This document shows positions 1 through 64,000 of a DNA stretch of 64,000 nt, in pieces. Source of the DNA: Bacillota bacterium (GTDB taxonomy: Bacteria > Bacillota > Clostridia > Oscillospirales > CAG-382); the NCBI GenBank assembly GCA_029550965.1, contig JAKPGJ010000027.1:62001-126000 (forward strand). The letters are read 5' to 3'. Below the pieces are notes generated by a model. The model worked only from the letters and a program-made list of their open reading frames with translations, made no database searches and was not told where the DNA came from. The first letter of the stretch is position 1, and each line of letters begins with the position of its first letter. Made by a program: the position numbers and the translations under genes.

Positions 1-484
1 TCCGCTTCGCGAACCTTTCCTCTCCGTACTCAAAAAGGATTTTGGTCAGTTCCTCTTCCGAGTAGGCGTTCACCACTTCGTACGCGGTCAGCTTGTCCGT
101 TTCGTCCATGCGCATATCCAGCGGCGCGTCAAAGCGGTAGGAAAATCCTCTTTCCGCGTTGTCCAGCTGGTAGGACGATACGCCGAGGTCCATCAGAATA
201 CCGTCCAGGCCGTGTACCTGCGCTTCCCGCGCAATCAAGTCGATGTCCGAGAAGTTGCGCTTGAACAGCAGGAGTCTGCTGTCCTGGATGCTCGTTCTGG
301 CGTTCTCGATCGCGGCGCTGTCCCGGTCGATTGCGATGAGCCTGCCCTTTTCCGAGAGACGTTCCAGAATCCGTTTGGTATGCCCGCCGCCGCCCAGCGT
401 GCAGTCGCAGTAAACGCCGTCGGGTTTGATATTCAGCCCTTCTACCGCTTCTTCCCGCATAACGGGATAATGTCTAAACTCCAT
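1..484 (-). CDS. rsmH: 16S rRNA (cytosine1402-N4)-methyltransferase RsmH, 3' end beyond window
   Basis: The reading frame begins at an ATG at 484-482 on the minus strand and runs off the window start, so only about 160 N-terminal residues are seen. The start MEFRHYPVMREEAV and the SAM-binding loop CTLGGGGHTKRIL near residue 30 are typical of RsmH (MraW), which methylates N4 of C1402 in 16S rRNA. A later DLGVSSYQLD stretch followed by a RGFSYRFDAPLDMRMD block is also diagnostic. It lies 4 bp downstream of mraZ, the standard first pair of the division and cell-wall (dcw) cluster, so it is surely co-transcribed with it. FtsL and later dcw genes would be expected to follow outside the window. Confidence 0.95.
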   Translation of the reverse strand, partial: MEFRHYPVMREEAVEGLNIKPDGVYCDCTLGGGGHTKRILERLSEKGRLIAIDRDSAAIENARTSIQDSRLLLFKRNFSDIDLIAREAQVHGLDGILMDLGVSSYQLDNAERGFSYRFDAPLDMRMDETDKLTAYEVVNAYSEEELTKILFEYGEERFAKR

Positions 485-488
485 ATAA

Positions 489-914
489 TCAGAAATCCAA
501 TTCCTCTAATTCCTTAATAATGTCCTCATTGTTGATAAACTGCTGTTCCTTCTCCCACTCGGCTTCGCTCCAAATCTCGAGATGGGTGCGGTTTCCGACG
601 ATGACGACATCTTTTTCCAGCGACGCAAAATCGCGGTACATCTGCGAAAGAATAATTCTTCCCTGCGCGTCGAGCGTGCACTCATACGCGCCCGAATAGA
701 AATAACGTCTGATTCTTCTCTCTTTGGCGACGGGGAGTTTTTCCAATCTTTCGGTAAACTCGTTCCACGCCTGCATCGGGTAGATGCATACGCATTTGTC
801 CAGCCCTTTTGAGAGCATGAACTTCTCCCCTAATTCTTCGCGCAGTTTGACGGGAATAAACAGTCTGCCCTTGGCGTCTATGGTATGTTTATATTCGCCG
901 TAGAACATCGTCAT
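489..914 (-). CDS. mraZ: Transcriptional regulator MraZ
   Basis: This 141-residue protein has the two SpoVT/AbrB-like halves of MraZ: MFYGEYKHTIDAKGRLFIP at the N-terminus and a second YECTLDAQGRIILS block near residue 78. MraZ forms a ring-shaped oligomer and controls its own operon. The open frame starts with ATG-ACG-ATG. A GAAAGGA ribosome binding site lies 4 nt before the first ATG and 10 nt before the second, and family members usually start at the second (MFxGEY), so position 908 is the more likely start. The gene opens the dcw operon, followed at once by rsmH. Three TGGGN-type boxes and a sigma-A promoter lie upstream, which fits autoregulation. Confidence 0.96.
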   Translation of the reverse strand: MTMFYGEYKHTIDAKGRLFIPVKLREELGEKFMLSKGLDKCVCIYPMQAWNEFTERLEKLPVAKERRIRRYFYSGAYECTLDAQGRIILSQMYRDFASLEKDVVIVGNRTHLEIWSEAEWEKEQQFINNEDIIKELEELDF

Positions 915-992
915 CCCGTCCTTTCATCGTATTTTCAGATTTGGCGGTTACTTAGATGTAGAATTTGGTAAAAAGATGGAAGATTATGGGAT

Positions 993-1023
993 TTTCTTCC
1001 CCTTATTACCACTTTCTCCCACC
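993..1023 (-). promoter_or_regulatory. Probable MraZ operator: three boxes at 10-bp spacing
   Basis: Read on the minus strand, the boxes GTGGG, GTGGT and GGGGA occur one helical turn apart (GTGGGAGAAA, then GTGGTAATAA, then GGGGA). MraZ is known to bind direct repeats of TGGGN separated by 5 nt in the mraZ promoter region. The array sits just downstream of the predicted transcription start of the promoter at 1032-1060. The operator role is inferred from pattern and position. Confidence 0.75.
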
Positions 1024-1031
1024 GCTTTTTT

Positions 1032-1060
1032 ATTATAATTGCTTCGTTATGTTTTTGCAA
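1032..1060 (-). promoter_or_regulatory. Sigma-A type promoter of mraZ-rsmH
   Basis: The minus strand reads TTGCAA (1060-1055), a 17-nt spacer, then a perfect TATAAT (1037-1032). Transcription would start near 1025, leaving a leader of about 110 nt before mraZ that contains the MraZ boxes. Confidence 0.8.
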
Positions 1061-1609
1061 TAGCTTTTTTAATTTTTTTATAATTTTTTTTAGTCAATTG
1101 TGTGTTATTATGTCAATCTCGACATCAACACACAACTTATTGTGTTTTTGCAGGATTTTCACGCTGAAAACACAGATTTGGATAGCGATTATGTAAACAA
1201 ACTTATGTTCGTTTTTCTGACAATGATTGTCATTTTTATACAATTTTCCCGTGACGAAAATCATACCTCATAATTTAACACAAAAAAACACGATTCTACA
1301 TTCGACCTGCCATAAGCCGATTTCTTTCGATCTTCTATTTAAAAAATAAAGTATAAAAATCAAAATCGGCAGCGCAAAAGCAGCAAAAAAGAACTGCTTA
1401 AAACAGGTTCGCCGCCTTATTAAAAGCAGTTCTTTATCTGCGCTATTATATCTTTTGCTTTTTACGGTTCTATATTTCAACAGCCGCAAATTACATTATT
1501 ACAAATTTTCAGCCGTTGTTCTCTATCCAATCGGCGACATCTTTCATTCGCAATCGGCGCGGCGTCGGATTTTTGCGCAAGCGCACGCTCCTTCCCCGAA
1601 AACGCAAAT
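1061..1609. other. Long AT-rich intergenic region without a convincing gene
   Basis: About 550 bp lie between the mraZ promoter and the terminator at 1610. The part next to the promoter is very T/A-rich. A 12-bp inverted repeat (AAAGAACTGCTT at 1388-1399, AAGCAGTTCTTT at 1424-1435) encloses a 24-nt loop. It is followed on the plus strand only by TTTAT, so it is a doubtful terminator. A short minus-strand frame at 1268-1489 has one hydrophobic stretch but starts at TTG without a ribosome binding site. Confidence 0.5.
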
Positions 1610-1640
1610 AAAAAAGCCATGGTATCCCATGGCTTTTTTT
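1610..1640 (-). terminator. Rho-independent terminator of the zinc-ribbon gene, symmetrical
   Basis: AAAAAGCCATGG, TATC loop, CCATGGCTTTTT: a GC-containing stem with A-run before and T-run after, so it can work in both directions. It lies 39 bp past the stop codon of the minus-strand gene at 1679. Confidence 0.85.
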
Positions 1641-1678
1641 GCGGTCCTGAAAATCAAGAATATTATAGTTTTTACATT

Positions 1679-1945
1679 CTACTGATTTTTGATCGCAGCA
1701 TAGCACTCGCTGCAATAAACCGGCCGGTCGTCCGACGGCTGGAACGGAACCTTTGCTTCTTTACCGCATTGTGCGCAAGTGGTAACATACAGTGTTTTCG
1801 CCGCGTTCTTCCGCTTGTCTCTGCAAGCCTTGCATCTTTGAGGCTCGTTCTGGAATCCGCGCGATGCGTAAAACTCCTGCTCTCCCGCTGTAAATACAAA
1901 CTCGCTTCCGCATTCTTTGCAGGTCAGTGTCTTGTCTTCGTACAT
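1679..1945 (-). CDS. Small double zinc-ribbon protein
   Basis: The 88-residue product starts MYEDKTLTCKECGSEFVFT and carries two pairs of CxxC-type knuckles: CKEC...CKAC in the first half and CAQC...CSEC in the second. This matches the small 'zinc-ribbon domain-containing protein' family common in Clostridia, whose cellular role is not known to me. The frame is open further upstream to 2011, but the ATG at 1945 is preceded by AAGGAG at 10 nt and begins the conserved part, so I use it. The gene appears to be transcribed alone, with its own terminator at 1610-1640. A role in nucleic-acid binding is only a guess from the fold. Confidence 0.85.
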   Translation of the reverse strand: MYEDKTLTCKECGSEFVFTAGEQEFYASRGFQNEPQRCKACRDKRKNAAKTLYVTTCAQCGKEAKVPFQPSDDRPVYCSECYAAIKNQ

Positions 1946-2057
1946 TTGCTCTTTTCTCCTTAGTATAAAGTTTACTGTATTTTTTACCCTCGGGCGGGCT
2001 TTCACCGCCATTTTTGCATCCGCAACGCTTTGGAAGTTAAGCTACAAAGGTAAATTA

Positions 2058-2627
2058 TCAGGACGGTTTTAGGGTTTGTTTTAGTTTTTTCTTAATCCTG
2101 TACACGGCATTTCCGACGCTTTTCGGCTCCCGGTTCAGCTTTGACGCCATGTCGCTGTAAGACATACCGGATAGATACATCTCGAAAACATTCAACTCAT
2201 AGGGAGAGAGAACCGAAAAAACCTTGTTATATAAAATGCCGACGCTTTCTCTGTCAATGATGTTGCTTTCCGGCGAACTTGTCATATCCGGAATCGTGTT
2301 GTCTGAAATATCGTCATACGAGAGAGTGCTGAAATTCTTGTTGTACTTCCGAACCGCGCTGATAATGCTGTTTTTGATGCATAACGAGGCGTAAGTGAGA
2401 AATGACGAAGACTTACTGTCATAGGTCCTGACTGCTTTGAGAAGTCCGATTAGACCTTCCTGAATAAAATCGTCCTTCTCAGATACCGGAAGATTCAGCT
2501 GTCTGACGTACCAGTCCAGCAAGCGCTGGTATTTTGCGGCAAGAAGCTCAAAGGCCCTTGCGTTTCCCTGTTTTGCGGAGTTTACCAAATCGTTTTCTGC
2601 CAGTTTTTCGTTGTTCAAATCCGTCAT
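2058..2627 (-). CDS. SigH-like RNA polymerase sigma factor (sigma-70 family)
   Basis: The 189-residue protein has sigma region 2 (about residues 30-75, KDDFIQEGLIGLLKAVRTYD) and a C-terminal region 4 helix-turn-helix with LSPYELNVFEMYLSGMSYSD and a final KSVGNAVYRIKKKLK. Length, order and this C-terminal motif resemble the Bacillus/Clostridium sporulation sigma factor SigH (Spo0H). The open frame extends to a TTG at 2687, but the ATG at 2627 has AAGGA upstream and starts the conserved part. A good promoter lies at 2693-2720. The presence of spoIVA elsewhere in the window supports a sporulating host. Assignment as true SigH rather than a paralogue is not certain. Confidence 0.8.
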   Translation of the reverse strand: MTDLNNEKLAENDLVNSAKQGNARAFELLAAKYQRLLDWYVRQLNLPVSEKDDFIQEGLIGLLKAVRTYDSKSSSFLTYASLCIKNSIISAVRKYNKNFSTLSYDDISDNTIPDMTSSPESNIIDRESVGILYNKVFSVLSPYELNVFEMYLSGMSYSDMASKLNREPKSVGNAVYRIKKKLKQTLKPS

Positions 2628-2692
2628 AACGTTATTATTTTCCTTAAAAAACAACAAAGGCACCGCCAAACAAGAAACTTTTAACAAAAACT

Positions 2693-2720
2693 ATTATACA
2701 TTGTTTTTTCTTAAAGTCAA
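2693..2720 (-). promoter_or_regulatory. Sigma-A promoter of the SigH-like gene
   Basis: The minus strand reads TTGACT, 16 nt, TATAAT (2698-2693). The leader to the ATG at 2627 is about 60 nt. Many SigH genes are transcribed from a sigma-A promoter under AbrB control; no operator was recognised. Confidence 0.75.
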
Positions 2721-2763
2721 TAGCTTTATGAATTTTTTTGAAAAAAAAATTTTATACCAAATG

Positions 2764-2792
2764 TAAAAAAGCTTGCCGTTTTCCGGCAAGCT
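2764..2792 (-). terminator. Rho-independent terminator of the sugar kinase gene
   Basis: Minus strand: AGCTTGCCG, 5-nt loop, CGGCAAGCT, then TTTTTT. It begins 8 bp after the kinase stop codon and insulates it from the SigH-like gene. Confidence 0.9.
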
Positions 2793-2800
2793 CCTGTCTA

Positions 2801-3910
2801 TTAAGGGGTGATCGGGATAAACTTTGCGATTCTTCTGCGCATTCCCGGCAGCTTTTTCTCGATATCCTTCGCAAGCGCGACCTGGCATTTTGCCCTGATA
2901 AGATTATGTTTCGGTTTTCTGCACTTAAAATAGACGTCGCCGTTCAAATAATCCGTCAGGAAACGGGCTGCGAGTTCCAAAGTCATAATGATAACGCCGT
3001 CCGGGAGATTGTCGAATTCGGTTTTCGTAATCACGTCCGAAATCTGCGGGATAAACCCGCAGGCGAAACTCTCGTATTTATCCAGGTCCAGCGAAACCTT
3101 GGACAGTTCCTCCTCGTCCTCTTCGGCGGTGTTCGCCGCGAACCGTATGGCGTCGCCAAAATCGTGGGCGACATACCCCGGCATTACCGTGTCCAAATCA
3201 ATTACCGCCAGCGGCGCGCCGGTGTCCTTGTCGAACATGACGTTGTTGCATTTTGTGTCGTTGTGCGTGACCCGCTGCGGCATTTCGCCCAACTCGTTCA
3301 GAATCCTGAACTTCGAGGCGTATTCTTCCCTGCTTTTCAGATATTCCAGTTCTTCGATGACCTCTTTTCGTCTTCCGTACGGGTCCCGCTCCGCCGCTTC
3401 GTACAGGTCCAAAAAACGCTTTTCGGTATTATGAAAATCAGGGATGGTCGTGTACAGCTTATCCGCCGGGAAATCCAGCAAAAGTCGCTGGAAGGACCCG
3501 AACGCCTCGCCCGCTGATCTTAGAATTTGATTCGTCACCTGATTGTAGCTGGCGGAATTATATACATAGGATAACACGCGCCAGTTGTCGCCGTTTTCCG
3601 CTATGTAAAAATAGTGTCCCTTTTTATTTCTATATAATCTAAGAACCTTGCGCCGGATGTCGGTATCCCCGCGCTCTCTCAGCTTTTTCTCGATATGGGA
3701 AGTCACAAGCTGGATGTTGCTCGCGATTTGCAGGGGGTCTTTGAATACTTTGGTGTTTACTCTTTGAACGATGTACTGTTTTTCGCCTGTTTCGGTTTTC
3801 GTGTTAATGACATACGTATCGTTGATATTCCCGGATTTGATGATGTCGTAGCTTACGTATTCGCCCTTTAGCCCGAAATCTTCGCAGATTTTCCTGAACA
3901 GAGTATCCAA
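2801..3910 (-). CDS. APH-fold kinase, NahK-like (N-acetylhexosamine 1-kinase family)
   Basis: The 369-residue protein belongs to the aminoglycoside phosphotransferase/choline kinase fold. It has the catalytic loop THNDTKCNNVMFD near residue 215 and the metal-binding block VIDLDTVMPG near residue 236, followed by DFGDAIR. This combination resembles NahK, which makes N-acetylhexosamine 1-phosphate from GlcNAc or GalNAc in bifidobacteria. Substrate assignment here is inference. The open frame runs to 4066, inside the upstream gene, but a TTG at 3910 lies 9 nt after GGAGG and precedes the conserved sequence, so I take that start. It is separated from the upstream acetyltransferase by a terminator yet lacks an obvious promoter of its own. 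Confidence 0.8.
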   Translation of the reverse strand: MDTLFRKICEDFGLKGEYVSYDIIKSGNINDTYVINTKTETGEKQYIVQRVNTKVFKDPLQIASNIQLVTSHIEKKLRERGDTDIRRKVLRLYRNKKGHYFYIAENGDNWRVLSYVYNSASYNQVTNQILRSAGEAFGSFQRLLLDFPADKLYTTIPDFHNTEKRFLDLYEAAERDPYGRRKEVIEELEYLKSREEYASKFRILNELGEMPQRVTHNDTKCNNVMFDKDTGAPLAVIDLDTVMPGYVAHDFGDAIRFAANTAEEDEEELSKVSLDLDKYESFACGFIPQISDVITKTEFDNLPDGVIIMTLELAARFLTDYLNGDVYFKCRKPKHNLIRAKCQVALAKDIEKKLPGMRRRIAKFIPITP

Positions 3911-3948
3911 AACGGTATACCTCCAAAAATAATAAATAGCGGCGCAAT

Positions 3949-3971
3949 AAAAGAGCCGAAAAGCTCTTTTT
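3949..3971 (-). terminator. Short symmetrical terminator after the AAC(3)-like gene
   Basis: AAAAGAGC, 6-nt loop, GCTCTTTT. On the minus strand the T-run follows the stem. It overlaps the stop codon of the gene at 3970. The stem is short, so read-through into the kinase gene is plausible. Confidence 0.6.
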
Positions 3972-4728
3972 ATTGCTTTTGGATATAGTCTATAAAGTAA
4001 TGCGGGTCCTCGGCATACTTTTTTCCTGCTTTGAGCCACATTGCCCGCGCGTCTATTAAATGGCAATAAGCCCTTAGAACATAGCCCGTTTTTAGCTCTG
4101 TTCCTGCTTCGAGCAGACCTTCCAGCCTGTCGTAACGCTGCGCGACGCCGGCAAAATTATGCGCGCGGCAGTAATGAACAAAGAGGTTTCCCTCCCTGTC
4201 CTTCATTTGGTATTTGTATGTATCGCCAAATAAATAGTCCGGTTCGTACAGTTCCTCAACCGCGTGCATCGAGGTGTTCGGGCGCATGCCGCAGCCGAGA
4301 AACAGAATCTTTCCGCCAAGCTCTTTGACTCTTGCGAACGGCGAGTTCGCGCCGCAGGGCGTCGTATCCAGAATATGACCGGAAGTGACATACTCGGCAT
4401 GTTTCCCAAGTGCACAGCATGAGTGCGTAGGGCATAAGCTTCTGATTACGCCCTTCACCTTTGTCCGAAAATATTCCGGTATTGCGCCCACGTTCGACGG
4501 CGTATTGTAGTAATCAAAATACGGATTGTTTTTATTGCAATGCAAATAGCTTAAAGCTGGGAACACGACGGTTCCTTCTTCGCCCACCGCGCGGGTGAGC
4601 GCGTCGATGACCTGCTGCGGAGAGACCGGCTCGCCGAGCGACTTCAGCGACGAATGGATTAGAACCGTGTCGCCTTCCGTAATCCCCAGTTCTTTAAGCT
4701 GCGCTGCTATTTGCTCGATCATGTCCAT
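3970..4728 (-). CDS. AAC(3) family N-acetyltransferase
   Basis: The 252-residue protein matches the Antibiotic_NAT fold. It begins with GDTVLIHSSLKSLG (residues 19-32), has GTVVFPALSY near 53, SLCPTHSCCALGKHAEY near 97 and the conserved cofactor-site loop LGGKILFLGCGMRPNTSMHA near 137. Family members transfer acetyl from acetyl-CoA to aminoglycosides, but many chromosomal homologues have other, unknown substrates, so resistance should not be assumed. A consensus promoter lies at 4795-4823, with a strong hairpin in the leader just before the weak ribosome binding site. An in-frame second ATG lies two codons downstream. Confidence 0.85.
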   Translation of the reverse strand: MDMIEQIAAQLKELGITEGDTVLIHSSLKSLGEPVSPQQVIDALTRAVGEEGTVVFPALSYLHCNKNNPYFDYYNTPSNVGAIPEYFRTKVKGVIRSLCPTHSCCALGKHAEYVTSGHILDTTPCGANSPFARVKELGGKILFLGCGMRPNTSMHAVEELYEPDYLFGDTYKYQMKDREGNLFVHYCRAHNFAGVAQRYDRLEGLLEAGTELKTGYVLRAYCHLIDARAMWLKAGKKYAEDPHYFIDYIQKQ

Positions 4729-4750
4729 TAAATATCTGCTTTCCCGATCC

Positions 4751-4773
4751 TTCCCGCGGTTTTCCCGCGGGAA
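4751..4773 (-). promoter_or_regulatory. Perfect 9-bp palindrome in the leader of the AAC(3)-like gene
   Basis: TTCCCGCGG, 5-nt spacer, CCGCGGGAA. It lies about 15 nt downstream of the predicted transcription start and about 23 nt before the start codon. It could be an RNA hairpin limiting translation or a repressor site. There is no T-run to make it a terminator. Confidence 0.5.
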
Positions 4774-4794
4774 TTACGAAAATTTATTAAGAAC

Positions 4795-4823
4795 ATTATA
4801 TTTTAATCGGACGATAATGTCAA
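4795..4823 (-). promoter_or_regulatory. Full-consensus sigma-A promoter
   Basis: Minus strand: TTGACA (4823-4818), 17 nt, TATAAT (4800-4795). It drives the AAC(3)-like gene. Confidence 0.9.
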
Positions 4824-5049
4824 CCGTTTAAACAATTTTTATATACTTCATTTTTATTTTTGTTTGCGATAAATAATCAGATTCTTCAATAACCAGGCCG
4901 ATGAACCGGACAATAATCATTATATGCCGGAACGAATCTGTCGGATAAATTCGAAGCTTGTATGCTCGTCCTTTTAAACCGCTCGAAAGCTATTATAACG
5001 GGATGAAATGGCGTTTTTTGTCACATCCTGCATTTTTATACATATTTTT
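4824..5049. other. Intergenic region without recognised features
   Basis: About 225 bp of AT-rich sequence between a promoter and the 3' end of the GlgA-like gene. I see no T-tract terminator, RNA gene or open frame of interest. Confidence 0.5.
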
Positions 5050-6282
5050 TTATTGTTTTATTAAACTGTTATACACTTTCAAGTATTCTTCCGCGGTTCT
5101 TTTGCGTGTAAAATCCTGCCGGACAATCTTTTTCACAAGCGAATTCCACGCTTCTTTGTTTTGATACCGCGCGCTCGCTTGTCGAATCGCGCCGAGCAGG
5201 TTCCAGACGCTGTACGGCGAAAAAGAAAAACCGTGTCCATCCCCTTCGGACCCGTACAGCGGAACAGCGCCGTACTCCGCCGCCGGAAAACTTACCGCTC
5301 CGAATATCCCGCCGTCGTCCGGCAGCAGGGTCATGTCGGCGCCCGCGGAAACAAAACGCGCGAGCGTCCGGTCAAACGAAATGATCGCTTTCGCTTTCCG
5401 CGGATGGCGGGCGGCCAGATTTTGAAAGAATTTTTCGAAGTATGCGTCGCCCTTTCCCAAAACTACAAGCTGAACATCCTCTTTGAGTATTTCCTCCGCC
5501 GCAAGCGCCAGCGTGTCCAGTTTTTTCCGGTCCGAAAACCGCGTCATCACCGCTATCAGCGGAACGTCCGGTTTTTCGGGCAGCCCCGTCCGCTTTTGCA
5601 GTTCGGACTTATAACGCTCTTTTTCCGCCGCGATCTTCATAAAAAGCCCGCTGTTTTCAAATTCTCGGTCAAACTCGCCGATTTCAAACAGCTTATACCG
5701 GTATTGTTCTAAAAACGCGCGCAGTTCCTTAGAAAAGTCGAGCATGGTTAATGCCGGACCGACCGCGACCGCGTCTGCGGATTCGACCGCGCTTTTTAAT
5801 CGGTTTATGTTCCCGCTTGGTTCGCCGGCTTCAGACAGGCGGCTCAATGTGAAAACGCGCCGTATGCCGGCATACCTGCCGTCGCGGCCGGCTTTTTCTT
5901 TTATATAAATTACGCTCGCAGCCGCCGGCAGGTCCAGCGCGTGCAGAACATCGGGAAAAAAGTTTAGCGCCGGTATCGCTTCCGGTACTGCTTTGCAAAA
6001 AAACGATGCATGCGGAAAACTCCGGCAGTCCGCAAAATAGCAGGCCGCGCCGTTGTATTCGCAAGAGTAAACCGCGATGTTTTCGTTTTCCATAGAAAAC
6101 TGCGCAGCGAAGGCAAGCCGCTCACCCAACCGCTCCATTCCGGCGTCCAGCGGCAGAATGACGCGTACGTCCAGATTTTGGTCGCGCCGCTTCAGCGCGG
6201 CGGCAAGGCCGCTTACTTCAAGGACGATTCTTTCGGCGGACGCATTTGGGTTTTCGTTGGCGGCAAAAAGTATCTTTCTCAT
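5050..6282 (-). CDS. Degenerate glycogen/starch synthase (GlgA, GT5) homologue
   Basis: The 410-residue frame has the outline of GlgA: an N-terminal MRKILFAANE strand, a VRVILPLDAGM block near residue 40, a second Rossmann domain with PLIAVMTRFSDRKKLD near 245, and a C-terminal QDFTRKRTAEEYLKVY. However, the ADP-glucose-binding KTGGL loop expected near residue 15 is replaced by NASAERIV. The C-terminal EPCGL-type motif is replaced by DDGGIFGAVSF. I infer that the protein has lost synthase activity or changed substrate. The ATG at 6282 has AAAGGA 9 nt upstream; the frame is open to 6381 but without conservation. The gene is intact, with no stops, and no glg gene is adjacent. Confidence 0.75.
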   Translation of the reverse strand: MRKILFAANENPNASAERIVLEVSGLAAALKRRDQNLDVRVILPLDAGMERLGERLAFAAQFSMENENIAVYSCEYNGAACYFADCRSFPHASFFCKAVPEAIPALNFFPDVLHALDLPAAASVIYIKEKAGRDGRYAGIRRVFTLSRLSEAGEPSGNINRLKSAVESADAVAVGPALTMLDFSKELRAFLEQYRYKLFEIGEFDREFENSGLFMKIAAEKERYKSELQKRTGLPEKPDVPLIAVMTRFSDRKKLDTLALAAEEILKEDVQLVVLGKGDAYFEKFFQNLAARHPRKAKAIISFDRTLARFVSAGADMTLLPDDGGIFGAVSFPAAEYGAVPLYGSEGDGHGFSFSPYSVWNLLGAIRQASARYQNKEAWNSLVKKIVRQDFTRKRTAEEYLKVYNSLIKQ

Positions 6283-6379
6283 TTGCCCATTCCTTTCCGA
6301 AACGGTAAAGCGAAAACACAATATGAGTATAACCCGTCTTATAAGAACAATACGCAAAAAGAACCCGCGTTCCGCCGAC

Positions 6380-6427
6380 AAAAAAAGAGCGGTTTTCTCC
6401 GCGCATATCGCCTAAGAAAACCGCCTC
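6380..6427 (-). terminator. Rho-independent terminator of the small membrane protein gene
   Basis: Minus strand: GGCGGTTTTCT, loop, AGAAAACCGC, then CTTTTTTT. It starts about 25 bp after the stop codon at 6452 and separates that gene from the GlgA-like gene. Confidence 0.85.
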
Positions 6428-6451
6428 GTTCCGCAATGTTTGTTTTGTGAT

Positions 6452-6643
6452 CTATTCTTCCGCAAATTCGCCTTCAAAACCGCTCTCGGTATAAGCGTAA
6501 ACAGTCTTATAATCCTCTTTTTGCGTTAAAAACGAAAGTTTTCCGCCGCTGACCGCGCCGATGAAGGCGAAAGTGATGCCCAAAAGCAGAAGCAGCGCGA
6601 TTCCCTGTATGATTCTGTCGGTCACCTTTCTTGTCAGTTTCAT
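6452..6643 (-). CDS. Small single-pass membrane protein, unknown
   Basis: This 63-residue frame encodes a short positively charged N-terminus (MKLTRKVTDR), one hydrophobic segment at about residues 12-31, and an acidic outward-facing tail. The ATG has GAGG 8 nt upstream and a strong terminator follows, so a real transcript is likely even though I recognise no family. Topology by the positive-inside rule is N-in, C-out. It sits alone between two genes of unrelated type; no function can be suggested. Confidence 0.6.
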   Translation of the reverse strand: MKLTRKVTDRIIQGIALLLLLGITFAFIGAVSGGKLSFLTQKEDYKTVYAYTESGFEGEFAEE

Positions 6644-6791
6644 TCCGCTAACCTCAAATCTGTTTTCATTATAAAAATAATAGCATTTTTCAGAAATCCG
6701 GTCAAGTGTTATTTATTTGTAAAAGACATGATTCGCATAGTATCGACTTTTTTCGACTTCAACATATGATATTATTATAGTTGAGGTGGTT

Positions 6792-7885
6792 ATGTTGAAA
6801 AAGATTTTCATATGTATCCTGATTATTTTTTTAATACTTCCCTCATGTCAAAAGAAAGAATATAAAAAATACGACTACATATTCGCAAGAATCAATTCTG
6901 TTCTCATAAAAATCGACGTGCAGACAGGAAGAGCGACGCCGCTGTGCCAAGACCTGCTTTGCGACCATCAAAACAAGAGCTGTCCATTCTACAATACCGG
7001 TTCGCCTGTACCTTCCGAGAACAACAGCGGCGTATATTATATTTACCGTATATCTGACCCTGATTTAGAAATCACAACAGACTATCTAAAATACTACGAT
7101 TTAACAACCGAAAGGCCGAAGTGTGTTACGAGACAACCAACTCCATACACGACCTCTTCCGCGCAGATAACTGCTTGATTTTTTTAGAATTTTTTATAAA
7201 AGACAAAATCAAACGAACCGGAGAAATCAATATTCTTCGTTATGATTTTAAAAGCAAAAAAGTTGAGAAGATAAACAGCGAACCGTTAGATGGCAATCTA
7301 ATGCTTCTGAGTGTCTATAAAGACCGTCTTTTATGGGCGACAAAAGGTTTATCTAACATTTATACAACAACATTTGATTATAAAGATTTCAATTATGATG
7401 TCGACTCGTTTTTAGCGGACGAGTATAAAGCAAAAGACACTTATATTACATTTGAGCTTGACGAGCCCGGAACACAGACCATGACGCTATATAAAACAAG
7501 CGGAGATAAAAAAGAGGAAATATGCAAAAATGTTTCTTTCTTTATGGAATATGCCGATCATACGATTTATGAATTAGCATTGGATAATCGAGTATTAATC
7601 GGCAAAGACGCAAATATACCTGATATGCGTTATTATAAATTTGTCGAGAATAGAGTTTATTACATTAATAATGACGGAACCGACAATAAAGTATTATGCG
7701 ATTTCGGTGAACATTATTTTACCGGCATCGAGAAGCTTGCGAATTATGACTGTTATTATAATGAATATCAGCTTGTCCGTTTCTATGATTACAAATTCAA
7801 TTCCGAAGGCAAAATCACAAGCCAAGAAACAAAATACGCAGTGCTGAACACGAAAACCGGCGAGTATAAATTCGTAGAATTTTGA
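6792..7885 (+). pseudogene. Lipoprotein gene with a single-base frameshift
   Basis: The 5' part (ATG at 6792, GAGG 5 nt upstream) encodes a lipoprotein signal MLKKIFICILIIFLILPSC and a Cys-containing PLCQDLLCDHQNKSCPF segment. That pattern occurs in secreted beta-propeller-like proteins of gut Clostridia. The frame ends at 7178, while a second frame that is open before 7121 continues to 7885 with no start signal of its own. The two join smoothly if one A is restored in the A-run at 7111-7113 (TTE then KAEVCYET). The intact protein would be about 364 residues. This is a pseudogene, a phase-variable gene or an assembly error. Confidence 0.75.
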
Positions 7886-7952
7886 TTTTTTGCATAGAAC
7901 TGTCAACAACAAACGGTTTAACAAGTTCATCGGGAATTTTTTACAAAATCTA

Positions 7953-7981
7953 TTTACAAAGCAAAATAATTGTGATATAGT
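7953..7981 (+). promoter_or_regulatory. Sigma-A promoter of rpsO
   Basis: TTTACA, 17 nt, TATAGT. Transcription would begin near 7988, leaving a leader of about 125 nt before rpsO. Confidence 0.8.
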
Positions 7982-8030
7982 AATTATTGCGCATCTTACA
8001 ATATACGGTTAAAATCGTGTTTTATGGGAT

Positions 8031-8085
8031 GTCGGGTAATGCTCAGTTGCGGGGTTTCACCTGCCCCCTGCTTGGTTTTACCGGT
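8031..8085 (+). promoter_or_regulatory. Structured rpsO leader, candidate S15 autoregulatory element
   Basis: The leader can fold into one long interrupted hairpin: GGTAA (8035-8039) with TTACC (8078-8082), CAG with CTG, and GGGG with CCCC around a TTTCACCTG loop. It lies about 30 nt before the rpsO start. Ribosomal protein S15 represses its own mRNA through leader structures in several bacterial groups, so an S15-binding role is a reasonable inference. I cannot match it to a named S15 leader class. Confidence 0.55.
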
Positions 8086-8112
8086 AAACAACAGTATGGA
8101 GGTGAACAAACG

Positions 8113-8379
8113 ATGCTTTTAAAGGAAGAGAAGCAGAAAATCATTAAAGAGTACGCTGTACATGAGAACGACACAGGTTCTCCCGAGGTTCAGATTGCGA
8201 TTCTTACCAAAAGAATCAATCAGCTCACCGAGCACTTAAAGAAGAACCCGAAGGACAATCATTCACGTAGAGGTCTTTTTATGATGGTCGGAAAAAGAAG
8301 AAAATTCCTGAACTATCTTATGAAGAACGATATTAACCGCTATCGTGAAATTATCGAACGTTTGGAAATCAGAAAGTAA
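8113..8379 (+). CDS. rpsO: 30S ribosomal protein S15
   Basis: The 88-residue product has the S15 signature: [20 protein letters not shown] near residue 16, [14 protein letters not shown] near 42, and the C-terminal [13 protein letters not shown]. It binds the central domain of 16S rRNA early in small-subunit assembly. The ATG at 8113 follows GGAGGTG at 10 nt; the open frame upstream to 7987 is leader. As in many bacteria, rpsO precedes pnp, but here a strong terminator lies between them. Confidence 0.98.
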
Positions 8380-8389
8380 ACAAACGCTT

Positions 8390-8416
8390 GGGCGGGAAAA
8401 ATACCCGCCCTTTTCA
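8390..8416 (+). terminator. Rho-independent terminator of rpsO
   Basis: GGGCGGG, AAAAATA loop, CCCGCCC, TTTTC. It lies 11 bp after the stop codon. Confidence 0.92.
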
Positions 8417-8472
8417 TTAAAAATTTCGGTTTTTAAAAAACTGTTTTTTGGTTATCATACTTTTAAGTAACG

Positions 8473-8563
8473 GGAAGCACAGGGGGTTTAGCCACTAAAA
8501 AATAATTTTATGAAAAAGCATAAAATTATTTTTTAGGTGTTAAACCACATTACCTGTACTTCC
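8473..8563 (+). promoter_or_regulatory. Long hairpin in the 5' leader of pnp
   Basis: An 18-bp perfect stem (8495-8512 with 8519-8536, loop AAAAAG) is extended by GTTTA/TAAAC, ACAGG/CCTGT and GGAAG/CTTCC across small internal loops. The total is 91 nt. A weak promoter-like TTAAAA-N17-CATACT at 8433-8461 would start transcription just before it. In E. coli, pnp is autoregulated through an RNase III-cleaved leader hairpin. A similar role here is inference. A miniature inverted-repeat element is the main alternative. Confidence 0.6.
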
Positions 8564-8618
8564 TTGTGAAAATAGCCAAAAAATAGTTTTACACTCATTT
8601 TTGGAAAGGAAGAAAAAG

Positions 8619-10724
8619 ATGTTTGAGCAGTACAAGGTTTACAGGTATGAACTTGCCGGCAGACCGCTTGTAATCGAAACCGGCAAAATGGCGCAGCTTT
8701 CAAACGGTTCCTGCCTGGTTCGTTACGGCGACACCGCAGTTCTCGCAAACGCAACCGCGTCCGCTGCGCCCAGAGAGGGCATTGATTTTCTGCCGCTCTC
8801 GGTTGACTATGAAGAAAAACTCTACGCCGCGGGAAAAATTCCGGGCAGCTGGAACCGCCGCGAGGGACGTCCGTCCGACAAGGCGATCATTACTTCCCGC
8901 ATGATCGACAGACCGATCCGTCCGCTTTTCCCGAAAGATTTGCGCAACGACATTGTGATTTCCGTCATGGTAATGTCCGTTGACCCGGATTGTTCGCCCG
9001 AAATCGCGGGATTAATCGGCGCGTCCACCGCGCTATCCATATCCGACATTCCGTGGAACGGACCCATCGGTGGCTTGTTTGTCGGACTGGTTGACGGCGA
9101 AATCGTCATCAACCCCAACGCCGAACAGCGTGAAAAGAGCGAGCTTGAGCTTACCGTTGCCGCGACCAAAGAAAAGGTTGTCATGATCGAGGCGGGCGCG
9201 AAGGAAGTTCCCGAAGACATTATGTTCAACGCCATTATGAAGGCGCATGAGGAGATCAAGCCGCTGATCGACTTTATCAGCAGCATCCAGGCCGAAATCG
9301 GCAAGCCTAAGTTCGAGTATCCTTCCTGCGATATCGACCCGGTTATGTACGAGAAAATCGCGGATATGGTTGCCGAAGAGATTAAGGAAGCGCTGTTTAC
9401 CGACGATAAACGCATCCGCGACGAACGGCTGAAGCCCATTTACGATAAAGTTTACGAAGCACTCGCAGAAGAATATCCGGACCAGAAGCCGATGATGAAC
9501 GAGTGCTTATATAAACTTCAGAAGCAGATTGTCCGCCGCTGGCTTTTAGACGAGCAGAAGCGCGTTGACGGCAGAAGAATGGACGAAATCCGCCCGCTCG
9601 CCGCCGAGGTCGGACTGCTTCCGAGAGTGCACGGCTCCGGCATGTTCACCAGAGGTCAGACACAGGTTGTCACGACCTGCACGCTTGCGCCTTTAAGAGA
9701 AGCGCAGATGCTGGACGGCATCGACGACGAAGACACCAAGCGTTATATGCACCACTACAATATGCCCGGCTACTCTACCGGCGAGGCAAAAGCCGCCCGC
9801 AGCCCGGGACGCCGCGAGATTGGTCACGGCGCGCTTGCGGAACGCGCGCTGGAACCGGTTCTCCCCTCCGTAGAAGAGTTCCCGTACGCGATCCGCTGCG
9901 TTTCGGAGGTTATCTCCTCCAACGGCTCGACCAGCCAGGCTTCCGTCTGCGGCTCGACGCTCGCGCTGATGGACGCCGGCGTGCCGATTAAGGCGCCCGT
10001 CGCCGGCATCTCCTGCGGTCTGATTACCGAAGGCGACCGCTGGATGACCATTATGGATATTCAGGGCCTTGAGGACTTCTTCGGCGATATGGACTTCAAA
10101 GTCGCCGGAACCAAGAACGGCATTACCGCGATTCAGATGGACTTAAAGATCGACGGTCTTACTCCCGAAATCATCAAGGCGGCGTTTGAAACCACCAGAG
10201 AGGGCAGACTGTTTATTCTTGACACAGTGATGCTTCCCTGCATCTCGGCGCCGAGACCGGATGTTTCCAAGTACGCGCCCAAGATGATCTCGACCAAGAT
10301 CGACGTTGACAAGATCCGCGACGTTATCGGCAGCGGCGGAAAGGTTATCCAGAAGATTTGCTCCGATACCGGCGCCAAGATAGACATCGAGGACGACGGA
10401 AGCGTATTCATCGCGGCCATCGATAAGGAAGCGGGCTACAAAGCGCTCCAGATGATCGAAGCGATTGTAAAAGACCCGGAGCCGGGCACCGTGTTCGTCG
10501 GAAAAGTAACCCGTATTATGAACTTCGGCGCGTTTGTAGAAATCGCTCCCGGCAAAGAAGGTCTGGTCCACATTTCGCAGCTTGACAAGAAGCGCGTCGC
10601 AAAGGTTGAGGACGTCGTCAGCGTCGGCGACGAGATCAAGGTTCTTGTAACCGAAATCGACGACAAGGGCAGAATCAACCTTTCAAGAAAAGATGCGTTA
10701 AATCTGGTCGACGATAAAAAATAA
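8619..10724 (+). CDS. pnp: Polyribonucleotide nucleotidyltransferase (PNPase)
   Basis: The 701-residue protein shows the full PNPase order: first RNase PH-like domain, alpha-helical linker, second RNase PH domain with GGSTSQASVCG-like sequence (EVISSNGSTSQASVCGS near residue 433), a KH domain (KIRDVIGSGGKVIQKI near 564) and a C-terminal S1 domain (KVTRIMNFGAFVEI, KEGLVHISQL near 631-655). It degrades RNA 3'-5' using phosphate. The ATG at 8619 follows AAGGA at 8 nt; the frame is open to a TTG at 8601 but the conserved start is MFEQYKVYRYEL. It has its own terminator and a large leader hairpin. Confidence 0.98.
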   Translation: MFEQYKVYRYELAGRPLVIETGKMAQLSNGSCLVRYGDTAVLANATASAAPREGIDFLPLSVDYEEKLYAAGKIPGSWNRREGRPSDKAIITSRMIDRPIRPLFPKDLRNDIVISVMVMSVDPDCSPEIAGLIGASTALSISDIPWNGPIGGLFVGLVDGEIVINPNAEQREKSELELTVAATKEKVVMIEAGAKEVPEDIMFNAIMKAHEEIKPLIDFISSIQAEIGKPKFEYPSCDIDPVMYEKIADMVAEEIKEALFTDDKRIRDERLKPIYDKVYEALAEEYPDQKPMMNECLYKLQKQIVRRWLLDEQKRVDGRRMDEIRPLAAEVGLLPRVHGSGMFTRGQTQVVTTCTLAPLREAQMLDGIDDEDTKRYMHHYNMPGYSTGEAKAARSPGRREIGHGALAERALEPVLPSVEEFPYAIRCVSEVISSNGSTSQASVCGSTLALMDAGVPIKAPVAGISCGLITEGDRWMTIMDIQGLEDFFGDMDFKVAGTKNGITAIQMDLKIDGLTPEIIKAAFETTREGRLFILDTVMLPCISAPRPDVSKYAPKMISTKIDVDKIRDVIGSGGKVIQKICSDTGAKIDIEDDGSVFIAAIDKEAGYKALQMIEAIVKDPEPGTVFVGKVTRIMNFGAFVEIAPGKEGLVHISQLDKKRVAKVEDVVSVGDEIKVLVTEIDDKGRINLSRKDALNLVDDKK

Positions 10725-10734
10725 ATAAAAAAAT

Positions 10735-10768
10735 GCGTATAACGCGGTCTGCGTTATACGCTTTTTAT
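10735..10768 (+). terminator. Rho-independent terminator of pnp
   Basis: GCGTATAACGC, 5-nt loop, GCGTTATACGC, TTTTTATATTTT. The 11-bp stem is perfect. Confidence 0.93.
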
Positions 10769-10893
10769 ATTTTGCTATATCGAGCGCTCCCGAAAGAACA
10801 CGCCCGAAGCAATACTGACTAAGCTATGTATCCGGCAACCGGAATTTGGCTGCACTGCTGTTTTAGTGCCGAAACAAACACTTTGTTTTGCAT

Positions 10894-11106
10894 TCAGCCG
10901 CCTTTCCATTCAATGTGACAAAGTCCGGCAACCCACTTTAGTATAAAGCCATAAACGATTAACAATATGATCGCTGTAGCAATCTTAGCTGCAACGATCA
11001 GCCAAGTACGATCTTTAATTTTTCTCTGAAAGTGCTCAAACAAAAGCGAACCCCCCGCGAACATAATCAAAGCTGAAATCGTAAAAATGATATTTTTTAC
11101 ATTCAT
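10894..11106 (-). CDS. Small membrane protein with two predicted helices, unknown
   Basis: The 70-residue frame has two hydrophobic segments (about residues 5-22 and 36-60) joined by a basic loop (HFQRKIKDR), which points to a hairpin with both ends outside. The open frame begins with a TTG at 11112, but the ATG at 11106 has AGGG 8 nt upstream. A TATAAT -10 box lies about 20 bp upstream. I know no matching family. It stands alone between pnp and a lipoprotein gene. Confidence 0.5.
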   Translation of the reverse strand: MNVKNIIFTISALIMFAGGSLLFEHFQRKIKDRTWLIVAAKIATAIILLIVYGFILKWVAGLCHIEWKGG

Positions 11107-11123
11107 AAACAATACCCTATTTA

Positions 11124-11152
11124 ATTATAATCCCAACCATCTGAAAGCCGAA
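11124..11152 (-). promoter_or_regulatory. Possible promoter of the small membrane protein gene
   Basis: Minus strand: TTCGGC, 17 nt, perfect TATAAT (11129-11124). The -35 box is poor, so this is tentative. Confidence 0.4.
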
Positions 11153-11263
11153 TGCCGTCTTTCATTGCTCTAATTACAAGCTGTAAGTGCACCTGTCAAC
11201 GCTCCGGCGTCAAACGCAATTCCAATACTTCCCCGCGGCAGAATAACCCTGTCTCGGGCGGTC

Positions 11264-12268
11264 TTATAAGCCGAAACGATAGGGTTCGTACGGCGATTCT
11301 TCCAGTACTCTCGAGCCTATAAAAGCCCATTCTCCGTCCTTTTCCTGCATTTCGCACTCTACCTTGTGCGATTTTATCAGTTCGGACGGGTCCGCGTAAT
11401 ACTGAATCGTCACAAACGTTTTCTCGTTTTCTTTTCGCTCGCCGACAAAACTATACCGCCAAACGATAGCGCCGTGTCCCATAAGCCTGTATTTTCCGTC
11501 GACGAGCATTGTGACGCTTTCGTACGGCTGAAAGTTCTTAATCGAAAACAACTCCAGCGCGTACTGCTGCAGTTCCTCGAGCGTCAAGTCGCCGTACTGC
11601 CACAACAGGTAATAGGTTATATAATACCTGTATCTCGTTTGCTCGTCTTTACTCAGCGAACTGTAATTTCTGTATAGATAATCGCCGCTTACCATCAGCC
11701 ATTTCTCCAGGGTCTTCTGCGGTTCCGTATGATTTTGCGTCCTGGCCGGCGTCATCTCCCACGTATCAGCCCCTTGCCCGACGTAATAGCTGTACTCTCC
11801 CGGCGGAAGCGTATCCAGTTCGCTCGACAGCACGGTGAACTTAAAAACCAGCCCGGACGAGTTGCCTTCAAAACTTGAAATGGAGTATTTTCCGAACTCC
11901 AACGTCTTTAATTCGTCGTATATCCCCGTTTCAAGATTGCATAACTGCTCCAGCGTCTCGGTGTCTTTGGACAGAAAAGCGCGGATAAACTGCTCCTCGC
12001 CGCTGTTTTTTTCCAGTCCGAGCTTTTCAAAGTCGTTGATGTCGAATATGATTTTAATCAGTTCGTTCGACGTGTCGGCAAGACTGTTTTCCGGGGCGCT
12101 GGATTCGACGGACGGCGCCGATTCTTCGGAAGTCTCCTGCGACGGCGTATCGTTTGCTGTCCCTGCCGCGGAGGTACGCGAACCCGTATCCCGCGCGTCT
12201 TCGTTGCAGGAAATCAGTATTGCTGCGCAGAGAATGAACGCTAAAAAAACAGCAGATAATTTTTTCAC
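11264..12268 (-). CDS. Putative lipoprotein, unknown function
   Basis: The 334-residue product starts at GTG (AAAGGA 11 nt upstream) with a lipoprotein signal ending in AAILISC. A Ser/Thr/Glu-rich low-complexity linker follows (about residues 25-65), then a globular domain with no motif that I recognise. The signal peptide and linker put it on the outer face of the membrane, tethered in or through the cell wall. The Trp/Tyr-rich C-terminal part (WEMTPARTQN, YRYYITYYLLWQYGDL) suggests a folded beta/alpha domain. It appears monocistronic; no terminator is obvious. Confidence 0.7.
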   Translation of the reverse strand: MKKLSAVFLAFILCAAILISCNEDARDTGSRTSAAGTANDTPSQETSEESAPSVESSAPENSLADTSNELIKIIFDINDFEKLGLEKNSGEEQFIRAFLSKDTETLEQLCNLETGIYDELKTLEFGKYSISSFEGNSSGLVFKFTVLSSELDTLPPGEYSYYVGQGADTWEMTPARTQNHTEPQKTLEKWLMVSGDYLYRNYSSLSKDEQTRYRYYITYYLLWQYGDLTLEELQQYALELFSIKNFQPYESVTMLVDGKYRLMGHGAIVWRYSFVGERKENEKTFVTIQYYADPSELIKSHKVECEMQEKDGEWAFIGSRVLEESPYEPYRFGL

Positions 12269-12450
12269 TGTAATTCAGGTCCTTTCGGGTTTTTTAGTAT
12301 TATAATCCTTCAATATACGATTCATACGAAGATTCTTCTATATTGAATGCTATAATAAAAGTGGTAAAAATCGGCAAAATTGTTTCAGGCAAAAATCTTT
12401 TCAATTAAACATATTAACCTTCCGCAAATCGATAAAAAACGAATTATATA

Positions 12451-12479
12451 TTGACTTTTCAGGCATACTGCATTAAAAT
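12451..12479 (+). promoter_or_regulatory. Promoter of the deoB operon
   Basis: TTGACT, 17 nt, TAAAAT, ending about 35 bp before the deoB start codon. No DeoR-like operator was recognised. Confidence 0.7.
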
Positions 12480-12514
12480 TAAGTATTAAATGATCACTCG
12501 GAGGGGCTTCCTAC

Positions 12515-13687
12515 ATGAAGCGTGTTTTTCTTGTCGTGCTGGACAGTCTCGGCATAGGCGCACTGCCGGACGCTTCGGAGTTCGGCGACGCGGGCTGCCA
12601 TACGCTCCGGTCGCTTACGACGTCCAAAGCGCTGTCTATCCCCACCCTGACCAAAATGGGCATCTTCAATATCCAAACGGCGGGACTGACGCAGTACGCA
12701 TACACAGGAACCCCGATCGCGAACTACGGCGCGATGGCGGAGCGAAGCAAAGGCAAGGACACCACCATCGGGCACTGGGAAATCGCGGGCATTATCTCGC
12801 CCAAACCTTTGCCCACCTATCCGAACGGGTTCCCGGCGGAAGTCATCAAAGCCTTCTGCGAACAGACGGGAAAAGAAATCCTTTGCAACAAGCCCTACTC
12901 CGGCACTGAAGTGATAAAGGATTACGGCGACGAGCATATCCGGACCGGAAAGCTGATCGTCTATACATCGGCGGACAGCGTTTTCCAAATCGCCGCGCAC
13001 GAGAGAATTGTTTCCCGCGAAGAATTGTATCATTACTGCAGGATTGCCAGAAAAATCCTGCAGGGCGAGCACGCCGTCGGCAGAGTTATCGCGCGGCCCT
13101 TTACGGATAAGGACGGCGTATATGTCCGCACGAACGGCAGACACGACTTTTCGCTCGAGCCTTACGGCGAAACCATGCTGGACATCCTCAAAGAAAACGG
13201 AAAAGAAGTCATCTCAATCGGTAAAATCAACGATATTTTCGCTTCGCGCGGGATTACCGAATCCAACCCGACCGCGAACAACAGCGAAGGCGAAGCGCTC
13301 CTGCTGAAAACGGCGGAACGCGACTTCAACGGGCTGTGTTTTGCCAATCTTGTCGATTTTGACATGGTTTACGGTCACCGCAGGAACATTGACGGCTATG
13401 CCGCGGCTCTTACCAGTTTTGATAAAACCCTTTCTTTATTGCTCGAAAAGCTGGATACAGACGACATGCTGATGATTACCGCCGACCACGGCTGCGATCC
13501 GGGCTTTACCGGCACAGACCACACGCGCGAGTATGTTCCCCTGCTGGTGTACGGCAAGGGGCTGAAGCGCGGCGTCGATCTCGGCGTAAGAAGCACTTTT
13601 GCCGACGTTGCGGCGGCGGTGACGCAGTCTCTTGGCGTAAGACAGGCGGGTACAGGCTTAAGTTTCCTTGGCGACGTAATAAATTAA
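12515..13687 (+). CDS. deoB: Phosphopentomutase
   Basis: The 390-residue enzyme interconverts (deoxy)ribose 1-phosphate and 5-phosphate. The alkaline-phosphatase-superfamily metal sites are visible: RVFLVVLDSLGIGALPDA at the start, KGKDTTIGHWE near residue 79 with the phosphate-accepting Thr, NLVDFDMVYGHR near 278, ITADHGCDPGF near 320 and GTDHTREYVPLL near 332. The ATG at 12515 follows GGAGG at 10 nt. It is first in an operon with pdp (16 bp apart) and fhs, so salvaged nucleosides can feed pentose phosphates; rpiB lies further downstream. Confidence 0.97.
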   Translation: MKRVFLVVLDSLGIGALPDASEFGDAGCHTLRSLTTSKALSIPTLTKMGIFNIQTAGLTQYAYTGTPIANYGAMAERSKGKDTTIGHWEIAGIISPKPLPTYPNGFPAEVIKAFCEQTGKEILCNKPYSGTEVIKDYGDEHIRTGKLIVYTSADSVFQIAAHERIVSREELYHYCRIARKILQGEHAVGRVIARPFTDKDGVYVRTNGRHDFSLEPYGETMLDILKENGKEVISIGKINDIFASRGITESNPTANNSEGEALLLKTAERDFNGLCFANLVDFDMVYGHRRNIDGYAAALTSFDKTLSLLLEKLDTDDMLMITADHGCDPGFTGTDHTREYVPLLVYGKGLKRGVDLGVRSTFADVAAAVTQSLGVRQAGTGLSFLGDVIN

Positions 13688-13703
13688 AAAAGGATGATTT
13701 GCT

Positions 13704-15020
13704 GTGTTGAGAATGTACGACTTAATCCAGAAAAAACAGAACGGATATGCGCTCAGCGAAGAAGAACTCACCTTTTTTGTCAAGGGAGTAACCGACGGTT
13801 CCATTCCGGATTATCAGATTTCGGCGCTGCTGATGGCGATTTTCTTCAAAGGCTTGACAGAAGAGGAAACCACCGTCTTTACCGAATGTCTGGCGGACAG
13901 CGGAGAAAGAGCCGACCTTTCCGCCATTAAAGGCAAAAAAGTGGACAAGCACAGCACCGGCGGCGTCGGCGACAAGACCTCTTTGATTGTCGCTCCGATG
14001 GTCGCGGCTACCAATATGGGGGTTTATGTCGCCAAAATGTCCGGCAGAGGGCTCGGGCATACCGGCGGAACCATCGACAAGCTGGAATCCATTCCCGGCG
14101 TAAACACCAATCAATCCCGCGAAGACTTTTTAAGAATCGTAAACGAAATCGGGCTCTGCATCGGTCAGAGCAGCTGTTTTGCGCCCGCGGACAAGAAACT
14201 GTACGCGCTGCGCGACGTTACCGCGACGGTAAACTGCCTGCCGCTGATCGCTTCGAGCGTGATGAGCAAGAAGCTCGCCGCCGGCAGCGACTGCATCGTT
14301 CTGGACGTCAAGTGCGGCAGCGGCGCCTTTGTAAAAACCGTCAAGGAAGCGACCGAGCTTGCCGATTTGATGGTCAAAATCGGAACCAGAGCGGGCAAGA
14401 AAACCGTCGCGCTGATTACCAACATGGACGTTCCGCTGGGCAGAAACGTCGGAAACAGCCTCGAAGTCATCGAAGCCATCGACGTCCTTGACGGACAGGG
14501 GGACAAGGACCTTACCGAGCTCTGCATTACGCTTGCGGCGAATATGCTATATATCGCGAACGCGGCGGACTACGACGAGTGCGTCAGAGCGGTTACCAAA
14601 ACCCTGCACGACGGCAGCGCGAAAAAGAAGCTGGCCGACCTTGTCGCCGCGCTCGGCGGGAACAGCGACTACATATACAACCCGTCCCTTTTCAAGGAAA
14701 GCAAAATTTCGGCGATTATCGCGGCAGACCGAAGCGGGTATATCTATAAAATGGACACCGAGCTGATCGGCGTCGCCGCCGTGGTATTGGGCGCCGGCCG
14801 CATGACCAAAGAATCCCCGATCGACCACAGAGCCGGCATCACCTTCCACCATACGGTCGGTGATTATGTAAACGAGGGCGAAGCGATCGCGACCATATAC
14901 ACAAGCAATATCAGCAAAGCGCAGAACGGCATGGAGCTGATATTCAACGCTGTAAAAATCAGCGATAAAAAACCGGAACCGAAAAAGTTAATATATAAAA
15001 CGATCGGCGGCAAGTTTTAA
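13704..15020 (+). CDS. pdp: Pyrimidine-nucleoside phosphorylase
   Basis: The 438-residue protein matches the DeoA/Pdp family, which splits thymidine, uridine or deoxyuridine with phosphate into base and sugar 1-phosphate, the substrate of DeoB. Visible blocks are KVDKHSTGGVGDKTSLI near residue 80, KMSGRGLGHTGGTIDKLE near 109 and CFAPADKKLYALRDVTATV near 156. The C-terminal domain includes LGAGRMTKE. The GTG at 13704 lies 9 nt after AGGA; the alternative ATG at 13713 would drop three residues. The family motif suggests a broad pyrimidine specificity like Bacillus Pdp, but this cannot be proven by reading. Confidence 0.95.
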   Translation: MLRMYDLIQKKQNGYALSEEELTFFVKGVTDGSIPDYQISALLMAIFFKGLTEEETTVFTECLADSGERADLSAIKGKKVDKHSTGGVGDKTSLIVAPMVAATNMGVYVAKMSGRGLGHTGGTIDKLESIPGVNTNQSREDFLRIVNEIGLCIGQSSCFAPADKKLYALRDVTATVNCLPLIASSVMSKKLAAGSDCIVLDVKCGSGAFVKTVKEATELADLMVKIGTRAGKKTVALITNMDVPLGRNVGNSLEVIEAIDVLDGQGDKDLTELCITLAANMLYIANAADYDECVRAVTKTLHDGSAKKKLADLVAALGGNSDYIYNPSLFKESKISAIIAADRSGYIYKMDTELIGVAAVVLGAGRMTKESPIDHRAGITFHHTVGDYVNEGEAIATIYTSNISKAQNGMELIFNAVKISDKKPEPKKLIYKTIGGKF

Positions 15021-15055
15021 ATCCTTTGCCGCGGAAAGGATAGATATATATAAAC

Positions 15056-16723
15056 ATGAAATCCGACATCGAAATTGCGAACGAAGCCGAACTGAAACCG
15101 ATTCAGGAAATCGCGCAAAAACTCGGCGTTTTGGACGAAGAGCTTGAGCTGTACGGGAAATACAAAGCAAAAATCAACCTGTCGATTCATAAAAGACTGC
15201 AAAGCAAAAAAGACGGCAAACTGATTCTCGTCACCGCAATATCCCCCACCCCCGCCGGCGAGGGCAAAACCACCACCACCATCGGGCTGGGTCAGGCGAT
15301 GGCGAAAATCGGGAAGAACGCGATTATCGCTTTGCGCGAGCCGTCGCTCGGACCCGTATTCGGCGTCAAGGGCGGCGCGGCGGGCGGCGGATATTCGCAG
15401 GTTCTGCCGATGGACGAAATCAACCTCCACTTCACCGGCGATTTTCACGCGGTCACCAGCGCGAACAATCTTCTCTGCGCGATGATCGACAACCATATTC
15501 TGCAGGGCAACGCGCTCGGCATCAACCCGAAGCGGGTTGTTTTCTCGCGCTGTCTGGACATGAACGACCGCGCTCTGCGCGGCACCGTCATCGGCTTGGG
15601 CGGCAAGATGGACGGCGTTGTCCGCGAAGAACGCTTTATGATTACCGTCGCGAGCGAGATTATGGCGATACTCTGCCTCGCAGAGTCGATTTCCGACCTG
15701 AAGGAAAAGCTGGGCAATATTCTTGTCGCTTACACATACGACGAAAAACCGGTATACTGCCGGGATTTGAACGCGCAGGGCGCGATGTGCGCGCTTTTGA
15801 AGGACGCGATAAAACCCAATTTAGTGCAGACCACGGAGAACACCCCCTGCATCATCCACGGCGGACCTTTCGCCAATATTGCGCACGGCTGCAACTCGAT
15901 ACTGGCGACCAAAACGGCTTTAAAACTTGCCGATTACTGCATTACCGAGGCCGGTTTCGGCGCGGACCTGGGCGCGGAGAAGTTTTTGGACATCAAATGC
16001 CGCAAAGCGTCCCTTTCGCCGAGCGCGGTCGTGCTGGTCGCGACCGTACGCGCGCTCAAATACAACGGCGGCGTCAGCAAGGAGAACCTGAACGTAGAGA
16101 ATCTGGAAGCGCTGAAGCAGGGCAGCTCGAACCTGAAAGCGCATATCGAAAACCTCAAAAACTACGGCCTGCCCATTGTCGTCGCCATCAACCACTTCTA
16201 CGCGGACACCGAGCGGGAAATCGAATGGCTCAAGCGTTTCTGCGCCGATTTGGGCGTAGAAGCGGTGGTATCCAAAGCGTTCGCGGAGGGCGGAAGCGGC
16301 GCCGTCGAGCTTGCAGAAGCGGTCTGCAGGGCCTGCGAGCAGGAATCGCAGCTTAAACTTTTGTATCCGGACGATTACGCGCTGACGCAGAAAATCGAAA
16401 CGCTGGCGAAAACCATTTACCGCGCGGACGGCATCGATTACGCGCCGGCGGCTTTGAGCGCGATTCAGGAAATTGAGGCAATGGGCTACGGAAAACTGCC
16501 GGTCTGCGTCGCAAAAACGCAGTATTCGCTCTCCGACGACCCGAAACGGCTGGGCTGTCCGTCCGGCTACCGGATGAACGTGCGCGAGGTCAGGGTCTCT
16601 GCCGGCGCCGGATTTGTGGTCGTGCTTGCGGGCGCCATTATGACGATGCCCGGGCTTCCCAAAAAACCGGCGGCCGAAAGCATCGACGTCGACGAGAACG
16701 GCGTCATTACCGGTCTGTTTTAA
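15056..16723 (+). CDS. fhs: Formate--tetrahydrofolate ligase
   Basis: The 555-residue enzyme makes 10-formyl-THF from formate, THF and ATP. The P-loop region [18 protein letters not shown] lies near residue 65, followed by [20 protein letters not shown] near 96, [15 protein letters not shown] near 126 and the C-terminal [16 protein letters not shown], all typical of Fhs. It is usual in acetogenic and purine-fermenting anaerobes and feeds purine synthesis. It follows pdp by 35 bp and is probably in the same transcript. AAAGGA is 15 nt upstream of the ATG, which is rather far. Confidence 0.97.
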
Positions 16724-16817
16724 GATAATCATTCGTGAATTTTATTACATAAATTCGTTCGCTCGCCCGTCTCCGTCCGCGGCGGTTTCTTGCTGCCTTC
16801 GCGCGGGCGGGAACTGC

Positions 16818-16838
16818 ACGCCTTTTTAGGCGTTTTTC
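16818..16838 (+). terminator. Weak terminator between fhs and tsaE
   Basis: ACGCC, TTTTTA, GGCGT, TTTTC. The stem is only 5 bp, so termination may be partial. Confidence 0.45.
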
Positions 16839-16891
16839 GGTCGATAAAATCCGCCCGAAAAATAGATTAAACAGAAAAAGAAAGGCTTTTT

Positions 16892-17308
16892 ATGAAAGAA
16901 TACGTTTCAAAATGCCTTGCCGATACCGAAAGAATAGCTTCCGAAATAGCCGGACATCTTAAAAAAGGCTCTTTCCTCGCTTTGTACGGCGAAATGGGCG
17001 CGGGCAAAACCGCTTTTGTCAGAGGGCTGGTCAAAGCGCTGATTCCGGAATGTCTGGACCTTGTGCACTCCCCCACGTTCGCCATTGTCAACGAGTACGC
17101 AGGCAGAGAGCTGACGATTTACCACTTTGATCTGTACCGCATTAAAAACGAGGAAGACCTGTACTCGACAGGCTTTTATGATTACCCCGACGACTGCATC
17201 ATCGTTACCGAATGGAGCGAGCTGTTTGAAAACGCCATCCCGAAGAACGCGGTCCGGGTGAAAATAGAAATCATCAACGATACTGAAAGAAGGATTACGC
17301 TTTGCTGA
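16892..17308 (+). CDS. tsaE: tRNA threonylcarbamoyladenosine biosynthesis ATPase TsaE
   Basis: The 138-residue P-loop protein has Walker A GEMGAGKTAFVRGL near residue 35, SPTFAIVNEYAG near 60 and HFDLYRIKNEEDL near 77, with an acidic VTEWSELFE block near 106 that is typical of TsaE. It works with TsaB and TsaD in making t6A at position 37 of ANN-decoding tRNAs. It overlaps tsaB by 7 bp, so the two are translationally coupled. tsaD is not in this window, but tcdA, which cyclises the same t6A base, lies at 60.8 kb. Confidence 0.95.
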   Translation: MKEYVSKCLADTERIASEIAGHLKKGSFLALYGEMGAGKTAFVRGLVKALIPECLDLVHSPTFAIVNEYAGRELTIYHFDLYRIKNEEDLYSTGFYDYPDDCIIVTEWSELFENAIPKNAVRVKIEIINDTERRITLC

Positions 17309-17997
17309 TTTTAGGAATGGACACAACCGCCGTAACCGCTTCGGTTGCGATCGTAGAAATAGACGAAAAAGTACGGACATACAGCCTTTTTTCAGTTAAA
17401 AACCGGCTTACGCACAGCGAAACGCTGATGCCCATGGTCAAGCAGGCGCTGGACCTGTACGGCGCGAAGCCTTCGGACCTGAACCTGATTGCGGTCAGCG
17501 TCGGGCCGGGCTCGTTCACCGGCGTGCGCATCGGCGTCGCAACCGTGAAGGGTTTGGCGTTCGGACTGGGGAAAGAGATGCCCTGCGCCGCTGTTTCGAC
17601 GCTGGAAGCGCTGGCGGAAAACCTCTCGCAGCAGGGAGGCATCGTCTGCCCGGTCATGGACGCGCGCAGAAGCCAGTTTTACAACGCGCTGTTTCAAGAC
17701 AGACAGCGGCTGCGCAAAGACAGGCTGATTCGCGCGGAGGAGCTCAAAGAAGAACTGTTGTCGTTCGGCGGGCCGGTCACGCTCTGCGGCGATGGCGCGG
17801 ACCTGTTTTACGCGCTGTGCGGCGAACTGCCGAATATCAAACTCGCTTCCGCGGCGTCGAAAGACCAGAACGCGCTTTCCGTCGCCGTCTGCGGTTACAG
17901 AGCGTTTAAAGAGAACCGGCTTCTGACCGCGAAAGAACTAAAACCGGTTTACCTGCGCGCGTCGCAGGCGGAACGAGAGAAGTTTGGGATTGAATAG
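17302..17997 (+). CDS. tsaB: tRNA threonylcarbamoyladenosine biosynthesis protein TsaB
   Basis: The 231-residue protein has an ASKHA fold with LILGMDTTAVTASVAI at the start and VSVGPGSFTGVRIGVATVKG near residue 66, the TsaB signature. TsaB is a pseudo-enzyme partner of TsaD. Translation probably starts at a TTG (17302) inside the tsaE end, with AGGA 7 nt upstream. In many Firmicutes rimI and tsaD follow; here a heptamer repeat array and rpiB follow instead, suggesting a rearrangement. Confidence 0.93.
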   Translation: MLILGMDTTAVTASVAIVEIDEKVRTYSLFSVKNRLTHSETLMPMVKQALDLYGAKPSDLNLIAVSVGPGSFTGVRIGVATVKGLAFGLGKEMPCAAVSTLEALAENLSQQGGIVCPVMDARRSQFYNALFQDRQRLRKDRLIRAEELKEELLSFGGPVTLCGDGADLFYALCGELPNIKLASAASKDQNALSVAVCGYRAFKENRLLTAKELKPVYLRASQAEREKFGIE

Positions 17998-18004
17998 GCA
18001 GGGA

Positions 18005-18120
18005 GTAAGAGGTAAAAGGTAAGAAGTAAGAAGAAAGTAATAGGTAAGAAGTAAGAGGTAAAAGGTAAGAAGTAAGAGGTAAAAAAGTAATAGGTAAAAA
18101 GAAAGAAGTAAGAGATAAAA
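18005..18120 (+). repeat. Degenerate tandem heptanucleotide array (GTAARAR)
   Basis: About sixteen copies of a 7-bp unit, mostly GTAAGAG, GTAAGAA, GTAAAAG or GTAATAG, run from the end of tsaB to the ribosome binding site of rpiB. The same unit recurs at 39896-39960, again directly before a ribosome binding site. It is non-coding on the plus strand; the open frame on the minus strand is a by-product of the repeat. Confidence 0.85.
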
Positions 18121-18132
18121 AGGAGAGTTGTT

Positions 18133-18582
18133 ATGATAGCGTTAGGCTGCGACCACGGCGGCTTTGAAATAAAAGAAGCCATTAAAAAACATCTTCAGGA
18201 GAAAAACATTCCGTTTATTGATTTCGGCGCCCACTCGACGGACTCGGTCGATTACCCGGACTACGCGCATTTGGTATGCGAATCCATCCAGAAAGGCGAG
18301 AGCGAGTTCGGTATCCTCTGCTGCGGAACAGGAATCGGCATGTCCATCGCCGCGAACAAGCACAAGGGAATCCGCGCGGCCGTGCTGTCAGACGAGTTCT
18401 CCGCCGAGATGACCCGCCGGCACAACAACGCGAACGTCTTATGCTTAGGCGGCAGAGTTATTAACGAGGAAAAAGCGGTAAAACTTGCCGACATTTTCCT
18501 TTCCACCCCGTTTGAGGGCGGCCGGCACGAAAGACGTGTTGAAAAACTAAACGCGCTTGACAAATACATCGAACAGGAGTAA
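18133..18582 (+). CDS. rpiB: Ribose-5-phosphate isomerase B
   Basis: The 149-residue product matches RpiB/LacAB: MIALGCDHGGFEIKEAI at the start, GILCCGTGIGMSIAANK near residue 60 (general-base Cys and phosphate loop) and MTRRHNNANVLCLGGR near 95 (ring-opening His region). It interconverts ribose 5-phosphate and ribulose 5-phosphate. AAAGGAG ends the repeat array 7 nt before the ATG. With deoB and pdp upstream, it links nucleoside salvage to the pentose phosphate pathway. Confidence 0.96.
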   Translation: MIALGCDHGGFEIKEAIKKHLQEKNIPFIDFGAHSTDSVDYPDYAHLVCESIQKGESEFGILCCGTGIGMSIAANKHKGIRAAVLSDEFSAEMTRRHNNANVLCLGGRVINEEKAVKLADIFLSTPFEGGRHERRVEKLNALDKYIEQE

Positions 18583-18586
18583 AAGC

Positions 18587-18856
18587 ATGAAATCCGTTAT
18601 CACTGTCACAGGCAAGGACAATGTCGGCATCATCGCGAAAGTTTCCGCCTGCTGCGCAAAGTACGGCGCGAACATCTTAGACATTTCGCAGACCGTCCTG
18701 CAGGATTATTTCGCGATGATTATGCTGGTCGACGTCAGCAAGCTGTCGATCGGGTTCAGCGCATTCGTGGACGAGCTGGACGCGCTCGGCGCGGAAAACA
18801 ACCTCAAGATTCATACCATGCATGAGGATATTTTCAACTCCATGCACAAAATATAA
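18587..18856 (+). CDS. ACT-domain protein (UPF0237 family)
   Basis: The 89-residue protein is a single ACT domain starting [20 protein letters not shown], with [19 protein letters not shown] near residue 25. Such stand-alone ACT proteins bind small ligands, often amino acids, and this family is often coupled to the PFL/UPF0210 gene that follows, as here. AGGAG is 7 nt upstream of the ATG and overlaps the rpiB stop, so translation is coupled. The frame is open upstream to 18557 but without conservation. The ligand is unknown. Confidence 0.92.
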
Positions 18857-18875
18857 AAAAACAGGAAGCCGAAGC

Positions 18876-20234
18876 ATGCTGAACACACAAGACATACTCG
18901 AAACCATCGAAATGATAGAAACCGACCATCTTGACATCCGCACGATTACGATGGGCATTTCCCTGCTCGACTGTTCGTCGTCGGACGGGAACGTCTTCTG
19001 CAAAAAGATTTACGATAAAATCACCAAAAAAGCGGAAAACCTTGTCAAGGTCGGCGAAGAAATCGAAAAACAATACGGAATTCCGATTATTAATAAACGA
19101 ATAGCGGTCACGCCCATTTCGATCGCGGGCGGCAGCCTGAAATACGACGACTTTATCAAAGCCGCGAAAACGCTTGACAAAGCCGCCGAAGCGACCGGCG
19201 TCAACTTTATCGGCGGTTATTCGGCGCTGGTACAGAAAGGCTCGACCCCCGCCGAGGACTCGCTGATCGATTCCATTCCGGAAGCGATCGCGTCCACCAA
19301 GGCGGTCTGCTCATCGGTCAACGTCGCGACCACGAAAGCGGGCATCAACATGGACGCCGTCGCGAAAATGGGTCATGTGATTAAAAAGACCGCCTATCTG
19401 ACCCGCGAGCAGGACTCCTTCGGCGCGGCGAAAATCGTCGTGTTCGCGAACGCGCCGGACGACAACCCCTTCATGGCAGGCGCTTTCCACGGCGTCGGCG
19501 AAGGGGATACAGTCATCAACGTCGGCGTTTCCGGACCGGGCGTCGTCCGCAGCGCGCTCGCAAAAGCGAAGGGCGCCAACCTTGCCGAAGTCGCTGAAAT
19601 CATCAAGCGGACCGCTTTCAAAATCACGCGCGTCGGTCAGCTGGTCGCAAGAGAAGCCAGCCAGCGCCTGAACGTCCCGTTCGGCATCGTCGATCTCTCG
19701 CTCGCGCCCACGCCCGCCATCGGCGATTCGGTCGCGCGCATTTTGGAGGAAATGGGCCTTGAATGCTGCGGCGCATACGGCACCACCGCCGCGCTCGCGC
19801 TATTAAACGACGCGGTGAAGAAGGGCGGCGTCATGGCCTCTTCGCAGGTCGGCGGACTTTCCGGCGCGTTCATACCGGTTTCCGAGGACGAGGGCATGAT
19901 TCACGCCGCGGACTGCGGCTGCCTGACGCTCGAGAAGCTCGAAGCGATGACCGCCGTCTGCTCGGTCGGTCTGGACATGATCGCAATTCCCGGCGACACG
20001 GATGCGGACATTATTTCCGCCATGATTGCGGACGAGATTTCCATCGGCGTGGTCAACTTCAAGACCACCGCGGTGCGCGTCATTCCCGCGTACGGCAAAA
20101 CCGTCGGCGATAAAATCAGTTTCGGCGGACTCTGGGGCGAAGCGCCCATTATGAAAATCAATACCGCCTCACCCTCGGTCTTTATCAAACGAGGCGGACG
20201 CATCCCCGCTCCGATTCAGTCGCTCAAAAATTAG
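18876..20234 (+). CDS. PFL-family (UPF0210/DUF711) protein
   Basis: The 452-residue protein starts [20 protein letters not shown] and has the family blocks [25 protein letters not shown] near residue 109, [15 protein letters not shown] near 210, and a C-terminal [13 protein letters not shown]. The fold resembles glycyl-radical (pyruvate formate-lyase-like) enzymes but without the glycyl-radical motif, and its activity is not established. It is adjacent to its usual ACT partner. The start at 18876 follows AGGAAG; the open frame begins earlier at 18822, inside the ACT gene. A terminator follows. Confidence 0.93.
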
Positions 20235-20241
20235 GGCAAGT

Positions 20242-20283
20242 AAAAAAGGCAGCACCGGAGAATCCAATGCTGCCTTGATTTTT
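20242..20283. terminator. Bidirectional terminator between convergent genes
   Basis: AAGGCAGCA (20246-20254), 13-nt loop, TGCTGCCTT (20268-20276), with GATTTTT on the plus strand and TTTTTT on the minus strand. It serves the PFL gene and the DUF5131 gene. Confidence 0.88.
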
Positions 20284-20292
20284 GCGCTGCGG

Positions 20293-21006
20293 TTACGGAA
20301 TATAATCTATGTTCGCCTTCCTTGCCTGCGCGTGCTGAAAGCGGCGGTCGATCGTATAGAGTTTGCCGTCCTTTACAAAGCGCGCGCCGGTCTGTTTAAA
20401 ATGGAAGGGCACGCCGGCGGCGACGCACTGGCTGCGGATATCCAAAACCCAGTCGAAATTGCAGATCCGCGCCCGACTTCCCGATTCCCCGCCGACCGTC
20501 ACGCCCTCTATCCGGCTGTTCAAATAGGGCGACAGGTCAATGGCTGACAAGAGCGGCTCGCAGATAATCTGCTTATGCTTGATCGGAAGACTAAGGAAGA
20601 ACGGCAGCCGCTCGTCCGCGCGCCGCTGGTTCTCGCAGGTGACGCAGATAATGACGTTCTCGTATCCGTCCTTCCAGTCGTCCGGCAGCGACACATAAAA
20701 GCGTTTGATGCGCTTCGTGATCATCAGAAAGTCAAGGTCGCTGCGCTCGCGGATCATCGCCCACGCTTCTTTGCGCCACTCGTCGGCGCTTTCGATAAAG
20801 AAGTCGGAAGAAAAGCAGGTGTAAACGACACCGCTTCCCTGCAGTTTGTATTCGCCGTTCCGCTTTCTTCTGACCGGCAAATCGAAATCCTTGTTTTTCC
20901 TTACTTCCGAGGCGTCTCTTTCATGCCGGCCGTCGATACGGTAAACGTAGCAGTTCATACAGCCTTCGCTGTATTTTTCGCAGCCGTGCCACGGATTCCA
21001 AAGCAT
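20293..21006 (-). CDS. DUF5131 family protein (phage Gp37-like)
   Basis: The 237-residue product starts MLWNPWHGCEKYSEGCMNCY, with the WxPWxGCxxxxxGCxxCY cysteine cluster that defines DUF5131. FLMITKRIKRF near residue 100 and VGGESGSRARICNFDW near 174 are also family features. The cysteine spacing resembles that of radical SAM-like iron-sulphur proteins, and the family is widespread in phages and bacteria, but no reaction is known to me. GAGG is 7 nt before the ATG at 21006; an earlier ATG at 21024 lacks a site. It is divergent from crcB. Confidence 0.88.
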   Translation of the reverse strand: MLWNPWHGCEKYSEGCMNCYVYRIDGRHERDASEVRKNKDFDLPVRRKRNGEYKLQGSGVVYTCFSSDFFIESADEWRKEAWAMIRERSDLDFLMITKRIKRFYVSLPDDWKDGYENVIICVTCENQRRADERLPFFLSLPIKHKQIICEPLLSAIDLSPYLNSRIEGVTVGGESGSRARICNFDWVLDIRSQCVAAGVPFHFKQTGARFVKDGKLYTIDRRFQHAQARKANIDYIP

Positions 21007-21056
21007 GAGAACACCTCGCAACATAGATTTTACTTTTTATAAAAGAAGGTAAAGCA

Positions 21057-21437
21057 ATGATAGAATTTTTAATCGTAGGATTAGGCGGATTCATCGGCTG
21101 CTGCCTGCGGTTCGGCATATCAAAACTGTCGCCGTATAATCTGCAGTTCCCTTTTCCTACGTTACTCTCCAACATTATCGCAGGTTTCTTTGTCGGTTTT
21201 ATTACCGAAATAGAACAATATTCCAATTCCATCACCCCAAAGACAAAACAGTTCTTAACAACCGGTATGATGGGCGGGTTGAGCACCTTTTCAACCTTCA
21301 GTTTAGAAACCGTCCATATGTTTGCGCAAAGCAAGTACACGCACGCTGTTTTGAATATTCTGCTGAACATCCTGCTCAGCTTTGCAGGCGTCGTTCTCGG
21401 AATGCTGACAGCAAAACTGATTTTCAAGAAACAATAA
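21057..21437 (+). CDS. crcB: Fluoride ion channel CrcB/FluC
   Basis: The 126-residue membrane protein has four hydrophobic segments and the Fluc signature: GGFIGCCLRFGIS near residue 10, FPTLLSNIIAGFFVGF near 33 and GMMGGLSTFSTFSLE near 69. Fluc is a dual-topology dimer that exports fluoride. There is one gene here, not the heterodimer pair found in some Firmicutes. AGAAGG lies about 7 nt before the ATG. The upstream gap of 50 bp is too short for a fluoride riboswitch and I see none. Confidence 0.94.
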   Translation: MIEFLIVGLGGFIGCCLRFGISKLSPYNLQFPFPTLLSNIIAGFFVGFITEIEQYSNSITPKTKQFLTTGMMGGLSTFSTFSLETVHMFAQSKYTHAVLNILLNILLSFAGVVLGMLTAKLIFKKQ

Positions 21438-21452
21438 CATCCATGGTGAAAT

Positions 21453-22817
21453 ATGTTTATTAAAAATATGATGAAGGACAAAGCGTTCTGGAAAGCGACG
21501 CTGTTTATCGCCGTGCCTGTGGCGTTCCAGAACCTGCTTTCCAACTCCTTTTCGCTGATAGACCTTTTGATGATCGGCGGTCATGGCGACGATACCATCG
21601 CCGCCGTCGGACTGGCTGGTCAAATAACCTTTCTGCAGACCATTTTTCTGTTCGGAATATGTTCCGGCGGAATGGTTTTTATCACCCAGTACTGGGGCGC
21701 GGGAAATTACCCCGCGATTAAAAGAACCTACGGCATGATTATGGTCAACTGCGCCGCAGTCGGTTTTCTTTTCTTTGCCGTGTCGTTTCTGGTGCCCAAG
21801 TTCCTGATGGGCCTTTATACCGACGATATCGCGCAGATTGAAATCGGCGCGAAGTATTTAAGAACCGTGTCCGTATCCTACGTTTTCACCGCGCTGACGA
21901 TGGGCTTTTCGTTTGTTTTGCGTTCGACCGAAAAAGTAATGATTCCGCTGGCGGCGAACATTTTTGCGGTTATAACCAATATAGTGCTAAATTACGCGTT
22001 TGTCAACGGAAACCTCGGCTTTCCCGCGCTGGGCGTCGTCGGCCTTGCGGTCGCGACCGATATCGCCGCTATTATCAATCCCCTGCTGATACTGCTTTTC
22101 TCGTATTTCAGGAAAACCATTCTCATCGCTCCGCTCAAAGAGATATTCGCGTTTAACCTGACCGGGCTGAAAGGGTATTATTCCATCGCGCTTCCGGTCT
22201 TTATCAACGAAGTGCTCTGGTCGCTCGGAACCACCGCGTACAACTCGATTTACGGCCATATGGGCAGCTATGCGCCCGTCGCGATCGTAAAAAATATCGA
22301 TAATATGGTGTTCGTGCTGTTTACCGGGCTTTGCAGCGCCTGCGCGGTTCTGATTGGAAAATACGTCGGCAATCACGATTTAAAAACCGCGAAGGAATAC
22401 TCAAAGCGTTTCCTTTTCCTGCTTCCTTTATCCAGCCTGTTCGCCGGCGGACTTGTCATTCTGTGCCGGGGCGGCATCCTAAACTTCTACACCGCGAGCG
22501 ACGAGGCGTTAAGCATCGCGAACATACTGCTCTTCATCCTCAGCCTGGAGTTTATCATCCGCAATATCTCCTATATCTGCATCGTCGGCATCTTTCGGGC
22601 GGGCGGCGACACCAAAACCGGCGCGCTGTACGACCTTATCTGCCTGTGGTTCATCGGACTGCCCGTCACCTTCGTCAGCGGAATCCTGCTAAAGCTTGAC
22701 ATTGTGACCGTGTACGCGCTCATGCTGTTCAGCGAGGATACCGTTAAAGCGATTATGTGCCTGAAGTATTACGGCACCATGAAGTGGATAAAGCCGGTAA
22801 GCCAGATCGAAGATTAG
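21453..22817 (+). CDS. MATE family efflux transporter
   Basis: The 454-residue protein has twelve hydrophobic segments in two homologous halves, with PVAFQNLLSNSFSLIDLLMIG near residue 20 and RAGGDTKTGALYDL near 384, typical of the NorM/DinF-type multidrug and toxin extrusion family. It would exchange organic cations or drugs for Na+ or H+. It follows crcB by 15 bp and is probably in the same transcript, with only a weak ribosome binding site. The substrate cannot be deduced. Confidence 0.92.
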   Translation: MFIKNMMKDKAFWKATLFIAVPVAFQNLLSNSFSLIDLLMIGGHGDDTIAAVGLAGQITFLQTIFLFGICSGGMVFITQYWGAGNYPAIKRTYGMIMVNCAAVGFLFFAVSFLVPKFLMGLYTDDIAQIEIGAKYLRTVSVSYVFTALTMGFSFVLRSTEKVMIPLAANIFAVITNIVLNYAFVNGNLGFPALGVVGLAVATDIAAIINPLLILLFSYFRKTILIAPLKEIFAFNLTGLKGYYSIALPVFINEVLWSLGTTAYNSIYGHMGSYAPVAIVKNIDNMVFVLFTGLCSACAVLIGKYVGNHDLKTAKEYSKRFLFLLPLSSLFAGGLVILCRGGILNFYTASDEALSIANILLFILSLEFIIRNISYICIVGIFRAGGDTKTGALYDLICLWFIGLPVTFVSGILLKLDIVTVYALMLFSEDTVKAIMCLKYYGTMKWIKPVSQIED

Positions 22818-22892
22818 CCGATGTAAAGTTCAAAAAAGTAAGCCGCCGGCTCGCCTGTTCTTTTTGCGGGAGTCGCCGCCGGACAATATAAC

Positions 22893-22936
22893 TAAAAAAC
22901 CGGTTTCTCATTTTGCTTTGAGAAACCGGTTTTTGG
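22893..22936. terminator. Strong bidirectional terminator
   Basis: AAAAACCGGTTTCTCA, 8-nt loop, TGAGAAACCGGTTTTT (arms about 22895-22910 and 22919-22934). It lies between the convergent MATE and transglutaminase-dockerin genes. Confidence 0.93.
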
Positions 22937-22938
22937 TT

Positions 22939-24504
22939 TTATACGCGATATAAATTGTAGGTGCCTAAAAAATGCTTCTTTATCAGCAGATAATCCAGCG
23001 CCGACGGCTCCGGATCGCCGCTTACGCAGGCGGCTTTGAGCTGAGCCGCCGTGGGAATCGTCGTTCCGATGACGATGCGCTTAACCAGCAGGCAATCCAT
23101 CGCGTCAATCTCGCCGTCGCCGTACACATCGCCGAATATATAGATGGTCACCAATTCGCCGCCGATCATAATCTGACAGCCGGTGCCGACAAAACTGCCG
23201 GCTGGCAGCGGTTGGCCATCCTGGTCCAAAACCACAAGCGTTCCTTCAAACTCGTTCTGCAGCTGAGCCACCGTTACTTCAGCCTGAACGCCTGTCAGAT
23301 AGCCGTTCTCTACTTTGAGCTTGCTCTGCGGCTTCAAAGTGATGCCCGACGGCGGTTCCAACTTGGGAATAATCTCTGTTTGAAAAATTTCGCCGCAGAC
23401 CGTGCATTTTTTAATGCGTTCGCCGCTCTGCGTGTAGGTCGCTTCCCTCGTTACAATCCAATCGCTGGCCGTATGACCGTTTTTACAGGGGTCGACATAA
23501 GCAGTGCTGTAAAGAATTGGATAATTCAGTATCGTTTCATCTTCGCGGTGCATCTGGTTAAAGGTTCTATAACCGAAGTTCGGCGCAGTCGTATTATGCC
23601 CCACCAGGAAAAAATCATAAAAAATGGCTGACTGGTCGTCCCAGGTGACGTCGACCGCGTACCAGTAACCGTTTTCCATCTTGACATAATTCCACATATG
23701 CGGCTCGCTGATGGGACCGTTTACGCCCTCGCCGATAATCAATGCGCAAGGTATTTTATACTTGTCGCATAAAAGCTTGAAAGCCTCCGCGTACCCCTCG
23801 CAGACCGCCCTGCCGGCTACCAGCGCGCCGTACGGCTCATGCGCGTACGTCGCGTTCGCGTCATAAACGATCGTCTGGCAGAGATAGTTATGTATGTCCT
23901 TCAGGATGCCGTACCAGTTCGTATGTGTTGATTTGAAGGAGTTTACCTTCTCGAGCACGGCGTTTATATAGCTGTTCGGGTTGTTTTCATATTTTTTTGA
24001 CACGACCAACCTAAAGGTAATGCCGGATATCGTCCAGACGTAATGATTTCCTGATTTTTCGCCGGATATTTGATCTGTATCAAATCCGTAAGAGAACGCG
24101 TCGTAAACAAACGCGATCGGATTGTCCCAAATATACGCGTAGAAAACCGGAACAACCAATGCAAAAATTTCACCCATTGCCTGAGACGTTTCCGCTTCAG
24201 TAGGATTCTGCGTGCTGCTGGTAAAGGTTATCTTGTTTGTAAGATTGAATTTGCACCCGTTTTGACTTGGCGTAAAAGTCTTGACTTCGTCGTACAGACG
24301 CTTCTGGTCAGCATTCAGCTGACTGTAATAGGAATCAATATACGGGGATGAACTGCTGAAGTAGCCGGAACCGCTTTCATACGTTTTAGACGAAGCGAAT
24401 CCCGAAACATTCGTACCGGTTGCCGAAACTCCCGACGGCGCTGTGAAGGACAACAAAACCACCAAAACCGTGAAGATTGAAACCAGCTTCTTGCGAAACG
24501 GCAT
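22939..24504 (-). CDS. Secreted transglutaminase-like protein with C-terminal dockerin
   Basis: The 521-residue product has a signal peptide (basic PFRKK, hydrophobic core, SGVSA). A transglutaminase-like domain follows with catalytic Cys in GRAVCEGYAEAFKLLC near residue 233, His in SEPHMWNYVKM near 268 and Asp in YAVDVTWDD near 284. A zinc-ribbon-like CKNGH...CTVCGE segment lies near 340-375. The C-terminus has two dockerin-type Ca2+ loops (GDVYGDGEIDAMDCLLVKR and a degenerate second repeat ending LLIKKHFLGTY). Dockerins dock to cohesins, so a cellulosome-like assembly or a surface scaffold is possible; no cohesin is seen here. GGGGG is 7 nt before the ATG at 24504. Confidence 0.88.
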   Translation of the reverse strand: MPFRKKLVSIFTVLVVLLSFTAPSGVSATGTNVSGFASSKTYESGSGYFSSSSPYIDSYYSQLNADQKRLYDEVKTFTPSQNGCKFNLTNKITFTSSTQNPTEAETSQAMGEIFALVVPVFYAYIWDNPIAFVYDAFSYGFDTDQISGEKSGNHYVWTISGITFRLVVSKKYENNPNSYINAVLEKVNSFKSTHTNWYGILKDIHNYLCQTIVYDANATYAHEPYGALVAGRAVCEGYAEAFKLLCDKYKIPCALIIGEGVNGPISEPHMWNYVKMENGYWYAVDVTWDDQSAIFYDFFLVGHNTTAPNFGYRTFNQMHREDETILNYPILYSTAYVDPCKNGHTASDWIVTREATYTQSGERIKKCTVCGEIFQTEIIPKLEPPSGITLKPQSKLKVENGYLTGVQAEVTVAQLQNEFEGTLVVLDQDGQPLPAGSFVGTGCQIMIGGELVTIYIFGDVYGDGEIDAMDCLLVKRIVIGTTIPTAAQLKAACVSGDPEPSALDYLLIKKHFLGTYNLYRV

Positions 24505-24536
24505 AAGCATTCCCCCTGTTTATTTAAAAATTGTAT

Positions 24537-26530
<1,994 letters not shown>

Positions 26531-26646
26531 TTCTCTATCACCTTTTGCGGATTATAACATAATATTAGGGAAAGGTCAATTGCAATTTTATAAGATGTAT
26601 GATATATTGATATTAAATTTGAAAAATTTGCAAAAGGAACGCGTAT

Positions 26647-29052
26647 ATGACACCGAAAAAAAGGTTTCGATTCAAGCGCAAAAGCTATCCGGACGTTCAA
26701 AGAATTCAGCCCGATATTCACAAAGGGCTGACGCGCAAACAGGTCGCAAAAAGAATCGCGCAGGGGAAAATCAACGTCAACATCAACCCGAAAACCAAAA
26801 GCGTCGGCGCGATTCTTCGGGACAACATTTTTACGCTTTTCAACTTTTTAAACCTTGTGCTGGTTTCGGCGCTGATATATGTCGGCTCCGAAATCAAGAA
26901 CATGCTGTTTATGGGAATCGTGCTCTCCAACATCGCCATCGCCGTGGTTCAGGAAATCCGCGCCAAAATAGCGACGGACAAACTGTCCCTGCTGACGGCG
27001 GCGACGGTCACCGTTATGCGCGACGGCAAACTGCGCAACATCCGCAGCGAAGAGGTTGTGCTGGACGACATTATCTATTATAAACCCGGCAATCAGGTGG
27101 TAACCGACTGCATAATCGTCGACGGCGGATGCGAGGTGAACGAAGCGTTTCTGACCGGCGAGAGCGAGCCGGTTTATAAAGAAAAGGGTGATATGATTTA
27201 TTCGGGCAGCTTTATCGCTTCCGGAAGTTGCGTCGCGCAGGCGGACGCGGTCGGCGCCGACAACGCCGCATACGAAATTACCGTCGGCTCGAAAAAAGTG
27301 AAGTCAAGGGATTCCGAAATCGTTAAGAGCTTAAAGGAAATTATTAGAATCGTATCCGTTGCGATTCTGCCCATCGGAATTGCGGTTTTCTTCAGACAGT
27401 ATCACAAAATTCAGGATATCGTCGCGGCCACCGAGAATACGGTTGCCGCATTAATCGGCATGATTCCCGAAGGGCTGATTCTGCTTACCAGCACGGTTTT
27501 GGCGGTCATCGTCGTAAAGCTGGCGATGCGGAAAGTACTGGTAAACGAGCTGTACAGCGTCGAGATGCTCGCGCGCACCGACGTGGTCTGCCTGGACAAA
27601 ACCGGCACGCTGACCGAGGGCAGCATGAAGGTTGAGGATATTTTTTATGTTGACCCGAATCAACGCGATAAAATCGGCTTCGCGCTCGCTTCCATCGCAA
27701 AATCCCTCGACCATAATGAAACGCTTGCCGCAATCGGAAGGCATGTAAACCAGCACGACGGCAACACGGCGGACATCATGGTTCCTTTTTCCAGCAAAAA
27801 GAAGTGGTGCGGGGTATATTTTCAGGAAAAAGGCGCATACATATTAGGAGCACCCGAAATTGTCCTGACCGAATCGGAAACCGAAATTCTCAAAAAAGCC
27901 GAGTCCTTATCCCAGGACTATCGTGTTCTCTGCCTGTCGGAAAGCCCGACGCTGACCGACGACGGCAGCCTGCCGGCGCAAAGAAGCGCGCTCTGCCTGA
28001 TTCTGCTCAGCGACGTGATACGGAAAAGCGCGCCGGATACCATCGCGTATTTCAAAAAACAGGGCGTTCAGGTAAAAATCATTTCCGGCGACAACCCGAT
28101 TACCGTATCCAACATCGCGAAAAAAGTGGGCGTGGACGGCTGGGACAAATACATTGATATGACGGATGTCGAGGACGATAAAATCGAAGCCGTCGCCGAG
28201 GAGTTCGTCATCTTCGGCAGAACCACCCCGATTCAGAAGCAGCTGCTGGTCAAAGCGCTACATAAAGCGGGGCATACGGTTGCAATGACCGGCGACGGCG
28301 TAAACGACGTGCTCGCCATGAAGGAATCGGACTGCTCCATCGCAGTCGCGCAGGGTACCGAAGCGGCAAGAGCGGTCGCGGACATCGTGCTGCTCGACTC
28401 CTCCTTCGAGTCGGTGCCCAAAATCGTGGACGAGGGCAGAATGGCGATCAACAACCTGCAGCGTTCGGCGTCGCTGTTCCTTGTAAAGACTATTTACTCG
28501 ATGCTCATCACCCTGATTACGCTCGCGACGCGAATCCCCTACCCGTTTATCCCCGTGCAGCTTACGCTGATCAGCGCGCTTACCATCGGGATTCCCTCCT
28601 TCTTCCTCGCTTTCCAGCGCAACAAGGATATCGTGCAGGGCAATTTTATCAAAAACGTGCTGATGAAAGCCGCGCCTACGGGCATCACCATCGTGCTCGG
28701 CGTGCTGGCGGTCAATATTGTTTCGTCGATTCTGCAGCTTCCCAAACCTGAAGTGACCACGGTCAGTCTCGTGCTGACCGGCTCTCTGGCGCTGCTCGGC
28801 GTGCTGTTCATCTCCATGCCGCTGGACACGCTGCGCCTGATATTGGTGTCCTCGCTGTCGGGCATGTTTGTGATTGCTTTGCTGTTCTTCAAGGATATGT
28901 TCGAAGTATGCCGTTTAAGCCTGACGGCTTATATCACTCTGCTGTCGGTGGCGCTTATCTGCGGTCTTGTTTTCTGGGTATTAAAAATACTGTTCAGTCA
29001 GTGGCTGGATAGGAGCAAAAAGGAAAACGCCCATGCTGAAAAAACTGTATAG
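26647..29052 (+). CDS. Cation-transporting P-type ATPase, CtpE-like
   Basis: The 801-residue protein has the actuator TGES motif (AFLTGESEPVYKEKGD near residue 172), a helix-4 GMIPEGLILLTS motif near 274, the phosphorylation site DKTGTLTEG with Asp317, and the hinge MTGDGVNDVLAMKESDCSIA near 553. The MIPEGL pattern is found in the CtpE/Pma1-like group, some of which move Ca2+. Ion specificity here is inferred only. The metal-binding CPx motif of heavy-metal pumps is absent. AAAGGA lies about 9 nt before the ATG. The downstream yihY gene overlaps it by 20 bp. Confidence 0.92.
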   Translation: MTPKKRFRFKRKSYPDVQRIQPDIHKGLTRKQVAKRIAQGKINVNINPKTKSVGAILRDNIFTLFNFLNLVLVSALIYVGSEIKNMLFMGIVLSNIAIAVVQEIRAKIATDKLSLLTAATVTVMRDGKLRNIRSEEVVLDDIIYYKPGNQVVTDCIIVDGGCEVNEAFLTGESEPVYKEKGDMIYSGSFIASGSCVAQADAVGADNAAYEITVGSKKVKSRDSEIVKSLKEIIRIVSVAILPIGIAVFFRQYHKIQDIVAATENTVAALIGMIPEGLILLTSTVLAVIVVKLAMRKVLVNELYSVEMLARTDVVCLDKTGTLTEGSMKVEDIFYVDPNQRDKIGFALASIAKSLDHNETLAAIGRHVNQHDGNTADIMVPFSSKKKWCGVYFQEKGAYILGAPEIVLTESETEILKKAESLSQDYRVLCLSESPTLTDDGSLPAQRSALCLILLSDVIRKSAPDTIAYFKKQGVQVKIISGDNPITVSNIAKKVGVDGWDKYIDMTDVEDDKIEAVAEEFVIFGRTTPIQKQLLVKALHKAGHTVAMTGDGVNDVLAMKESDCSIAVAQGTEAARAVADIVLLDSSFESVPKIVDEGRMAINNLQRSASLFLVKTIYSMLITLITLATRIPYPFIPVQLTLISALTIGIPSFFLAFQRNKDIVQGNFIKNVLMKAAPTGITIVLGVLAVNIVSSILQLPKPEVTTVSLVLTGSLALLGVLFISMPLDTLRLILVSSLSGMFVIALLFFKDMFEVCRLSLTAYITLLSVALICGLVFWVLKILFSQWLDRSKKENAHAEKTV

Positions 29053-29860
29053 CACAATCAAATACTTTTCCCGCAAAATGAGCGCTCATAAAATCAGTGC
29101 GTATTCCGCAGAAGGCGCTTTCTATATCATATTGTCAATTTTTCCGTTTCTGATTATGCTTTTGTCGCTCGTCCGTTTTCTCCCGTTCCTAGAGTCTGAG
29201 TTATTAAATTTCGCAAAAGGCGTGCTGCCCGCGGCGGTGGACGAACTGTTTACCAACTTTATAAAAGACTTAAGCAACACAAACGACGCGGTCACCATCA
29301 TTTCCGCGCTGACCCTTTTATGGTCGTCCTCGAAAGGCGTTTACTCGGTCATCGGCGGGCTGAACTCGGTGTTCGAAGAACGGGAAACCAGAAGCTACTT
29401 CAAGGTGCGGTTTCTTGCGGTGATTTATACGCTGTCCTTTATGCTGACCATCCTGCTTACCTTTATCCTGCTGGTGCTCGGAAACAGCATAACCGAGTTC
29501 GTGGACAGCAAATATCCGAACTTGTCCGCGCTTGCCTTTTTCGCGATGTCGTTCCGCTTTTTAATCGGATTCTGCATGCTGATTATATTTTTTATCTCGA
29601 TTTATAAGTTTCTCGCCTGCGGCAAGCGCAGGTTCGCCGACCAGCTGCCCGGCGCCATGATCGCGTCTGTCGGCTGGATCGCCTACTCGGTGTTGTTCGC
29701 CTTTTATATTGATAATTTTTCCAATTACGCTCCGCTGTACGGCAGTCTGACCGCCGTGATTCTTCTGATGCTCTGGCTGTATTCGTGCATGTATATTCTC
29801 TTTTTGGGAGCGGAAATCAACCTTTATTATATAAGAAAAATTGCGGTAAAAAATAAATAA
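29033..29860 (+). CDS. YihY/virulence factor BrkB family membrane protein
   Basis: The 275-residue protein has about six hydrophobic segments and the YihY features: SAYSAEGAFYIILSIFPFL near residue 22, LTLLWSSSKGVYSVIGGLN near 93 and a late YGSLTAVILLMLWLYSCMY near 238. The family was once annotated as RNase BN, which is wrong for YihY proteins; a transport role is suspected. It overlaps the ATPase gene by 20 bp, so the two are coupled. The stop is followed after a few bases by the promoter for asnB. Confidence 0.92.
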   Translation: MLKKLYSTIKYFSRKMSAHKISAYSAEGAFYIILSIFPFLIMLLSLVRFLPFLESELLNFAKGVLPAAVDELFTNFIKDLSNTNDAVTIISALTLLWSSSKGVYSVIGGLNSVFEERETRSYFKVRFLAVIYTLSFMLTILLTFILLVLGNSITEFVDSKYPNLSALAFFAMSFRFLIGFCMLIIFFISIYKFLACGKRRFADQLPGAMIASVGWIAYSVLFAFYIDNFSNYAPLYGSLTAVILLMLWLYSCMYILFLGAEINLYYIRKIAVKNK

Positions 29861-29867
29861 AAAGATA

Positions 29868-29896
29868 TTGACAAACGGAAAATGATGTGATATTAT
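29868..29896 (+). promoter_or_regulatory. Promoter of the T-box/asnB transcript
   Basis: TTGACA, 17 nt, TATTAT. Transcription would start near 29903 and run into the T-box leader. Confidence 0.88.
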
Positions 29897-29904
29897 CACC
29901 CCAT

Positions 29905-30190
29905 CAACATAATTGAATACCAAAGGCGATGATGAAGACAAGTAGGCTGAAACGCCATGTACAGTGAATCGGGGAGAGTGTGAACCCGGTCAGGGAGCAT
30001 CAGCTGAATAACACTTCGGAGCTGTGAACTGAACCCGTCATCCGGCGGCAAGTAGGGGATCCGTGCTTCGCACGTTACAGCGAATACCAATGTTAGTTGG
30101 GAAAAGTGACCGGCAACGGTAATTTAGGTGGCACCGCGGATAAGCGCTATCCGTCCTAAAGCAAGAGGACTGATAGCGCATTTTTTATTG
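29905..30190 (+). promoter_or_regulatory. T-box riboswitch, asparagine-type
   Basis: The leader has a Stem I base GATGATG / CGTCATC with an AGTA element at 29942-29945. The specifier-loop region GTGAACTGAACCCG contains AAC (Asn) codons. The T-box AGGTGGCACCGCGG at 30126-30139 carries UGGC, whose variable C would pair with G73, the usual discriminator of tRNA-Asn. The terminator stem GCGCTATCCGTCCT / AGGACTGATAGCGC followed by TTTTTT spans 30144-30186. Uncharged tRNA-Asn should favour the antiterminator and turn on asnB. Which of the two AACs is the specifier is not settled. Confidence 0.95.
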
Positions 30191-30228
30191 CAGTCCTCTA
30201 CAATAAAAAACTTTCGGAGGTGTTGAGG

Positions 30229-31815
30229 ATGTGTTCAATTATGGGTTACACTGCTAAGGACATAAGCAGAGAGGATTTTGAGCGGGGGTTTAACAGAACC
30301 CGTTCGAGAGGTCCGGATATGTCCAAAATCATAGAAACCAAATCCGGTATTTTAGCGTTCCACAGACTCGCGATTATGGGGCTTACGCCGAGCGGCATGC
30401 AGCCCTTTCAAATGGGTGAAAACTACGTTGTCTGCAATGGAGAGTTATACGGTTTTCGGAAAATGAAGGAAGAGCTTATCCGCAAGGGCTACAAGTTCGA
30501 ATCCGACAGCGACTGCGAACTGCTTCTGCCGCTGTATAAAGAATACGGCACCGATATGTTCGCCATGCTGGACGCCGAGTATGCGCTGATTCTCTACGAC
30601 GGCGAAAAAGACACTTATATCGCCGCGCGGGACCCGATCGGAATCCGCCCGCTGTTCTACGGATACACCAAAACCGGAAACATTATCTTCGCCAGCGAGG
30701 CGAAGAACTTAGTCGGTCTGACCGACAAAATCATTCCCTTCCCGCCCGGACATTATTACTATGAGGGCAAATTTATCTGCTACAACGACATCGCGGCGGT
30801 AGAAGAATACTGCTGCGACGATTTGGACGTTATCTGCCGCAATATCCGCGAAAAACTCATCGCCGGCATCGAAAAACGGCTGGATTCCGACGCTCCGCTC
30901 GGCTTTTTGCTGAGCGGCGGACTGGACAGCTCGCTGGTCTGCTCGGTCGCGCAGCGGCTGATGCCGCACAAACCCATCCGCACCTTCTCGATCGGCATGA
31001 GCGAGGACGCGATTGACTTAAAATACGCGCGGGAGGTCGCCGAGTATATCGGAAGCGATCATACGGAAGTGATTATCAACAAAGATATCGTGCTCAACAC
31101 TTTAGAAGAAGTGGTCAGCGCGCTCGGCACCTACGACATCACCACCATCCGCGCGAGCATCGGCATGTACCTGGTCTGCAAAGCCATCCACGAACAGACC
31201 GACATCCGGGTTCTGCTGACCGGCGAAATATCGGACGAACTTTTCGGATACAAATATACCGATTTCGCTCCGTCGCCGGAAGAATTCCAAAAGGAAGCGC
31301 AGAAGCGCATCCGCGAAATCCATATGTACGACGTTCTGCGCGCGGACAGATGCATTTCCGTAAACTCCATGGAAGCGCGGGTTCCTTTCGGCGACCTGGA
31401 CTTTGTGAAATACGTTATGGCGATTGACCCGGCAAAGAAAATGAACGTTTACAACAAGGGCAAATACCTGCTCCGCCGCGCTTTCGAGGGCGATTACCTC
31501 CCCCGCTCCATTCTGTACCGCGAAAAAGCCGCTTTCAGCGACGCGGTCGGACATTCCATGGTCGATTATTTAAAGGAGTACGCGGAGCAGAAGTACACCG
31601 ACGCCGAGTTTGAGCAAAAGCGCAGGCAGTACGCCTACCACGCCCAGCCGTTTACAAAAGAATCCCTTTTGTACCGGGAACTTTTTGAGAAGTATTACCC
31701 CGGTCAGGCGGAAATGGTGGTCGATTTCTGGATGCCGAACAAAAACTGGGAAGGCTGCAACGTAAACGACCCGAGCGCAAGGGTTCTGTCCAACTACGGC
31801 GCAAGCGGCGTCTAA
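30229..31815 (+). CDS. asnB: Asparagine synthase (glutamine-hydrolysing)
   Basis: The 528-residue enzyme has an N-terminal glutaminase domain with Cys2 directly after the initiator (MCSIMGY) and NGELYGFRKMKEEL near residue 71. A synthetase domain follows with the pyrophosphate loop LLSGGLDSSLVCSV near 227 and TGEISDELFGYKYTD near 333. It makes asparagine from aspartate, glutamine and ATP. The ATG at 30229 follows GGAGG at 9 nt, and the three upstream in-frame residues cannot be used because Cys must become N-terminal. Expression is controlled by the T-box upstream. Confidence 0.97.
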   Translation: MCSIMGYTAKDISREDFERGFNRTRSRGPDMSKIIETKSGILAFHRLAIMGLTPSGMQPFQMGENYVVCNGELYGFRKMKEELIRKGYKFESDSDCELLLPLYKEYGTDMFAMLDAEYALILYDGEKDTYIAARDPIGIRPLFYGYTKTGNIIFASEAKNLVGLTDKIIPFPPGHYYYEGKFICYNDIAAVEEYCCDDLDVICRNIREKLIAGIEKRLDSDAPLGFLLSGGLDSSLVCSVAQRLMPHKPIRTFSIGMSEDAIDLKYAREVAEYIGSDHTEVIINKDIVLNTLEEVVSALGTYDITTIRASIGMYLVCKAIHEQTDIRVLLTGEISDELFGYKYTDFAPSPEEFQKEAQKRIREIHMYDVLRADRCISVNSMEARVPFGDLDFVKYVMAIDPAKKMNVYNKGKYLLRRAFEGDYLPRSILYREKAAFSDAVGHSMVDYLKEYAEQKYTDAEFEQKRRQYAYHAQPFTKESLLYRELFEKYYPGQAEMVVDFWMPNKNWEGCNVNDPSARVLSNYGASGV

Positions 31816-31822
31816 TAAATCA

Positions 31823-31852
31823 GGGGCGGATGTTTTCCGCCCCTTCTTTTTT
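31823..31852 (+). terminator. Rho-independent terminator of asnB
   Basis: GGGGCGGA, 5-nt loop, TCCGCCCC, TTCTTTTTT. Its end touches the stop codon of the convergent gene at 31851. Confidence 0.93.
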
Positions 31853-33197
31853 ACTTTTTATTCTTTCTGTTTTCGCTTTTCGCTTTGATTTTCCGGATAT
31901 ACTCTTCCACGCGCTGGCGAATGGTCTTTTCGCCCTCTTCGTCCGCATCCGGCAGGTAGGTAAACTGGCCGTTTTCCAGCGTGCAAACCTCCGTATAAGC
32001 GTCGGAGGATATCGGAAGATTCTTCTTTTTCAGCCATTTTTCGATATACGATTTAATAAGATAATACAGCACCGCGAACAATGGAACCGCGATGATCATG
32101 CCGACCAAACCGAACAGACCGCCGAACAGCAGCAGCGAAAACGTTACCCAGAACTCGCTGATGCCGGTTTTGGTGCCGATGACCTTCGGCTCAATGATGT
32201 TGCCCTCTATCTGCTGCAAAACGATTGTCATGATGATGAAAATGATGCCTTTATTAAAATCGGTCATCATAATAATCAGCGCGCAGGGGATGCCGCCGAT
32301 AAAGGGTCCGAAATACGGGATTATGTTGGTAAACGCCATAATCGTGCTTACCAGCAGCGTATAATCCATCCTGAAAATGGACATCAGGATAAAGTTTAAA
32401 ATGCCGAGTATCATCGAATCGATAATTTTGCCCGAAAGGTACTTGCCGAACACCTTATGCCCGTGCCTTGCGGTTGTCAGAATGTCGTTCGCCCGTTCGG
32501 CGGAGAACAAAGCGAAGACAAGTTTTTTGGATTGTCCGATGAACTTCTGTTTTCCCGCAAGCGCGTACACCGCGGTCACTATCGCGATAAAGAAGCCGAT
32601 TAAGAAATTGACAATCGAAATAATTCCGTTGGTTGCCCGCGTAATAATGCTGCCGCCGCCGGTTTTAATGGCTTCGCTCAGGCTCTTTTCTATGTACTCG
32701 ATAACCGACTCGACGATTAAAGCGAAGTTTTTCAATATGCCTTCGCTGTTCTTTTTCTCGTTAATCCAGTCCTCAAGGTTTGTCAGGTAATTCGGGATAA
32801 TCCTGATCAGCTTCTCAAGGCTTTTATAAAATTCAGGAATAATCAGCAAAAGCAGCGCGGTAATGATAAAGATGCCGAACAGCGCCGTTAAGGTGATGCT
32901 GATTCTTTTTACGTATTTCGCTTTCCGCTGCTCCGTCCATTGAGTTTTGTCCAGAACCTTAACAAACCGCTTCTCGAAAAACAAAAGCACCGGATTTAGC
33001 AAATAAGCGAACGCAACGCCCCACAAGACCGGCGAAAGCGTGCTGATAATCCAGTTGACCGAGTCGATAACGCTTTCGATCCGGCTGATAAAAAAGTAAA
33101 CCAGCATGCTGCCGACTATGACGGCAAACATCTTGAAATATGGACTTCTTATTCGCTTTTTCGCGCTTTTTCCCTCATCGGCAGGCATGTTCTGCAT
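31851..33197 (-). CDS. AI-2E family transporter (TqsA/YdiK-like)
   Basis: The 448-residue membrane protein has about eight hydrophobic segments and the family blocks VLWGVAFAYLLNPVLLFFEK near residue 64, IIPYFGPFIGGIPCALI near 285 and EGNIIEPKVIGTKTGIS near 323. It ends in a long charged cytoplasmic tail (about residues 385-448). Despite its name, many members are ion/proton antiporters or of unknown substrate, so autoinducer transport should not be assumed. AAGGA is 7 nt before the ATG at 33197. It has its own promoter. Confidence 0.9.
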   Translation of the reverse strand: MQNMPADEGKSAKKRIRSPYFKMFAVIVGSMLVYFFISRIESVIDSVNWIISTLSPVLWGVAFAYLLNPVLLFFEKRFVKVLDKTQWTEQRKAKYVKRISITLTALFGIFIITALLLLIIPEFYKSLEKLIRIIPNYLTNLEDWINEKKNSEGILKNFALIVESVIEYIEKSLSEAIKTGGGSIITRATNGIISIVNFLIGFFIAIVTAVYALAGKQKFIGQSKKLVFALFSAERANDILTTARHGHKVFGKYLSGKIIDSMILGILNFILMSIFRMDYTLLVSTIMAFTNIIPYFGPFIGGIPCALIIMMTDFNKGIIFIIMTIVLQQIEGNIIEPKVIGTKTGISEFWVTFSLLLFGGLFGLVGMIIAVPLFAVLYYLIKSYIEKWLKKKNLPISSDAYTEVCTLENGQFTYLPDADEEGEKTIRQRVEEYIRKIKAKSENRKNKK

Positions 33198-33245
33198 GAA
33201 AACTTCCTTTCCTTTCGGCAAGTCAAATACGAAAAATCCATTTTC

Positions 33246-33274
33246 ATATTAGCATAGATCAAAAAGAAAGTAAA
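33246..33274 (-). promoter_or_regulatory. Promoter of the AI-2E family gene
   Basis: Minus strand: TTTACT, 17 nt, TAATAT (33251-33246). The start codon is about 50 bp further on. Confidence 0.7.
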
Positions 33275-33410
33275 GTAGAAAATTATTATTTGAAAAGTTT
33301 ACGATGTAATCCGGTATGTTCCCTCGCGTCTTGCCGCCTTGTATTATCAAGGGGTTTTCTTATTTTTAATAAGCGTCTTAAAGCGGCATAACGCTTTATC
33401 GTTTAAAAAC

Positions 33411-33436
33411 AAAAAGGCAGCCGAAGCTGCCTTTTT
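33411..33436. terminator. Bidirectional terminator after the PAP2 gene
   Basis: AAAAAGGCAGC, CGAA, GCTGCCTTTTT. It directly follows the PAP2 stop codon on the minus strand. Confidence 0.92.
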
Positions 33437-33437
33437 C

Positions 33438-34016
33438 TTATGTTTCGTTTATTTCGTTTATGTCGTTTATTTCGTTCACTTCGTTTTCTGCCCTGCCGAA
33501 CTGAAAGCGCCTTTCCAAAACCTTTAAGATATACATCGCAAGAAACGCGACGGCTACGCCCATCACAATCCCCGCGAGCACGTCGGTCGGATAATGCACA
33601 AACAGGTAAAGCCTGGAGAACGCGGTCAGAACCGCAAACGCGAACGCCGCGTATCCGATCTTTCTGTTCATAAAATACAGGATGGTCGCCCCGCAGAAAG
33701 CCGAATAGGTGTGGCCGGACGGGAAGGAGAAATCGCTCAGCTTCTCGATCAGCAGCTCTATCTCGCCGTAAACGTCATACGGTCTTGGGCAGGCGACAAG
33801 CGGTTTGAGAATAACGTTTCCCATCACCAGACACAGCGCCAGTCCGATGGACAGCGCGACGCCGTAACGGCGGTATTTTTTGGTAAGGAGCAGACCGACC
33901 GCGATCGCGATCCAAATCCAGCCCTTGTTTGAAAAAAATGAGATAAACGGCATTCCAAAATCAAAAAACGCGTTTTTGAAATTGGAATTGATATATAGCA
34001 GTATTTTAAGCTCCAT
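33438..34016 (-). CDS. PAP2-family phosphatase, membrane-bound
   Basis: The 192-residue protein has the three acid-phosphatase motifs: KPLVACPRPY near residue 71, FPSGHTYSAF near 98 and SRLYLFVHYPTDVLAG near 133, spread over about five membrane helices. Such enzymes dephosphorylate lipid pyrophosphates such as undecaprenyl-PP or phosphatidate. The C-terminal tail (NEVNEINDINEINET) is encoded by a 9-bp tandem repeat and is unlikely to be part of the fold. AGGAG is 5 nt before the ATG at 34016; an upstream frame to 34043 is ignored. Confidence 0.9.
   Translation of the reverse strand: MELKILLYINSNFKNAFFDFGMPFISFFSNKGWIWIAIAVGLLLTKKYRRYGVALSIGLALCLVMGNVILKPLVACPRPYDVYGEIELLIEKLSDFSFPSGHTYSAFCGATILYFMNRKIGYAAFAFAVLTAFSRLYLFVHYPTDVLAGIVMGVAVAFLAMYILKVLERRFQFGRAENEVNEINDINEINET
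33441..33484 (-). repeat. 9-bp tandem repeat in the 3' end of the PAP2 gene
   Basis: On the minus strand GAAATAAAC-type nonamers (GAAGTGAAC, GAAATAAAC, GACATAAAC, GAAATAAAC) occur in a row, coding for NEI/NDI tripeptides at the C-terminus. The copy number could vary without breaking the frame. Confidence 0.8.
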
Positions 34017-34061
34017 GGACACTCCTGAATCGGGGTAATGCAATTAAACAATACGGGTGCC

Positions 34062-34090
34062 ACTATACCATAAAGTTATGAAAAATTCAA
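34062..34090 (-). promoter_or_regulatory. Promoter of the PAP2 gene
   Basis: Minus strand: TTGAAT, 17 nt, TATAGT (34067-34062). It lies between the DUF4855 stop and the PAP2 start. Confidence 0.7.
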
Positions 34091-34101
34091 GTGTAAAATC
34101 T

Positions 34102-36204
34102 TTACTCCGCCTTCTTTTTGCGGATAATCAGTACGGCTATGACGCACCCGGCCAGCAAAACGGCAGCCGCGCCTGTCAATATCCATTCCATTCGAATAAC
34201 GCGAATGGGTTCGGCAGAATTGCTTTCGGTCTCGACGATTTCGGTGGACAACGCCGGCGCCGCCGCTATTTTCACATGAACGGCGACCGGCTCGCTGTAA
34301 GAGAATTTGTCGAAAGCGACCAGCTCGAACGTATCGCTTCCTTCGTAATCAGCGTGCGCGGTGTAAATCAGATACTTGTTGTTGGAGAGCACCGTCACGG
34401 TGCCGTGCTCCGGCTGTTTGGTAACGATTACGGTGATTTCGCTCAAATCCGAATCCGGGTCGGTGACCGTCATGCTGACCCTCAGATTCTTCTGTCCGGC
34501 AGCCGTTTCGAAATCGGGAACCGAAAGAGACGGCGGAAGCGCCGAGTAGGTTCCTTTTATGAATTTATAGGTTTTGTCGTACAAAGAACGAAGATAGACG
34601 CCCTGTTCGTTCGTCTTGTCGGCATGGCAGAAGTCGTACAGCGATCCGGGACCGGCCCCCTGATAAAAGGTATGGAGCGCGTTCATATACCCGGTAAGCC
34701 AGCCGTAATACAGATACCGCTCGTACATAAGCCCGGCCTTTTTATAATCGCCGCCTTTAAACTGCGACGGGTCGGCTGTCTCAATCTCGACGCCGAGGTT
34801 ATGCTTTTGCGCCGTTTGCGCGAACTCCTCGAGCATTTCGTGGCTGAAGTAATCGCGGAATACAAGGTTCGGCTGCATCACGGCGGCGTCAAACCCCAGC
34901 TCCTTCCAATGGTCGAAGCCGACGGAAAGATAGAACGGGTCAAACAGAAACTTCAGCTTTCTGCTCGACAGATGTTTTGAGATGTTCTTTATAAGCTGGG
35001 CTTCGTGGTCGGTTTCAGCGTAATCGACGCTTTCGCGGTACCAGTAGAAGCCGCCGAAATTGAGGTTCGCATACTTCCCTTCCTGAAACCGCTTGTAGGT
35101 CAGGTCGGCGAACCACTTGAGAATAGCGGTTCTTTCCTCCAGCGTTTGGCAATACTCCTCTTTGCCGTCGCCGTTGATGTCGCCGAACGGGCCGGGAATC
35201 ACCGTCGGAAAGGGCAGCGTATAATAAACCGTCAGCTTTTCCTTTTTGCCCAGCTTTGCGTAAACCTCGCCGGCAACCTGATTGAGCGCGTCCGTATTGA
35301 CGCCCTCTTTAAAGGTGTTGTCGAGGTATAGAAGCCAGTCGCTCATCACGGCGCCGGGTTTTCCGATGGTCTTGACCAGCCTGCCGCCGGACGGATAATC
35401 GCTATGTATCGGAACGAACGCGACCGCGTCGAACATGGTGTCCGTATAGCTTCCGTCGGGCTGAACATACGCGACGTAGGGCAATAGCTCGTCGGGCGTG
35501 TTGTCGCCGAGGGCCTGGGTGCCGTGAAAGCCGTTGTATATTTTGACAATGTTGCTTTTCCCGCCGATATCCTTTAAGTAACCCGGCGGCGGAACGCTTT
35601 TGTCGGGCGTTATTTTCTTTTCTTTGCCGTTAAGCTCGCCGCCGAAAACCTTTATCTCATCGCAATAGGAAAATACGTCGCAGCAATACTCGACCTTCAC
35701 ATACCGCGCCGCGTAGGGCGTAAAATCCGCCGATATGTCCGCGCGCCGTACGGACGCGTCTGAAAGGTCGAAATCCGGTTTTGCCTCGCACACTTTTTGA
35801 TAGTCCGTACCGTTTTCGGACAGGAAAACCCGCACATACCGCGGCGCGTAAACGCCGGTGTTCTTAGAATGCAGAAAACCGGCGTAAAAGCCGCCGACAG
35901 ATTTTACTTCTCCCAAGTCAAAAGTGACAATTCTCGACAAACTCCGCATCGCGCGGTACCAGGCGGAACTGTTCGCGTCGGTCGCGCCCGTTACGCCGTC
36001 GGTAAGCTGTCCGTTGTCGATATGATAGGATTCCGGCTCATAATTCGCATACGAATACAAAACCGGCTCGCCGGTTTCGATGGTATAATCCAATCCCGCA
36101 ACCAGATTCGCCTTTTCCTCCGCGCCGACAGAAAAACCGCTCGACAAAAAAACAACCGCAAGCAAAACCGCCGTGAAACGATACGCTATGATTTTTCTGA
36201 TCAT
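34102..36204 (-). CDS. DUF4855 surface protein with discoidin-like and Ig-like domains
   Basis: The 700-residue product has a signal peptide (to SVGAEE, about residue 29). A discoidin/F5-8C-like beta domain (about 60-190, with RYVRVFLSENGTDYQKV and ARYVKVEYCCD) is followed by a DUF4855 domain (about 205-560, with GFYWYRESVDY and LKFLFDPFY). A cadherin/Ig-like repeat (about 575-660) and a C-terminal membrane helix before RKKKAE complete it. DUF4855 resembles glycosidase-type barrels found in gut and cellulolytic Clostridia; glycan binding or cleavage at the cell surface is inferred. Its start overlaps the upstream SGNH stop (ATGA), so translation is coupled. Confidence 0.85.
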   Translation of the reverse strand: MIRKIIAYRFTAVLLAVVFLSSGFSVGAEEKANLVAGLDYTIETGEPVLYSYANYEPESYHIDNGQLTDGVTGATDANSSAWYRAMRSLSRIVTFDLGEVKSVGGFYAGFLHSKNTGVYAPRYVRVFLSENGTDYQKVCEAKPDFDLSDASVRRADISADFTPYAARYVKVEYCCDVFSYCDEIKVFGGELNGKEKKITPDKSVPPPGYLKDIGGKSNIVKIYNGFHGTQALGDNTPDELLPYVAYVQPDGSYTDTMFDAVAFVPIHSDYPSGGRLVKTIGKPGAVMSDWLLYLDNTFKEGVNTDALNQVAGEVYAKLGKKEKLTVYYTLPFPTVIPGPFGDINGDGKEEYCQTLEERTAILKWFADLTYKRFQEGKYANLNFGGFYWYRESVDYAETDHEAQLIKNISKHLSSRKLKFLFDPFYLSVGFDHWKELGFDAAVMQPNLVFRDYFSHEMLEEFAQTAQKHNLGVEIETADPSQFKGGDYKKAGLMYERYLYYGWLTGYMNALHTFYQGAGPGSLYDFCHADKTNEQGVYLRSLYDKTYKFIKGTYSALPPSLSVPDFETAAGQKNLRVSMTVTDPDSDLSEITVIVTKQPEHGTVTVLSNNKYLIYTAHADYEGSDTFELVAFDKFSYSEPVAVHVKIAAAPALSTEIVETESNSAEPIRVIRMEWILTGAAAVLLAGCVIAVLIIRKKKAE

Positions 36205-37202
36205 GGGATATAGTCCTCCGTTAGAACGCTGATGTATTCGTCGGCAATCAGGGCGTGTCCCCTTTTGTTGGGATGCGGGTCAAAGTTTATATTCATCGTG
36301 GACAAGTCAAGGCCGGCGTTGATGATTTTTTCCCTGCTGTTTTTAAAGCGCGTGTAAACGTCGACGACCGTATAGCCGCCGGCATCTTTGAGGTCGTCTA
36401 TGATTTTATTGATTTTTTCAACATTCTGGTCCGACAAATCGCCGAGCGGCAGAATGGTTTCCACATACGGCAGCGTAATATTCATGCACTTGTACGGGCT
36501 GTAAACGTTCGCAAAATATATTTTGGCGGACGGGTTTTCTTTTCGGATAAACGAAATGATGACCGGAATGTCTTCGCGCAGTTTCGCCAGCCCGTCTTCG
36601 AGTTTTATGGTAAACTCCGGGCTGGACGCGTATGCCGTCACCTTCTCAAAATACGCTTTGACGGCCTGCGGCACGTCGGTATTGCTTCGATCGCCCAACA
36701 GGAAACTGCCGTACGCTTCCAGCAGCTTTTGTATATCCGTGTTGTCGTGCAAAAACAGGTCGGCGGCGTACTGGAGCACGTTGTTCGCGCCGATGCAGAG
36801 CATGACGATGTCGGCTTCCTTCAGTTTTTCGGCGCCGCCGCTTTCGAGCAGGTCAAGAAGTCCGCTGCTGGTCATGCCGTCGACGGCATAGTTCGTCACT
36901 TCGACATGGTTATATATCTTTTCCAATTGTTCCGCGACCAGGGCGGTAAAGCGTTCCTTCTCCGGATTGCCAAGCCCGTAGCCGCGCGTGATCGAATCCC
37001 CGAGCGCGACGATTTTTAAATCCTTGTCAATCTTTAAGGACGCCTTGCTCTCCTCGGAAACCACTTCCGCAGTCGTGGAATTGTTGTTGCCGATGACCGG
37101 GTTATCGCTGGTATAAAAGTCATAAACATCGTTCAGAAGATCGCAGGACGCAAAAACCAGGATGACCATGCAGAATATAAACAACACGGATACCTTTTTC
37201 AA
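36201..37202 (-). CDS. SGNH/GDSL-family hydrolase lipoprotein
   Basis: The 333-residue product has a lipobox (LVFASC near residue 20) and a linker rich in Ser, Thr and Asn. An SGNH hydrolase domain follows: block I IVALGDSITRGYG near 64, the block III LCIGANN near 136 and a late HPNKRGHALIADEY with the catalytic Asp-x-x-His (DPHP) near 308. Such enzymes remove acyl or acetyl groups from glycans or lipids. Here it would act outside the membrane, perhaps on the same polymer as the DUF4855 protein. The start is probably the TTG at 37202 with GGTGA close by. Confidence 0.88.
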   Translation of the reverse strand: MKKVSVLFIFCMVILVFASCDLLNDVYDFYTSDNPVIGNNNSTTAEVVSEESKASLKIDKDLKIVALGDSITRGYGLGNPEKERFTALVAEQLEKIYNHVEVTNYAVDGMTSSGLLDLLESGGAEKLKEADIVMLCIGANNVLQYAADLFLHDNTDIQKLLEAYGSFLLGDRSNTDVPQAVKAYFEKVTAYASSPEFTIKLEDGLAKLREDIPVIISFIRKENPSAKIYFANVYSPYKCMNITLPYVETILPLGDLSDQNVEKINKIIDDLKDAGGYTVVDVYTRFKNSREKIINAGLDLSTMNINFDPHPNKRGHALIADEYISVLTEDYIP

Positions 37203-37213
37203 ATCATCACCAG

Positions 37214-38917
37214 CTAATTATCGTTGTATTTTCTCTTGATTTTCTTGGTCGTGGTCTTTTCGAACTCCTCGGTTCTGAACACGACCTTTTTGATTACCTT
37301 GTAGCTTGCCGCTTTTTCGTTGTATTCGGAGATGACCTTTTTAATAGAGCCCTCAACGTCCTCGATTCCCAGCTGCTTTGCGCGCTCGTAGTCGGGATAA
37401 ATCTCCACGCCGAGCAGCTTCTCGTCGTCGTTGTCGTCCTTCATGGCGCGGACAACCAGCTCGCCGATATAATCGCACATTTCCGAAAGTTTTTCCTCTA
37501 TTTCTTCCGGATAAACATTCTTTCCGTTTTTCAGGATAATGATGTTCTTAAGTCTTCCGGTAATATAAATAAACTCGCCGTCGTATTTTCCGATATCGCC
37601 CGTGTGGAACCAACCGTCCCGAATCGCCTGCTTTGTCGCTTCCTCGTTTTTATAGTACCCCATAAACACGTTCGGGCCTTTGACGCAGATTTCGCCCTCG
37701 CCGTTTTCGTTGGGGTTGTCGATCTTAATCTCCATGCCGGGCATCAGCAGGCCGACGGAGTCGTATCTGTGGTAATTAGGACGGTTAATGGAGATCAGCG
37801 GTCCGCATTCCGTAATTCCGTAGCCGGTGATTAGCGGAATTCCAATGCTGTCGAAAAACTCCGCGATCGAGGGCTTAATCGGCGCGCCGCCGCAGACAAT
37901 CGCCTTCAGCCTTCCGCCGAAAACAGAGGTTACGCTTCTGAACAGCGGCTTTCTCAAGTCAACGCCCATCTTCAAAAGCGAGTTGCTGAACTTAATCAGT
38001 TTCCGCAGCGTATCGGCTTTTCCGGTTTCCTCCGCCTTGTCCCAGATGCCTCTGTATACCTTCTCGACAAAGAGCGGAACCAGCAGGACCTCGGTCGGCT
38101 TATAGAGCTTGAAGTTCGGGAGCACGCTCCGCAGGCTCTCGTTGATGCAGATGGTGATGCCTTTGAGCATCATCGCCAAAATGCCGCAGGTGGACTCATA
38201 GGCATGGTGGTACGGCAGAACCGACAGCGCGGTGTCCGTAACCGTCATCAGTTTATAGGAGTTGTTGATATTAAAAACCAAACACTCTTCCGAGAGCATA
38301 ACCGCCTTGCTTCTGCCGGTCGTGCCGGAAGTAAACAGCAGTTCCTTGAGGGCTTTGATGTCGTGCTTCAGTTCCAGATAGCGTCTGTCGCCGCCGTCTA
38401 AAAGTTCCCTGCCCCGCTTCGCGATATCGTCCAGCCTGTAATGATTGTCGTCCTTATCCGCCGATTCCGTCATGCAGATATAGTGCGTGATGTTCGGCAG
38501 ATTGGGCGCGATCTCTTTAATCTTCTTCTCGACGGCGCCGGCGGAATAAATGACCGCCTCGCAGTCCGAGAAAGAAAGGATATATTGAATTTCCTCAGTT
38601 GAAAGCTCCTTGTCGATCGGAACCACAACGCCGCTCGAAAGGAGAACGCTGACAAAAGACACGATCCAGCGGTAGCTGTTGTCGCCGATTACGGCGATAT
38701 GCTTGCCGTTTAGCCCCATATCCAAAAGACCGGTTCCGAAAGCGTCGACATCCCCTTTAAACGCGCGGTAGGATACCGACTTCACCTCGCCGTGTTCCTT
38801 GAACTTATAGGCGGGCCTGTCTTCGTATATTTCAGCTAAGGAGTCAATATGTTCCCGTAAACTGGATATCTCCCTTACCTTGTAATACGGGTAGTTCTGC
38901 TTTAAATTTCGATACAT
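37214..38917 (-). CDS. AMP-dependent acyl-CoA synthetase/ligase
   Basis: The 567-residue enzyme has the ANL motifs LLFTSGTTGRSKAVMLS near residue 192, ITGYGITECGPLIS near 360, WFHTGDIGKYDGEFIYITGR near 434 and the C-terminal catalytic Lys region KTTTKKIKRK. It would activate a fatty acid to acyl-AMP and acyl-CoA. AAGGAGG precedes the ATG at 9 nt. It is first of a three-gene operon with the SGNH hydrolase and DUF4855 protein (gaps of 11 bp and an overlap), a curious pairing of an acyl-activating enzyme with surface hydrolases. Confidence 0.9.
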   Translation of the reverse strand: MYRNLKQNYPYYKVREISSLREHIDSLAEIYEDRPAYKFKEHGEVKSVSYRAFKGDVDAFGTGLLDMGLNGKHIAVIGDNSYRWIVSFVSVLLSSGVVVPIDKELSTEEIQYILSFSDCEAVIYSAGAVEKKIKEIAPNLPNITHYICMTESADKDDNHYRLDDIAKRGRELLDGGDRRYLELKHDIKALKELLFTSGTTGRSKAVMLSEECLVFNINNSYKLMTVTDTALSVLPYHHAYESTCGILAMMLKGITICINESLRSVLPNFKLYKPTEVLLVPLFVEKVYRGIWDKAEETGKADTLRKLIKFSNSLLKMGVDLRKPLFRSVTSVFGGRLKAIVCGGAPIKPSIAEFFDSIGIPLITGYGITECGPLISINRPNYHRYDSVGLLMPGMEIKIDNPNENGEGEICVKGPNVFMGYYKNEEATKQAIRDGWFHTGDIGKYDGEFIYITGRLKNIIILKNGKNVYPEEIEEKLSEMCDYIGELVVRAMKDDNDDEKLLGVEIYPDYERAKQLGIEDVEGSIKKVISEYNEKAASYKVIKKVVFRTEEFEKTTTKKIKRKYNDN

Positions 38918-39120
38918 GATATATTGCCTCCTTAAATGATGCTGATTTCGTGAAAATCGTTATTATATTATATCAAATTACAGAATAAATCAATATCTTT
39001 TCACTTTTTGTGGCACTTTTTTCTTTTCTCAAATATAATAAAAAATAGGTATGGTACCCATTCTATAGAAAAACTGCCATCTTTATGCGAACCGCCTTAT
39101 GGACAGAAAGGTATGATTCT

Positions 39121-39864
39121 ATGAACCAACTCAAACCGTTGTCTTTTATCCTGCCGAACGGACTGGCGGCGGTATCTGCCGCTTTAAATAATGAAAAAAT
39201 CATCGCGGTGGACGGTACTACCTGCAATATCTTTACATACAATTTGGACGGAAGTATATGCGACCGAATCGAAAGCCTGCACCCCTACCGTAAAATTCAC
39301 TATGACTTCCGAACCTGCAGATACCTCGCCCTGTCCGGAAACGACAACCGAAGGGTTTTCTTCCTGAACTGCAGCCTTGAGGAGGTCGGCAGCGTGTTTT
39401 TGGATCTGGACACCGACGACGAGGAGGACGAAGCGGATACGTTCGAACTGATGGACGCTTCTCCCGATTCGCGCAACAACGAAAGCGTCATCATCGCGAC
39501 CCACCGTTACAGCGTCCGCGCTTATACGGTCAACGGCGAGGAGATCGGCTTTGTCCGCCCGATCGACACCGCAAGGCTGAACCAGAACTTCGTCTATTCC
39601 GGCCAAACCGAGGCTTTCAACTACATCCGAAACGACGTGTCCTTTGTTTCCATACGAAACGGCGCGCAGAACTTCACCGGCGCCGTTCCGGCCGAGTTCA
39701 GCCTGAGGACGCTGATTTCGGACGGTGAGGGCAACGTGTACGGGCTGTTCGGCTACCAGTATATCTATAACTATATCCTGCCGATATACCTAAACGGCGA
39801 ATACGTGCTCTCGGCGGCGGACAACGTCGGAAACATTGTGGACAATATCAGCAGATGCTGTTGA
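39121..39864 (+). CDS. Hypothetical protein, possibly beta-propeller-like
   Basis: The 247-residue product shows repeated beta-strand-turn patterns (KIIAVDGTTCNIFTYNLDG, RYLALSGNDNRRVFFLNCS, SVIIATHRYSVRAYTVNGEE), suggesting a partial propeller. An acidic stretch (DLDTDDEEDEADTFE) lies near residue 95. There is no signal peptide, so it should be cytoplasmic. The ATG at 39121 follows GAAAGG at 9 nt. TATAAT at 39034-39039 may be its -10 box. I recognise no family. It lies upstream of nnrD, separated by the heptamer repeat array. Confidence 0.65.
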   Translation: MNQLKPLSFILPNGLAAVSAALNNEKIIAVDGTTCNIFTYNLDGSICDRIESLHPYRKIHYDFRTCRYLALSGNDNRRVFFLNCSLEEVGSVFLDLDTDDEEDEADTFELMDASPDSRNNESVIIATHRYSVRAYTVNGEEIGFVRPIDTARLNQNFVYSGQTEAFNYIRNDVSFVSIRNGAQNFTGAVPAEFSLRTLISDGEGNVYGLFGYQYIYNYILPIYLNGEYVLSAADNVGNIVDNISRCC

Positions 39865-39895
39865 AATAGGAAAAGGAAAATGATACAATAAAAAA

Positions 39896-39960
39896 GTAAG
39901 AGGTAAGAGGTAAGAGGTAAGAAGTAAGAGATAAGAAGTAAGAGGGAAAAAAGATAAGAG
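39896..39960 (+). repeat. Second heptanucleotide array (GTAAGAG)n
   Basis: About eight 7-bp units (GTAAGAG three times, then GTAAGAA, GTAAGAG, ATAAGAA, GTAAGAG and a degenerate GATAAGAG) lead into the GAGGGAAT ribosome binding site of nnrD. The unit and placement match the array at 18005-18120. Confidence 0.87.
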
Positions 39961-39965
39961 GGAAT

Positions 39966-40784
39966 ATGGAAAAGAATTATACGGGACCGCAAACGTTGTC
40001 TTTCATAAAAAAACGCCCGGCGGATTCGCACAAAGGGGTTTTCGGAACGCTGGTTTCGCTGACCGGAAGCCGGTATATGACCGGCGCCGCCTATCTTTCG
40101 TCGATGGGCGCTCTGCGCAGCGGCGTCGGGCTTTTGAAGCTGGCGGCGGACGATTACGTTCAGTCCGTGCTCAAAACCTGCCTTTACGAAGCGGTATTTA
40201 TCCGCCCGGATGAGATGATAAAGCAAAACGCTTCCGCTTACCTGATCGGCTGCGGAATCGGCCGAGAATACGACGGTCTGTTGCGAACGCTCCTGCCCTG
40301 TCTGGATAAACCGACGATTATTGACGCCGACGGAATAAATTATGTAGCTGCGAATATAAATGTATTAAAAAATATGCGTTCCTCGGCCTCACCGATTCTG
40401 ACGCCGCATCCGGCGGAAATGGGGCGTTTGTTGAACAGGGACACCGCATACGTTCAGTCCGGCAGAGAACAGGTCGCGCTGTCTTTCGCCGCCGAATACG
40501 GCTGCGTGCTGGTGTTGAAGGGCAAAAACACCGTCATCGCCGCGCCGGACGGCAGGCTGACCGTCAACACAAGCGGCAACAGCGGGCTTTCCAAAGGCGG
40601 AAGTGGCGACGTGCTCGCGGGCGTTATCGCCTCGCTCTGCGCGCAGGGGTACTCCCCCTACGACGCCGCGGTGGTCGGCGTTTACGTACACGGACTGGCG
40701 GCGGACAGACTTGCCGCGAAATACGGCGAACACGGACTGCTCCCGCGGGATCTGCCGGCGGAAATCGGAGCGATTTTAGGCTAA
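39966..40784 (+). CDS. nnrD: ADP-dependent NAD(P)H-hydrate dehydratase
   Basis: The 272-residue protein matches the ribokinase-like YjeF C-terminal domain: GVFGTLVSLTGSRYMTGAAY near residue 24, IDADGINYV near 119, LTPHPAEMGRLL near 139 and NTSGNSGLSKGGSGDVLAG near 199. It repairs hydrated NAD(P)H with ADP. The N-terminal epimerase domain (NnrE) found fused in many bacteria is missing, so the epimerase must be encoded elsewhere. GAGGGAA precedes the ATG closely, within the end of the heptamer array. Confidence 0.94.
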   Translation: MEKNYTGPQTLSFIKKRPADSHKGVFGTLVSLTGSRYMTGAAYLSSMGALRSGVGLLKLAADDYVQSVLKTCLYEAVFIRPDEMIKQNASAYLIGCGIGREYDGLLRTLLPCLDKPTIIDADGINYVAANINVLKNMRSSASPILTPHPAEMGRLLNRDTAYVQSGREQVALSFAAEYGCVLVLKGKNTVIAAPDGRLTVNTSGNSGLSKGGSGDVLAGVIASLCAQGYSPYDAAVVGVYVHGLAADRLAAKYGEHGLLPRDLPAEIGAILG

Positions 40785-40838
40785 TAAGAGGAAAAGGGAA
40801 CGCTCTTTTACGGAATCGAACTTGAAAGGATTGTTTTT

Positions 40839-41351
40839 ATGAGAAGAGCCGCCCTTTTTTTATTGTTCGCAATTCTTCTTTCTTCATGCGCCTTTATTGG
40901 AAACAGCGAAAAAAACGTTCGGGAAATGTTAAGCTACCCCGTCTGCATCAGCGCTTCGACCGAGCAGGAAATTCCGTTTGAATTTAAAATTTACGTTTAC
41001 GAAAACGAAACCCTCTTTACCTTCACCTCGCCCAAAACATTAAGCCCGCTGTCTGTCACCAAGAACAGCGACGGGTATAAAGCAAAATATGACGGGTTGG
41101 AAACCGCGATTGACAGAAGCGCGGTCCTCGCGGCAGACGCGCTCGACCTTGCAGCCCGCGCCGTAAAAGTCAGCCCGGAGTGTGTTCAAAAGACAGAGGA
41201 CGGTGAAGACGTTCTGCTCTTTTCTATTGACGGAATAAAAGTTCTGGTGTATTATAATAAAGACTTAAAAACAATCAGCAAAATCATTTCGGAGGCGTCC
41301 GATCAGTTATTTACATATCAAATACTGTCGGTCGAAAGAATCAATACATGA
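40839..41351 (+). CDS. Putative lipoprotein upstream of alr
   Basis: The 170-residue product has a lipoprotein signal (RRAALFLLFAILLSSC) followed by a small domain with many beta strands (FKIYVYENETLFTFTSP; DVLLFSIDGIKVLVYYNKDL). No catalytic motif is evident. It overlaps alr by an ATGA junction, so the two are translated together; a conserved link to alanine racemase would point to envelope function. Homologues may exist as uncharacterised proteins next to alr in related Clostridia, which I cannot check. Confidence 0.72.
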   Translation: MRRAALFLLFAILLSSCAFIGNSEKNVREMLSYPVCISASTEQEIPFEFKIYVYENETLFTFTSPKTLSPLSVTKNSDGYKAKYDGLETAIDRSAVLAADALDLAARAVKVSPECVQKTEDGEDVLLFSIDGIKVLVYYNKDLKTISKIISEASDQLFTYQILSVERINT

Positions 41352-42457
41352 GCAATCATAGAGTTGAGGCGGTCATAGACCTCAGCAAAATAAAGAAAAA
41401 CTACGAATATATCAAACGGCTTGCCGGCGACAGCCGTATTATGGCGGTGGTCAAAGCAGACGCTTACGGACACGGAGCGGCAAAAGTCAGCGCCATGCTC
41501 GAGTCGATAGGCTGCGGCTATTTCGCCGTGGCCTGTATTGACGAGGCGGCGCAGCTCCGGGAGAGCGGCATTCAAGGCGAGATTCTGATATTGGGCATTT
41601 CGGATACCGCGGACGCAAAGCAGTTGCGACAATACGACATTATCCAAACGGTCAATTCCTACGCATACGCACAGCTACTTTCCGAAAACGGCGGGGCGCG
41701 GGTGCATTTGAAGATTGACACAGGCATGTCCAGACTGGGCATGTACTGCCATTCTCCCGCGGATATCCCGGCCGTGGTCGAAGAAATCAAAAAAATAAAA
41801 AGCTTGCCCAACATCAGCGTGGAAGGTATTTTTACCCACTTCGCCGACTCGGACAACCCGTCCTCCGGCTTTACCGTAAAGCAGTACGCTTTGTTCACCG
41901 GGCTGCTCGACGCGCTGAAAAGCGAGGGAATCGACGTCGGCATCCGTCACTGCTGCAACAGCGCGGCGATTGTCAATTTTCCGCATATGCGGCTGGACAT
42001 GGTCAGAGCGGGCATTATTCTCTACGGACTGTCACCCGCGCCCGATACCATGAAAATTCCGGGCCTCTCCCCTGCCATGACGCTCAGAAGCCGCATTGCC
42101 GCGGTCAATGAACTCAAAGCGGGCGACTATGTTTCCTACGGCTGCACCTACAAAGCCGAGAAGGACATTCGGGCAGCGACCATTTCCATCGGGTACGCCG
42201 ACGGGTTCTCCCGCGCGTTAAGCGGCAAAATCTCGGTCAAAATTAACGGCAAAAAGGTCAAAATCATCGGCAGAATCTGCATGGATTTATGCGTCGCCGA
42301 CGTAAGCGGCGTTGACTGCGCGCCCGGCGACGAGGCGGTCATTTTCGACTGCGCGGAGGACATCGACAATATCGCCGAACTGCTCGGCACGATCAACTAC
42401 GAAGTTATCTGCATGTTTAAAAAACGCGTCAAGAATATTTATATCAATGAAACGTAA
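41348..42457 (+). CDS. alr: Alanine racemase
   Basis: The 369-residue enzyme converts L- to D-alanine for peptidoglycan. The PLP lysine is Lys36 in AVVKADAYGHG, the second catalytic base is the Tyr in VSYGCTY near residue 263, and the family blocks HLKIDTGMSRLG near 120 and GRICMDLCVADVS near 308 are present. Sporulating bacteria often have a second spore-coat alr; which one this is cannot be told. It is coupled to the upstream lipoprotein through ATGA. Confidence 0.97.
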   Translation: MSNHRVEAVIDLSKIKKNYEYIKRLAGDSRIMAVVKADAYGHGAAKVSAMLESIGCGYFAVACIDEAAQLRESGIQGEILILGISDTADAKQLRQYDIIQTVNSYAYAQLLSENGGARVHLKIDTGMSRLGMYCHSPADIPAVVEEIKKIKSLPNISVEGIFTHFADSDNPSSGFTVKQYALFTGLLDALKSEGIDVGIRHCCNSAAIVNFPHMRLDMVRAGIILYGLSPAPDTMKIPGLSPAMTLRSRIAAVNELKAGDYVSYGCTYKAEKDIRAATISIGYADGFSRALSGKISVKINGKKVKIIGRICMDLCVADVSGVDCAPGDEAVIFDCAEDIDNIAELLGTINYEVICMFKKRVKNIYINET

Positions 42458-42471
42458 AGAGGTTTTACATT

Positions 42472-42873
42472 ATGGCATGTTTTGCTGCGCCCTTGGCCGA
42501 AGCGGTTATCACGACCGTTCTGATGAAACGTTTTGAGAAAAAGGAAAAAATGACGGATGCGCCGAATGAATCGCAAGCGGGCATTCCGTGGAGCCGCAAG
42601 CTGAAATGGCTCAACAACCTTTTGTGGGGCGGGTCGGCGCTGCTGGCGCTTGAGCATATCTGGCACGGCGAGATTATCCCGCAGTTCCCCTTCCTGACCG
42701 CGCTGAAAGAACCCGGCGGGGTCCTGCCGATGCTTGGAGAAATCGCCACCGTCGGCGTCGGAATGGCCGCCTTTGTCACCCTTGTTTGGTTCTTTATGAT
42801 AAAAATCGCAGATGCCAGAGCCAAAAAAGCCGCAGTTTCCGGCAAAACCGCGGAGACTGAGCCATGTATCTGA
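42472..42873 (+). CDS. Small conserved membrane protein A, unknown
   Basis: The 133-residue protein starts MACFAAPLAEAVITTVLMKR and has three hydrophobic stretches (about residues 3-18, 47-62 and 85-111) with a LNNLLWGGSALLALEHIWHG segment holding two His in the middle. Its end overlaps the next small membrane gene by 10 bp. The two look like subunits of one membrane complex. I know similar pairs only as uncharacterised proteins from anaerobic bacteria, and give no function. It follows alr by 14 bp in the same operon. Confidence 0.75.
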   Translation: MACFAAPLAEAVITTVLMKRFEKKEKMTDAPNESQAGIPWSRKLKWLNNLLWGGSALLALEHIWHGEIIPQFPFLTALKEPGGVLPMLGEIATVGVGMAAFVTLVWFFMIKIADARAKKAAVSGKTAETEPCI

Positions 42874-43166
42874 TCATCACGGCGCTCGCGGCCGCCGTCG
42901 CGACGGCGTTCTGGTATAAAAACCGTCTTAACGACAAACTTCATCTGGGCGCGCTCTGCCTGATGTATTGGGGAGCGGCTTTGATGTGGCTGGTCGACTG
43001 CGTCGCGGCGATCATAGCGGGCGAAGAAGAAATTATCGACACTTCCCTCAACGCGGCGCTGCTTGGAATCTGCTCGGTCGCATTGGGGCTTGCGATCTGG
43101 CTGATTCTTTTACTTATCCGTTCACGCAGGAATAAATCTCAAGCAACCTCCATAAATTCACACTAA
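42864..43166 (+). CDS. Small conserved membrane protein B, unknown
   Basis: The 100-residue protein has three hydrophobic stretches (about 2-17, 30-52 and 64-87), the second with CLMYWGAALMWLVDCVAAI, and a basic C-terminal tail (RSRRNK). It overlaps protein A by 10 bp with GGAG about 9 nt upstream inside that gene. A strong terminator starts at its stop codon, so it ends the operon. Function unknown. Confidence 0.75.
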   Translation: MYLIITALAAAVATAFWYKNRLNDKLHLGALCLMYWGAALMWLVDCVAAIIAGEEEIIDTSLNAALLGICSVALGLAIWLILLLIRSRRNKSQATSINSH

Positions 43167-43194
43167 AAAACCGTCACAAAGTGACGGTTTTTTA
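43165..43194. terminator. Bidirectional terminator
   Basis: AAAAAACCGTCAC, AAA, GTGACGGTTTTTT. The stem is short-looped but perfect; it lies between the convergent alr operon and the Cys-rich gene. Confidence 0.92.
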
Positions 43195-43242
43195 CATTTT
43201 TCGTCTTGTGCCCGCAAAAAAATATTTACCGACGGAGAAAAA

Positions 43243-43572
43243 CTATTTGTCGCACTCATCCTTGAAGGGCTTGCAGGGACCGAACTCGGGCTTTCCGCAG
43301 CAGGCGATGGCTTCGTTAACATCGACGTCGATGTCCAGCATAATCGGGACTTCTACGCAGAAAAGCTGAGAAACCGTGAATACGCACTTCTCGCCCGGCT
43401 TGCAGCAGTCCTTGAAGTCTTCAGCGTCGCAGCCCTGCTTTATTTTGGTATCCAGGCAGCAAATCTTCGGTCTGCCGTGCGTCGAACTGGGTTTTATACA
43501 AACCTGCGTGAGCGCTTTTATAAGCTGATTGACCAATAATTCTTTATTGTATTTTGGACAAAGTTCAGGCAT
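43243..43572 (-). CDS. Cysteine-rich small protein, unknown
   Basis: The 109-residue product has ten cysteines, including two CC pairs (KICCLDTK, KDCCKPGEKC) and CGKPEFGPCKP near the end, and a hydrophobic QLFCVEVPIMLDIDVDV middle. There is no signal peptide. The ATG follows AAGGAGG at 7 nt, a very strong site. A GTCACTTA-N14-CATATTAT arrangement on the minus strand in the upstream hairpin (43625-43596) resembles a sporulation SigE/SigK promoter. I therefore suggest, without proof, a spore-coat or exosporium protein, or a substrate or partner of the radical SAM enzyme encoded upstream. Confidence 0.7.
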   Translation of the reverse strand: MPELCPKYNKELLVNQLIKALTQVCIKPSSTHGRPKICCLDTKIKQGCDAEDFKDCCKPGEKCVFTVSQLFCVEVPIMLDIDVDVNEAIACCGKPEFGPCKPFKDECDK

Positions 43573-43597
43573 AATATACCTCCTTCAATAACTCATA

Positions 43598-43633
43598 ATA
43601 TGCGGTGCTCGCTTTGTAAGTGACACCGCATAT
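43598..43633 (-). repeat. 10-bp inverted repeat before the Cys-rich gene
   Basis: ATATGCGGTG and CACCGCATAT enclose 16 nt, between the radical SAM stop and the Cys-rich start. There is no T-run, so it is not a typical terminator. It may be an operator, an RNA-processing hairpin, or part of a sporulation promoter. Confidence 0.6.
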
Positions 43634-43669
43634 CTGAATAAAGGAGGGTTAATATGGTGAAAAACACGT

Positions 43670-45073
43670 TTACGCAACTGTCTGTTTGCTTTCGGTTTTC
43701 GCCGTCGGTTTGCACTTGCTGCAGTAATGCGGACTGCATTTCCACAGCTTGTCGGCGGTGACTGCCCATTTTTCAGCGGCAGGCACGCACTTTTGGGAAA
43801 GCTCGTGCACATCCTCCGGGCTCTGCATATCGGTGGATTTCGCGCCGGACGCCTCGACCATCTTCACAATCATTTCCGGATTGTCCAGCAGCGGGCAGGG
43901 GCGCAGCATATTCTCGTTGAACGGCTGATTCATATAGTACTGCATAAAGAGCGGAGACTTGAGCGCTTCCAAAATGGTCTTGTCTTTGATGTTGGAATCG
44001 GAATAATGTATAAATGCACAGGGCTCCATATCTCCGTTCGCGTTGATGTGCAGATAAGAACGCCCGCCTGCGATACAGCCGCCGACATACTCGCCGTCGT
44101 TCCAGAAATCCAGCGTAAACAGCGGTTTTGTGTTTCTGAACTCCCTGATTTTGTGGTACATATATTCACGCTGCTCGTCGGTTACCATCAATGAAGGAAC
44201 TGCATCCTTGCCGACCGGTATGTAGGTAAAGAACCATGCGAACTTCGCGCCCTTCGCAATCATATCGTCAAAGAACGCGTCTGAGCCGATATCTTTGTAG
44301 TTTTGCGAGGTATAGCAGCAGGAAATACCGAACGGGAGCTTTTTGCGCTTTAAAATCTCCATCGCTTTGCATATTGCGTCATATGTACCCTTGCCTCTGC
44401 GGGAATCGGTTGCTTCCGCAAAGCCCTCTACGCTAATTGCGGGAACAAAGTTTTTGACGCGCAGCATATCGTCGGCAAACTGCTCGTCTATCAGCGTCGC
44501 GTTGGTAAAAGCGAGGAAAGCGCAGTCCTGATGTTTTTCGCACATCGCGATGATATCCTTCTTGCGGACCAGCGGCTCGCCGCCGGAATAAATATACATG
44601 TAAATGCCCAACTCTTTGCCCTGCCGGATAATGTCGTCCAGCTGTTCAAAGGTCATGCTCAACTTGTTTCCGTAATCCGCAGCCCAGCAGCCGATACAGT
44701 GCAGGTTGCATGCTGAGGTCGGATCCATCAAAATCGCCCAGGGGATATTGCATTTTTCTTTTTTCTGCAGTTTGCGCTGGCGCTTTGCGCCGATCAGGCT
44801 TGCGTTGATGATAAATGTTTCAAACAGCTTTTTCCGCACGCCGGCATCTATATCTGTCCATAGGGATTTATAAAGCTTATTCCAGTTGTTATCCTTATCG
44901 TTCAACGTATTTCGAATGGTTCTTATCTGGTTGTCAAGTGAGTGCTCTTTATCGCGCTTCTCAAGCCAGCGAAGAATCTTCGGGATGTTCTTGTCCGGGT
45001 CTTTGTCAAGATAGGATATAACCTGTTTTAAAGCTATGCTCTGCGCTTTTTCGTATAATTGATTGAAAAACAC
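43670..45073 (-). CDS. Radical SAM protein with long N-terminal region and Cys-rich C-terminus
   Basis: The 467-residue enzyme has the radical SAM cluster CNLHCIGC (CxxxCxxC) near residue 121, YIYSGGEPLVRKKDI near 158, and an ISVEG strand near 213. After the barrel come GCIAGGRSYLHINANGDMEPC near 328 and a final CSPHYCSKC cluster, suggesting an auxiliary SPASM-like Fe-S site. The 110-residue N-terminal helical extension (DPDKNIPKILRWLEKRD) is unusual. Start is GTG with GAGGG close. Substrate unknown; peptide modification is typical for SPASM-like enzymes. It has its own promoter, and the next gene encodes a Cys-rich protein. Confidence 0.88.
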   Translation of the reverse strand: MFFNQLYEKAQSIALKQVISYLDKDPDKNIPKILRWLEKRDKEHSLDNQIRTIRNTLNDKDNNWNKLYKSLWTDIDAGVRKKLFETFIINASLIGAKRQRKLQKKEKCNIPWAILMDPTSACNLHCIGCWAADYGNKLSMTFEQLDDIIRQGKELGIYMYIYSGGEPLVRKKDIIAMCEKHQDCAFLAFTNATLIDEQFADDMLRVKNFVPAISVEGFAEATDSRRGKGTYDAICKAMEILKRKKLPFGISCCYTSQNYKDIGSDAFFDDMIAKGAKFAWFFTYIPVGKDAVPSLMVTDEQREYMYHKIREFRNTKPLFTLDFWNDGEYVGGCIAGGRSYLHINANGDMEPCAFIHYSDSNIKDKTILEALKSPLFMQYYMNQPFNENMLRPCPLLDNPEMIVKMVEASGAKSTDMQSPEDVHELSQKCVPAAEKWAVTADKLWKCSPHYCSKCKPTAKTESKQTVA

Positions 45074-45115
45074 TTGCCCTCACCCTTTTTTATTTATATA
45101 CTGATACAATACAAT

Positions 45116-45143
45116 ATTATAATCAAACGGGTAGATTTGTCAA
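45116..45143 (-). promoter_or_regulatory. Promoter of the radical SAM gene
   Basis: Minus strand: TTGACA (45143-45138), 16 nt, TATAAT (45121-45116). Upstream, 45178-45202 contains TGACA...TGTCA around TTTTCACAAAT, a possible but unproven operator. Confidence 0.82.
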
Positions 45144-45323
45144 TGGACAATTGCCTTGAAATGTGTAAATTTTTTTTTGACATTTTCACAAATTGTCATA
45201 TTTTTATACAAAATCGCGCGAGTGTCTAACGGTTATATACGCTTTTAAACCTGCAGCAAACTGATTTTTTCCAATATTCATTTTATGATTCATTTTCGTA
45301 AAATCCAATTTGAAAATTATTAT

Positions 45324-45364
45324 AAAAAACTGCACTGAACGGAACAATTATCCGTCAGTGCAGT
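45324..45364 (-). terminator. Rho-independent terminator of pfkA
   Basis: Minus strand: CTGCACTGACGGA, loop, TCCGTTCAGTGCAG, TTTTTTA. It follows the pfkA stop directly. Confidence 0.92.
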
Positions 45365-45369
45365 AATTT

Positions 45370-46434
45370 TTACAGTGTTATATGGTCTATGATGTAATTA
45401 AGGTACTGCTTGTACGCCAGTTTGTCGGCGACAATCTTCTTCATGTCGTACAGTTTGTTCGGCGGGATGGAATCCAGCTCTTCCTGCGTGATGGTGTTCT
45501 TCATCAGTTTGTCGATCATCAAAGCGTCGTGGATATCCATCGAGACAATGCTGTTTCCGCGCAGGCAGACAACCTGCTTCATCTGACCGTTTACTAGGTT
45601 CTCCACCGCGGCGCAGCCCATTTGCGTAGCCAGCACTCTGTCGCGCAGCGTCGGCGAACCGCCTCTTTGAATGTGCGCGGGCCTTGCGAATCGGGTCTCG
45701 ATGCCGGTGCGCTGCTCAATCATCGCGCATAACTCTTCGCCGTAGCCTTCTCCCATGCCTTCGGACGTGATGATGAGGAAGTTGCGCTTTCCGTTCTTTC
45801 TCGCCTCAATCATTTTATCCACAACATGGTCAAAGTCGGTCGGAATCTCGCGAATGACAGCGGTGACAGCGCCCACCGCAATGGCTGTCTGCAAAGCGAT
45901 ATCGCCCGCGTCCCTGCCCATTACCTCGATGACGTTGCAGCGCGCGTGGCTCTCGCCCGTGTCGCGCAGCTTGTCAATCAGGTCCACCACCGTATTCATC
46001 GCGGTGTCAAAGCCGATGGTAATCTCGGTCGAGCCGATGTCGTTGTCAATCGTCGCGGGTATGCCGATGCAGGGAACTCCCGCGTTCGTAAGGTCAACGG
46101 CGCCTCTGAAGGTTCCGTCGCCGCCGATGGTGATAACGCCGTCTATGTCGTACTTGTGGCAGGTTTCAACCGCTTTCTGTATGCCCTCGGGGGTGCGGAA
46201 CTCCGCGCTTCTCGCCGTATAGAGCATCGTTCCTCCTCTGTTGATTATGTAAGAAACATCTCTTGGTCCGAGCTTCTTGATGTCCCCGTCGATTAATCCC
46301 TGATATCCGTTGTAAATGCCCATTACTTCGACGCCTTTGTAAAGCGCAAGACGTGTCACCGCTCTTATCGCCGCGTTCATGCCGGGCGCATCGCCCCCGG
46401 ACGTAAGCACGCCTATTCTTTTAAACTTAGCCAA
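45370..46434 (-). CDS. pfkA: ATP-dependent 6-phosphofructokinase
   Basis: The 354-residue enzyme phosphorylates fructose 6-phosphate in glycolysis. The motifs are GVLTSGGDAPGMNAAIRAV at the start, ITIGGDGTFRGA near residue 101 (Gly in GGDGT favours ATP over PPi), PATIDND near 125 with the catalytic Asp, and EVMGRDAGDIALQTA near 168. Most family members read PGTIDND, so Gly-to-Ala is a minor oddity. Length is a little over the 320 usual for short PfkA. It starts at TTG, 9 nt after GGAGG. A promoter and a terminator frame it as a single-gene unit. Confidence 0.96.
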   Translation of the reverse strand: MAKFKRIGVLTSGGDAPGMNAAIRAVTRLALYKGVEVMGIYNGYQGLIDGDIKKLGPRDVSYIINRGGTMLYTARSAEFRTPEGIQKAVETCHKYDIDGVITIGGDGTFRGAVDLTNAGVPCIGIPATIDNDIGSTEITIGFDTAMNTVVDLIDKLRDTGESHARCNVIEVMGRDAGDIALQTAIAVGAVTAVIREIPTDFDHVVDKMIEARKNGKRNFLIITSEGMGEGYGEELCAMIEQRTGIETRFARPAHIQRGGSPTLRDRVLATQMGCAAVENLVNGQMKQVVCLRGNSIVSMDIHDALMIDKLMKNTITQEELDSIPPNKLYDMKKIVADKLAYKQYLNYIIDHITL

Positions 46435-46468
46435 TGCAAATTGCCTCCGATACTTAAAATCCAGAGTA

Positions 46469-46497
46469 ATATTATCACTTCAGGCGGTAAAAGTCAA
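46469..46497 (-). promoter_or_regulatory. Promoter of pfkA
   Basis: Minus strand: TTGACT, 17 nt, TAATAT (46474-46469). It is back-to-back with the spoIVA control region. Confidence 0.75.
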
Positions 46498-46575
46498 ATA
46501 TTTTTTATCGTACTGGTTCTATTTGCCTGGTTTCAAGAATAATCTTGTAACAAACATATTAGGAGGTATATTGCA

Positions 46576-48054
46576 ATGACGGATTTAGGAATATATGCCG
46601 ATATCGCGAACAGGACCGGCGGCGATATATACATCGGAGTAGTCGGTCCTGTCAGAACGGGTAAATCCACATTAATCAAAAGATTTATTGAATATTTAGT
46701 ACTGCCGAATATTGAGGGAGATTTCGTCCGCGAAAGAGCGAAGGATGAAATGCCGCAGTCCGCGTCCGGACGTACGGTTATGACCACCGAGCCGAAGTTT
46801 ATTCCCGAAGAAGCCGTGCGCATTGAGCTGGATGAGAACGCTTCGTTCCGCGTAAAGCTGATCGACTGCGTCGGCTACATCGTGCCGGGCGCCATCGGTC
46901 ACATCGAGGACAACGCGCCGAGAATGGTTATGACGCCGTGGTCGCCGAATCCTTTGCCCTTTGAGGAAGCCGCCGAGCTGGGCACCAAGAAGGTTATTCG
47001 GGATCATTCCACCATCGGACTTGTGGTCACCACCGACGGCAGCATCGGCGATATTCCGAGAGAGAGCTACATAAACGCGGAAAAGCGGGTCGTAGAGGAA
47101 TTAAAGGCCATCAACAAGCCCTTTATCGTCGTGCTCAACTGTCTGAACCCGCAAAGCCCGCAGTCGCAGGCGCTCGCGAACGAGCTGGAGCAGGCGTACG
47201 ACGTGCCGGTCATCCCGATCAACTGCCTGGACATGACGGACAGCGAGATTAAGGAAATCCTCAAAAACGTGCTCTACGAGTTCCCGGTCTGCGAAATCAA
47301 GGTGAATATGCCCTCCTGGGTTGACGTGCTTGAGGACAGCAGTCCGCTCAAACAGGGCATCTACGAGGAAATCGCAAGATGCGCCGGCAAGCTCAACCGC
47401 GTCGGCGAGATTAAGGACGTATTCGATTCCTTCTCGGCAGAGAACGGCGCGATCAAGGCGCGTCTGGAAAGCCTGAATTTGGGCGAAGGCAGCGCGAAGA
47501 TTGAGATTAAGATTCCGGATAAGATCTTCTATCAGATACTCGGTGAGAAGTGCGGCTTTGAGATCGAGGACGAGCAAAGCCTGTTCAAGATTATGAACGA
47601 CCTCGCCAAGGTAAAACGCAACTACGACAAAGTCGCGGCGGCAATCGAGCAGGTCAACGAGGAGGGCTACGGCATCGTTACCCCGTCCATAGAGGACCTC
47701 AAGCTCGAAGAACCCGAAATCGTCAAGCAGCCGGGCGGATACGGAGTAAAGCTGAAGGCGAGCGCGCCTTCGATTCACATGATCAAGGCGAACATCGAAA
47801 CCGAAGTCAGTCCGATGGTCGGCACCGAACGCCAGAGCGAAGAGCTGGTCAAATTCCTGCTCAAGGAGTTTGAGGAGGACCCGAAGAAGATTTGGGAGAC
47901 CAATATGTTCGGCAAGACGCTCCACGAGCTGGTCGGCGAAGGGCTGAATACCAAGCTGCAGCATATGCCGCTCGACGCGCGCATGAAGCTATCGGAAACG
48001 CTGCAGAAAATCATCAACGACGGCAGCAGCGGCCTGATCTGCATCCTGCTGTAA
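46576..48054 (+). CDS. spoIVA: Stage IV sporulation protein A (spore coat ATPase)
   Basis: The 492-residue protein matches SpoIVA throughout: MTDLGIYADIANRTGGDIYI at the start, Walker A GPVRTGKST with Lys30, PQSASGRTVMTTEPKFIPE near residue 61 and a C-terminus ending SSGLICILL that anchors it to SpoVM-marked forespore membrane. It polymerises with ATP hydrolysis to form the coat basement layer. AGGAGG lies 9 nt before the ATG. It is expected to be transcribed by SigE; I could not find a clear SigE box. It identifies the host as an endospore former, at least genetically. Confidence 0.98.
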   Translation: MTDLGIYADIANRTGGDIYIGVVGPVRTGKSTLIKRFIEYLVLPNIEGDFVRERAKDEMPQSASGRTVMTTEPKFIPEEAVRIELDENASFRVKLIDCVGYIVPGAIGHIEDNAPRMVMTPWSPNPLPFEEAAELGTKKVIRDHSTIGLVVTTDGSIGDIPRESYINAEKRVVEELKAINKPFIVVLNCLNPQSPQSQALANELEQAYDVPVIPINCLDMTDSEIKEILKNVLYEFPVCEIKVNMPSWVDVLEDSSPLKQGIYEEIARCAGKLNRVGEIKDVFDSFSAENGAIKARLESLNLGEGSAKIEIKIPDKIFYQILGEKCGFEIEDEQSLFKIMNDLAKVKRNYDKVAAAIEQVNEEGYGIVTPSIEDLKLEEPEIVKQPGGYGVKLKASAPSIHMIKANIETEVSPMVGTERQSEELVKFLLKEFEEDPKKIWETNMFGKTLHELVGEGLNTKLQHMPLDARMKLSETLQKIINDGSSGLICILL

Positions 48055-48069
48055 GGCAGGGTTGACGCC

Positions 48070-48363
48070 ATGTATCCCCTGTTGATTGAAAGGTCTGAAC
48101 GTAAAATGCTTGCGCTTTACTCCTGCTTGAAAAACAAGGAAGTCATCAACATCACCGACGGCAGGCGGCTGGGCTGCATCATCGATCTTGAGATAGACGC
48201 CTGCTGCGGCAAGATTCTCAGAATCGTGCTTCCTTCTCAGGACGGCTTTTTCAGTTCGTTCTCCTCCAAAAACAACATCTGCATCCCCTGGGAGAACATC
48301 GAAAGAGTCGGCGACGACATCATCCTCGTCCGCGACTGCGATATCCGGCCAAGAAAAAAATAA
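48070..48363 (+). CDS. YlmC/YmxH family sporulation protein (PRC-barrel)
   Basis: The 97-residue product contains LKNKEVINITDGRRLGCIIDLEID near residue 20 split here as KEVINITDGRRLG and IDLEID, then an IPWENIERVGDDIILV strand pair, as in the small PRC-barrel YlmC/YmxH proteins linked with sporulation in Clostridia. The ATG at 48070 has AGGG 8 nt upstream; the ATG at 48106 (MLALYSCL) is nearer the usual family start and is an alternative. It follows spoIVA by 15 bp and shares its transcript. Molecular function is unknown. Confidence 0.85.
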   Translation: MYPLLIERSERKMLALYSCLKNKEVINITDGRRLGCIIDLEIDACCGKILRIVLPSQDGFFSSFSSKNNICIPWENIERVGDDIILVRDCDIRPRKK

Positions 48364-48420
48364 AAAAAGATATCCTCATTTCCGACGCTTTCTGCAAAAT
48401 CGGAAGTGGGGATATTTTTT
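48363..48420 (+). terminator. Rho-independent terminator of the spoIVA operon
   Basis: ATATCCTCATTTCCGA, 14-nt loop, TCGGAAGTGGGGATAT, TTTTTTG. A long stem with two imperfect pairs, starting at the stop codon. Confidence 0.9.
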
Positions 48421-48498
48421 GTCTGCCCGCATATAAAATTAGTCGCCGCTAATAAAACACGTCCTCACCGCTGTTTTGACGGCGTGCGGATTTTTCTA

Positions 48499-48527
48499 TT
48501 GACATTTTTTAATTTATAGCGAATAAT
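48499..48527 (+). promoter_or_regulatory. Promoter of the DUF4434 lipoprotein gene
   Basis: TTGACA, 17 nt, AATAAT. The -35 is perfect and the -10 is one to two bases off. Confidence 0.65.
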
Positions 48528-48566
48528 ATAGTTAATATAAAAAATGTTTGGAGGGAAATTTTCGAC

Positions 48567-50462
48567 ATGAAAAAACTGCCGCTGATTTTGCTGGTGTTGA
48601 TTTGCCTGAACCTTTTTGCGGCCTGCAGCAAACCCGGTCCAAACACCGACAGCAAATCAGAAGCGAATTCGCTTGAATCGGAGGAAAGCATGGAAGAACC
48701 CGTAAAGGATTATCCGGTCATATCCGGTTCGTTTATTCAGTACGAGCCTTTTCTGAACTACACGGATAAACAGTTGACAAAGCATTTCGATTACCTGCAG
48801 GAAGCCGGCATCAAGTATCTCGTGCTTTACACGTCGGCTTTCCAGAACAAAGACGGGGCTTTCACAACCGTTTACTATCCGTCTAAACTTGCCGAGGCGA
48901 AGAAAAGCGACGAGTACGACGATTCCCATGCCGATATTACCGAGCGGATGCTTGCGCAGTGCCAAAGCCACGGAATCAAAGCCTTTTTGTCCCCGAACTA
49001 TTCCCCGGACGGCTGGGCGAACAGCTACAACATTCTTTACACGGACACCATCGGCATCCCCGACGCCGACTGGCACCGGCGTTTTTCAAACGACAGCGTC
49101 GCGATCGCCGAGGAACTGTATTCTCTTTATAAAGAAAAGTACGGCGACGCTTTTTACGGCTGGTATTTTGTGCCCGAGTTCACCAATTACTGCGAAGGGG
49201 TTACGGACGTACACATAGACAAAATGGCGGAAATGCTCAATATTTACATTGACGGCATCAACGCGCTCGACCCCTCCATGCCCTTCCTGATGTCCCCGTA
49301 TTTCGTTGAATCGTACGCAACCCCTCAGGAAACCGCGGCGTTTTTTGACAAGCTGTTTACCAAAGTGCATTTCCGCAAAGGGGACATATTCTGCCCGCAG
49401 GACTGCGTGGGCAGCGGGTTTCTGAACGCGCAGACCTTTATGAACTATTATAAAGAGCTGAAAACCGTCATCGACAAGTACCCCAACCTTTCCCTCTGGG
49501 GCAACCCGGAAAATTTTAAACAGGCAAACTGGAGCGCCGCGCCCGTCACCCGCTTTGTCTATCAGCTTCAGGCCGCTGCGCCCTATGTGGAAGGCTTTAT
49601 CTCCTTCGCGTACTCGCATTACTACGCGCCGGATATCCGCGGAACCGCCGTCTTCCATAATGATTATGTAAACTATTACAAAACCGGTCAGGTGCGCTAT
49701 TTTTCCGACAGCGAGCGGATTGAGCCGATCTCCTTTGAAGTTTTGAACAGCGCGACCGGCGTCAGCCTGAAAGCGTCCTTTCAAAACTGCAAATACGGCG
49801 TTTCCTACGTCGAATTCTATCGGGATTCGGAGCTGGTCGCCACCGCGCACACCGATATGAAGAACTACGGCGACCAAACGCTTACGTTTACGGCGACCGA
49901 CAGAGGCGCGGCTTCGGGACAGGAATATACCTATTCCGTTATCGCGTACGACTTTATTTTAAATAAATCCGAAAAACAGGAAGCGAAACTTGCCGTATCC
50001 GCGCCTGAATGCGTCAGCGTCGGCAAGCCTTACGCCACCGACTACAACGGTTATCAAACCTATCCCGACGACGGCAAAAAGCTCACGGACGGCAAATTCG
50101 CGTCCACGACCGAGTATTACGACCCGGCGGCTTCCGGCTTTGCCGGCGTTTCGGACGTTTCGTTTGTCATCGACCTTGAAGAAACCACCCAAATCAGCGC
50201 CGTCGTCGCGCGCGCGCTCTCCAGCGGAAGCGGCGGCGCGATTGTGAGCAGTTTTGTCGAGGTTTCCTTCTCCGACGACGGCCAAACCTTTACCGGCGCG
50301 GTCAAAGTCGACGCGACGCTTGCGAAAATCGAGAACGGCTACTCGATTGTGGAAATACCGGTTACGGGCGTCGCCGCGCGGTATGTAAAGGTTTCCTACC
50401 TGTCGCTCCGCAACTGGCTGTTTATCGACGAAATATCGGTGTATCGCGAATCAAATCCGTAA
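48567..50462 (+). CDS. DUF4434 glycosidase-like lipoprotein with C-terminal discoidin-like domain
   Basis: The 631-residue product has a lipobox (LNLFAAC near residue 20) and a Ser/Glu-rich linker. A TIM-barrel-like DUF4434 domain follows (about 50-345, with GSFIQYEPFLNYTDKQLTKH, FLSPNYSPDGWAN and FYGWYFVPEF), then a fibronectin-like beta domain (about 390-475). The C-terminal discoidin/F5-8C domain (about 480-630, with KKLTDGKFAS and VAARYVKVSYLSLRNWLFID) ends it. The domain style resembles the DUF4855 protein at 34-36 kb, suggesting shared glycan targets. Enzyme activity is inferred only. It has its own promoter and terminator. Confidence 0.85.
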   Translation: MKKLPLILLVLICLNLFAACSKPGPNTDSKSEANSLESEESMEEPVKDYPVISGSFIQYEPFLNYTDKQLTKHFDYLQEAGIKYLVLYTSAFQNKDGAFTTVYYPSKLAEAKKSDEYDDSHADITERMLAQCQSHGIKAFLSPNYSPDGWANSYNILYTDTIGIPDADWHRRFSNDSVAIAEELYSLYKEKYGDAFYGWYFVPEFTNYCEGVTDVHIDKMAEMLNIYIDGINALDPSMPFLMSPYFVESYATPQETAAFFDKLFTKVHFRKGDIFCPQDCVGSGFLNAQTFMNYYKELKTVIDKYPNLSLWGNPENFKQANWSAAPVTRFVYQLQAAAPYVEGFISFAYSHYYAPDIRGTAVFHNDYVNYYKTGQVRYFSDSERIEPISFEVLNSATGVSLKASFQNCKYGVSYVEFYRDSELVATAHTDMKNYGDQTLTFTATDRGAASGQEYTYSVIAYDFILNKSEKQEAKLAVSAPECVSVGKPYATDYNGYQTYPDDGKKLTDGKFASTTEYYDPAASGFAGVSDVSFVIDLEETTQISAVVARALSSGSGGAIVSSFVEVSFSDDGQTFTGAVKVDATLAKIENGYSIVEIPVTGVAARYVKVSYLSLRNWLFIDEISVYRESNP

Positions 50463-50468
50463 TAAAAG

Positions 50469-50500
50469 AACGCCTGCAATCCGCTTGCAGGCGTTTTTTC
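50469..50500. terminator. Terminator between DUF4434 gene and the glycan operon
   Basis: AACGCCTGCAA, 5-nt loop, TTGCAGGCGTTTTTT. On the minus strand the stem is followed by CTTTTATT, so it may also end the glycan operon. Confidence 0.92.
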
Positions 50501-50527
50501 GTCGGTTCGCTTTTCGGGAGGTATTTT

Positions 50528-52810
50528 TTAGTTTAAGGTTTCAAGGAATTTTATAAACCGCTCGGTCGAGAAGTCCGCGCCCGTTACGACCGCTTCCGCG
50601 GCGTCGCTGATAAAGTCCACGGGGATATCGCTCGCTTTCTTGATTACGCACATAAAGCGCGGGTCGTAGAAGGGCTGTTTTTTTAGGAACTGATTGTTGG
50701 TAATCAGCCGTTTTTTGTAGGTAACCGCCTCGCAGGTGCGTATGGTAAACCCGTGCTGTTCGCCCTGCAGAATCTCGAGCACGCACTTCGTGTCCGCCAC
50801 GCGCTGCAAAACCTGCTTGTAGTTCAGCCAGCAGTTGTAGTGAATGCCGGTTCCTGTTAGCTGTTTTTCTTTTTCCACGTTGTTGACATAGAATTCGCAC
50901 TTGATATTGCGCGCCGTCAAATAGCGATAGATATCGTGAATCATGTCCAGCCTGTCCTTGCCTTTGCCGACAAAGAACACGTCGCTTTTGTCGCCGCTCT
51001 CCCGAATCGCGTCGTCCCGCTCGTACAGCCCGTTGAAGTAGAGAAAACCGTTTTTCGCGGCTTCCTTCTCGTCAAAGGAAATCACCTTGTCGTACAAAGG
51101 CAGAATCCGCTCAAGATAGCGCCTGTTCTCGTGGTTAATCGGGTTGACGATATAAAAGGCGAGAACCGCGTTCGGGTATTTTTTGCGCAGATAGCGAAGA
51201 TACTGCTTGTCATAAGCCGGCGCGACGTATTCAAAGAACAATATCAGCTTTACGTTTTCCGGATTTTTCACCTTGAAGTATTCCGGATACCATATCCGTT
51301 TCAGCGGCAAAGGCACATAGCTGTTAAGTCTTATGGAATTATGATAATACCACAGCTTGTTCTTCGAGAAGGTCTCCGCAAGAAGAACGCCTTCGGTTCT
51401 CTCCAGCCGGAACCGAACCGCATCCCAATAATCGTACTCCGGCAGGAACAATATCTTCATCCTGTCCGTTTCGTTCGTCAAAGGCTTTTTGACGCTCAGT
51501 TTCCAGAACGGTTTATACAGCAGATAGTAGCAGCACACGATCGAGAACAGGTCCAGAATTCTCGTCGCGGTGAGGATGTAGGAAATAAACAGCTCGCCGA
51601 ACAGCTGCGACACAAGATAATACCCATAGTATCCGGCCAGAATTGTCCAAAGCTCGTTTCGGCTTTTCCGCGCGACGCTTCGCATCAGGGTCGTAAAGAA
51701 ACCCAATACGGCATTGAAGAATACGACGCCGAACCAGCCGAAGTCATTATAATAGCTCCAGTTCGCAGTGTATATGTTTGTGCCGCTGTTTTTGGGAAAG
51801 TAAGTGTTCTCGCCGTAAATGTTCTGCGGTATCGGAATGTCCGCGCCGAACCTGTTTAAGAAGGTTTTCACGCCGTAAAAGGTCTGATAATCGGGATTTC
51901 GGTCTCTGTTTTCCAGATATTCGTTTAAGCCCGCGATCGACGACCCGACGTATCTGCTGAATACGTCCGTCAGCGCGTTGCTTTGGCTTTTGCCGGTTAA
52001 ATAACCGAACATCCAGAACGCCGTGAAAAACACCAGCAAGCAGACAAGCCCGATTTTCGCGAATTTCCAGATGTTCACCCGAACGGTGCGTTTTTTGTTC
52101 TGATACACAAGGATGATCATTAAAAAAGTAACGGTGATGTAGGACAAAAAACCGATTCTTGCCGTGGACAACACGAGCAGGATAAAGTACGGTATCAGCA
52201 TCGCGAAATACTTGTGATTCCGAAGCAGTATTTGCTTTATCCTGATTTTTCCCGAAGCGGTTTTTTCGTTGATTATGTTTTTGATCATGATAAGCGTGCA
52301 GACATAAGCGACGCCGGTCTGGAAGTAAGAGAGGACAACGAGCAGATAATTTCTGGGAACGTCATGGTACAGGTAGGCGTTACGGACAAACGCCAGCATC
52401 GGTCCGCCGCCCGCATAACCGTACATTTTGGCAATATGCACGGTATATATGTATGAAAAAACGCAGGTCAAAACGCCAAGCCCGAATATTACGAACAAAG
52501 TTCGATCATCGGGCTTCATCGGCCTGCTTTTTTCTTCCGAACCGCTAAAACCATTCCACTGCTTCTTTTTGAATAAATACCCGCACAGTTTTTCGCCGGC
52601 AAAAATCGACAGAATGCAGGTCATGATCATCAGCGGCAGTTTATACGAATACGTCACGCCCCAGTAGCTGCAGCACAGAAGCGCGACGAAAACGGCGATG
52701 GAATAGGATACGCTGGAGATAAAGGAAGCGGACAGAATATCCCCATGATTTATCTTATAAAAAGCAAATATGCCAATCAGCAGCAATAAAAACAAAACAC
52801 ATAACCACAT
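50528..52810 (-). CDS. Polysaccharide polymerase (Wzy-like) fused to a glycosyltransferase-like domain
   Basis: The 760-residue product has an N-terminal part of about 435 residues with some eleven membrane helices and a big extracytoplasmic loop (SRYVGSSIAGLNEYLENR, NRFGADIPIPQNIYGENTYF), as in oligosaccharide-repeat polymerases of the O-antigen/EPS kind. From about residue 447 (MKILFLPEYDYWDAVRFRLE) a soluble domain of about 310 residues begins, with VKLILFFEYVAPAYDKQYL, DKVISFDEKEA and GFTIRTCEAVTYKKRLITNN, resembling stand-alone glycosyltransferase-like proteins of capsule loci. I see no ribosome binding site at the internal Met. It ends the operon. Confidence 0.78.
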   Translation of the reverse strand: MWLCVLFLLLLIGIFAFYKINHGDILSASFISSVSYSIAVFVALLCCSYWGVTYSYKLPLMIMTCILSIFAGEKLCGYLFKKKQWNGFSGSEEKSRPMKPDDRTLFVIFGLGVLTCVFSYIYTVHIAKMYGYAGGGPMLAFVRNAYLYHDVPRNYLLVVLSYFQTGVAYVCTLIMIKNIINEKTASGKIRIKQILLRNHKYFAMLIPYFILLVLSTARIGFLSYITVTFLMIILVYQNKKRTVRVNIWKFAKIGLVCLLVFFTAFWMFGYLTGKSQSNALTDVFSRYVGSSIAGLNEYLENRDRNPDYQTFYGVKTFLNRFGADIPIPQNIYGENTYFPKNSGTNIYTANWSYYNDFGWFGVVFFNAVLGFFTTLMRSVARKSRNELWTILAGYYGYYLVSQLFGELFISYILTATRILDLFSIVCCYYLLYKPFWKLSVKKPLTNETDRMKILFLPEYDYWDAVRFRLERTEGVLLAETFSKNKLWYYHNSIRLNSYVPLPLKRIWYPEYFKVKNPENVKLILFFEYVAPAYDKQYLRYLRKKYPNAVLAFYIVNPINHENRRYLERILPLYDKVISFDEKEAAKNGFLYFNGLYERDDAIRESGDKSDVFFVGKGKDRLDMIHDIYRYLTARNIKCEFYVNNVEKEKQLTGTGIHYNCWLNYKQVLQRVADTKCVLEILQGEQHGFTIRTCEAVTYKKRLITNNQFLKKQPFYDPRFMCVIKKASDIPVDFISDAAEAVVTGADFSTERFIKFLETLN

Positions 52811-52843
52811 GGATAGAGCACTCCGAATTTCTTTTTCTCCATC

Positions 52844-53884
52844 TCACCTGCATCCGGAATAAACCGCTGCGAGTTTTTCTTTGTAAGCCCAAATATCCAT
52901 CAGCTTTTCCGCCGTCCTGCCGGATTGGGCCGAGAGTTTTTCGCGTAATTCGCTGTTTTTTATCAATTCGTTTAACTTTTCCGCAAGGACGTCGTCGTCG
53001 TTTGACAAATACCCGTTTTCGCCGTCCCGTATCAAATCAAGAATGCCGTCCACCGGCGTCGAAACGACCGGCACACCGAGCGCCATCGCTTCCAGAACCG
53101 TCATGGGCGTTCCCTCGAACCGCGAGGTCATCAGCAGCGCTTTCGCGTCGCGCAAAACCTTTAGGGGGTTGTCCATGTAGCCTAAATACCGAACTCTGCC
53201 CTTGTATTCTTCTTTTTTTAGTTCTTCGGCGACCTGATTTTCCAGCGGTCCGGCGCCGACGATGCCGAAACGCGCCGAATCGTTCATTGAAATCACTTTT
53301 TTAATGACGCGCAAGGCTCTGATCGGGTCTTTCTGGTCGTTCAGCCTGCCGACCATGACCGCGTCGAACGAATACGACTGTTCGTCCTCCGCCGCTCTCC
53401 GCTTCAGCTTTTCGATATCAATGACGTTATACAAAACCGTACTTTTTTTGCGCATGCTTTCGCGCATATAGGGGAAATCCACAAACGCCGATTTTGAAAC
53501 CCAGAAAATATGCTTGAAACGGTAACCGAAAAGCGAATATATCCAGGATTTCGCGTCAAACCTGCCGACATGCGGGTTGTTGACGTGTATGTGCGAAACC
53601 ACGGGCAGACCGCAGGCGATGGCGGCGCATATGCTCGCTTTCCGGTCGTGCGCGTGGATGATATCCGGTTTGTAGCATCGTATCGCTTTGCGGAGATTTC
53701 GTACGTTGATGGCCGCAAGCGGAATAAACCGAATCCCCCTTTTCTCCACGGCTTCCCGAATGGGACCGTCCGGACTGCAGTAAGCCATTTCATATTCGCT
53801 GTCCCGAAACATTTCGATAATCTGGCAGGCTACGTTTTCCGCGCCGGAAAAAAACGGGGACTGGAGAACATGCATGATTTTCAT
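52844..53884 (-). CDS. Glycosyltransferase family 4
   Basis: The 346-residue GT-B enzyme has MKIMHVLQSPFFSGAENVA at the start, KPDIIHAHDRKASICAAI near residue 72, VMVGRLNDQKDPIRAL near 177 and the C-terminal EGTPMTVLEAMALGVPVVST near 259 with the Glu-x7-Glu retaining motif. It would add a sugar from a nucleotide donor to a lipid-linked glycan on the cytoplasmic face. It lies third from the end of the operon order, 25 bp after the other GT4 gene; its ribosome binding site is weak. Confidence 0.9.
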   Translation of the reverse strand: MKIMHVLQSPFFSGAENVACQIIEMFRDSEYEMAYCSPDGPIREAVEKRGIRFIPLAAINVRNLRKAIRCYKPDIIHAHDRKASICAAIACGLPVVSHIHVNNPHVGRFDAKSWIYSLFGYRFKHIFWVSKSAFVDFPYMRESMRKKSTVLYNVIDIEKLKRRAAEDEQSYSFDAVMVGRLNDQKDPIRALRVIKKVISMNDSARFGIVGAGPLENQVAEELKKEEYKGRVRYLGYMDNPLKVLRDAKALLMTSRFEGTPMTVLEAMALGVPVVSTPVDGILDLIRDGENGYLSNDDDVLAEKLNELIKNSELREKLSAQSGRTAEKLMDIWAYKEKLAAVYSGCR

Positions 53885-53909
53885 CTATCATCATTCCGTA
53901 TTCGTAATT

Positions 53910-55031
53910 TTATAAAAGCGAACGGTATATCTGCTTCAACCGCTCGACGACCGATTCCATCCCGAACTTTCGAACCGCTTTTCGATTCGCTTCGCCGTAC
54001 GCCATCAGCAAATCCTGATCGCCGCGCAGTTCCGATACGGCGCGGGACAACGCGTCCGCGTCAATCGGGACGCACTGCGCGCTTTGATGGGATAGCAGGT
54101 CGCGGTTTCCCCGAATGTCCGAAACAACGCAGGGAAGCCCCATCGACATCGCTTCCATGACGGAGCGCGACAAGCCCTCCCGATAGGACATCGAAACAAA
54201 AATATCCGACGCCCGCAGAATCGTCTTTACGTCGTCGCGGTATCCGAGGAAATGCACCCGGCCTGAAAGTCCGAGCGTTTCCGCCAGCGCTTTTAATTTC
54301 TGTTCTTCCGGACCGGTTCCGCACAGCGCGTAATGAACCGAATCGTCCAGTTTTTTTACCGCTTCGACGATAACGGCGTTGTTTTTGTTTTTATTCAGTT
54401 CGCCGACCGAAACCAAAACAAAAGCGTCTTCGGGCAGTCCTAAACTTTTGCGAACCTCGGCTCGGTCTGTTTCCGGCGGGTCCGACAAGTCTATTCCCAC
54501 GCCGGGAACATAATAGACCGCGCCATTGTTCCGCAGACGCATTTTTACCTGCGCGAGCGCAAAATCTTCCTTATTGATGGCAATTAGAACGTCTGTACAG
54601 CGCGCGAGTAGTTTTTCGACCGGATAATACAGAAGCCAGTTTATCAGCGGCGCGCCTTTGTAAAAATGAAATCCGTGCGCCTGGTAAATTACTTTTTTTA
54701 TCCCGCATCGGCGCGCGGTAAGCCTGCCGCAAAGCCCGCCGACCGGCGTGTTGCAGTGTATAAAATCAAAATCATACGCCTTCATCAGCGCGATTAGCTG
54801 TTTGTACGCCCGTATGTTTGCGAAATGCAGCGGGTTGCGCTCAAAATCGATCTGATGAAAATAAATCCCCAAATCCGACTCCATCCGTTTTACGTTGGAC
54901 TTGGTTCTGTCGACGCAGTTGAAAGCGATATGAAACTCGATACCCAGTTCGCGCGCGGCGGCCGCGGCAGAGCGGTAGAAACTGTACGACTGCGCTTTGC
55001 CGACGTTGCCGATATAGAGCATTTTTTTCAT
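53910..55031 (-). CDS. Glycosyltransferase family 4
   Basis: The 373-residue GT-B enzyme has DFDFIHCNTPVGGLCGRLTA near residue 86, YQAHGFHFYKGAPLINWLLY near 115 and YREGLSRSVMEAMSMGLPCV near 283 containing the conserved Glu pair. The N-terminal SYSFYRSAAAAARELGIEF segment is as in EpsD/EpsF-like enzymes of exopolysaccharide operons. Donor and linkage cannot be read from sequence. It follows the acetyltransferase by 10 bp. Confidence 0.9.
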   Translation of the reverse strand: MKKMLYIGNVGKAQSYSFYRSAAAAARELGIEFHIAFNCVDRTKSNVKRMESDLGIYFHQIDFERNPLHFANIRAYKQLIALMKAYDFDFIHCNTPVGGLCGRLTARRCGIKKVIYQAHGFHFYKGAPLINWLLYYPVEKLLARCTDVLIAINKEDFALAQVKMRLRNNGAVYYVPGVGIDLSDPPETDRAEVRKSLGLPEDAFVLVSVGELNKNKNNAVIVEAVKKLDDSVHYALCGTGPEEQKLKALAETLGLSGRVHFLGYRDDVKTILRASDIFVSMSYREGLSRSVMEAMSMGLPCVVSDIRGNRDLLSHQSAQCVPIDADALSRAVSELRGDQDLLMAYGEANRKAVRKFGMESVVERLKQIYRSLL

Positions 55032-55041
55032 TTTCTTGCCC

Positions 55042-55767
55042 TTATAAATGTTTGATAAGAACGTAGCTCATGCCGGAAATAGTACAGCCGAACGCTTCGT
55101 GCAGCTTTATAATCGGCAGATTGTTCGACGAAACGCCGGTTTTCATCCACCTGCCGCCCTGCTCGTAAATGGTCGAAAGGTTCGCGTACAGCGGCAGAAA
55201 ACCCAAACCCGACCGTTTCGCGTCCGGCAGCAGACCGCCGAGGAACGCGTCAAAATAATCGCCCTTGTCGGTATTCATGTTAAAGCCGACTTTTTCGCCC
55301 TTATAGGTGCAGATATAAAACCTGCTGCCTTTGTCAATCAGATCCTTCGCCCACAACGCATAGCGTCTTCCGGCGTGTTTCGGCGAAAAAAAAGGATCGC
55401 ACGCTACCTTGTCCGTAACAAAGACGCCGCCCGTTTCGATCGCTTTCAGGGCGCTCTCGATCTCGTCTTTGTCGGCCGGATGGTATGCGATATGTTTTTC
55501 AAAACGGCGGTACTGCTCGGGCAGTTCGGGCTTTTTATCCATTTTCTTTTCAAACTGGATGTTCAGTTCCACCGTTTTAAAGCCGTTGTCCTGCAGATAG
55601 AAAAGCGCGTCGGTCATTCCGGATGGAACACGCGCCACCTGATATTCAGCCGACAGCCTGCCGAGCGCGTCCGCAATCTGCGCGACGCTGTCGCCCGCTT
55701 CGACGTTCAGTTCCTGACAATCGACGCCGATATTGCGTTTTTCCCAATAAGCGTGTATGATCTGCAT
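55042..55767 (-). CDS. GNAT-family acetyltransferase, sugar-modifying
   Basis: The 241-residue protein has a C-terminal GNAT fold: FYICTYKGEKVGFNMNTDKG near residue 150, GLLPDAKRSGLGFLPLYANL near 177 as the acetyl-CoA loop region, and VSSNNLPIIKLHEAFGC near 216 (the common NxxxIxLxxxxGF signature). The layout recalls WecD/RffC, which acetylates an amino sugar made by a DegT-type aminotransferase. With the aminotransferase two genes upstream it would finish an acetamido-sugar, for example N-acetylated 4-amino-6-deoxyhexose. No dehydratase for such a sugar is in the window. Confidence 0.85.
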   Translation of the reverse strand: MQIIHAYWEKRNIGVDCQELNVEAGDSVAQIADALGRLSAEYQVARVPSGMTDALFYLQDNGFKTVELNIQFEKKMDKKPELPEQYRRFEKHIAYHPADKDEIESALKAIETGGVFVTDKVACDPFFSPKHAGRRYALWAKDLIDKGSRFYICTYKGEKVGFNMNTDKGDYFDAFLGGLLPDAKRSGLGFLPLYANLSTIYEQGGRWMKTGVSSNNLPIIKLHEAFGCTISGMSYVLIKHL

Positions 55768-55788
55768 ATTCTTTTCCCTGCTCCGTCG

Positions 55789-56421
55789 TTATGTTTTTTG
55801 GTCTTTTTTCGGATTCGCGGCGGTTTTTTCCGAACCGTTCCGATAAACGTTCCTCCCGCGAAGAACGGTGCCGATGGTTTTCACTAAAATTTTAAAATCC
55901 AACGCAAAGGATACGTTCTCTGCGTAGTAGACGTCCTGCCTGAAACGCTCGCGCAGTTCGATGTTGTTGCGAAAATAGGCCTGACTGTAGCCGGTGATTC
56001 CGGGGCGGACGCTGTTCCGTTTCGCCTCGTTGCCGGTATAAACCTTCAGCGCGTCCGGCAGGTCGGGTCTTGGTCCGATAAAACTCATATCCCCTTTTAA
56101 AACGTTGATAATCTGCGGGATCTCGTCCAAACTGGTCTTGCGGATAAAACGCCCGACCTTCGTCACTCTGGGGTCGTTGTCGCTGTTGAACGTGCTTCCG
56201 TCCGCGTTCCGAATGTCGGGCGCGTTCACCTTCATCGAGCGAAACTTGTACATAATAAAGATTTTGCCGTCTTTGCCGAGACGCGGCGCGTTATAAAACG
56301 GAGAACCTTTGTCCTCAAAGTATATGCAGGGAATTAAAACGAGCGAGATCATCAGCGCAAACGGCAATGCGATCACCGAAAGCACAATATCCAACAACCG
56401 CTTGATATATTTTGCGTACAT
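55789..56421 (-). CDS. Phosphoglycosyltransferase (WbaP/PglC-like sugar transferase)
   Basis: The 210-residue enzyme has an N-terminal membrane segment (RLLDIVLSVIALPFALMISL) and the catalytic blocks YKFRSMKVNAPD near residue 63, KTSLDEIPQIINVLKGDMS near 105 with Asp-Glu, and FIGPRPDLPDAL near 124. It transfers a sugar 1-phosphate to undecaprenyl phosphate, starting the repeat unit. The ATG at 56421 follows AAGGA at 7 nt; the open frame extends nine codons upstream. Length fits the small PglC type rather than the long WbaP type. Confidence 0.93.
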   Translation of the reverse strand: MYAKYIKRLLDIVLSVIALPFALMISLVLIPCIYFEDKGSPFYNAPRLGKDGKIFIMYKFRSMKVNAPDIRNADGSTFNSDNDPRVTKVGRFIRKTSLDEIPQIINVLKGDMSFIGPRPDLPDALKVYTGNEAKRNSVRPGITGYSQAYFRNNIELRERFRQDVYYAENVSFALDFKILVKTIGTVLRGRNVYRNGSEKTAANPKKDQKT

Positions 56422-56451
56422 AACCATTTCCTTCGCTGAATTTGTCAAACT

Positions 56452-57666
56452 TTACTTTAAAACATCCTTCAGTATGTTCTGAAACGTCTGCGCCACAAAT
56501 TCAACGTCTTCTTCGGTCATCAGCGTATGTGTCGGCAGCGTGATTTCGTTTTTGTACTGATTGTAGGCGTTCGGGAAATCTTTGATATCAAAGCCCAGCC
56601 GCTTATACGCGGTCATCATGGGCAGCGGCTTGAAATGCACGTTGCAGGCGATGCCTTTCTGCGCCATCTTCTCGATAATTCTGTTGCGCTGTTCTTCGGA
56701 TATTCCGGGAACACGCGCGAGATAAAGGTGCCCGTTGCCTTTGCGCTCCGCGTCAAAGTGGTTTTGACGACGGACGCCGAGCGGGAGCAAAACTTCGTCA
56801 TACCGCGCGATGGTTTTTAAACGCTTTGCCGTAAGCTCTGAAAAGCGTTCCAGCTGCGCCAGTCCGAAAGCGGCCGTAATATCGGTCATGTTGCATTTAT
56901 AGCCTGTATATATAATATCGTACTCCCAGCAGTTCAGCGCGGACTTGGACAACGCGTCCTTGTTCTGCCCGTGCAGCGAAAGAAGCTGGAATTCCTTATA
57001 AACTTCGTCGTTGTCGATGCCGGGATGGTCTTTCCATGTAATCGCGCCGCCCTCCGCCGTCGTCAGGTTTTTGACCGCGTGGAAAGAGAAGGCGGTAAAA
57101 TCGGCCGCCCCGCCGCTTAAAACGCCTTTATACGACGCGCCGATGGAATGCGCGGCGTCCGCCAGCACGATTACCCTGCCGAACGCTTCCTGCAGTTTCG
57201 AGTTTGGGCGGAAAAGGTGCTTTTTGCGCTCTACCGCGGCAAATATCCGGTCGTAATCCGCCATGACGCCGCCGATATCTACGGGTATGATAACCTTCGT
57301 GCGTTCCGTAATCGCATCGGCAACCTTTTCGCAGTCCAAAAAGAACGAGTCGGGCGCGGTGTCCGCAAGAACGATTTTCGCCCCGACATGTTCGATTACG
57401 GAAGCCGATGCGGTATAGGTGTACGCGCTGGTAATCACCTCGTCGCCGGGACCTATGCCCAGCAAACGCAGGACGAGCTCCATCGCCGCGGTCGCCGAAT
57501 TCACGCAGACAAAGCGGGGGGTTTTGCAGAACTCCGCCAGTTTTTGCTCGAACAGTTTTGTTTTCGGGCCTGTCGTAATCCAGCCCGACCGCAATACTTC
57601 GACGACGTTTTGAATCTCACGCTCCGAAATATCGGGCGGTGAAAACGGAATATTTATCTGAATCAT
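56452..57666 (-). CDS. DegT/DnrJ/EryC1/StrS aminotransferase
   Basis: The 404-residue PLP enzyme starts with INIPFSPPDISEREIQNV, has NSATAAMELVLRLLGIGPGD near residue 56, TSAYTYTASASVIEHVGAKI near 80, ADAAHSIGASYKG near 168 and the PLP lysine in FHAVKNLTTAEGG near 197. It would aminate a nucleotide-linked keto sugar (as PglE, ArnB or WecE). It is the first gene of the glycan operon, with AAGGA 9 nt before the ATG and a good promoter about 75 bp upstream. Confidence 0.94.
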   Translation of the reverse strand: MIQINIPFSPPDISEREIQNVVEVLRSGWITTGPKTKLFEQKLAEFCKTPRFVCVNSATAAMELVLRLLGIGPGDEVITSAYTYTASASVIEHVGAKIVLADTAPDSFFLDCEKVADAITERTKVIIPVDIGGVMADYDRIFAAVERKKHLFRPNSKLQEAFGRVIVLADAAHSIGASYKGVLSGGAADFTAFSFHAVKNLTTAEGGAITWKDHPGIDNDEVYKEFQLLSLHGQNKDALSKSALNCWEYDIIYTGYKCNMTDITAAFGLAQLERFSELTAKRLKTIARYDEVLLPLGVRRQNHFDAERKGNGHLYLARVPGISEEQRNRIIEKMAQKGIACNVHFKPLPMMTAYKRLGFDIKDFPNAYNQYKNEITLPTHTLMTEEDVEFVAQTFQNILKDVLK

Positions 57667-57742
57667 TGTGTACTTCCTTTTATATTTTTAAACCCAATGA
57701 AAGAATGTTAATACTTCATTTTTTGCCGTAATAATCTTTCTT

Positions 57743-57771
57743 ATTCTATGCCTGCCGGTATTATCTGTCAA
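57743..57771 (-). promoter_or_regulatory. Promoter of the glycan operon
   Basis: Minus strand: TTGACA (57771-57766), 17 nt, TAGAAT (57748-57743). The leader of about 70 nt holds a weak ATGAAG...CTTTCAT repeat near 57700-57717. Confidence 0.8.
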
Positions 57772-58050
57772 CACAAACGGCGTTTTATTTAAATTATGTT
57801 TATAATAATCGCGGTTTGTTTTGTATTTTTAAACATTTTGTTCATCATCAATCCGTAACGGCTTTATTTTTTATTTTATTCATACTATACCATGGATAAA
57901 ATAAAGATTTTATAAGGCTTTGTTAATTTATTGGTCGCCGTTTTATCGGCATGGATTGCAGTTTAGCTATTATAGCACGGCGGGATGGGAAAGTCTACGG
58001 TAATAATTCATATTTTTCAACCGCTGGGCAGGCATTTTTTATCCATATAA
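57772..58050. other. AT-rich intergenic region, no gene seen
   Basis: About 280 bp between the glycan promoter and the next terminator. A 20-codon hydrophobic plus-strand frame near 57799 has no ribosome binding site. No RNA gene or repeat was recognised. Confidence 0.5.
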
Positions 58051-58087
58051 TAAAACAGGCAACCGAGCAAAACGGTTGCCTGTTTTA
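58051..58087. terminator. Terminator after the membrane-anchored propeller gene
   Basis: AAAACAGGCAACCG, 7-nt loop, CGGTTGCCTGTTTT. A 14-bp symmetrical stem; on the minus strand it serves the gene at 58139. Confidence 0.88.
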
Positions 58088-58138
58088 TGATATTTAAGCA
58101 AATCAGTATTTTTTGACCCGAACGCAGATACCTAAATT

Positions 58139-59569
58139 CTACTTAAAGCGGTATAGATATATAGCGCCTTCCGGAACATAAATAAATAGACTTGTGCTGT
58201 CGTTCCACCCAATCGTTGTTCCTTCGATTTTCTCGTATCCCTTTCTTTCAATAATTTTAATTTCTTTCTTTACCAAATCAATTATTCCAATCTCTCTTAT
58301 ATCAAACGTATTACTATCCGCCGAATCATTAATTATCGCGATTTTCGTGTGATCCCGATTCATCAGATAGAGATATCTCGAATCCAAATCAATGCCTTCT
58401 ACTATATATTCCTCTCCATTAAAGGTTACGATTTTATAGTTTTCATTTTCTTTAAAAATGCAGGTCCCCATCGACGCATAGAGAACGGTATCATTCTCGT
58501 CGAACAACTTAATCGTTTCCTTCGTGCTGATATTGTAGCAATATCCGCTCAGAATATAATCGCCCGCCATCATATTTTCACGAAGTTCATTGTGATACTG
58601 TTCGATAAACAGCACTTCGTCATTTACAAAGGAACATAAATAAATATTGTCAATTCCTGTTAAATCCGAAAGGGAGATCGCTTTTCCCGCGGCGGCATCG
58701 AAATAAATGCATTCGCCCGGCCACCCTCCATTAAACTCAAACAAAAGCAGTTTTTGATAATCCGGGCTGAAGGAAATTGTTTCAATGCTTTTCCCTTCCG
58801 GTATTACGCCGGCCAAAATATCAGTTACTTCACCCGTTCTCAAGTCGTATAAGAGATAATAAGCGGTATAATCAGCTTGCCTGCCAAAACCTGCATGGAT
58901 CCAAACCGTATTTTCATTAAAAAATCCTTTTGGCCACGACATAATGACATCTTCCGGAATATCGCTCGCGGAATATTCCCCGGTCTCGTCTCGCAGGAAA
59001 GGTTTCCCGTTTAACGTACCATACCCGAATTTTAAATGCAGGGTGTATCCGTTAAACGAAATGGTATCGGTTACATGATTGATAATTTGCGTTATTTCCG
59101 TTGCGCCGTTATCCGTAATTAAATAGTATTTTATACTTCCATCCGGCTGATTAACCATTGCAATATTATCCGAAAGATCTCCGTCGATATTGTAATATGA
59201 TACATCGGCTATATCGTCAATATTTTGTCTCCCTATAAACTGTATCGTATTGCTTCTGCCGGTAGGGATCGGGGAAACAATTTCCGGCTCGGACGCGCGG
59301 AATAAAGAGATAACCGTTTTGCGGAACTCCTCGCCTGCAGCAATAAAAGTATTTCGGAACTCCGCGCTTGCGGCAAAGCAGACAGAAAAAGTCAGTACAA
59401 CAACTGCCAGTGCTGCAATCGCAACCCAAAACGCGGATCTCATCGCTCTTCCCTTCCTTACAGGAATTATAATTTCCGCTTGGTCAGGTGAAGCATTGAA
59501 CTTAAATTCCGCCTCGGGCAACTGCGCCGCTTTCTTGCGCAGCAATTTTTCAATAGAGTATCTATTCAT
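58139..59569 (-). CDS. Membrane-anchored beta-propeller-like protein, probable anti-sigma partner
   Basis: The 476-residue product has a cytoplasmic N-terminus of about 42 residues (SIEKLLRKKAAQLPEAEFKF), one membrane helix (about 44-66) and a large outer domain. That domain has repeated WD-like strand patterns (SIETISFSPDYQKLLLFEF, KIAIINDSADSNTF, TTIGWNDSTSLFIYV), suggesting a propeller. Directly downstream of an ECF sigma gene on the same strand (69 bp apart), this topology fits an anti-sigma factor with an external sensor. The N-terminal part does not show a clear zinc anti-sigma motif, so the role is inferred from position. Confidence 0.7.
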   Translation of the reverse strand: MNRYSIEKLLRKKAAQLPEAEFKFNASPDQAEIIIPVRKGRAMRSAFWVAIAALAVVVLTFSVCFAASAEFRNTFIAAGEEFRKTVISLFRASEPEIVSPIPTGRSNTIQFIGRQNIDDIADVSYYNIDGDLSDNIAMVNQPDGSIKYYLITDNGATEITQIINHVTDTISFNGYTLHLKFGYGTLNGKPFLRDETGEYSASDIPEDVIMSWPKGFFNENTVWIHAGFGRQADYTAYYLLYDLRTGEVTDILAGVIPEGKSIETISFSPDYQKLLLFEFNGGWPGECIYFDAAAGKAISLSDLTGIDNIYLCSFVNDEVLFIEQYHNELRENMMAGDYILSGYCYNISTKETIKLFDENDTVLYASMGTCIFKENENYKIVTFNGEEYIVEGIDLDSRYLYLMNRDHTKIAIINDSADSNTFDIREIGIIDLVKKEIKIIERKGYEKIEGTTIGWNDSTSLFIYVPEGAIYLYRFK

Positions 59570-59637
59570 TTATAAACCTACCTTTCCGTGAAAAACTTAA
59601 AGGAGTTACATTCGACCGTCAAACATACTCCTTTTCT

Positions 59638-60183
59638 TCATTTATAACCGCAGCTTTCTTTTTGATGTTTTAAATTTTGATTGCCTTCTATTAGAGTTTG
59701 CTTTATAAGTTTTAACGAACGCGCATATCGTTGCCGGACAGTTCCGGGTTTCATATCCATAATTTGAGCAATTTCTTTATGTTTCAATCCGTTTACGATA
59801 TGTAATACAACAATTTGCTGTTCTGTTTCGTCCAAACAATCCAGCATCGAAAAAAAATCGGATTGATAGTTGTCTTCTTTTGCAGATAAGGATTCGTATG
59901 TTTCGCACATTTCAAATGAGCGTTTGCGCATTATGTTCAATGTTAAATTCTTTGTCGTTGTCAGCAGCCACGATTTAATTTCGGCATCCTCTATTTGATT
60001 GATGTTCTGTATCAGTTTTAAAAAAACCTCTTGTGTTATGTCCTCTGAAAGATAAACATCGCGTGTTATTGATAAAGCAAAGCGAAATACTCCCGTTTTA
60101 TATGCATTAAACAATTGCAATATATTCAAATCGTTGGAATTGCATTTTTTCTGTAAACAACCAACGACCTCACCTCTTTTCAT
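59638..60183 (-). CDS. ECF-type RNA polymerase sigma factor
   Basis: The 181-residue protein has sigma region 2 (RFALSITRDVYLSEDITQEVF near residue 34, split as RFALSITRDVYLSE and DITQEVFLKL) with the WLLTTTKNLTLNIMRKR region 2.4 block. Region 4 is LDETEQQIVVLHIVNGLKHKEI and MDMKPGTVRQRYARSLKLI near 117-160. It would direct a small regulon, probably including its own operon. The ATG at 60183 lacks a good ribosome binding site. No matching autoregulatory promoter was found upstream. Confidence 0.9.
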   Translation of the reverse strand: MKRGEVVGCLQKKCNSNDLNILQLFNAYKTGVFRFALSITRDVYLSEDITQEVFLKLIQNINQIEDAEIKSWLLTTTKNLTLNIMRKRSFEMCETYESLSAKEDNYQSDFFSMLDCLDETEQQIVVLHIVNGLKHKEIAQIMDMKPGTVRQRYARSLKLIKQTLIEGNQNLKHQKESCGYK

Positions 60184-60330
60184 ATATTAGACAATCCGAA
60201 ACCCCGTTTTGTTACAAGTCTTTGGAATTTTTTTATTGCAAAAATGCATTTTAATTTATTTATTAAAATTATATTTTAATATTATCATAATCAGCGATAT
60301 GTTTTCAAGTATGAAATAAATAATTCGGTA

Positions 60331-60652
60331 TGAGAGGATTTTCCCGCCTGCAAAGCGGAGCGGTGGCGGGGTCTGACAGTCCACCGGACTGTCATTCAAC
60401 ACCCGCCCTTCAAATCCATATAATAAAAAAAGCAGTTGCGGAGCAACTGCATAAATGACAGGCGTTTCGCCTGTCATTTTTTTGGTCTGAGTGAGAGGAT
60501 TTGCCCGCCTGCAAAGCGGAGCGGCGGCGGGGTCTGACAGTCCACCGGACTGTCATTCAACGCCCGCCCTTCAAATCCATATAATAAAAAAAGCAGTTGC
60601 GGAGCAACTGCATAAATGACAGGCGTTTCGCCTGTCATTTTTTTGGTCTGAG
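60331..60652 (-). repeat. Two tandem 161-bp hairpin-rich units next to tRNA-Pro
   Basis: TGAGAGGAT begins at 60331, 60492 and (in the tRNA) 60653, giving a period of exactly 161 bp over two near-identical copies. In tRNA direction each copy holds hairpins AATGACAGGCG-AAA-CGCCTGTCATT and GCAGTTGC-TCC-GCAACTGC-TTTTTTT, then GGCGGG...TGACAGTCC-GGT-GGACTGTCA...CCCGCC. Each ends in a copy of the tRNA 3' end AAATCCTCTCACTCAGACCA (complete in the inner copy, degenerate in the outer copy). Unlike a normal att duplication, the tRNA end is repeated together with terminator hairpins. Confidence 0.88.
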
Positions 60653-60720
60653 TGAGAGGATTTGAACCTCCGGCCTCTACCACCCCAAGGTAGCGCGCTA
60701 CCAAACTGCGCCACACCCAG
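60644..60720 (-). tRNA. tRNA-Pro (anticodon GGG)
   Basis: Minus strand from CTGGGTG at 60720: acceptor CTGGGTG / CACTCAG, D-arm with GTTTGGTAGCGC, anticodon stem CTACC-TTGGGGT-GGTAG giving anticodon GGG, T-loop GGTTCAAATCC, discriminator A and encoded CCA ending at 60644. A TGACAGGCG hairpin and a true terminator (GCAGTTGC stem plus TTTTTTT) follow within the repeat unit. It reads CCC and CCU. Confidence 0.95.
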
Positions 60721-60776
60721 ATAGGCAACGGCTGAATTATAGCACAATAACATTTTTGTGTCAAGTGGTTTCGGCT

Positions 60777-61541
60777 TTATTTTTCCTTTATGTCGGAAAT
60801 ATCTTTTATAACCTCTCCGGCAAGGATAAATCCGGCGACCGGCGGAACGAAAGAAACGCTTCCCGGCACCTGTCTGCGGATTGTGCACTTTCTTTTCGTG
60901 CCCGGCGGGCAGACGCAGTTGGTTTTGCAGCTGCTGCTCATATCCTCAAGCGGCTCCAACGCCTTTTCCTTGGAATACACAACCTTGAGTCTTTTTATGC
61001 CGCGCTTGCGCAGCTCGTACCGCATAACCTTGGCGAGCGGGCAAACCGAAGTGTTGTATATATCGTCCACCTCGAATTTGGTTGGGTCAAGCTTGTTGCC
61101 CGCTCCCATACAGCTTATGATGGGAACGCCGGCTTTGTTTGCGCATTCCACCAGCGCCAACTTCGCAGCTACGGTGTCCACCGCGTCTATCACATAGCTG
61201 TAGGCAGAAAAATCAAACTGGTCGGCGGTTTCGGGCAGAAAAAAGCACTTGTGCACCGTAACGACAAGCTTTGGATTTATGTCAAGCAGGCGTTCCTTTA
61301 AAACCTCCACCTTCGGTTTTCCGATTGTAGAATGAAGCGCGAGCAGCTGACGGTTCAGGTTGGTCAGGCAGACCACGTCGTCGTCAATAATATCAATCGC
61401 ACCGATGCCGCCGCGCGCCAACGCTTCCGCGGCGTACGAGCCTACCCCGCCCACGCCGAAAACGGCGACCCGCGCAGCGGCGAGCTTTTCCATCGCTTCT
61501 TTTCCAAAAAGCAGTTCCATTCTTGAAAACTGGTTCAACAT
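60777..61541 (-). CDS. tcdA: tRNA threonylcarbamoyladenosine dehydratase
   Basis: The 254-residue E1-like enzyme has the ATP-binding VAVFGVGGVGSYAAEALARG near residue 25, IDIIDDDVVCLTNLNRQLLA near 49 split as DDDVVCLTNLNRQ, and DAVDTVAAKLALVECANKA near 119. It ends with the Cys-rich NCVCPPGTKRKCTIRRQVPG region found in TcdA/CsdL proteins. TcdA cyclises t6A to ct6A in tRNA, complementing tsaE and tsaB in this window. The ATG at 61541 has GAGG at 7 nt; an ATG two codons upstream is too close to that site. Confidence 0.93.
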   Translation of the reverse strand: MLNQFSRMELLFGKEAMEKLAAARVAVFGVGGVGSYAAEALARGGIGAIDIIDDDVVCLTNLNRQLLALHSTIGKPKVEVLKERLLDINPKLVVTVHKCFFLPETADQFDFSAYSYVIDAVDTVAAKLALVECANKAGVPIISCMGAGNKLDPTKFEVDDIYNTSVCPLAKVMRYELRKRGIKRLKVVYSKEKALEPLEDMSSSCKTNCVCPPGTKRKCTIRRQVPGSVSFVPPVAGFILAGEVIKDISDIKEK

Positions 61542-61578
61542 ATCCATGCCTCAAAATTATCTGTAGAATTTTCAATCG

Positions 61579-61606
61579 TTGACAAATTTGCGAAATTGTC
61601 CATAAT
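61579..61606 (+). promoter_or_regulatory. Promoter of the amidase gene
   Basis: TTGACA, 16 nt, CATAAT, about 35 bp before the start codon. Confidence 0.75.
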
Positions 61607-61644
61607 GATTATAACAGATATTTTTAAAAAAAGGAGTTACGAAA

Positions 61645-62235
61645 ATGATAAAAATATATCTCTCGCCGAGCAATCAGCCCTATAATCTTTACTGCGTCGG
61701 CGACACCAACGAAAAAGCGCAGATGGAAGCGCTCGCGCAGAAAATCAAGGACATTCTGGACGCCGAGTACGAATGCGAAACGGTGATGGCGACCCTCTCG
61801 ATGGGCATCCGGTTCGACGAACGCCCCAAAGAAGCCAAAGACAAAGGCTGCGACATCTACCTTGCCATCCACTCCAACGCGCGCAGCGAAGGCTGTACGG
61901 AAACGGTTGCCGGCGCGGTCTGCTTCTACCACCCGAAACAGCCGCTCGGCAGAGCGCTTGCGGCGAACATATCCAAAGAACTAAACGCCATCTGCCCGGT
62001 CAAATCCACGCTGAAAAACTCCGTGGAAAGCGGCATGAACGCGTTCGGCGGGCAGGGCTACGGGGAAATCCGCAGTCCGTATCTGCACGGCGGGATGACG
62101 CCGGTTCTTGCAGAAACCAACTTCCACGACAACCCCGAAACCGCGCAGTGGATGATTAACCGCAAAGACGAAATTGCCCGGGCGTACGTTCGAGCGCTGG
62201 TAAACACACTGAACATTCCGAAAAAGGCTAAATAA
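61645..62235 (+). CDS. N-acetylmuramoyl-L-alanine amidase (Amidase_3 fold)
   Basis: The 196-residue protein starts IKIYLSPSNQPYN and has NEKAQMEALAQKI near residue 22, IYLAIHSNARS near 71 with a zinc-ligand His, and VLAETNFHDNPETAQWM near 152 with the catalytic Glu. The first His of the usual GHGG motif is replaced by this group's SPSNQ sequence, a variant seen in clostridial and phage amidases. There is no signal peptide, so release would need lysis, a mother-cell role or a holin. AAAGGAG lies 8 nt before the ATG. It marks the start of the atypical right end of the window. Confidence 0.85.
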   Translation: MIKIYLSPSNQPYNLYCVGDTNEKAQMEALAQKIKDILDAEYECETVMATLSMGIRFDERPKEAKDKGCDIYLAIHSNARSEGCTETVAGAVCFYHPKQPLGRALAANISKELNAICPVKSTLKNSVESGMNAFGGQGYGEIRSPYLHGGMTPVLAETNFHDNPETAQWMINRKDEIARAYVRALVNTLNIPKKAK

Positions 62236-62493
62236 ACAGCACGTTGTGAATCACCGGAACGACGGACTCTTTCCAAATAAAAGCTGCCTGTTCGACCAAA
62301 GCGCCTGCCGGGACCGGGATTTCGTTGTAGTGTTGATCAAGTTTTCCGATTACAACCTCTTTGCCGCCGACGGTAACGGCGACGTCTGCTCCGCACAAGG
62401 ACGACTGCATGACGATAATCTTTTTAAACCGCAGTCAGTCAGTTCTCTTTGCGTTAATCCTTTTTGCTTCCTTAGTTCTGATAATGTTATCAA
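62228..62493 (-). pseudogene. Broken HTH (XRE/Cro-like) gene fragment
   Basis: After GGAGG, a TTG start at 62493 gives MITLSELRKQKGLTQRELT, the first two helices of an XRE-type HTH. After a triple ACTG repeat (about 62431-62441) the frame loses homology and stops at 62350. Another frame, open from an ATG at 62410 (MQSSLCGADVAVTVGGKEV) to 62228, has no ribosome binding site and overlaps the amidase end by 8 bp. I read this as a Cro-like gene joined to an unrelated tail by deletion, facing the repressor at 62646. Confidence 0.5.
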
Positions 62494-62539
62494 TTTAAGA
62501 CCTCCTTCCTTTTGAAATTTATTGTTTGATATTATACTA

Positions 62540-62621
62540 TCACTTATCGTGAGCGATTGCAATAGTTTTTTAAAATTTTTTCACTTATAGTGAGCCATAT
62601 TGTATTTCTCACAATGCGTGA
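62540..62621. promoter_or_regulatory. Three TCAC-N5-GTGA operators between divergent HTH genes
   Basis: TCACTTATCGTGA (62540-62552), TCACTTATAGTGA (62581-62593) and TCACAATGCGTGA (62609-62621) are 13-bp palindromes with identical half-sites. The first lies beside a minus-strand TATAAT (62536-62531), and the third lies between the -35 and -10 of the repressor promoter. This is the layout of a phage-like switch bound by the XRE protein. Confidence 0.85.
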
Positions 62622-62627
62622 TAAAAT
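62600..62627 (+). promoter_or_regulatory. Promoter of the XRE repressor gene
   Basis: TTGTAT, 16 nt, TAAAAT. The third operator fills the spacer, so the repressor should shut off its own transcription. Confidence 0.65.
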
Positions 62628-62645
62628 AAATGTGAGGTGTGTATA

Positions 62646-63032
62646 ATGTTTCCAAAAAGATTGAAAGAGTTGCGAGGTGAAAAAGGTTTATCACAAAGAG
62701 AATTAGCCAAACTTCTCAACATATCATCTAGCACAATAGCAATGTACGAAACCGGCCAAAGAGATCCCGATACTGAAACCTTGCAACGTCTCTCGGAGTT
62801 TTTTGGATGCAGCGTGGACTACCTCCTTGGCCGCACCGACATCCGCAACCCTGCCGACGAAATAGCCAATGCAGTCAAGGACGATCCGGAGCTTGCGGAC
62901 TTCTGGAATTTGCTACGGCAAAGGGAGGACCTGAAACTGCTGTTCAAGCAGACAAAAAAGCTGGAGCCAAGGGAGATACAGCAGATAATACGGATTATCA
63001 AGGCGATTGAGGATGATGAAGCAAACGAATAA
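62646..63032 (+). CDS. XRE-family transcriptional repressor (phage/ICE type)
   Basis: The 128-residue protein has an N-terminal HTH (KRLKELRGEKGLSQRELAKL, then SSSTIAMYETGQRDPDTETL) up to about residue 65 with VDYLLGRTD after it, and a helical C-terminal part (about 70-128) for dimerisation. It lacks the LexA-like Ser-Lys protease part, so derepression should depend on the ImmA-like protease encoded next. The ATG at 62646 follows GAGG at 8 nt. It faces the operators at 62540-62621. Confidence 0.92.
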   Translation: MFPKRLKELRGEKGLSQRELAKLLNISSSTIAMYETGQRDPDTETLQRLSEFFGCSVDYLLGRTDIRNPADEIANAVKDDPELADFWNLLRQREDLKLLFKQTKKLEPREIQQIIRIIKAIEDDEANE

Positions 63033-63055
63033 CTTGATAGAGGGAGGCTTATGGT

Positions 63056-63397
63056 ATGCCAATAGATTTATTGGACAAGCCTCTATTGAAAGGCTTAATA
63101 AAAGGTGATATCCCGTTTCACGAATTAATGTACGCTTATGGAATACGGGTAATAATTGCAAATATAAGTAGCAAAATTTACGGCTTTACATATGTCAGCA
63201 GTAAAAACAACTTCTACATAATCCTCAATGGCAACATCTCATATGAAACGCAATGCAAAGTACTAATCCACGAATTGGCGCATATTCTCAACGATATACC
63301 AAAGCAAAGCTATTATATTGGCCTTGATATGCAGTATGAATATATCGAAAAAGAGGCTGATAAAGTAGCTGAAAGCTTTATAAAATATATAGTTTAG
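63056..63397 (+). CDS. ImmA/IrrE-family metallopeptidase
   Basis: The 113-residue protein has the zinc motif LIHELAHILND (HExxH) near residue 71 and a downstream EKEADKVAESF near 97 that supplies the third ligand. In ICEBs1 and related elements such a protease cleaves the ImmR-type repressor encoded beside it, turning on excision. Here it follows an XRE gene by 23 bp, the same order. It is AT-rich like its neighbours. GGAGG lies 9 nt before the ATG. Confidence 0.9.
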   Translation: MPIDLLDKPLLKGLIKGDIPFHELMYAYGIRVIIANISSKIYGFTYVSSKNNFYIILNGNISYETQCKVLIHELAHILNDIPKQSYYIGLDMQYEYIEKEADKVAESFIKYIV

Positions 63398-63415
63398 TGT
63401 TATGGAGGGGTTGTC

Positions 63416-64000
63416 ATGAAATTTTACCAAAAGAATTGGTTTATTTGGCTTATGCTTATTTTCATTGCTCCGGTTGGTATAGTTCTATTGTGGACTCAGA
63501 AAAAATACAATCCTACTAATCGTGTTATATTATCGGTCATATTTTTGGTATTTTTCATTTTGGTTGTACCAAAGTCAAATGAAGACAATAAAAATTCAGA
63601 ACATGTTGCCATAGAGAATGAAAACAATCCTTCGCAAATTGTTCTTGAAGCTACTCAAGAAGAACATAGCACTGCAGACAATACAAGTAAGAGTGAAGAT
63701 ATATCAAGAGACGATGAAAATATTGATGATAATCAGTTGTATAATAATCTTGAAAAGATCGAATTAACTTATGAACTTCAAGATATATTAGATAAAAAGC
63801 AGAAGGTAGTAATTTGGATTACGAACAATTCTGATAAAATACTCTCTGGAAATCTGCGAATAGACATAAAAAGCCGTGAGAATCATATCTTGGCTATTGA
63901 CAGCTTTCTCATTGATGATTTGAAGCCAGGTCAAAAAAAATATGCAATTATGATGGCAGATACTACTTACCCTGTAGATAATATTGCATATTCATGGTCG
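63416..64000 (+). CDS. Membrane protein with two N-terminal helices and outer domain, 3' end beyond window
   Basis: The ATG at 63416 (GGAGGGG 7 nt upstream) opens a frame of at least 195 codons that continues past the window. It begins MKFYQKNWFIWLMLIFIAPV with a second hydrophobic stretch (VILSVIFLVFFILVVP) near residue 40, a long acidic Asn/Glu/Ser-rich linker (about 58-110), and a beta-rich domain (KKQKVVIWITNNSDKIL and later LRIDIKSREN) resembling the FxLYD/DUF4352 type of extracellular fold. No function is known. It probably belongs to the same element as the repressor and protease. Confidence 0.75.
   Translation, partial: MKFYQKNWFIWLMLIFIAPVGIVLLWTQKKYNPTNRVILSVIFLVFFILVVPKSNEDNKNSEHVAIENENNPSQIVLEATQEEHSTADNTSKSEDISRDDENIDDNQLYNNLEKIELTYELQDILDKKQKVVIWITNNSDKILSGNLRIDIKSRENHILAIDSFLIDDLKPGQKKYAIMMADTTYPVDNIAYSWS

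What the first reader, a model, noticed from the sequence alone, without database searches (positions are those of the whole stretch)
8473..8563. 91-nt nearly perfect hairpin forms the pnp leader
The stem has an 18-bp perfect core plus matching outer segments and begins about where the pnp transcript should start. E. coli pnp is controlled by RNase III cleavage of a leader stem followed by PNPase decay. An equivalent in a Clostridium-like genome would be a convergent design. The matching outer ends (GGAAG.ACAGG on both arms) also fit a miniature inverted-repeat element inserted between rpsO and pnp.
Basis: partly seen in the sequence, partly recalled or inferred. Interest (0 to 1): 0.55.

Follow-up and report, generated by a model that had tools for sequence, protein, structure and literature searches.

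The report
Conserved pnp leader hairpin in Clostridia
The hairpin in front of the gene for the RNA-degrading enzyme PNPase is a real, conserved RNA element of many gut Clostridia and is missing from the RNA family library searched; it probably lets PNPase limit its own production, as a different hairpin does in E. coli.

Summary
The hairpin is real (MFE -42.7 kcal/mol, z -7.1). It is not a MITE: the own genome shows one copy, and the same kind of hairpin sits at the same place in over 130 other genomes. In the window's family 45 of 51 pnp leaders carry it. A covariance model put 63 of 64 best sites in other families of the order 16-72 nt before pnp, and 37 of 44 further genomes from a class-wide search have a site 26-100 nt before pnp. 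An exact core pattern run over named species, blind to gene context, gave 80 loci: 78 before pnp, 2 cut off shortly after rpsO. The stem covaries: 20 of 23 pairs change on both sides. G-U cells outnumber A-C cells 276 to 56, so the sense RNA is selected. One position inside the best conserved part stays non-Watson-Crick in 130 of 135 leaders. No Rfam 15 family matches. The likeliest role is PNPase autoregulation through double-strand cleavage, as in E. coli, though without sequence similarity to that leader; cleavage is inferred. An anti-Shine-Dalgarno switch is supported only in some lineages, not in the window.

The parts
8113..8379 (+). rpsO (ribosomal protein S15) coding sequence
   Evidence: translation; ORF
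8390..8414 (+). intrinsic terminator of rpsO (GGGCGGG..CCCGCCC TTTT)
   Evidence: terminator scan
8473..8567 (+). pnp leader hairpin, conserved RNA element
   Evidence: fold z -7.1; model R2 match 50.8 bits at window 8480-8551 (the window is one of the 101 sequences R2 was built from)
8486..8498 (+). 5' core half GTTTAGCCACTAA (consensus GUUUAGCA[G/U]UUAA); position 0 is A8494
   Evidence: alignments A1, A2; profile
8533..8545 (+). 3' core half TTAGGTGTTAAAC (consensus UUAAGUG[C/U]UAAAC); partner of position 0 is G8537
   Evidence: alignments A1, A2; profile
8499..8532 (+). apical stem and loop, variable in sequence, covarying between species
8559..8565 (+). CUUCCUU at the 3' base of the stem, complementary to the Shine-Dalgarno segment (possible anti-SD)
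   Evidence: but the predicted fold of the truncated window leader leaves the SD open
8606..8612 (+). AAGGAAG, Shine-Dalgarno of pnp
8619..10724 (+). pnp (polynucleotide phosphorylase) coding sequence
   Evidence: ORF; homologues in whole genomes

Best explanation
A cis-acting RNA element of the pnp mRNA leader, found across one order and in at least 11 other families of its class (probably by vertical descent; no tree was built), and used for negative feedback on PNPase. Proposed working: pnp mRNA starts between the rpsO terminator and the hairpin, or is read through from rpsO. The leader folds into a long stem. A double-strand endonuclease (RNase III, or Mini-III) cuts it, guided by the kept non-Watson-Crick position. 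PNPase then erodes the cut 5' arm from its new 3' end. Loss of that arm lets the 3' arm block translation initiation, by pairing with the Shine-Dalgarno region in some lineages, or opens the mRNA to decay. Shown: the conserved, covarying, pnp-specific, sense-strand stem with a kept mismatch or wobble. Inferred: RNase III, PNPase, and the direction of control.
For: Place: 45 of 51 family leaders; 63 of 64 best sites in other families of the order before pnp; 37 of 44 class-search genomes, 33 of them outside the order in 11 families; 78 of 80 pattern loci before pnp and 2 cut off after rpsO. Structure: 101 sequences, 91.5% of cells paired against 71.7% shuffled, covariation 0.525 against 0.166, 0 of 500 shuffles, slid versions at most 46.4%. 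Sense-strand bias: 276 G-U against 56 A-C cells. Position 0 is non-Watson-Crick in 130 of 135 distinct leaders: 95 purine-purine, 32 G-U wobble, 3 other; 5 are Watson-Crick. Two Ribonuclease_3 genes in the genome, frames of 242 and 137 aa, RNase III and Mini-III by size. E. coli and Streptomyces precedents (passages of PMC10362022, and PMC5872136). In silico removal of the 5' arm lowers median SD accessibility from 0.41 to 0.22 over 103 leaders, against 0.41 with shuffled linkers.
Against: No transcript, cleavage or protein-binding data. The window's own leader does not follow the anti-SD switch: SD unpaired 0.90 intact, 0.86 truncated; its 3' arm base is predicted to pair with early pnp codons instead. 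Only 30 of 131 leaders have an anti-SD run of 6 or more, and 29 of 103 did not lose SD accessibility on truncation. Strong sequence conservation of the core is more than RNase III usually needs (recalled), so another protein may bind it. One genus (g2, 5 loci) has only 16 nt between rpsO and pnp and no hairpin; L060 has none; 3 of 12 further order leaders and 19 of 21 further class leaders, chosen from genomes without a strict hit, do not match at E 0.01.
Confidence: 0.55

Rival explanations
1. The mismatch core is a specific binding site for a protein (PNPase KH/S1 domains or an unknown RNA-binding protein) that represses or activates pnp translation without cleavage.
For: Sequence conservation is concentrated at positions -7 to +3 around the kept non-Watson-Crick pair, with a second weak position at +12, while the apical stem changes freely. 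E. coli PNPase is also reported to act on its mRNA by binding, without its phosphorolytic activity (passage of PMC10362022).
Against: No candidate protein was tested; the long stem above the core would not be needed for a small binding site.
Confidence: 0.27
2. A 5'-end stabiliser: the hairpin shields pnp mRNA from RNase J or RNase Y and is not part of a feedback loop.
For: It probably lies near the 5' end of the pnp transcript, after the rpsO terminator.
Against: A stabiliser needs no conserved sequence or kept mismatch and would not be limited to pnp, yet all 80 pattern loci examined are at the rpsO-pnp junction.
Confidence: 0.12
3. A DNA operator: paired half-sites TTTAGCA / TGCTAAA resemble the HrcA CIRCE operator (recalled: TTAGCACTC-N9-GAGTGCTAA).
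For: Half-site similarity to the recalled sequence.
Against: The spacer between the 13-nt core halves is 23-66 nt in 136 leaders and is itself a covarying stem; where CIRCE has C, only 2 of 135 leaders pair C with G; the G-U bias shows selection on the sense RNA. HrcA sites in the genome were not searched.
Confidence: 0.02
4. A miniature inverted-repeat element inserted between rpsO and pnp.
For: Long inverted repeat in an AT-rich gap.
Against: Single copy seen in the own genome; same site in many genera; compensatory changes.
Confidence: 0.01

Closest known systems
E. coli pnp leader hairpin (RNase III/PNPase autoregulation; Robert-Le Meur and Portier, Jarrige et al. 2001, seen only as citations and in passages of other papers)
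   Same: Long leader stem between rpsO and pnp; its predicted fold also has 1x1 mismatches in the stem, two of them G-G.
   Different: No match of the covariance model in the E. coli leader; no shared core sequence; mechanism not tested here.
Actino-pnp motif, Rfam RF01688 (Table 1 line of PMC2864571)
   Same: A cis-regulatory RNA candidate named for pnp, in Actinomycetales.
   Different: No hit over its cut-off in the own genome (best 14.4 bits, cut-off 47.7) and no hit to it among 32 leader loci searched with E up to 1 or 0.5 (24 of the 32 carry this element).
Streptomyces coelicolor rpsO-pnp intergenic hairpin (passages of PMC5872136)
   Same: rpsO terminator, then a hairpin cleaved by RNase III, then pnp.
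   Different: Actinobacterial; sequence not compared here.

Membership tests
RNase III/PNPase-autoregulated pnp leader (E. coli type) | long double-stranded stem in the pnp leader | tested here: met
RNase III/PNPase-autoregulated pnp leader (E. coli type) | sequence homology to the E. coli leader | tested here: not met
   model R2, filters off, on the E. coli rpsO-pnp region: best 8.8 bits, E 0.44, inside truB; none of the 9 listed matches in the leader
RNase III/PNPase-autoregulated pnp leader (E. coli type) | RNase III gene present | tested here: met
   two Ribonuclease_3 matches over the cut-off, 242-aa and 137-aa frames
RNase III/PNPase-autoregulated pnp leader (E. coli type) | cleavage of the stem by RNase III and PNPase-dependent repression | not testable with these tools
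   needs RNA ends and mutants
Actino-pnp (RF01688) | score over the family's gathering cut-off | tested here: not met
miniature inverted-repeat element | multiple copies in the genome | tested here: not met
   only the locus itself (both strands of the palindrome) and AT-rich matches of 14-28 nt
HrcA CIRCE operator | half-sites TTAGCACTC / GAGTGCTAA with a 9-nt spacer (recalled) | tested here: not met
   spacer 23-66 nt; position 0 rarely C-G
S15 leader (RF00114) | Rfam match at gathering score | tested here: not met
   none in the window; one 21.5-bit match, below the 39.5 cut-off, inside rpsO of L042

The most novel reading that the evidence does not exclude
The kept non-Watson-Crick pair, about one helical turn below a second weak position, is a recognition code for PNPase feedback. 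Leaders of another family of the class fold into the same architecture (helix, 1x1 mismatch, 9-10 bp, 1x1 mismatch, apical stem) with a different sequence (f28: L389, L390, L395). pnp leader stems would then be a widespread autoregulatory device whose sequence is replaced between clades while the geometry stays.
Probability: 0.2. Interest if true: 0.75.

Novelty: new variant of a known kind. Interest (0 to 1): 0.55.

Why it matters
PNPase is a central RNA-decay enzyme. Its leader-mediated autoregulation is described for E. coli, and RNase III cleavage of an rpsO-pnp hairpin for Streptomyces. In the listings of six searches (open-access text only, no supplements) I saw no description of a conserved pnp leader RNA in Clostridia, and Rfam 15 gave no matching family. 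The element occurs in named gut bacteria such as Flavonifractor plautii ATCC 29863 and Pseudoflavonifractor, so the feedback model can be tested. The kept mismatch gives a defined mutation to make.

Tried and rejected
MITE: one copy seen in the own genome. DNA operator of CIRCE type: core spacing, kept non-Watson-Crick pair, G-U bias. Known Rfam family: none at gathering at the hairpin; 16 weak hits among 32 leader loci, 10 of them microRNA families matching long hairpins, none RF01688.

A general anti-Shine-Dalgarno switch: real on average but not general. Runs of 6 or more in 30 of 131 leaders against 8.8% with swapped SDs; 7 or more in 17 of 131 against 2.4%; 24 of 32 groups above their swaps; 29 of 103 leaders did not become less accessible on truncation. 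It fails in the window by fold. The SD mimic in the 5' arm is weaker: 6 or more in 21 of 131 against 8.7%, 22 of 32 groups, 1 of 500 permutations as high.

Sites away from pnp: 7 of the 44 class-search genomes had no site within 200 nt of pnp. Six of these sites were read (L355, L356, L357, L359, L360; L361, 257 nt before pnp): near-perfect palindromes, with C-G at position 0 in four, A-U in one (L357), A-C in one (L359). G996 (E 0.007) was not fetched. G770 has a second, off-pnp site (L358). The one of 64 order genomes whose best hit was off pnp (G058) does have a diverged copy before pnp (L134). Phylum search: 9 of 398 (6 in the order, own genome included); the 3 outside the class are weak (E 0.001-0.007), about what chance gives.

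Genomes missed by the strict filters: 15 order genomes from the printed miss lists (leaving out the family, a 55%-complete genome and one already found by R2); 12 had a pnp match; with filters off 9 of 12 leaders match R2 at E up to 0.001, 3 (L369, L370, L374) do not, though L370 and L374 fold strongly (z -8.8 and -5.4). Of 21 class leaders missed before, L397 (E 2e-4, better on the antisense strand) and L378 (E 0.008) match and 19 do not at E 0.01.

My working note that position 0 is never C-G was wrong: exact counting gives C-G in 2 of 135. In the 42-sequence alignment one of five measures, further pair types, was not exceptional (43 of 500 shuffles as high).

Limits of the counts: related sequences are not independent, so shuffle counts are not probabilities. 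A1 and A2 were anchored on the core, and leaders were found with models of it, so core conservation is somewhat favoured. The window is in A1 and A2 and matches R1 and R2 by construction. L074 and L081 were assigned by eye. Group labels for one search were typed from the tables; 5 of 136 leaders had no scored start and were left out; L060, L074 and L081 were skipped, and L086 has no rpsO in its stretch and was not.

Full report
Observation. Window 8460-8580 folds into one long hairpin at -42.7 kcal/mol (z -7.1 against 200 dinucleotide shuffles, none as low). It lies after the rpsO terminator (8390-8410) and before pnp (ATG 8619). The own genome (2.07 Mb, 54 contigs) shows no second copy; the other matches are AT-rich pieces of 14-28 nt.

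Family. pnp was located in 55 of 63 genomes of the family. 51 leaders with the pnp start were fetched. 45 of 51 carry a hairpin with the core GUUUAGCA[G/U]UUA ... UAAGUG[U/C]UAAAC or a close variant: 42 by the core finder, L086 by pattern and model, and L074 and L081 by eye, with 390 and 342 nt between the core halves against a median of 31. Five leaders of one genus (g2) have only 16 nt between rpsO and pnp and no hairpin, and L060 has none. On 42 distinct hairpins, the window included, 91.6% of cells pair against 80.1% shuffled, and covariation is 0.320 against 0.127, 0 of 500. RNAalifold predicts 22 pairs, 16 with changes on both sides.

Order. Model R1 hit 91 of 345 genomes of the order under strict filters. 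In the 64 hit genomes outside the family, pnp was located independently; 63 of 64 best sites lie 16-72 nt before the pnp match, two of them scored on the other strand of the palindrome. Leaders of 60 were read. The core UUUAGCAGUU[A/G]A ... U[C/U]AAGUGCUAAA is plain in most. Some depart from it: L123 was scored better inverted, L137 has C-G at position 0, and L134, L136 and L144 have U in place of the 3' G. With 101 sequences, 20 of 23 pairs show changes on both sides, 91.5% of cells pair against 71.7% shuffled, covariation is 0.525 against 0.166, and slid versions reach at most 46.4%.

Beyond. Model R2 hit 48 of 292 genomes of the class. Of 44 whose pnp was then located, 37 have the site 26-100 nt before pnp; 33 of these are outside the order, in 11 families. 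In the phylum sample 9 of 398 hit: 6 in the order, own genome included, and 3 weak ones outside the class. Of the 80 loci listed, 78 are before pnp (in 73 of these the extrapolated start is 34-78 nt on; the rest are 97, 139, 205, 206 and one partial alignment that begins 130 nt on), and 2 end 70-90 nt after the motif, which follows rpsO by 64-75 nt. Titles include Flavonifractor plautii ATCC 29863, Pseudoflavonifractor capillosus and phocaeensis, Oscillibacter, Agathobaculum, Lawsonibacter and MAGs labelled Monoglobus.

Genomes without a strict hit. Fifteen such order genomes were taken from the printed lists; 12 had a pnp match. With filters off, 9 of the 12 leaders match R2 at E up to 0.001. 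So the strict-filter counts understate the spread within the order, and some lineages lack the element. Of 21 such class leaders outside the order only 2 match at E 0.01.

Anatomy. Taking the kept non-Watson-Crick pair as position 0, positions -6 to -1 and +1 to +3 are nearly always paired and nearly fixed in sequence (in the family -3 is G-U in 18 and unpaired in 11 of 42); +4 to +11 is a covarying helix without length change; +12 is weak (often C-A in family and order); +13 to +16 is an apical helix. At position 0, 135 distinct leaders have G-G 77, U-G 29, G-A 12, A-G 6, G-U 3, A-C 2, U-U 1, and Watson-Crick pairs in 5 (C-G 2, G-C 1, U-A 1, A-U 1). Below -8 pairing in fixed register drops to about half. 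Over 3098 stem cells, G-U occurs 276 times and A-C 56 times, the sign of selection on the sense RNA. The window's copy is diverged but intact: A8494 faces G8537, the neighbouring A-U has become C-U, a U-A has become C-G, and the apical stem is a perfect A/U-rich helix. R2 scores it 50.8 bits, E 7e-9, but the window was in the model.

Mechanism. In E. coli, PNPase promotes decay of its own mRNA by digesting a short RNA that protects it, and also acts by binding (passages of PMC10362022). In S. coelicolor an intergenic hairpin just upstream of pnp is cleaved by RNase III (passages of PMC5872136). The same layout here, with two Ribonuclease_3 genes in the genome, makes the same logic the likeliest. 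Removing the 5' arm in silico lowers median SD accessibility from 0.41 to 0.22 in 103 leaders, against 0.41 with shuffled linkers; 74 of 103 fall, 26 by more than 0.3, and 7 rise by more than 0.3; 23 of 103 rank among the lowest 5 of 100 shuffles. Own anti-SD runs exceed swapped ones (mean 4.56 against 4.00, 0 of 500 permutations). Examples: L078 (CUCCUUG against CAAGGAG, with CAAGGAG also in the 5' arm) and L046. Many leaders lack this, and the window has the 7-nt complement (8559-8565 with 8606-8612) but does not fold that way. The anti-SD step is therefore optional.

Comparison with the known. R2 finds nothing in the E. coli leader, although that leader also folds into a long stem with G-G mismatches. 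Rfam's Actino-pnp (RF01688) is the nearest named family by gene; it comes from PMC2864571 (Table 1 passage) and does not match here. The main texts of PMC7247131, PMC8632094 and PMC6429828 contain none of the pnp terms searched; their supplements were not read. PMC3328962 was read in passages.

Verdict. A conserved, pnp-specific leader RNA with no match in Rfam 15: the observation and its conservation are firm. Feedback through RNase III and PNPase is the favoured but untested mechanism.

Noticed in passing
L389 93-155 (minus strand), L390 326-385, L395 323-381 (pnp leaders of family f28, same class): A different hairpin before pnp, CCGAGAC-N-RCUGA ... UCAGU-N-GUUUCGG, with a non-Watson-Crick pair kept at N (C-A, A-C, U-U) and the same helix-mismatch-helix-mismatch layout (z -7.4 to -8.3).
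   Followed up: partly
L375 near 145 (minus strand), L379 near 142 (minus strand), L382 near 334 (pnp leaders of families f171, f170, f172): A third type of pnp leader hairpin, with GUAG...GUAG[A/C]UUG / GAAUCUAC...CUAC in the arms; some clades seem to have their own sequence version.
   Followed up: partly
L074 and L081 (pnp leaders): 390 and 342 nt between the core halves against a median of 31, both halves kept, so the loop tolerates large insertions.
   Followed up: no
L057, L058, L059, L061, L082 (genus g2): rpsO and pnp only 16 nt apart, no hairpin; a natural deletion to compare expression with.
   Followed up: no
window 8552-8567 with 8632-8646: The 3' arm base of the window hairpin is predicted to pair with early pnp codons (ACAAGGUUUACAGGU), enclosing SD and AUG, in both the full and the truncated leader; chance not excluded.
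   Followed up: no
window 29920-30161: T-box leader, 94.4 bits.
   Followed up: no
window 17975-18137 and 39873-39974: Two purine-rich arrays of GTAAGAGGTAAGAA-like units about 22 kb apart.
   Followed up: no
window 60331-60652: 161-nt unit in tandem, 98% identical, containing the palindrome AAATGACAGGCGTTTCGCCTGTCATTT, next to a tRNA gene at 60647-60720.
   Followed up: no
L360 (1473-1543) and L188 (1501-1571), same genus: Near-perfect palindromes away from pnp that share the arm GCACTTAACTTTGTGC; perhaps one locus or a small mobile palindrome.
   Followed up: no

Follow-up and report, generated by a model that had tools for sequence, protein, structure and literature searches.

The repeats behind the tRNA-Pro(GGG) gene of the window, the 64,000-nucleotide stretch of DNA analysed here, very probably represent a Clostridial family of TLR-type repeats that is new and unrelated in sequence to the TLRs of E. 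coli (Rfam RtT, RF00391). On the tRNA strand, the order is tRNA 3' end (A), one or more terminators, an inverted tRNA copy (A'), a two-hairpin core (P) and A again. The array in the window comprises the following features:

60736..60764, minus strand: sigma-70 promoter-like site of the tRNA-Pro transcript, TTGACA-17-TATAAT (consensus scan, 12/12)
60644..60720, minus strand: tRNA-Pro gene with linked repeats, anticodon GGG (ARAGORN; Rfam RF00005, 62 bits)
60644..60664, minus strand: A, the 3' end that is duplicated, tRNA nucleotides C56-A76 (CAAATCCTCTCACTCAGACCA)
60492..60652, minus strand: inner 161-bp unit (direct repeat)
60614..60640, no strand assigned: 12-bp hairpin of the inner unit, then T7 on the plus strand, terminator-like
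60593..60611, minus strand: 8-bp hairpin of the inner unit, then T7 on the tRNA strand, intrinsic-terminator-like
60567..60578, minus strand: A' of the inner unit, the tRNA T-loop/T-stem copied in inverted orientation (GGATTTGAA) and joined to GGG, where the core starts
60494..60580, minus strand: inner A'-core-A three-way junction (covariance model match, 91.3 bits)
60483..60503, minus strand: second A, complete, directly 3' of the inner core and between both cores
60331..60491, minus strand: outer 161-bp unit, 98% identical to the inner one (direct repeat)
60453..60479, no strand assigned: 12-bp hairpin, second copy (outer unit)
60432..60450, minus strand: 8-bp terminator hairpin, second copy (outer unit)
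60406..60417, minus strand: A' of the outer unit, inverted T-loop/T-stem copy (GGATTTGAA)
60333..60419, minus strand: outer A'-core-A three-way junction (covariance model match, 93.4 bits)

The two units differ at three positions (60342/60503, 60364/60525 and 60401/60562). Both small hairpins are perfectly paired in each unit, and since their T7 tails lie on opposite strands, the 12-bp and 8-bp hairpins form a bidirectional terminator-like pair. The hairpin flanked by GGCGGG/CCCGCC has its apex at 60372-60399 in the outer unit and at 60533-60560 in the inner one. The outermost copy of A (approximately 60331-60343) is degenerate and reads AAAATCCTCTCATACC, against 21 complete nucleotides at 60483-60503. 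The first-pass annotation had described the near-identical copies beside the tRNA gene, the three hairpins of each copy, and a tRNA-Pro end that is complete inside and degenerate outside; the coordinates bear out each of these points. It had also proposed that the repeats supply the terminator of the tRNA, a role that the sequence supports, since each unit has a hairpin and T7 on either strand. The inverted T-loop copy GGATTTGAA that precedes each core was absent from that description. The folding energy of one unit lies 6.7 standard deviations below that of dinucleotide shuffles, with none of 200 shuffles equal to it. Only tRNA and T-box families scored above the gathering score in an Rfam scan of the window, the T-box leader (RF00230, 94.4 bits) being located at 29920-30161 on the plus strand. 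On the minus strand, positions 58139-60183 encode a sigma-70-like factor of 181 residues, then a 476-residue protein with no Pfam match that is possibly its partner.

A genome DNA search combined with tRNA calls revealed that the core, of about 68 nucleotides, follows four tRNA genes in the source genome: Pro-GGG, Pro-CGG, Met and Leu-TAG. The tRNA-Pro(CGG) locus has two units, one of them truncated; the tRNA-Met(CAT) locus has two, the second with a truncated core; and the tRNA-Leu(TAG) locus has a single unit plus a remnant. The direct copy 3' of the core is the 3' end of the locus's own tRNA at Pro(CGG), Met and Leu(TAG) (AAATCCTTTCACTCCGACCA, AAATCCTGCCTCCGCAACCA and AAGTCCTGTCATCCGCACCA, respectively), as a check suggested in the first-pass annotation had envisaged. 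The inverted arm 5' of the core is likewise complementary to the local tRNA at each locus, for example GAGGCAGGATTTGAA at Met. Core identity is 94-97% among both Pro loci and Met and 83-86% in comparisons with Leu-TAG, whereas the terminators of these loci are unrelated to each other.

The same relation holds for 87 distinct tRNAs that have a core behind them and cover 15 amino-acid kinds. The direct copy typically corresponds exactly to C56-A76 of the locus's own tRNA, with a median shared run of 20 nucleotides versus 6 for other tRNAs. For the inverted arm, the median match to its own tRNA is 10 nucleotides versus 5.8 for others, and the longest match reaches 20 nucleotides (tRNA-Arg, L251). 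A' and A pair with each other and close a three-way junction with hairpins 1 and 2, a fold obtained with both RNA and DNA parameters at the two loci tried. Hairpin 1 follows the pattern GGNCGG..TGAA-TGACAGTCC..GGACTGTCA-GA... At L055, L059, L074, L258 and L261, the loop of hairpin 2 contains a second palindrome (GGGGTCCCCG...GGGG), which gives hairpins within hairpins. An alignment of 85 distinct sequences, which was fitted to the covariance model and therefore leans to structure, has 95.5% of cells paired and 21 of its 26 pairs changed on both sides. None of 500 shuffles, and no slid version, paired as well. Covariation extends to each of the four helices, the one derived from tRNA among them, and compensatory changes are also found within the core. 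Such changes were already apparent in 13 of the 26 pairs when 16 copies were aligned with MAFFT and without fitting to the model.

The core was found by its pattern in 18 of the 63 genomes of the family. A covariance model built on 16 copies has matches in 83 of the 295 genomes of the order, or 59 of 226 among good assemblies. Among the matches listed, those that are named come from Clostridia metagenome-assembled genomes, mostly ruminant. The targets comprise at least 15 kinds of tRNA gene plus tmRNA, and tandem arrays of two to four units occur; rRNA genes were not seen as targets of the Clostridial core. Considering the 107 copies found by core pattern alone and with enough upstream sequence, 27 are located at most 130 nucleotides downstream of a tRNA or tmRNA gene on the same strand, where approximately 0.2% would be expected. 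About three quarters of pattern-found copies are placed away from tRNA genes, in other intergenic places, many of them nested in larger dispersed palindromes. Such nested cores in L293-L310 (G167, G289, G138) have fixed arms (GTAGCGAAGCGG...GAGAC and similar), and many are at contig ends; a single genome can contain up to 34 model matches. Rfam gave no relevant match for seven repeat loci, and a search of plasmid and phage collections for the repeat gave none. Seven IMG/VR contigs of putative viral status (L241-L247) carry the core pattern. Two other arrangements were observed. At tRNA-Leu(CAA) genes (L070 and L071; also L152, L175, L178 and L232), the core lies 5' of the gene in antisense, and copies of the 5' half and anticodon arm replace the 3' end copy. 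At L180 and L131, cores lie between neighbouring tRNA genes of Val/Asp/Gly clusters, which indicates that the element can interrupt tRNA operons.

Identity between cores is 82% when they come from one genome but from different RNA genes, 70% at the same gene between genomes and 65% otherwise. This within-genome likeness, together with the local origin of A, A' and the terminators, indicates that the core spreads within genomes and that its flanks are made on site. The terminators of first and last units are alike at some loci and different at others, a pattern that recombination among copies would produce. We looked for a gene that could mobilize the core. No recurrent protein family was found among the genes beside it. 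Y1 transposase is present in 2 of 10 carriers versus 4 of 10 non-carriers of the family, with no enrichment in carriers, and reverse transcriptase, found in 3 of 10 versus 2 of 10, does not track with the element either. An integrase beside the repeat or tracking with it was not found among neighbour genes or among the tyrosine recombinases of the genome and its relatives. The source genome encodes only two such recombinases, of 309 and 327 residues, and the same lengths recur in relatives; from length and conservation, they would be the housekeeping XerC/XerD pair. A dedicated enzyme is thus not evident. Clean empty sites were sought at tRNA-Pro in relatives and at tRNA-Glu in the sister genus, and neither such a site nor a recent jump was found; loci that lack P exist, and the loss of synteny around them leaves the insertion boundaries unreadable from an unoccupied orthologue.

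These observations could be brought together as follows. P, of about 68 nucleotides with two hairpins, would be a non-autonomous element copied between tRNA 3' flanks by host replication or recombination. At each site, A' and A, which correspond to nucleotides ~54-76 of the upstream tRNA, close P, and a terminator then follows. Copying might proceed by template switching where the core folds strongly, and the T-loop/T-stem sequence shared by all tRNAs would act as the guide. Insertions that duplicate the tRNA 3' end and the terminator would be the ones to survive because they leave the tRNA intact, and tandem units would then be gained and lost by unequal recombination. Stepwise recombination between tRNA ends, as the first-pass annotation had suggested, agrees with the tandem copies and the terminators held in common. 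A' may be kept complementary to the local A by hairpin-templated (quasipalindrome) correction or by selection of the folded transcript; either would explain why it follows the local tRNA. Quasipalindrome template switching is an established mutational process, and no precedent for the copying of the core itself was found in the literature searched. This last point counts against the scheme, as do the pattern-found copies away from tRNA genes and the lack of a clean empty site or recent jump. As a whole, a TLR-type array whose core is copied by host replication or recombination and whose A and A' are made locally has, in our estimate, about even chances of being correct. The copying mechanism taken on its own is a tentative proposal.

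Selection on an RNA would explain the strong covariation, including that within the core, equally well, and a small structured RNA family, one of the options in the first-pass annotation, is compatible with it. The unit might be kept because its transcript is functional: a folded RNA with the three-way junction and a CCA end would be freed from the tRNA-Pro precursor by read-through or processing, and could serve as an sRNA, as a decoy for tRNA-processing enzymes or as a protective or terminating trailer. Covariation of all four helices, the tRNA-derived one included, and the good tRNA promoter are consistent with this possibility. The rRNA-linked TLRs of E. coli are transcribed, processed and bound by Hfq and CsrA, no other function of TLRs being known (PMC8144298). 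In RtT, a covarying helix frames tandem G-A pairs (PMC8250186), and a GA..GA hairpin is present in many Clostridial cores. However, an intrinsic terminator separates the tRNA from the core and thus places the latter beyond the main stop. The patchy presence of the element (83 of 295 genomes), its many tRNA kinds and the many related cores away from tRNA genes speak against a conserved function, and the first function claimed for RtT was later retracted (PMC8144298). We consider a working transcript rather unlikely. Even less probable is a simple recent tandem duplication or an assembly artefact at this site alone, to which the first-pass annotation would have attributed a unit that occurs only here and in one strain. 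The two copies are indeed 98% identical, but the core is also present at three other tRNA loci of the genome and in dozens of other genomes, which refutes this origin for the whole unit and makes it barely credible, although the tandem step by itself may well be a simple duplication.

The remaining alternatives invoke a recombinase or a transposase. Three arrays enclose genes. In a tRNA-Ser array (L084, G002:C16:71000-81000), a TdeIII-like restriction endonuclease and an N6/N4 methylase (open reading frames 3883-4914 and 4907-6514) are placed between a truncated and a full unit, and the insert interrupts the direct copy. At L348 (G065:C5, ~1580-2460), a DMP19-like gene is flanked by tRNA-Glu and by a truncated unit that bears the inverted arm of this tRNA. 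At L256 (G051:C49, 7068-9092), two units lie behind tmRNA at a distance of 1.26 kb from each other, and between them are two open reading frames, which we take by eye to encode a helix protein of the 23S-intervening type and a cytidine deaminase; tmRNA is also followed by such a repeat in G006 (L092). These enclosed genes are the basis for reading the system as integron-like: the tRNA and tmRNA genes of gut Clostridia would anchor arrays of folded recombination sites that add units at the T-loop and sometimes capture genes, a proposal that we regard as quite improbable. The underlying notion, in which circular cassettes, mostly empty and some with genes, are added at the T-loop (C56) by a tyrosine recombinase that works in trans, seems to us slightly less so, and improbable all the same. 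It agrees with the sharp C56 boundary at many loci and with the resemblance of the folded site to attC. Against it stand the two tyrosine recombinases of the source genome, whose lengths recur across the family, the lack of any recurrent neighbour gene and units that are, almost without exception, empty; the inverted arm A' is, moreover, not made by a site-specific event. The restriction-modification insert begins inside A and looks more like a break in a unit than like a precisely bounded cassette, and this imprecise left junction weakens the case for exact gene cassettes. The genes in the arrays may be chance insertions into dispensable DNA. Mobilization by a Y1 (RAYT) or DDE transposase, as for a REP/REPIN or MITE, appears very improbable, although the repeats are palindromic, dispersed and non-coding, and GGTAG/GGGAG at the foot of hairpin 1 resembles the GTAG tag of REPs. 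The duplication covers the tRNA end and terminator (~60-170 nucleotides) rather than a short target, and copy number per genome is low. The REP/REPIN-like element considered in the first-pass annotation is thus retained as a dispersed, non-autonomous, structured repeat but fails as a REP, because most tested carrier genomes (8 of 10) are without Y1 transposase, which also shows no enrichment.

Since 1978, the 178-bp repeats at tyrT in E. coli have stood as a curiosity without explanation. Their architecture, built from unrelated sequence and now found in a second phylum at no fewer than 15 tRNA kinds plus tmRNA, makes this a general phenomenon of which two families can be compared. The spread of such repeats is concretely constrained by the inverted arm and by the fixed boundary at C56, and with no dedicated mobility gene in evidence, it becomes a testable idea that host replication or recombination does the copying. 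If the integron-like cassette reading were true, the restriction-modification pair would be an example of captured genes and tRNA genes would be its platform.

Like REP/REPIN elements, the repeats are small, palindromic, intergenic and non-autonomous; unlike them, they have no linked Y1 transposase requirement, form a larger three-way structure, include tRNA 3' ends and are low in copy number. With the islands, prophages and satellites that target tRNA genes they share a 3'-end direct repeat, starting from the T-loop, that keeps the gene intact. They differ from these integrative elements in that their units are mostly 120-170 bp without integrase or cargo, that an inverted arm is present and that one core is found at many different tRNAs. 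Integron attC sites are also imperfect palindromes that fold as single strands and occur in tandem arrays, whereas here no integron integrase was found, the units are almost always empty and the flanks come from the local tRNA.

The closest relation is to the TLRs of E. coli, the only system returned by our literature search for tRNA-linked repeats. E. coli K-12 has 22 TLR copies at 10 loci (Egan & Landy 1978 and Rudd 1999, as cited in PMC8144298). We examined the tyrT, lys, arg, proK and rrnB loci. The tRNA-linked TLRs also carry a tRNA-specific inverted arm 5' of the core (tyrV GGGGAAGGAT, argV GGGAGGAT, lysT CGTGaAGGAT), and the true tRNA assignment alone scores so high (1/24). At rrnB, a search for the exact RNA end gave no direct copy from which the arm could be read. 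In both organisms, tandem units with a structured core lie directly downstream of tRNA genes, and the core is common to the loci while the end is local. The unit ends with the 3' end of the upstream RNA: 18-19 bp of the upstream tRNA or rRNA in E. coli (PMC8144298), 21 nucleotides of the tRNA here. Several loci per genome (four here) bear one to a few tandem copies each, and the inverted tRNA-specific arm 5' of the core pairs with the direct copy. The Clostridial core, however, is a two-hairpin three-way junction and not the RtT core, and in Clostridia tmRNA is targeted as well, with no rRNA target seen. Membership in RtT was rejected, as neither sequence nor covariance models indicate homology in either direction: RF00391 has no match in the source genome, and the Clostridial covariance model has no significant match at the E. 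coli TLR loci (best E 0.14). As the architecture is common to both and homology is undetectable, the Clostridial repeats are best described as a sequence-unrelated variant of the TLR kind rather than as a member of RtT.
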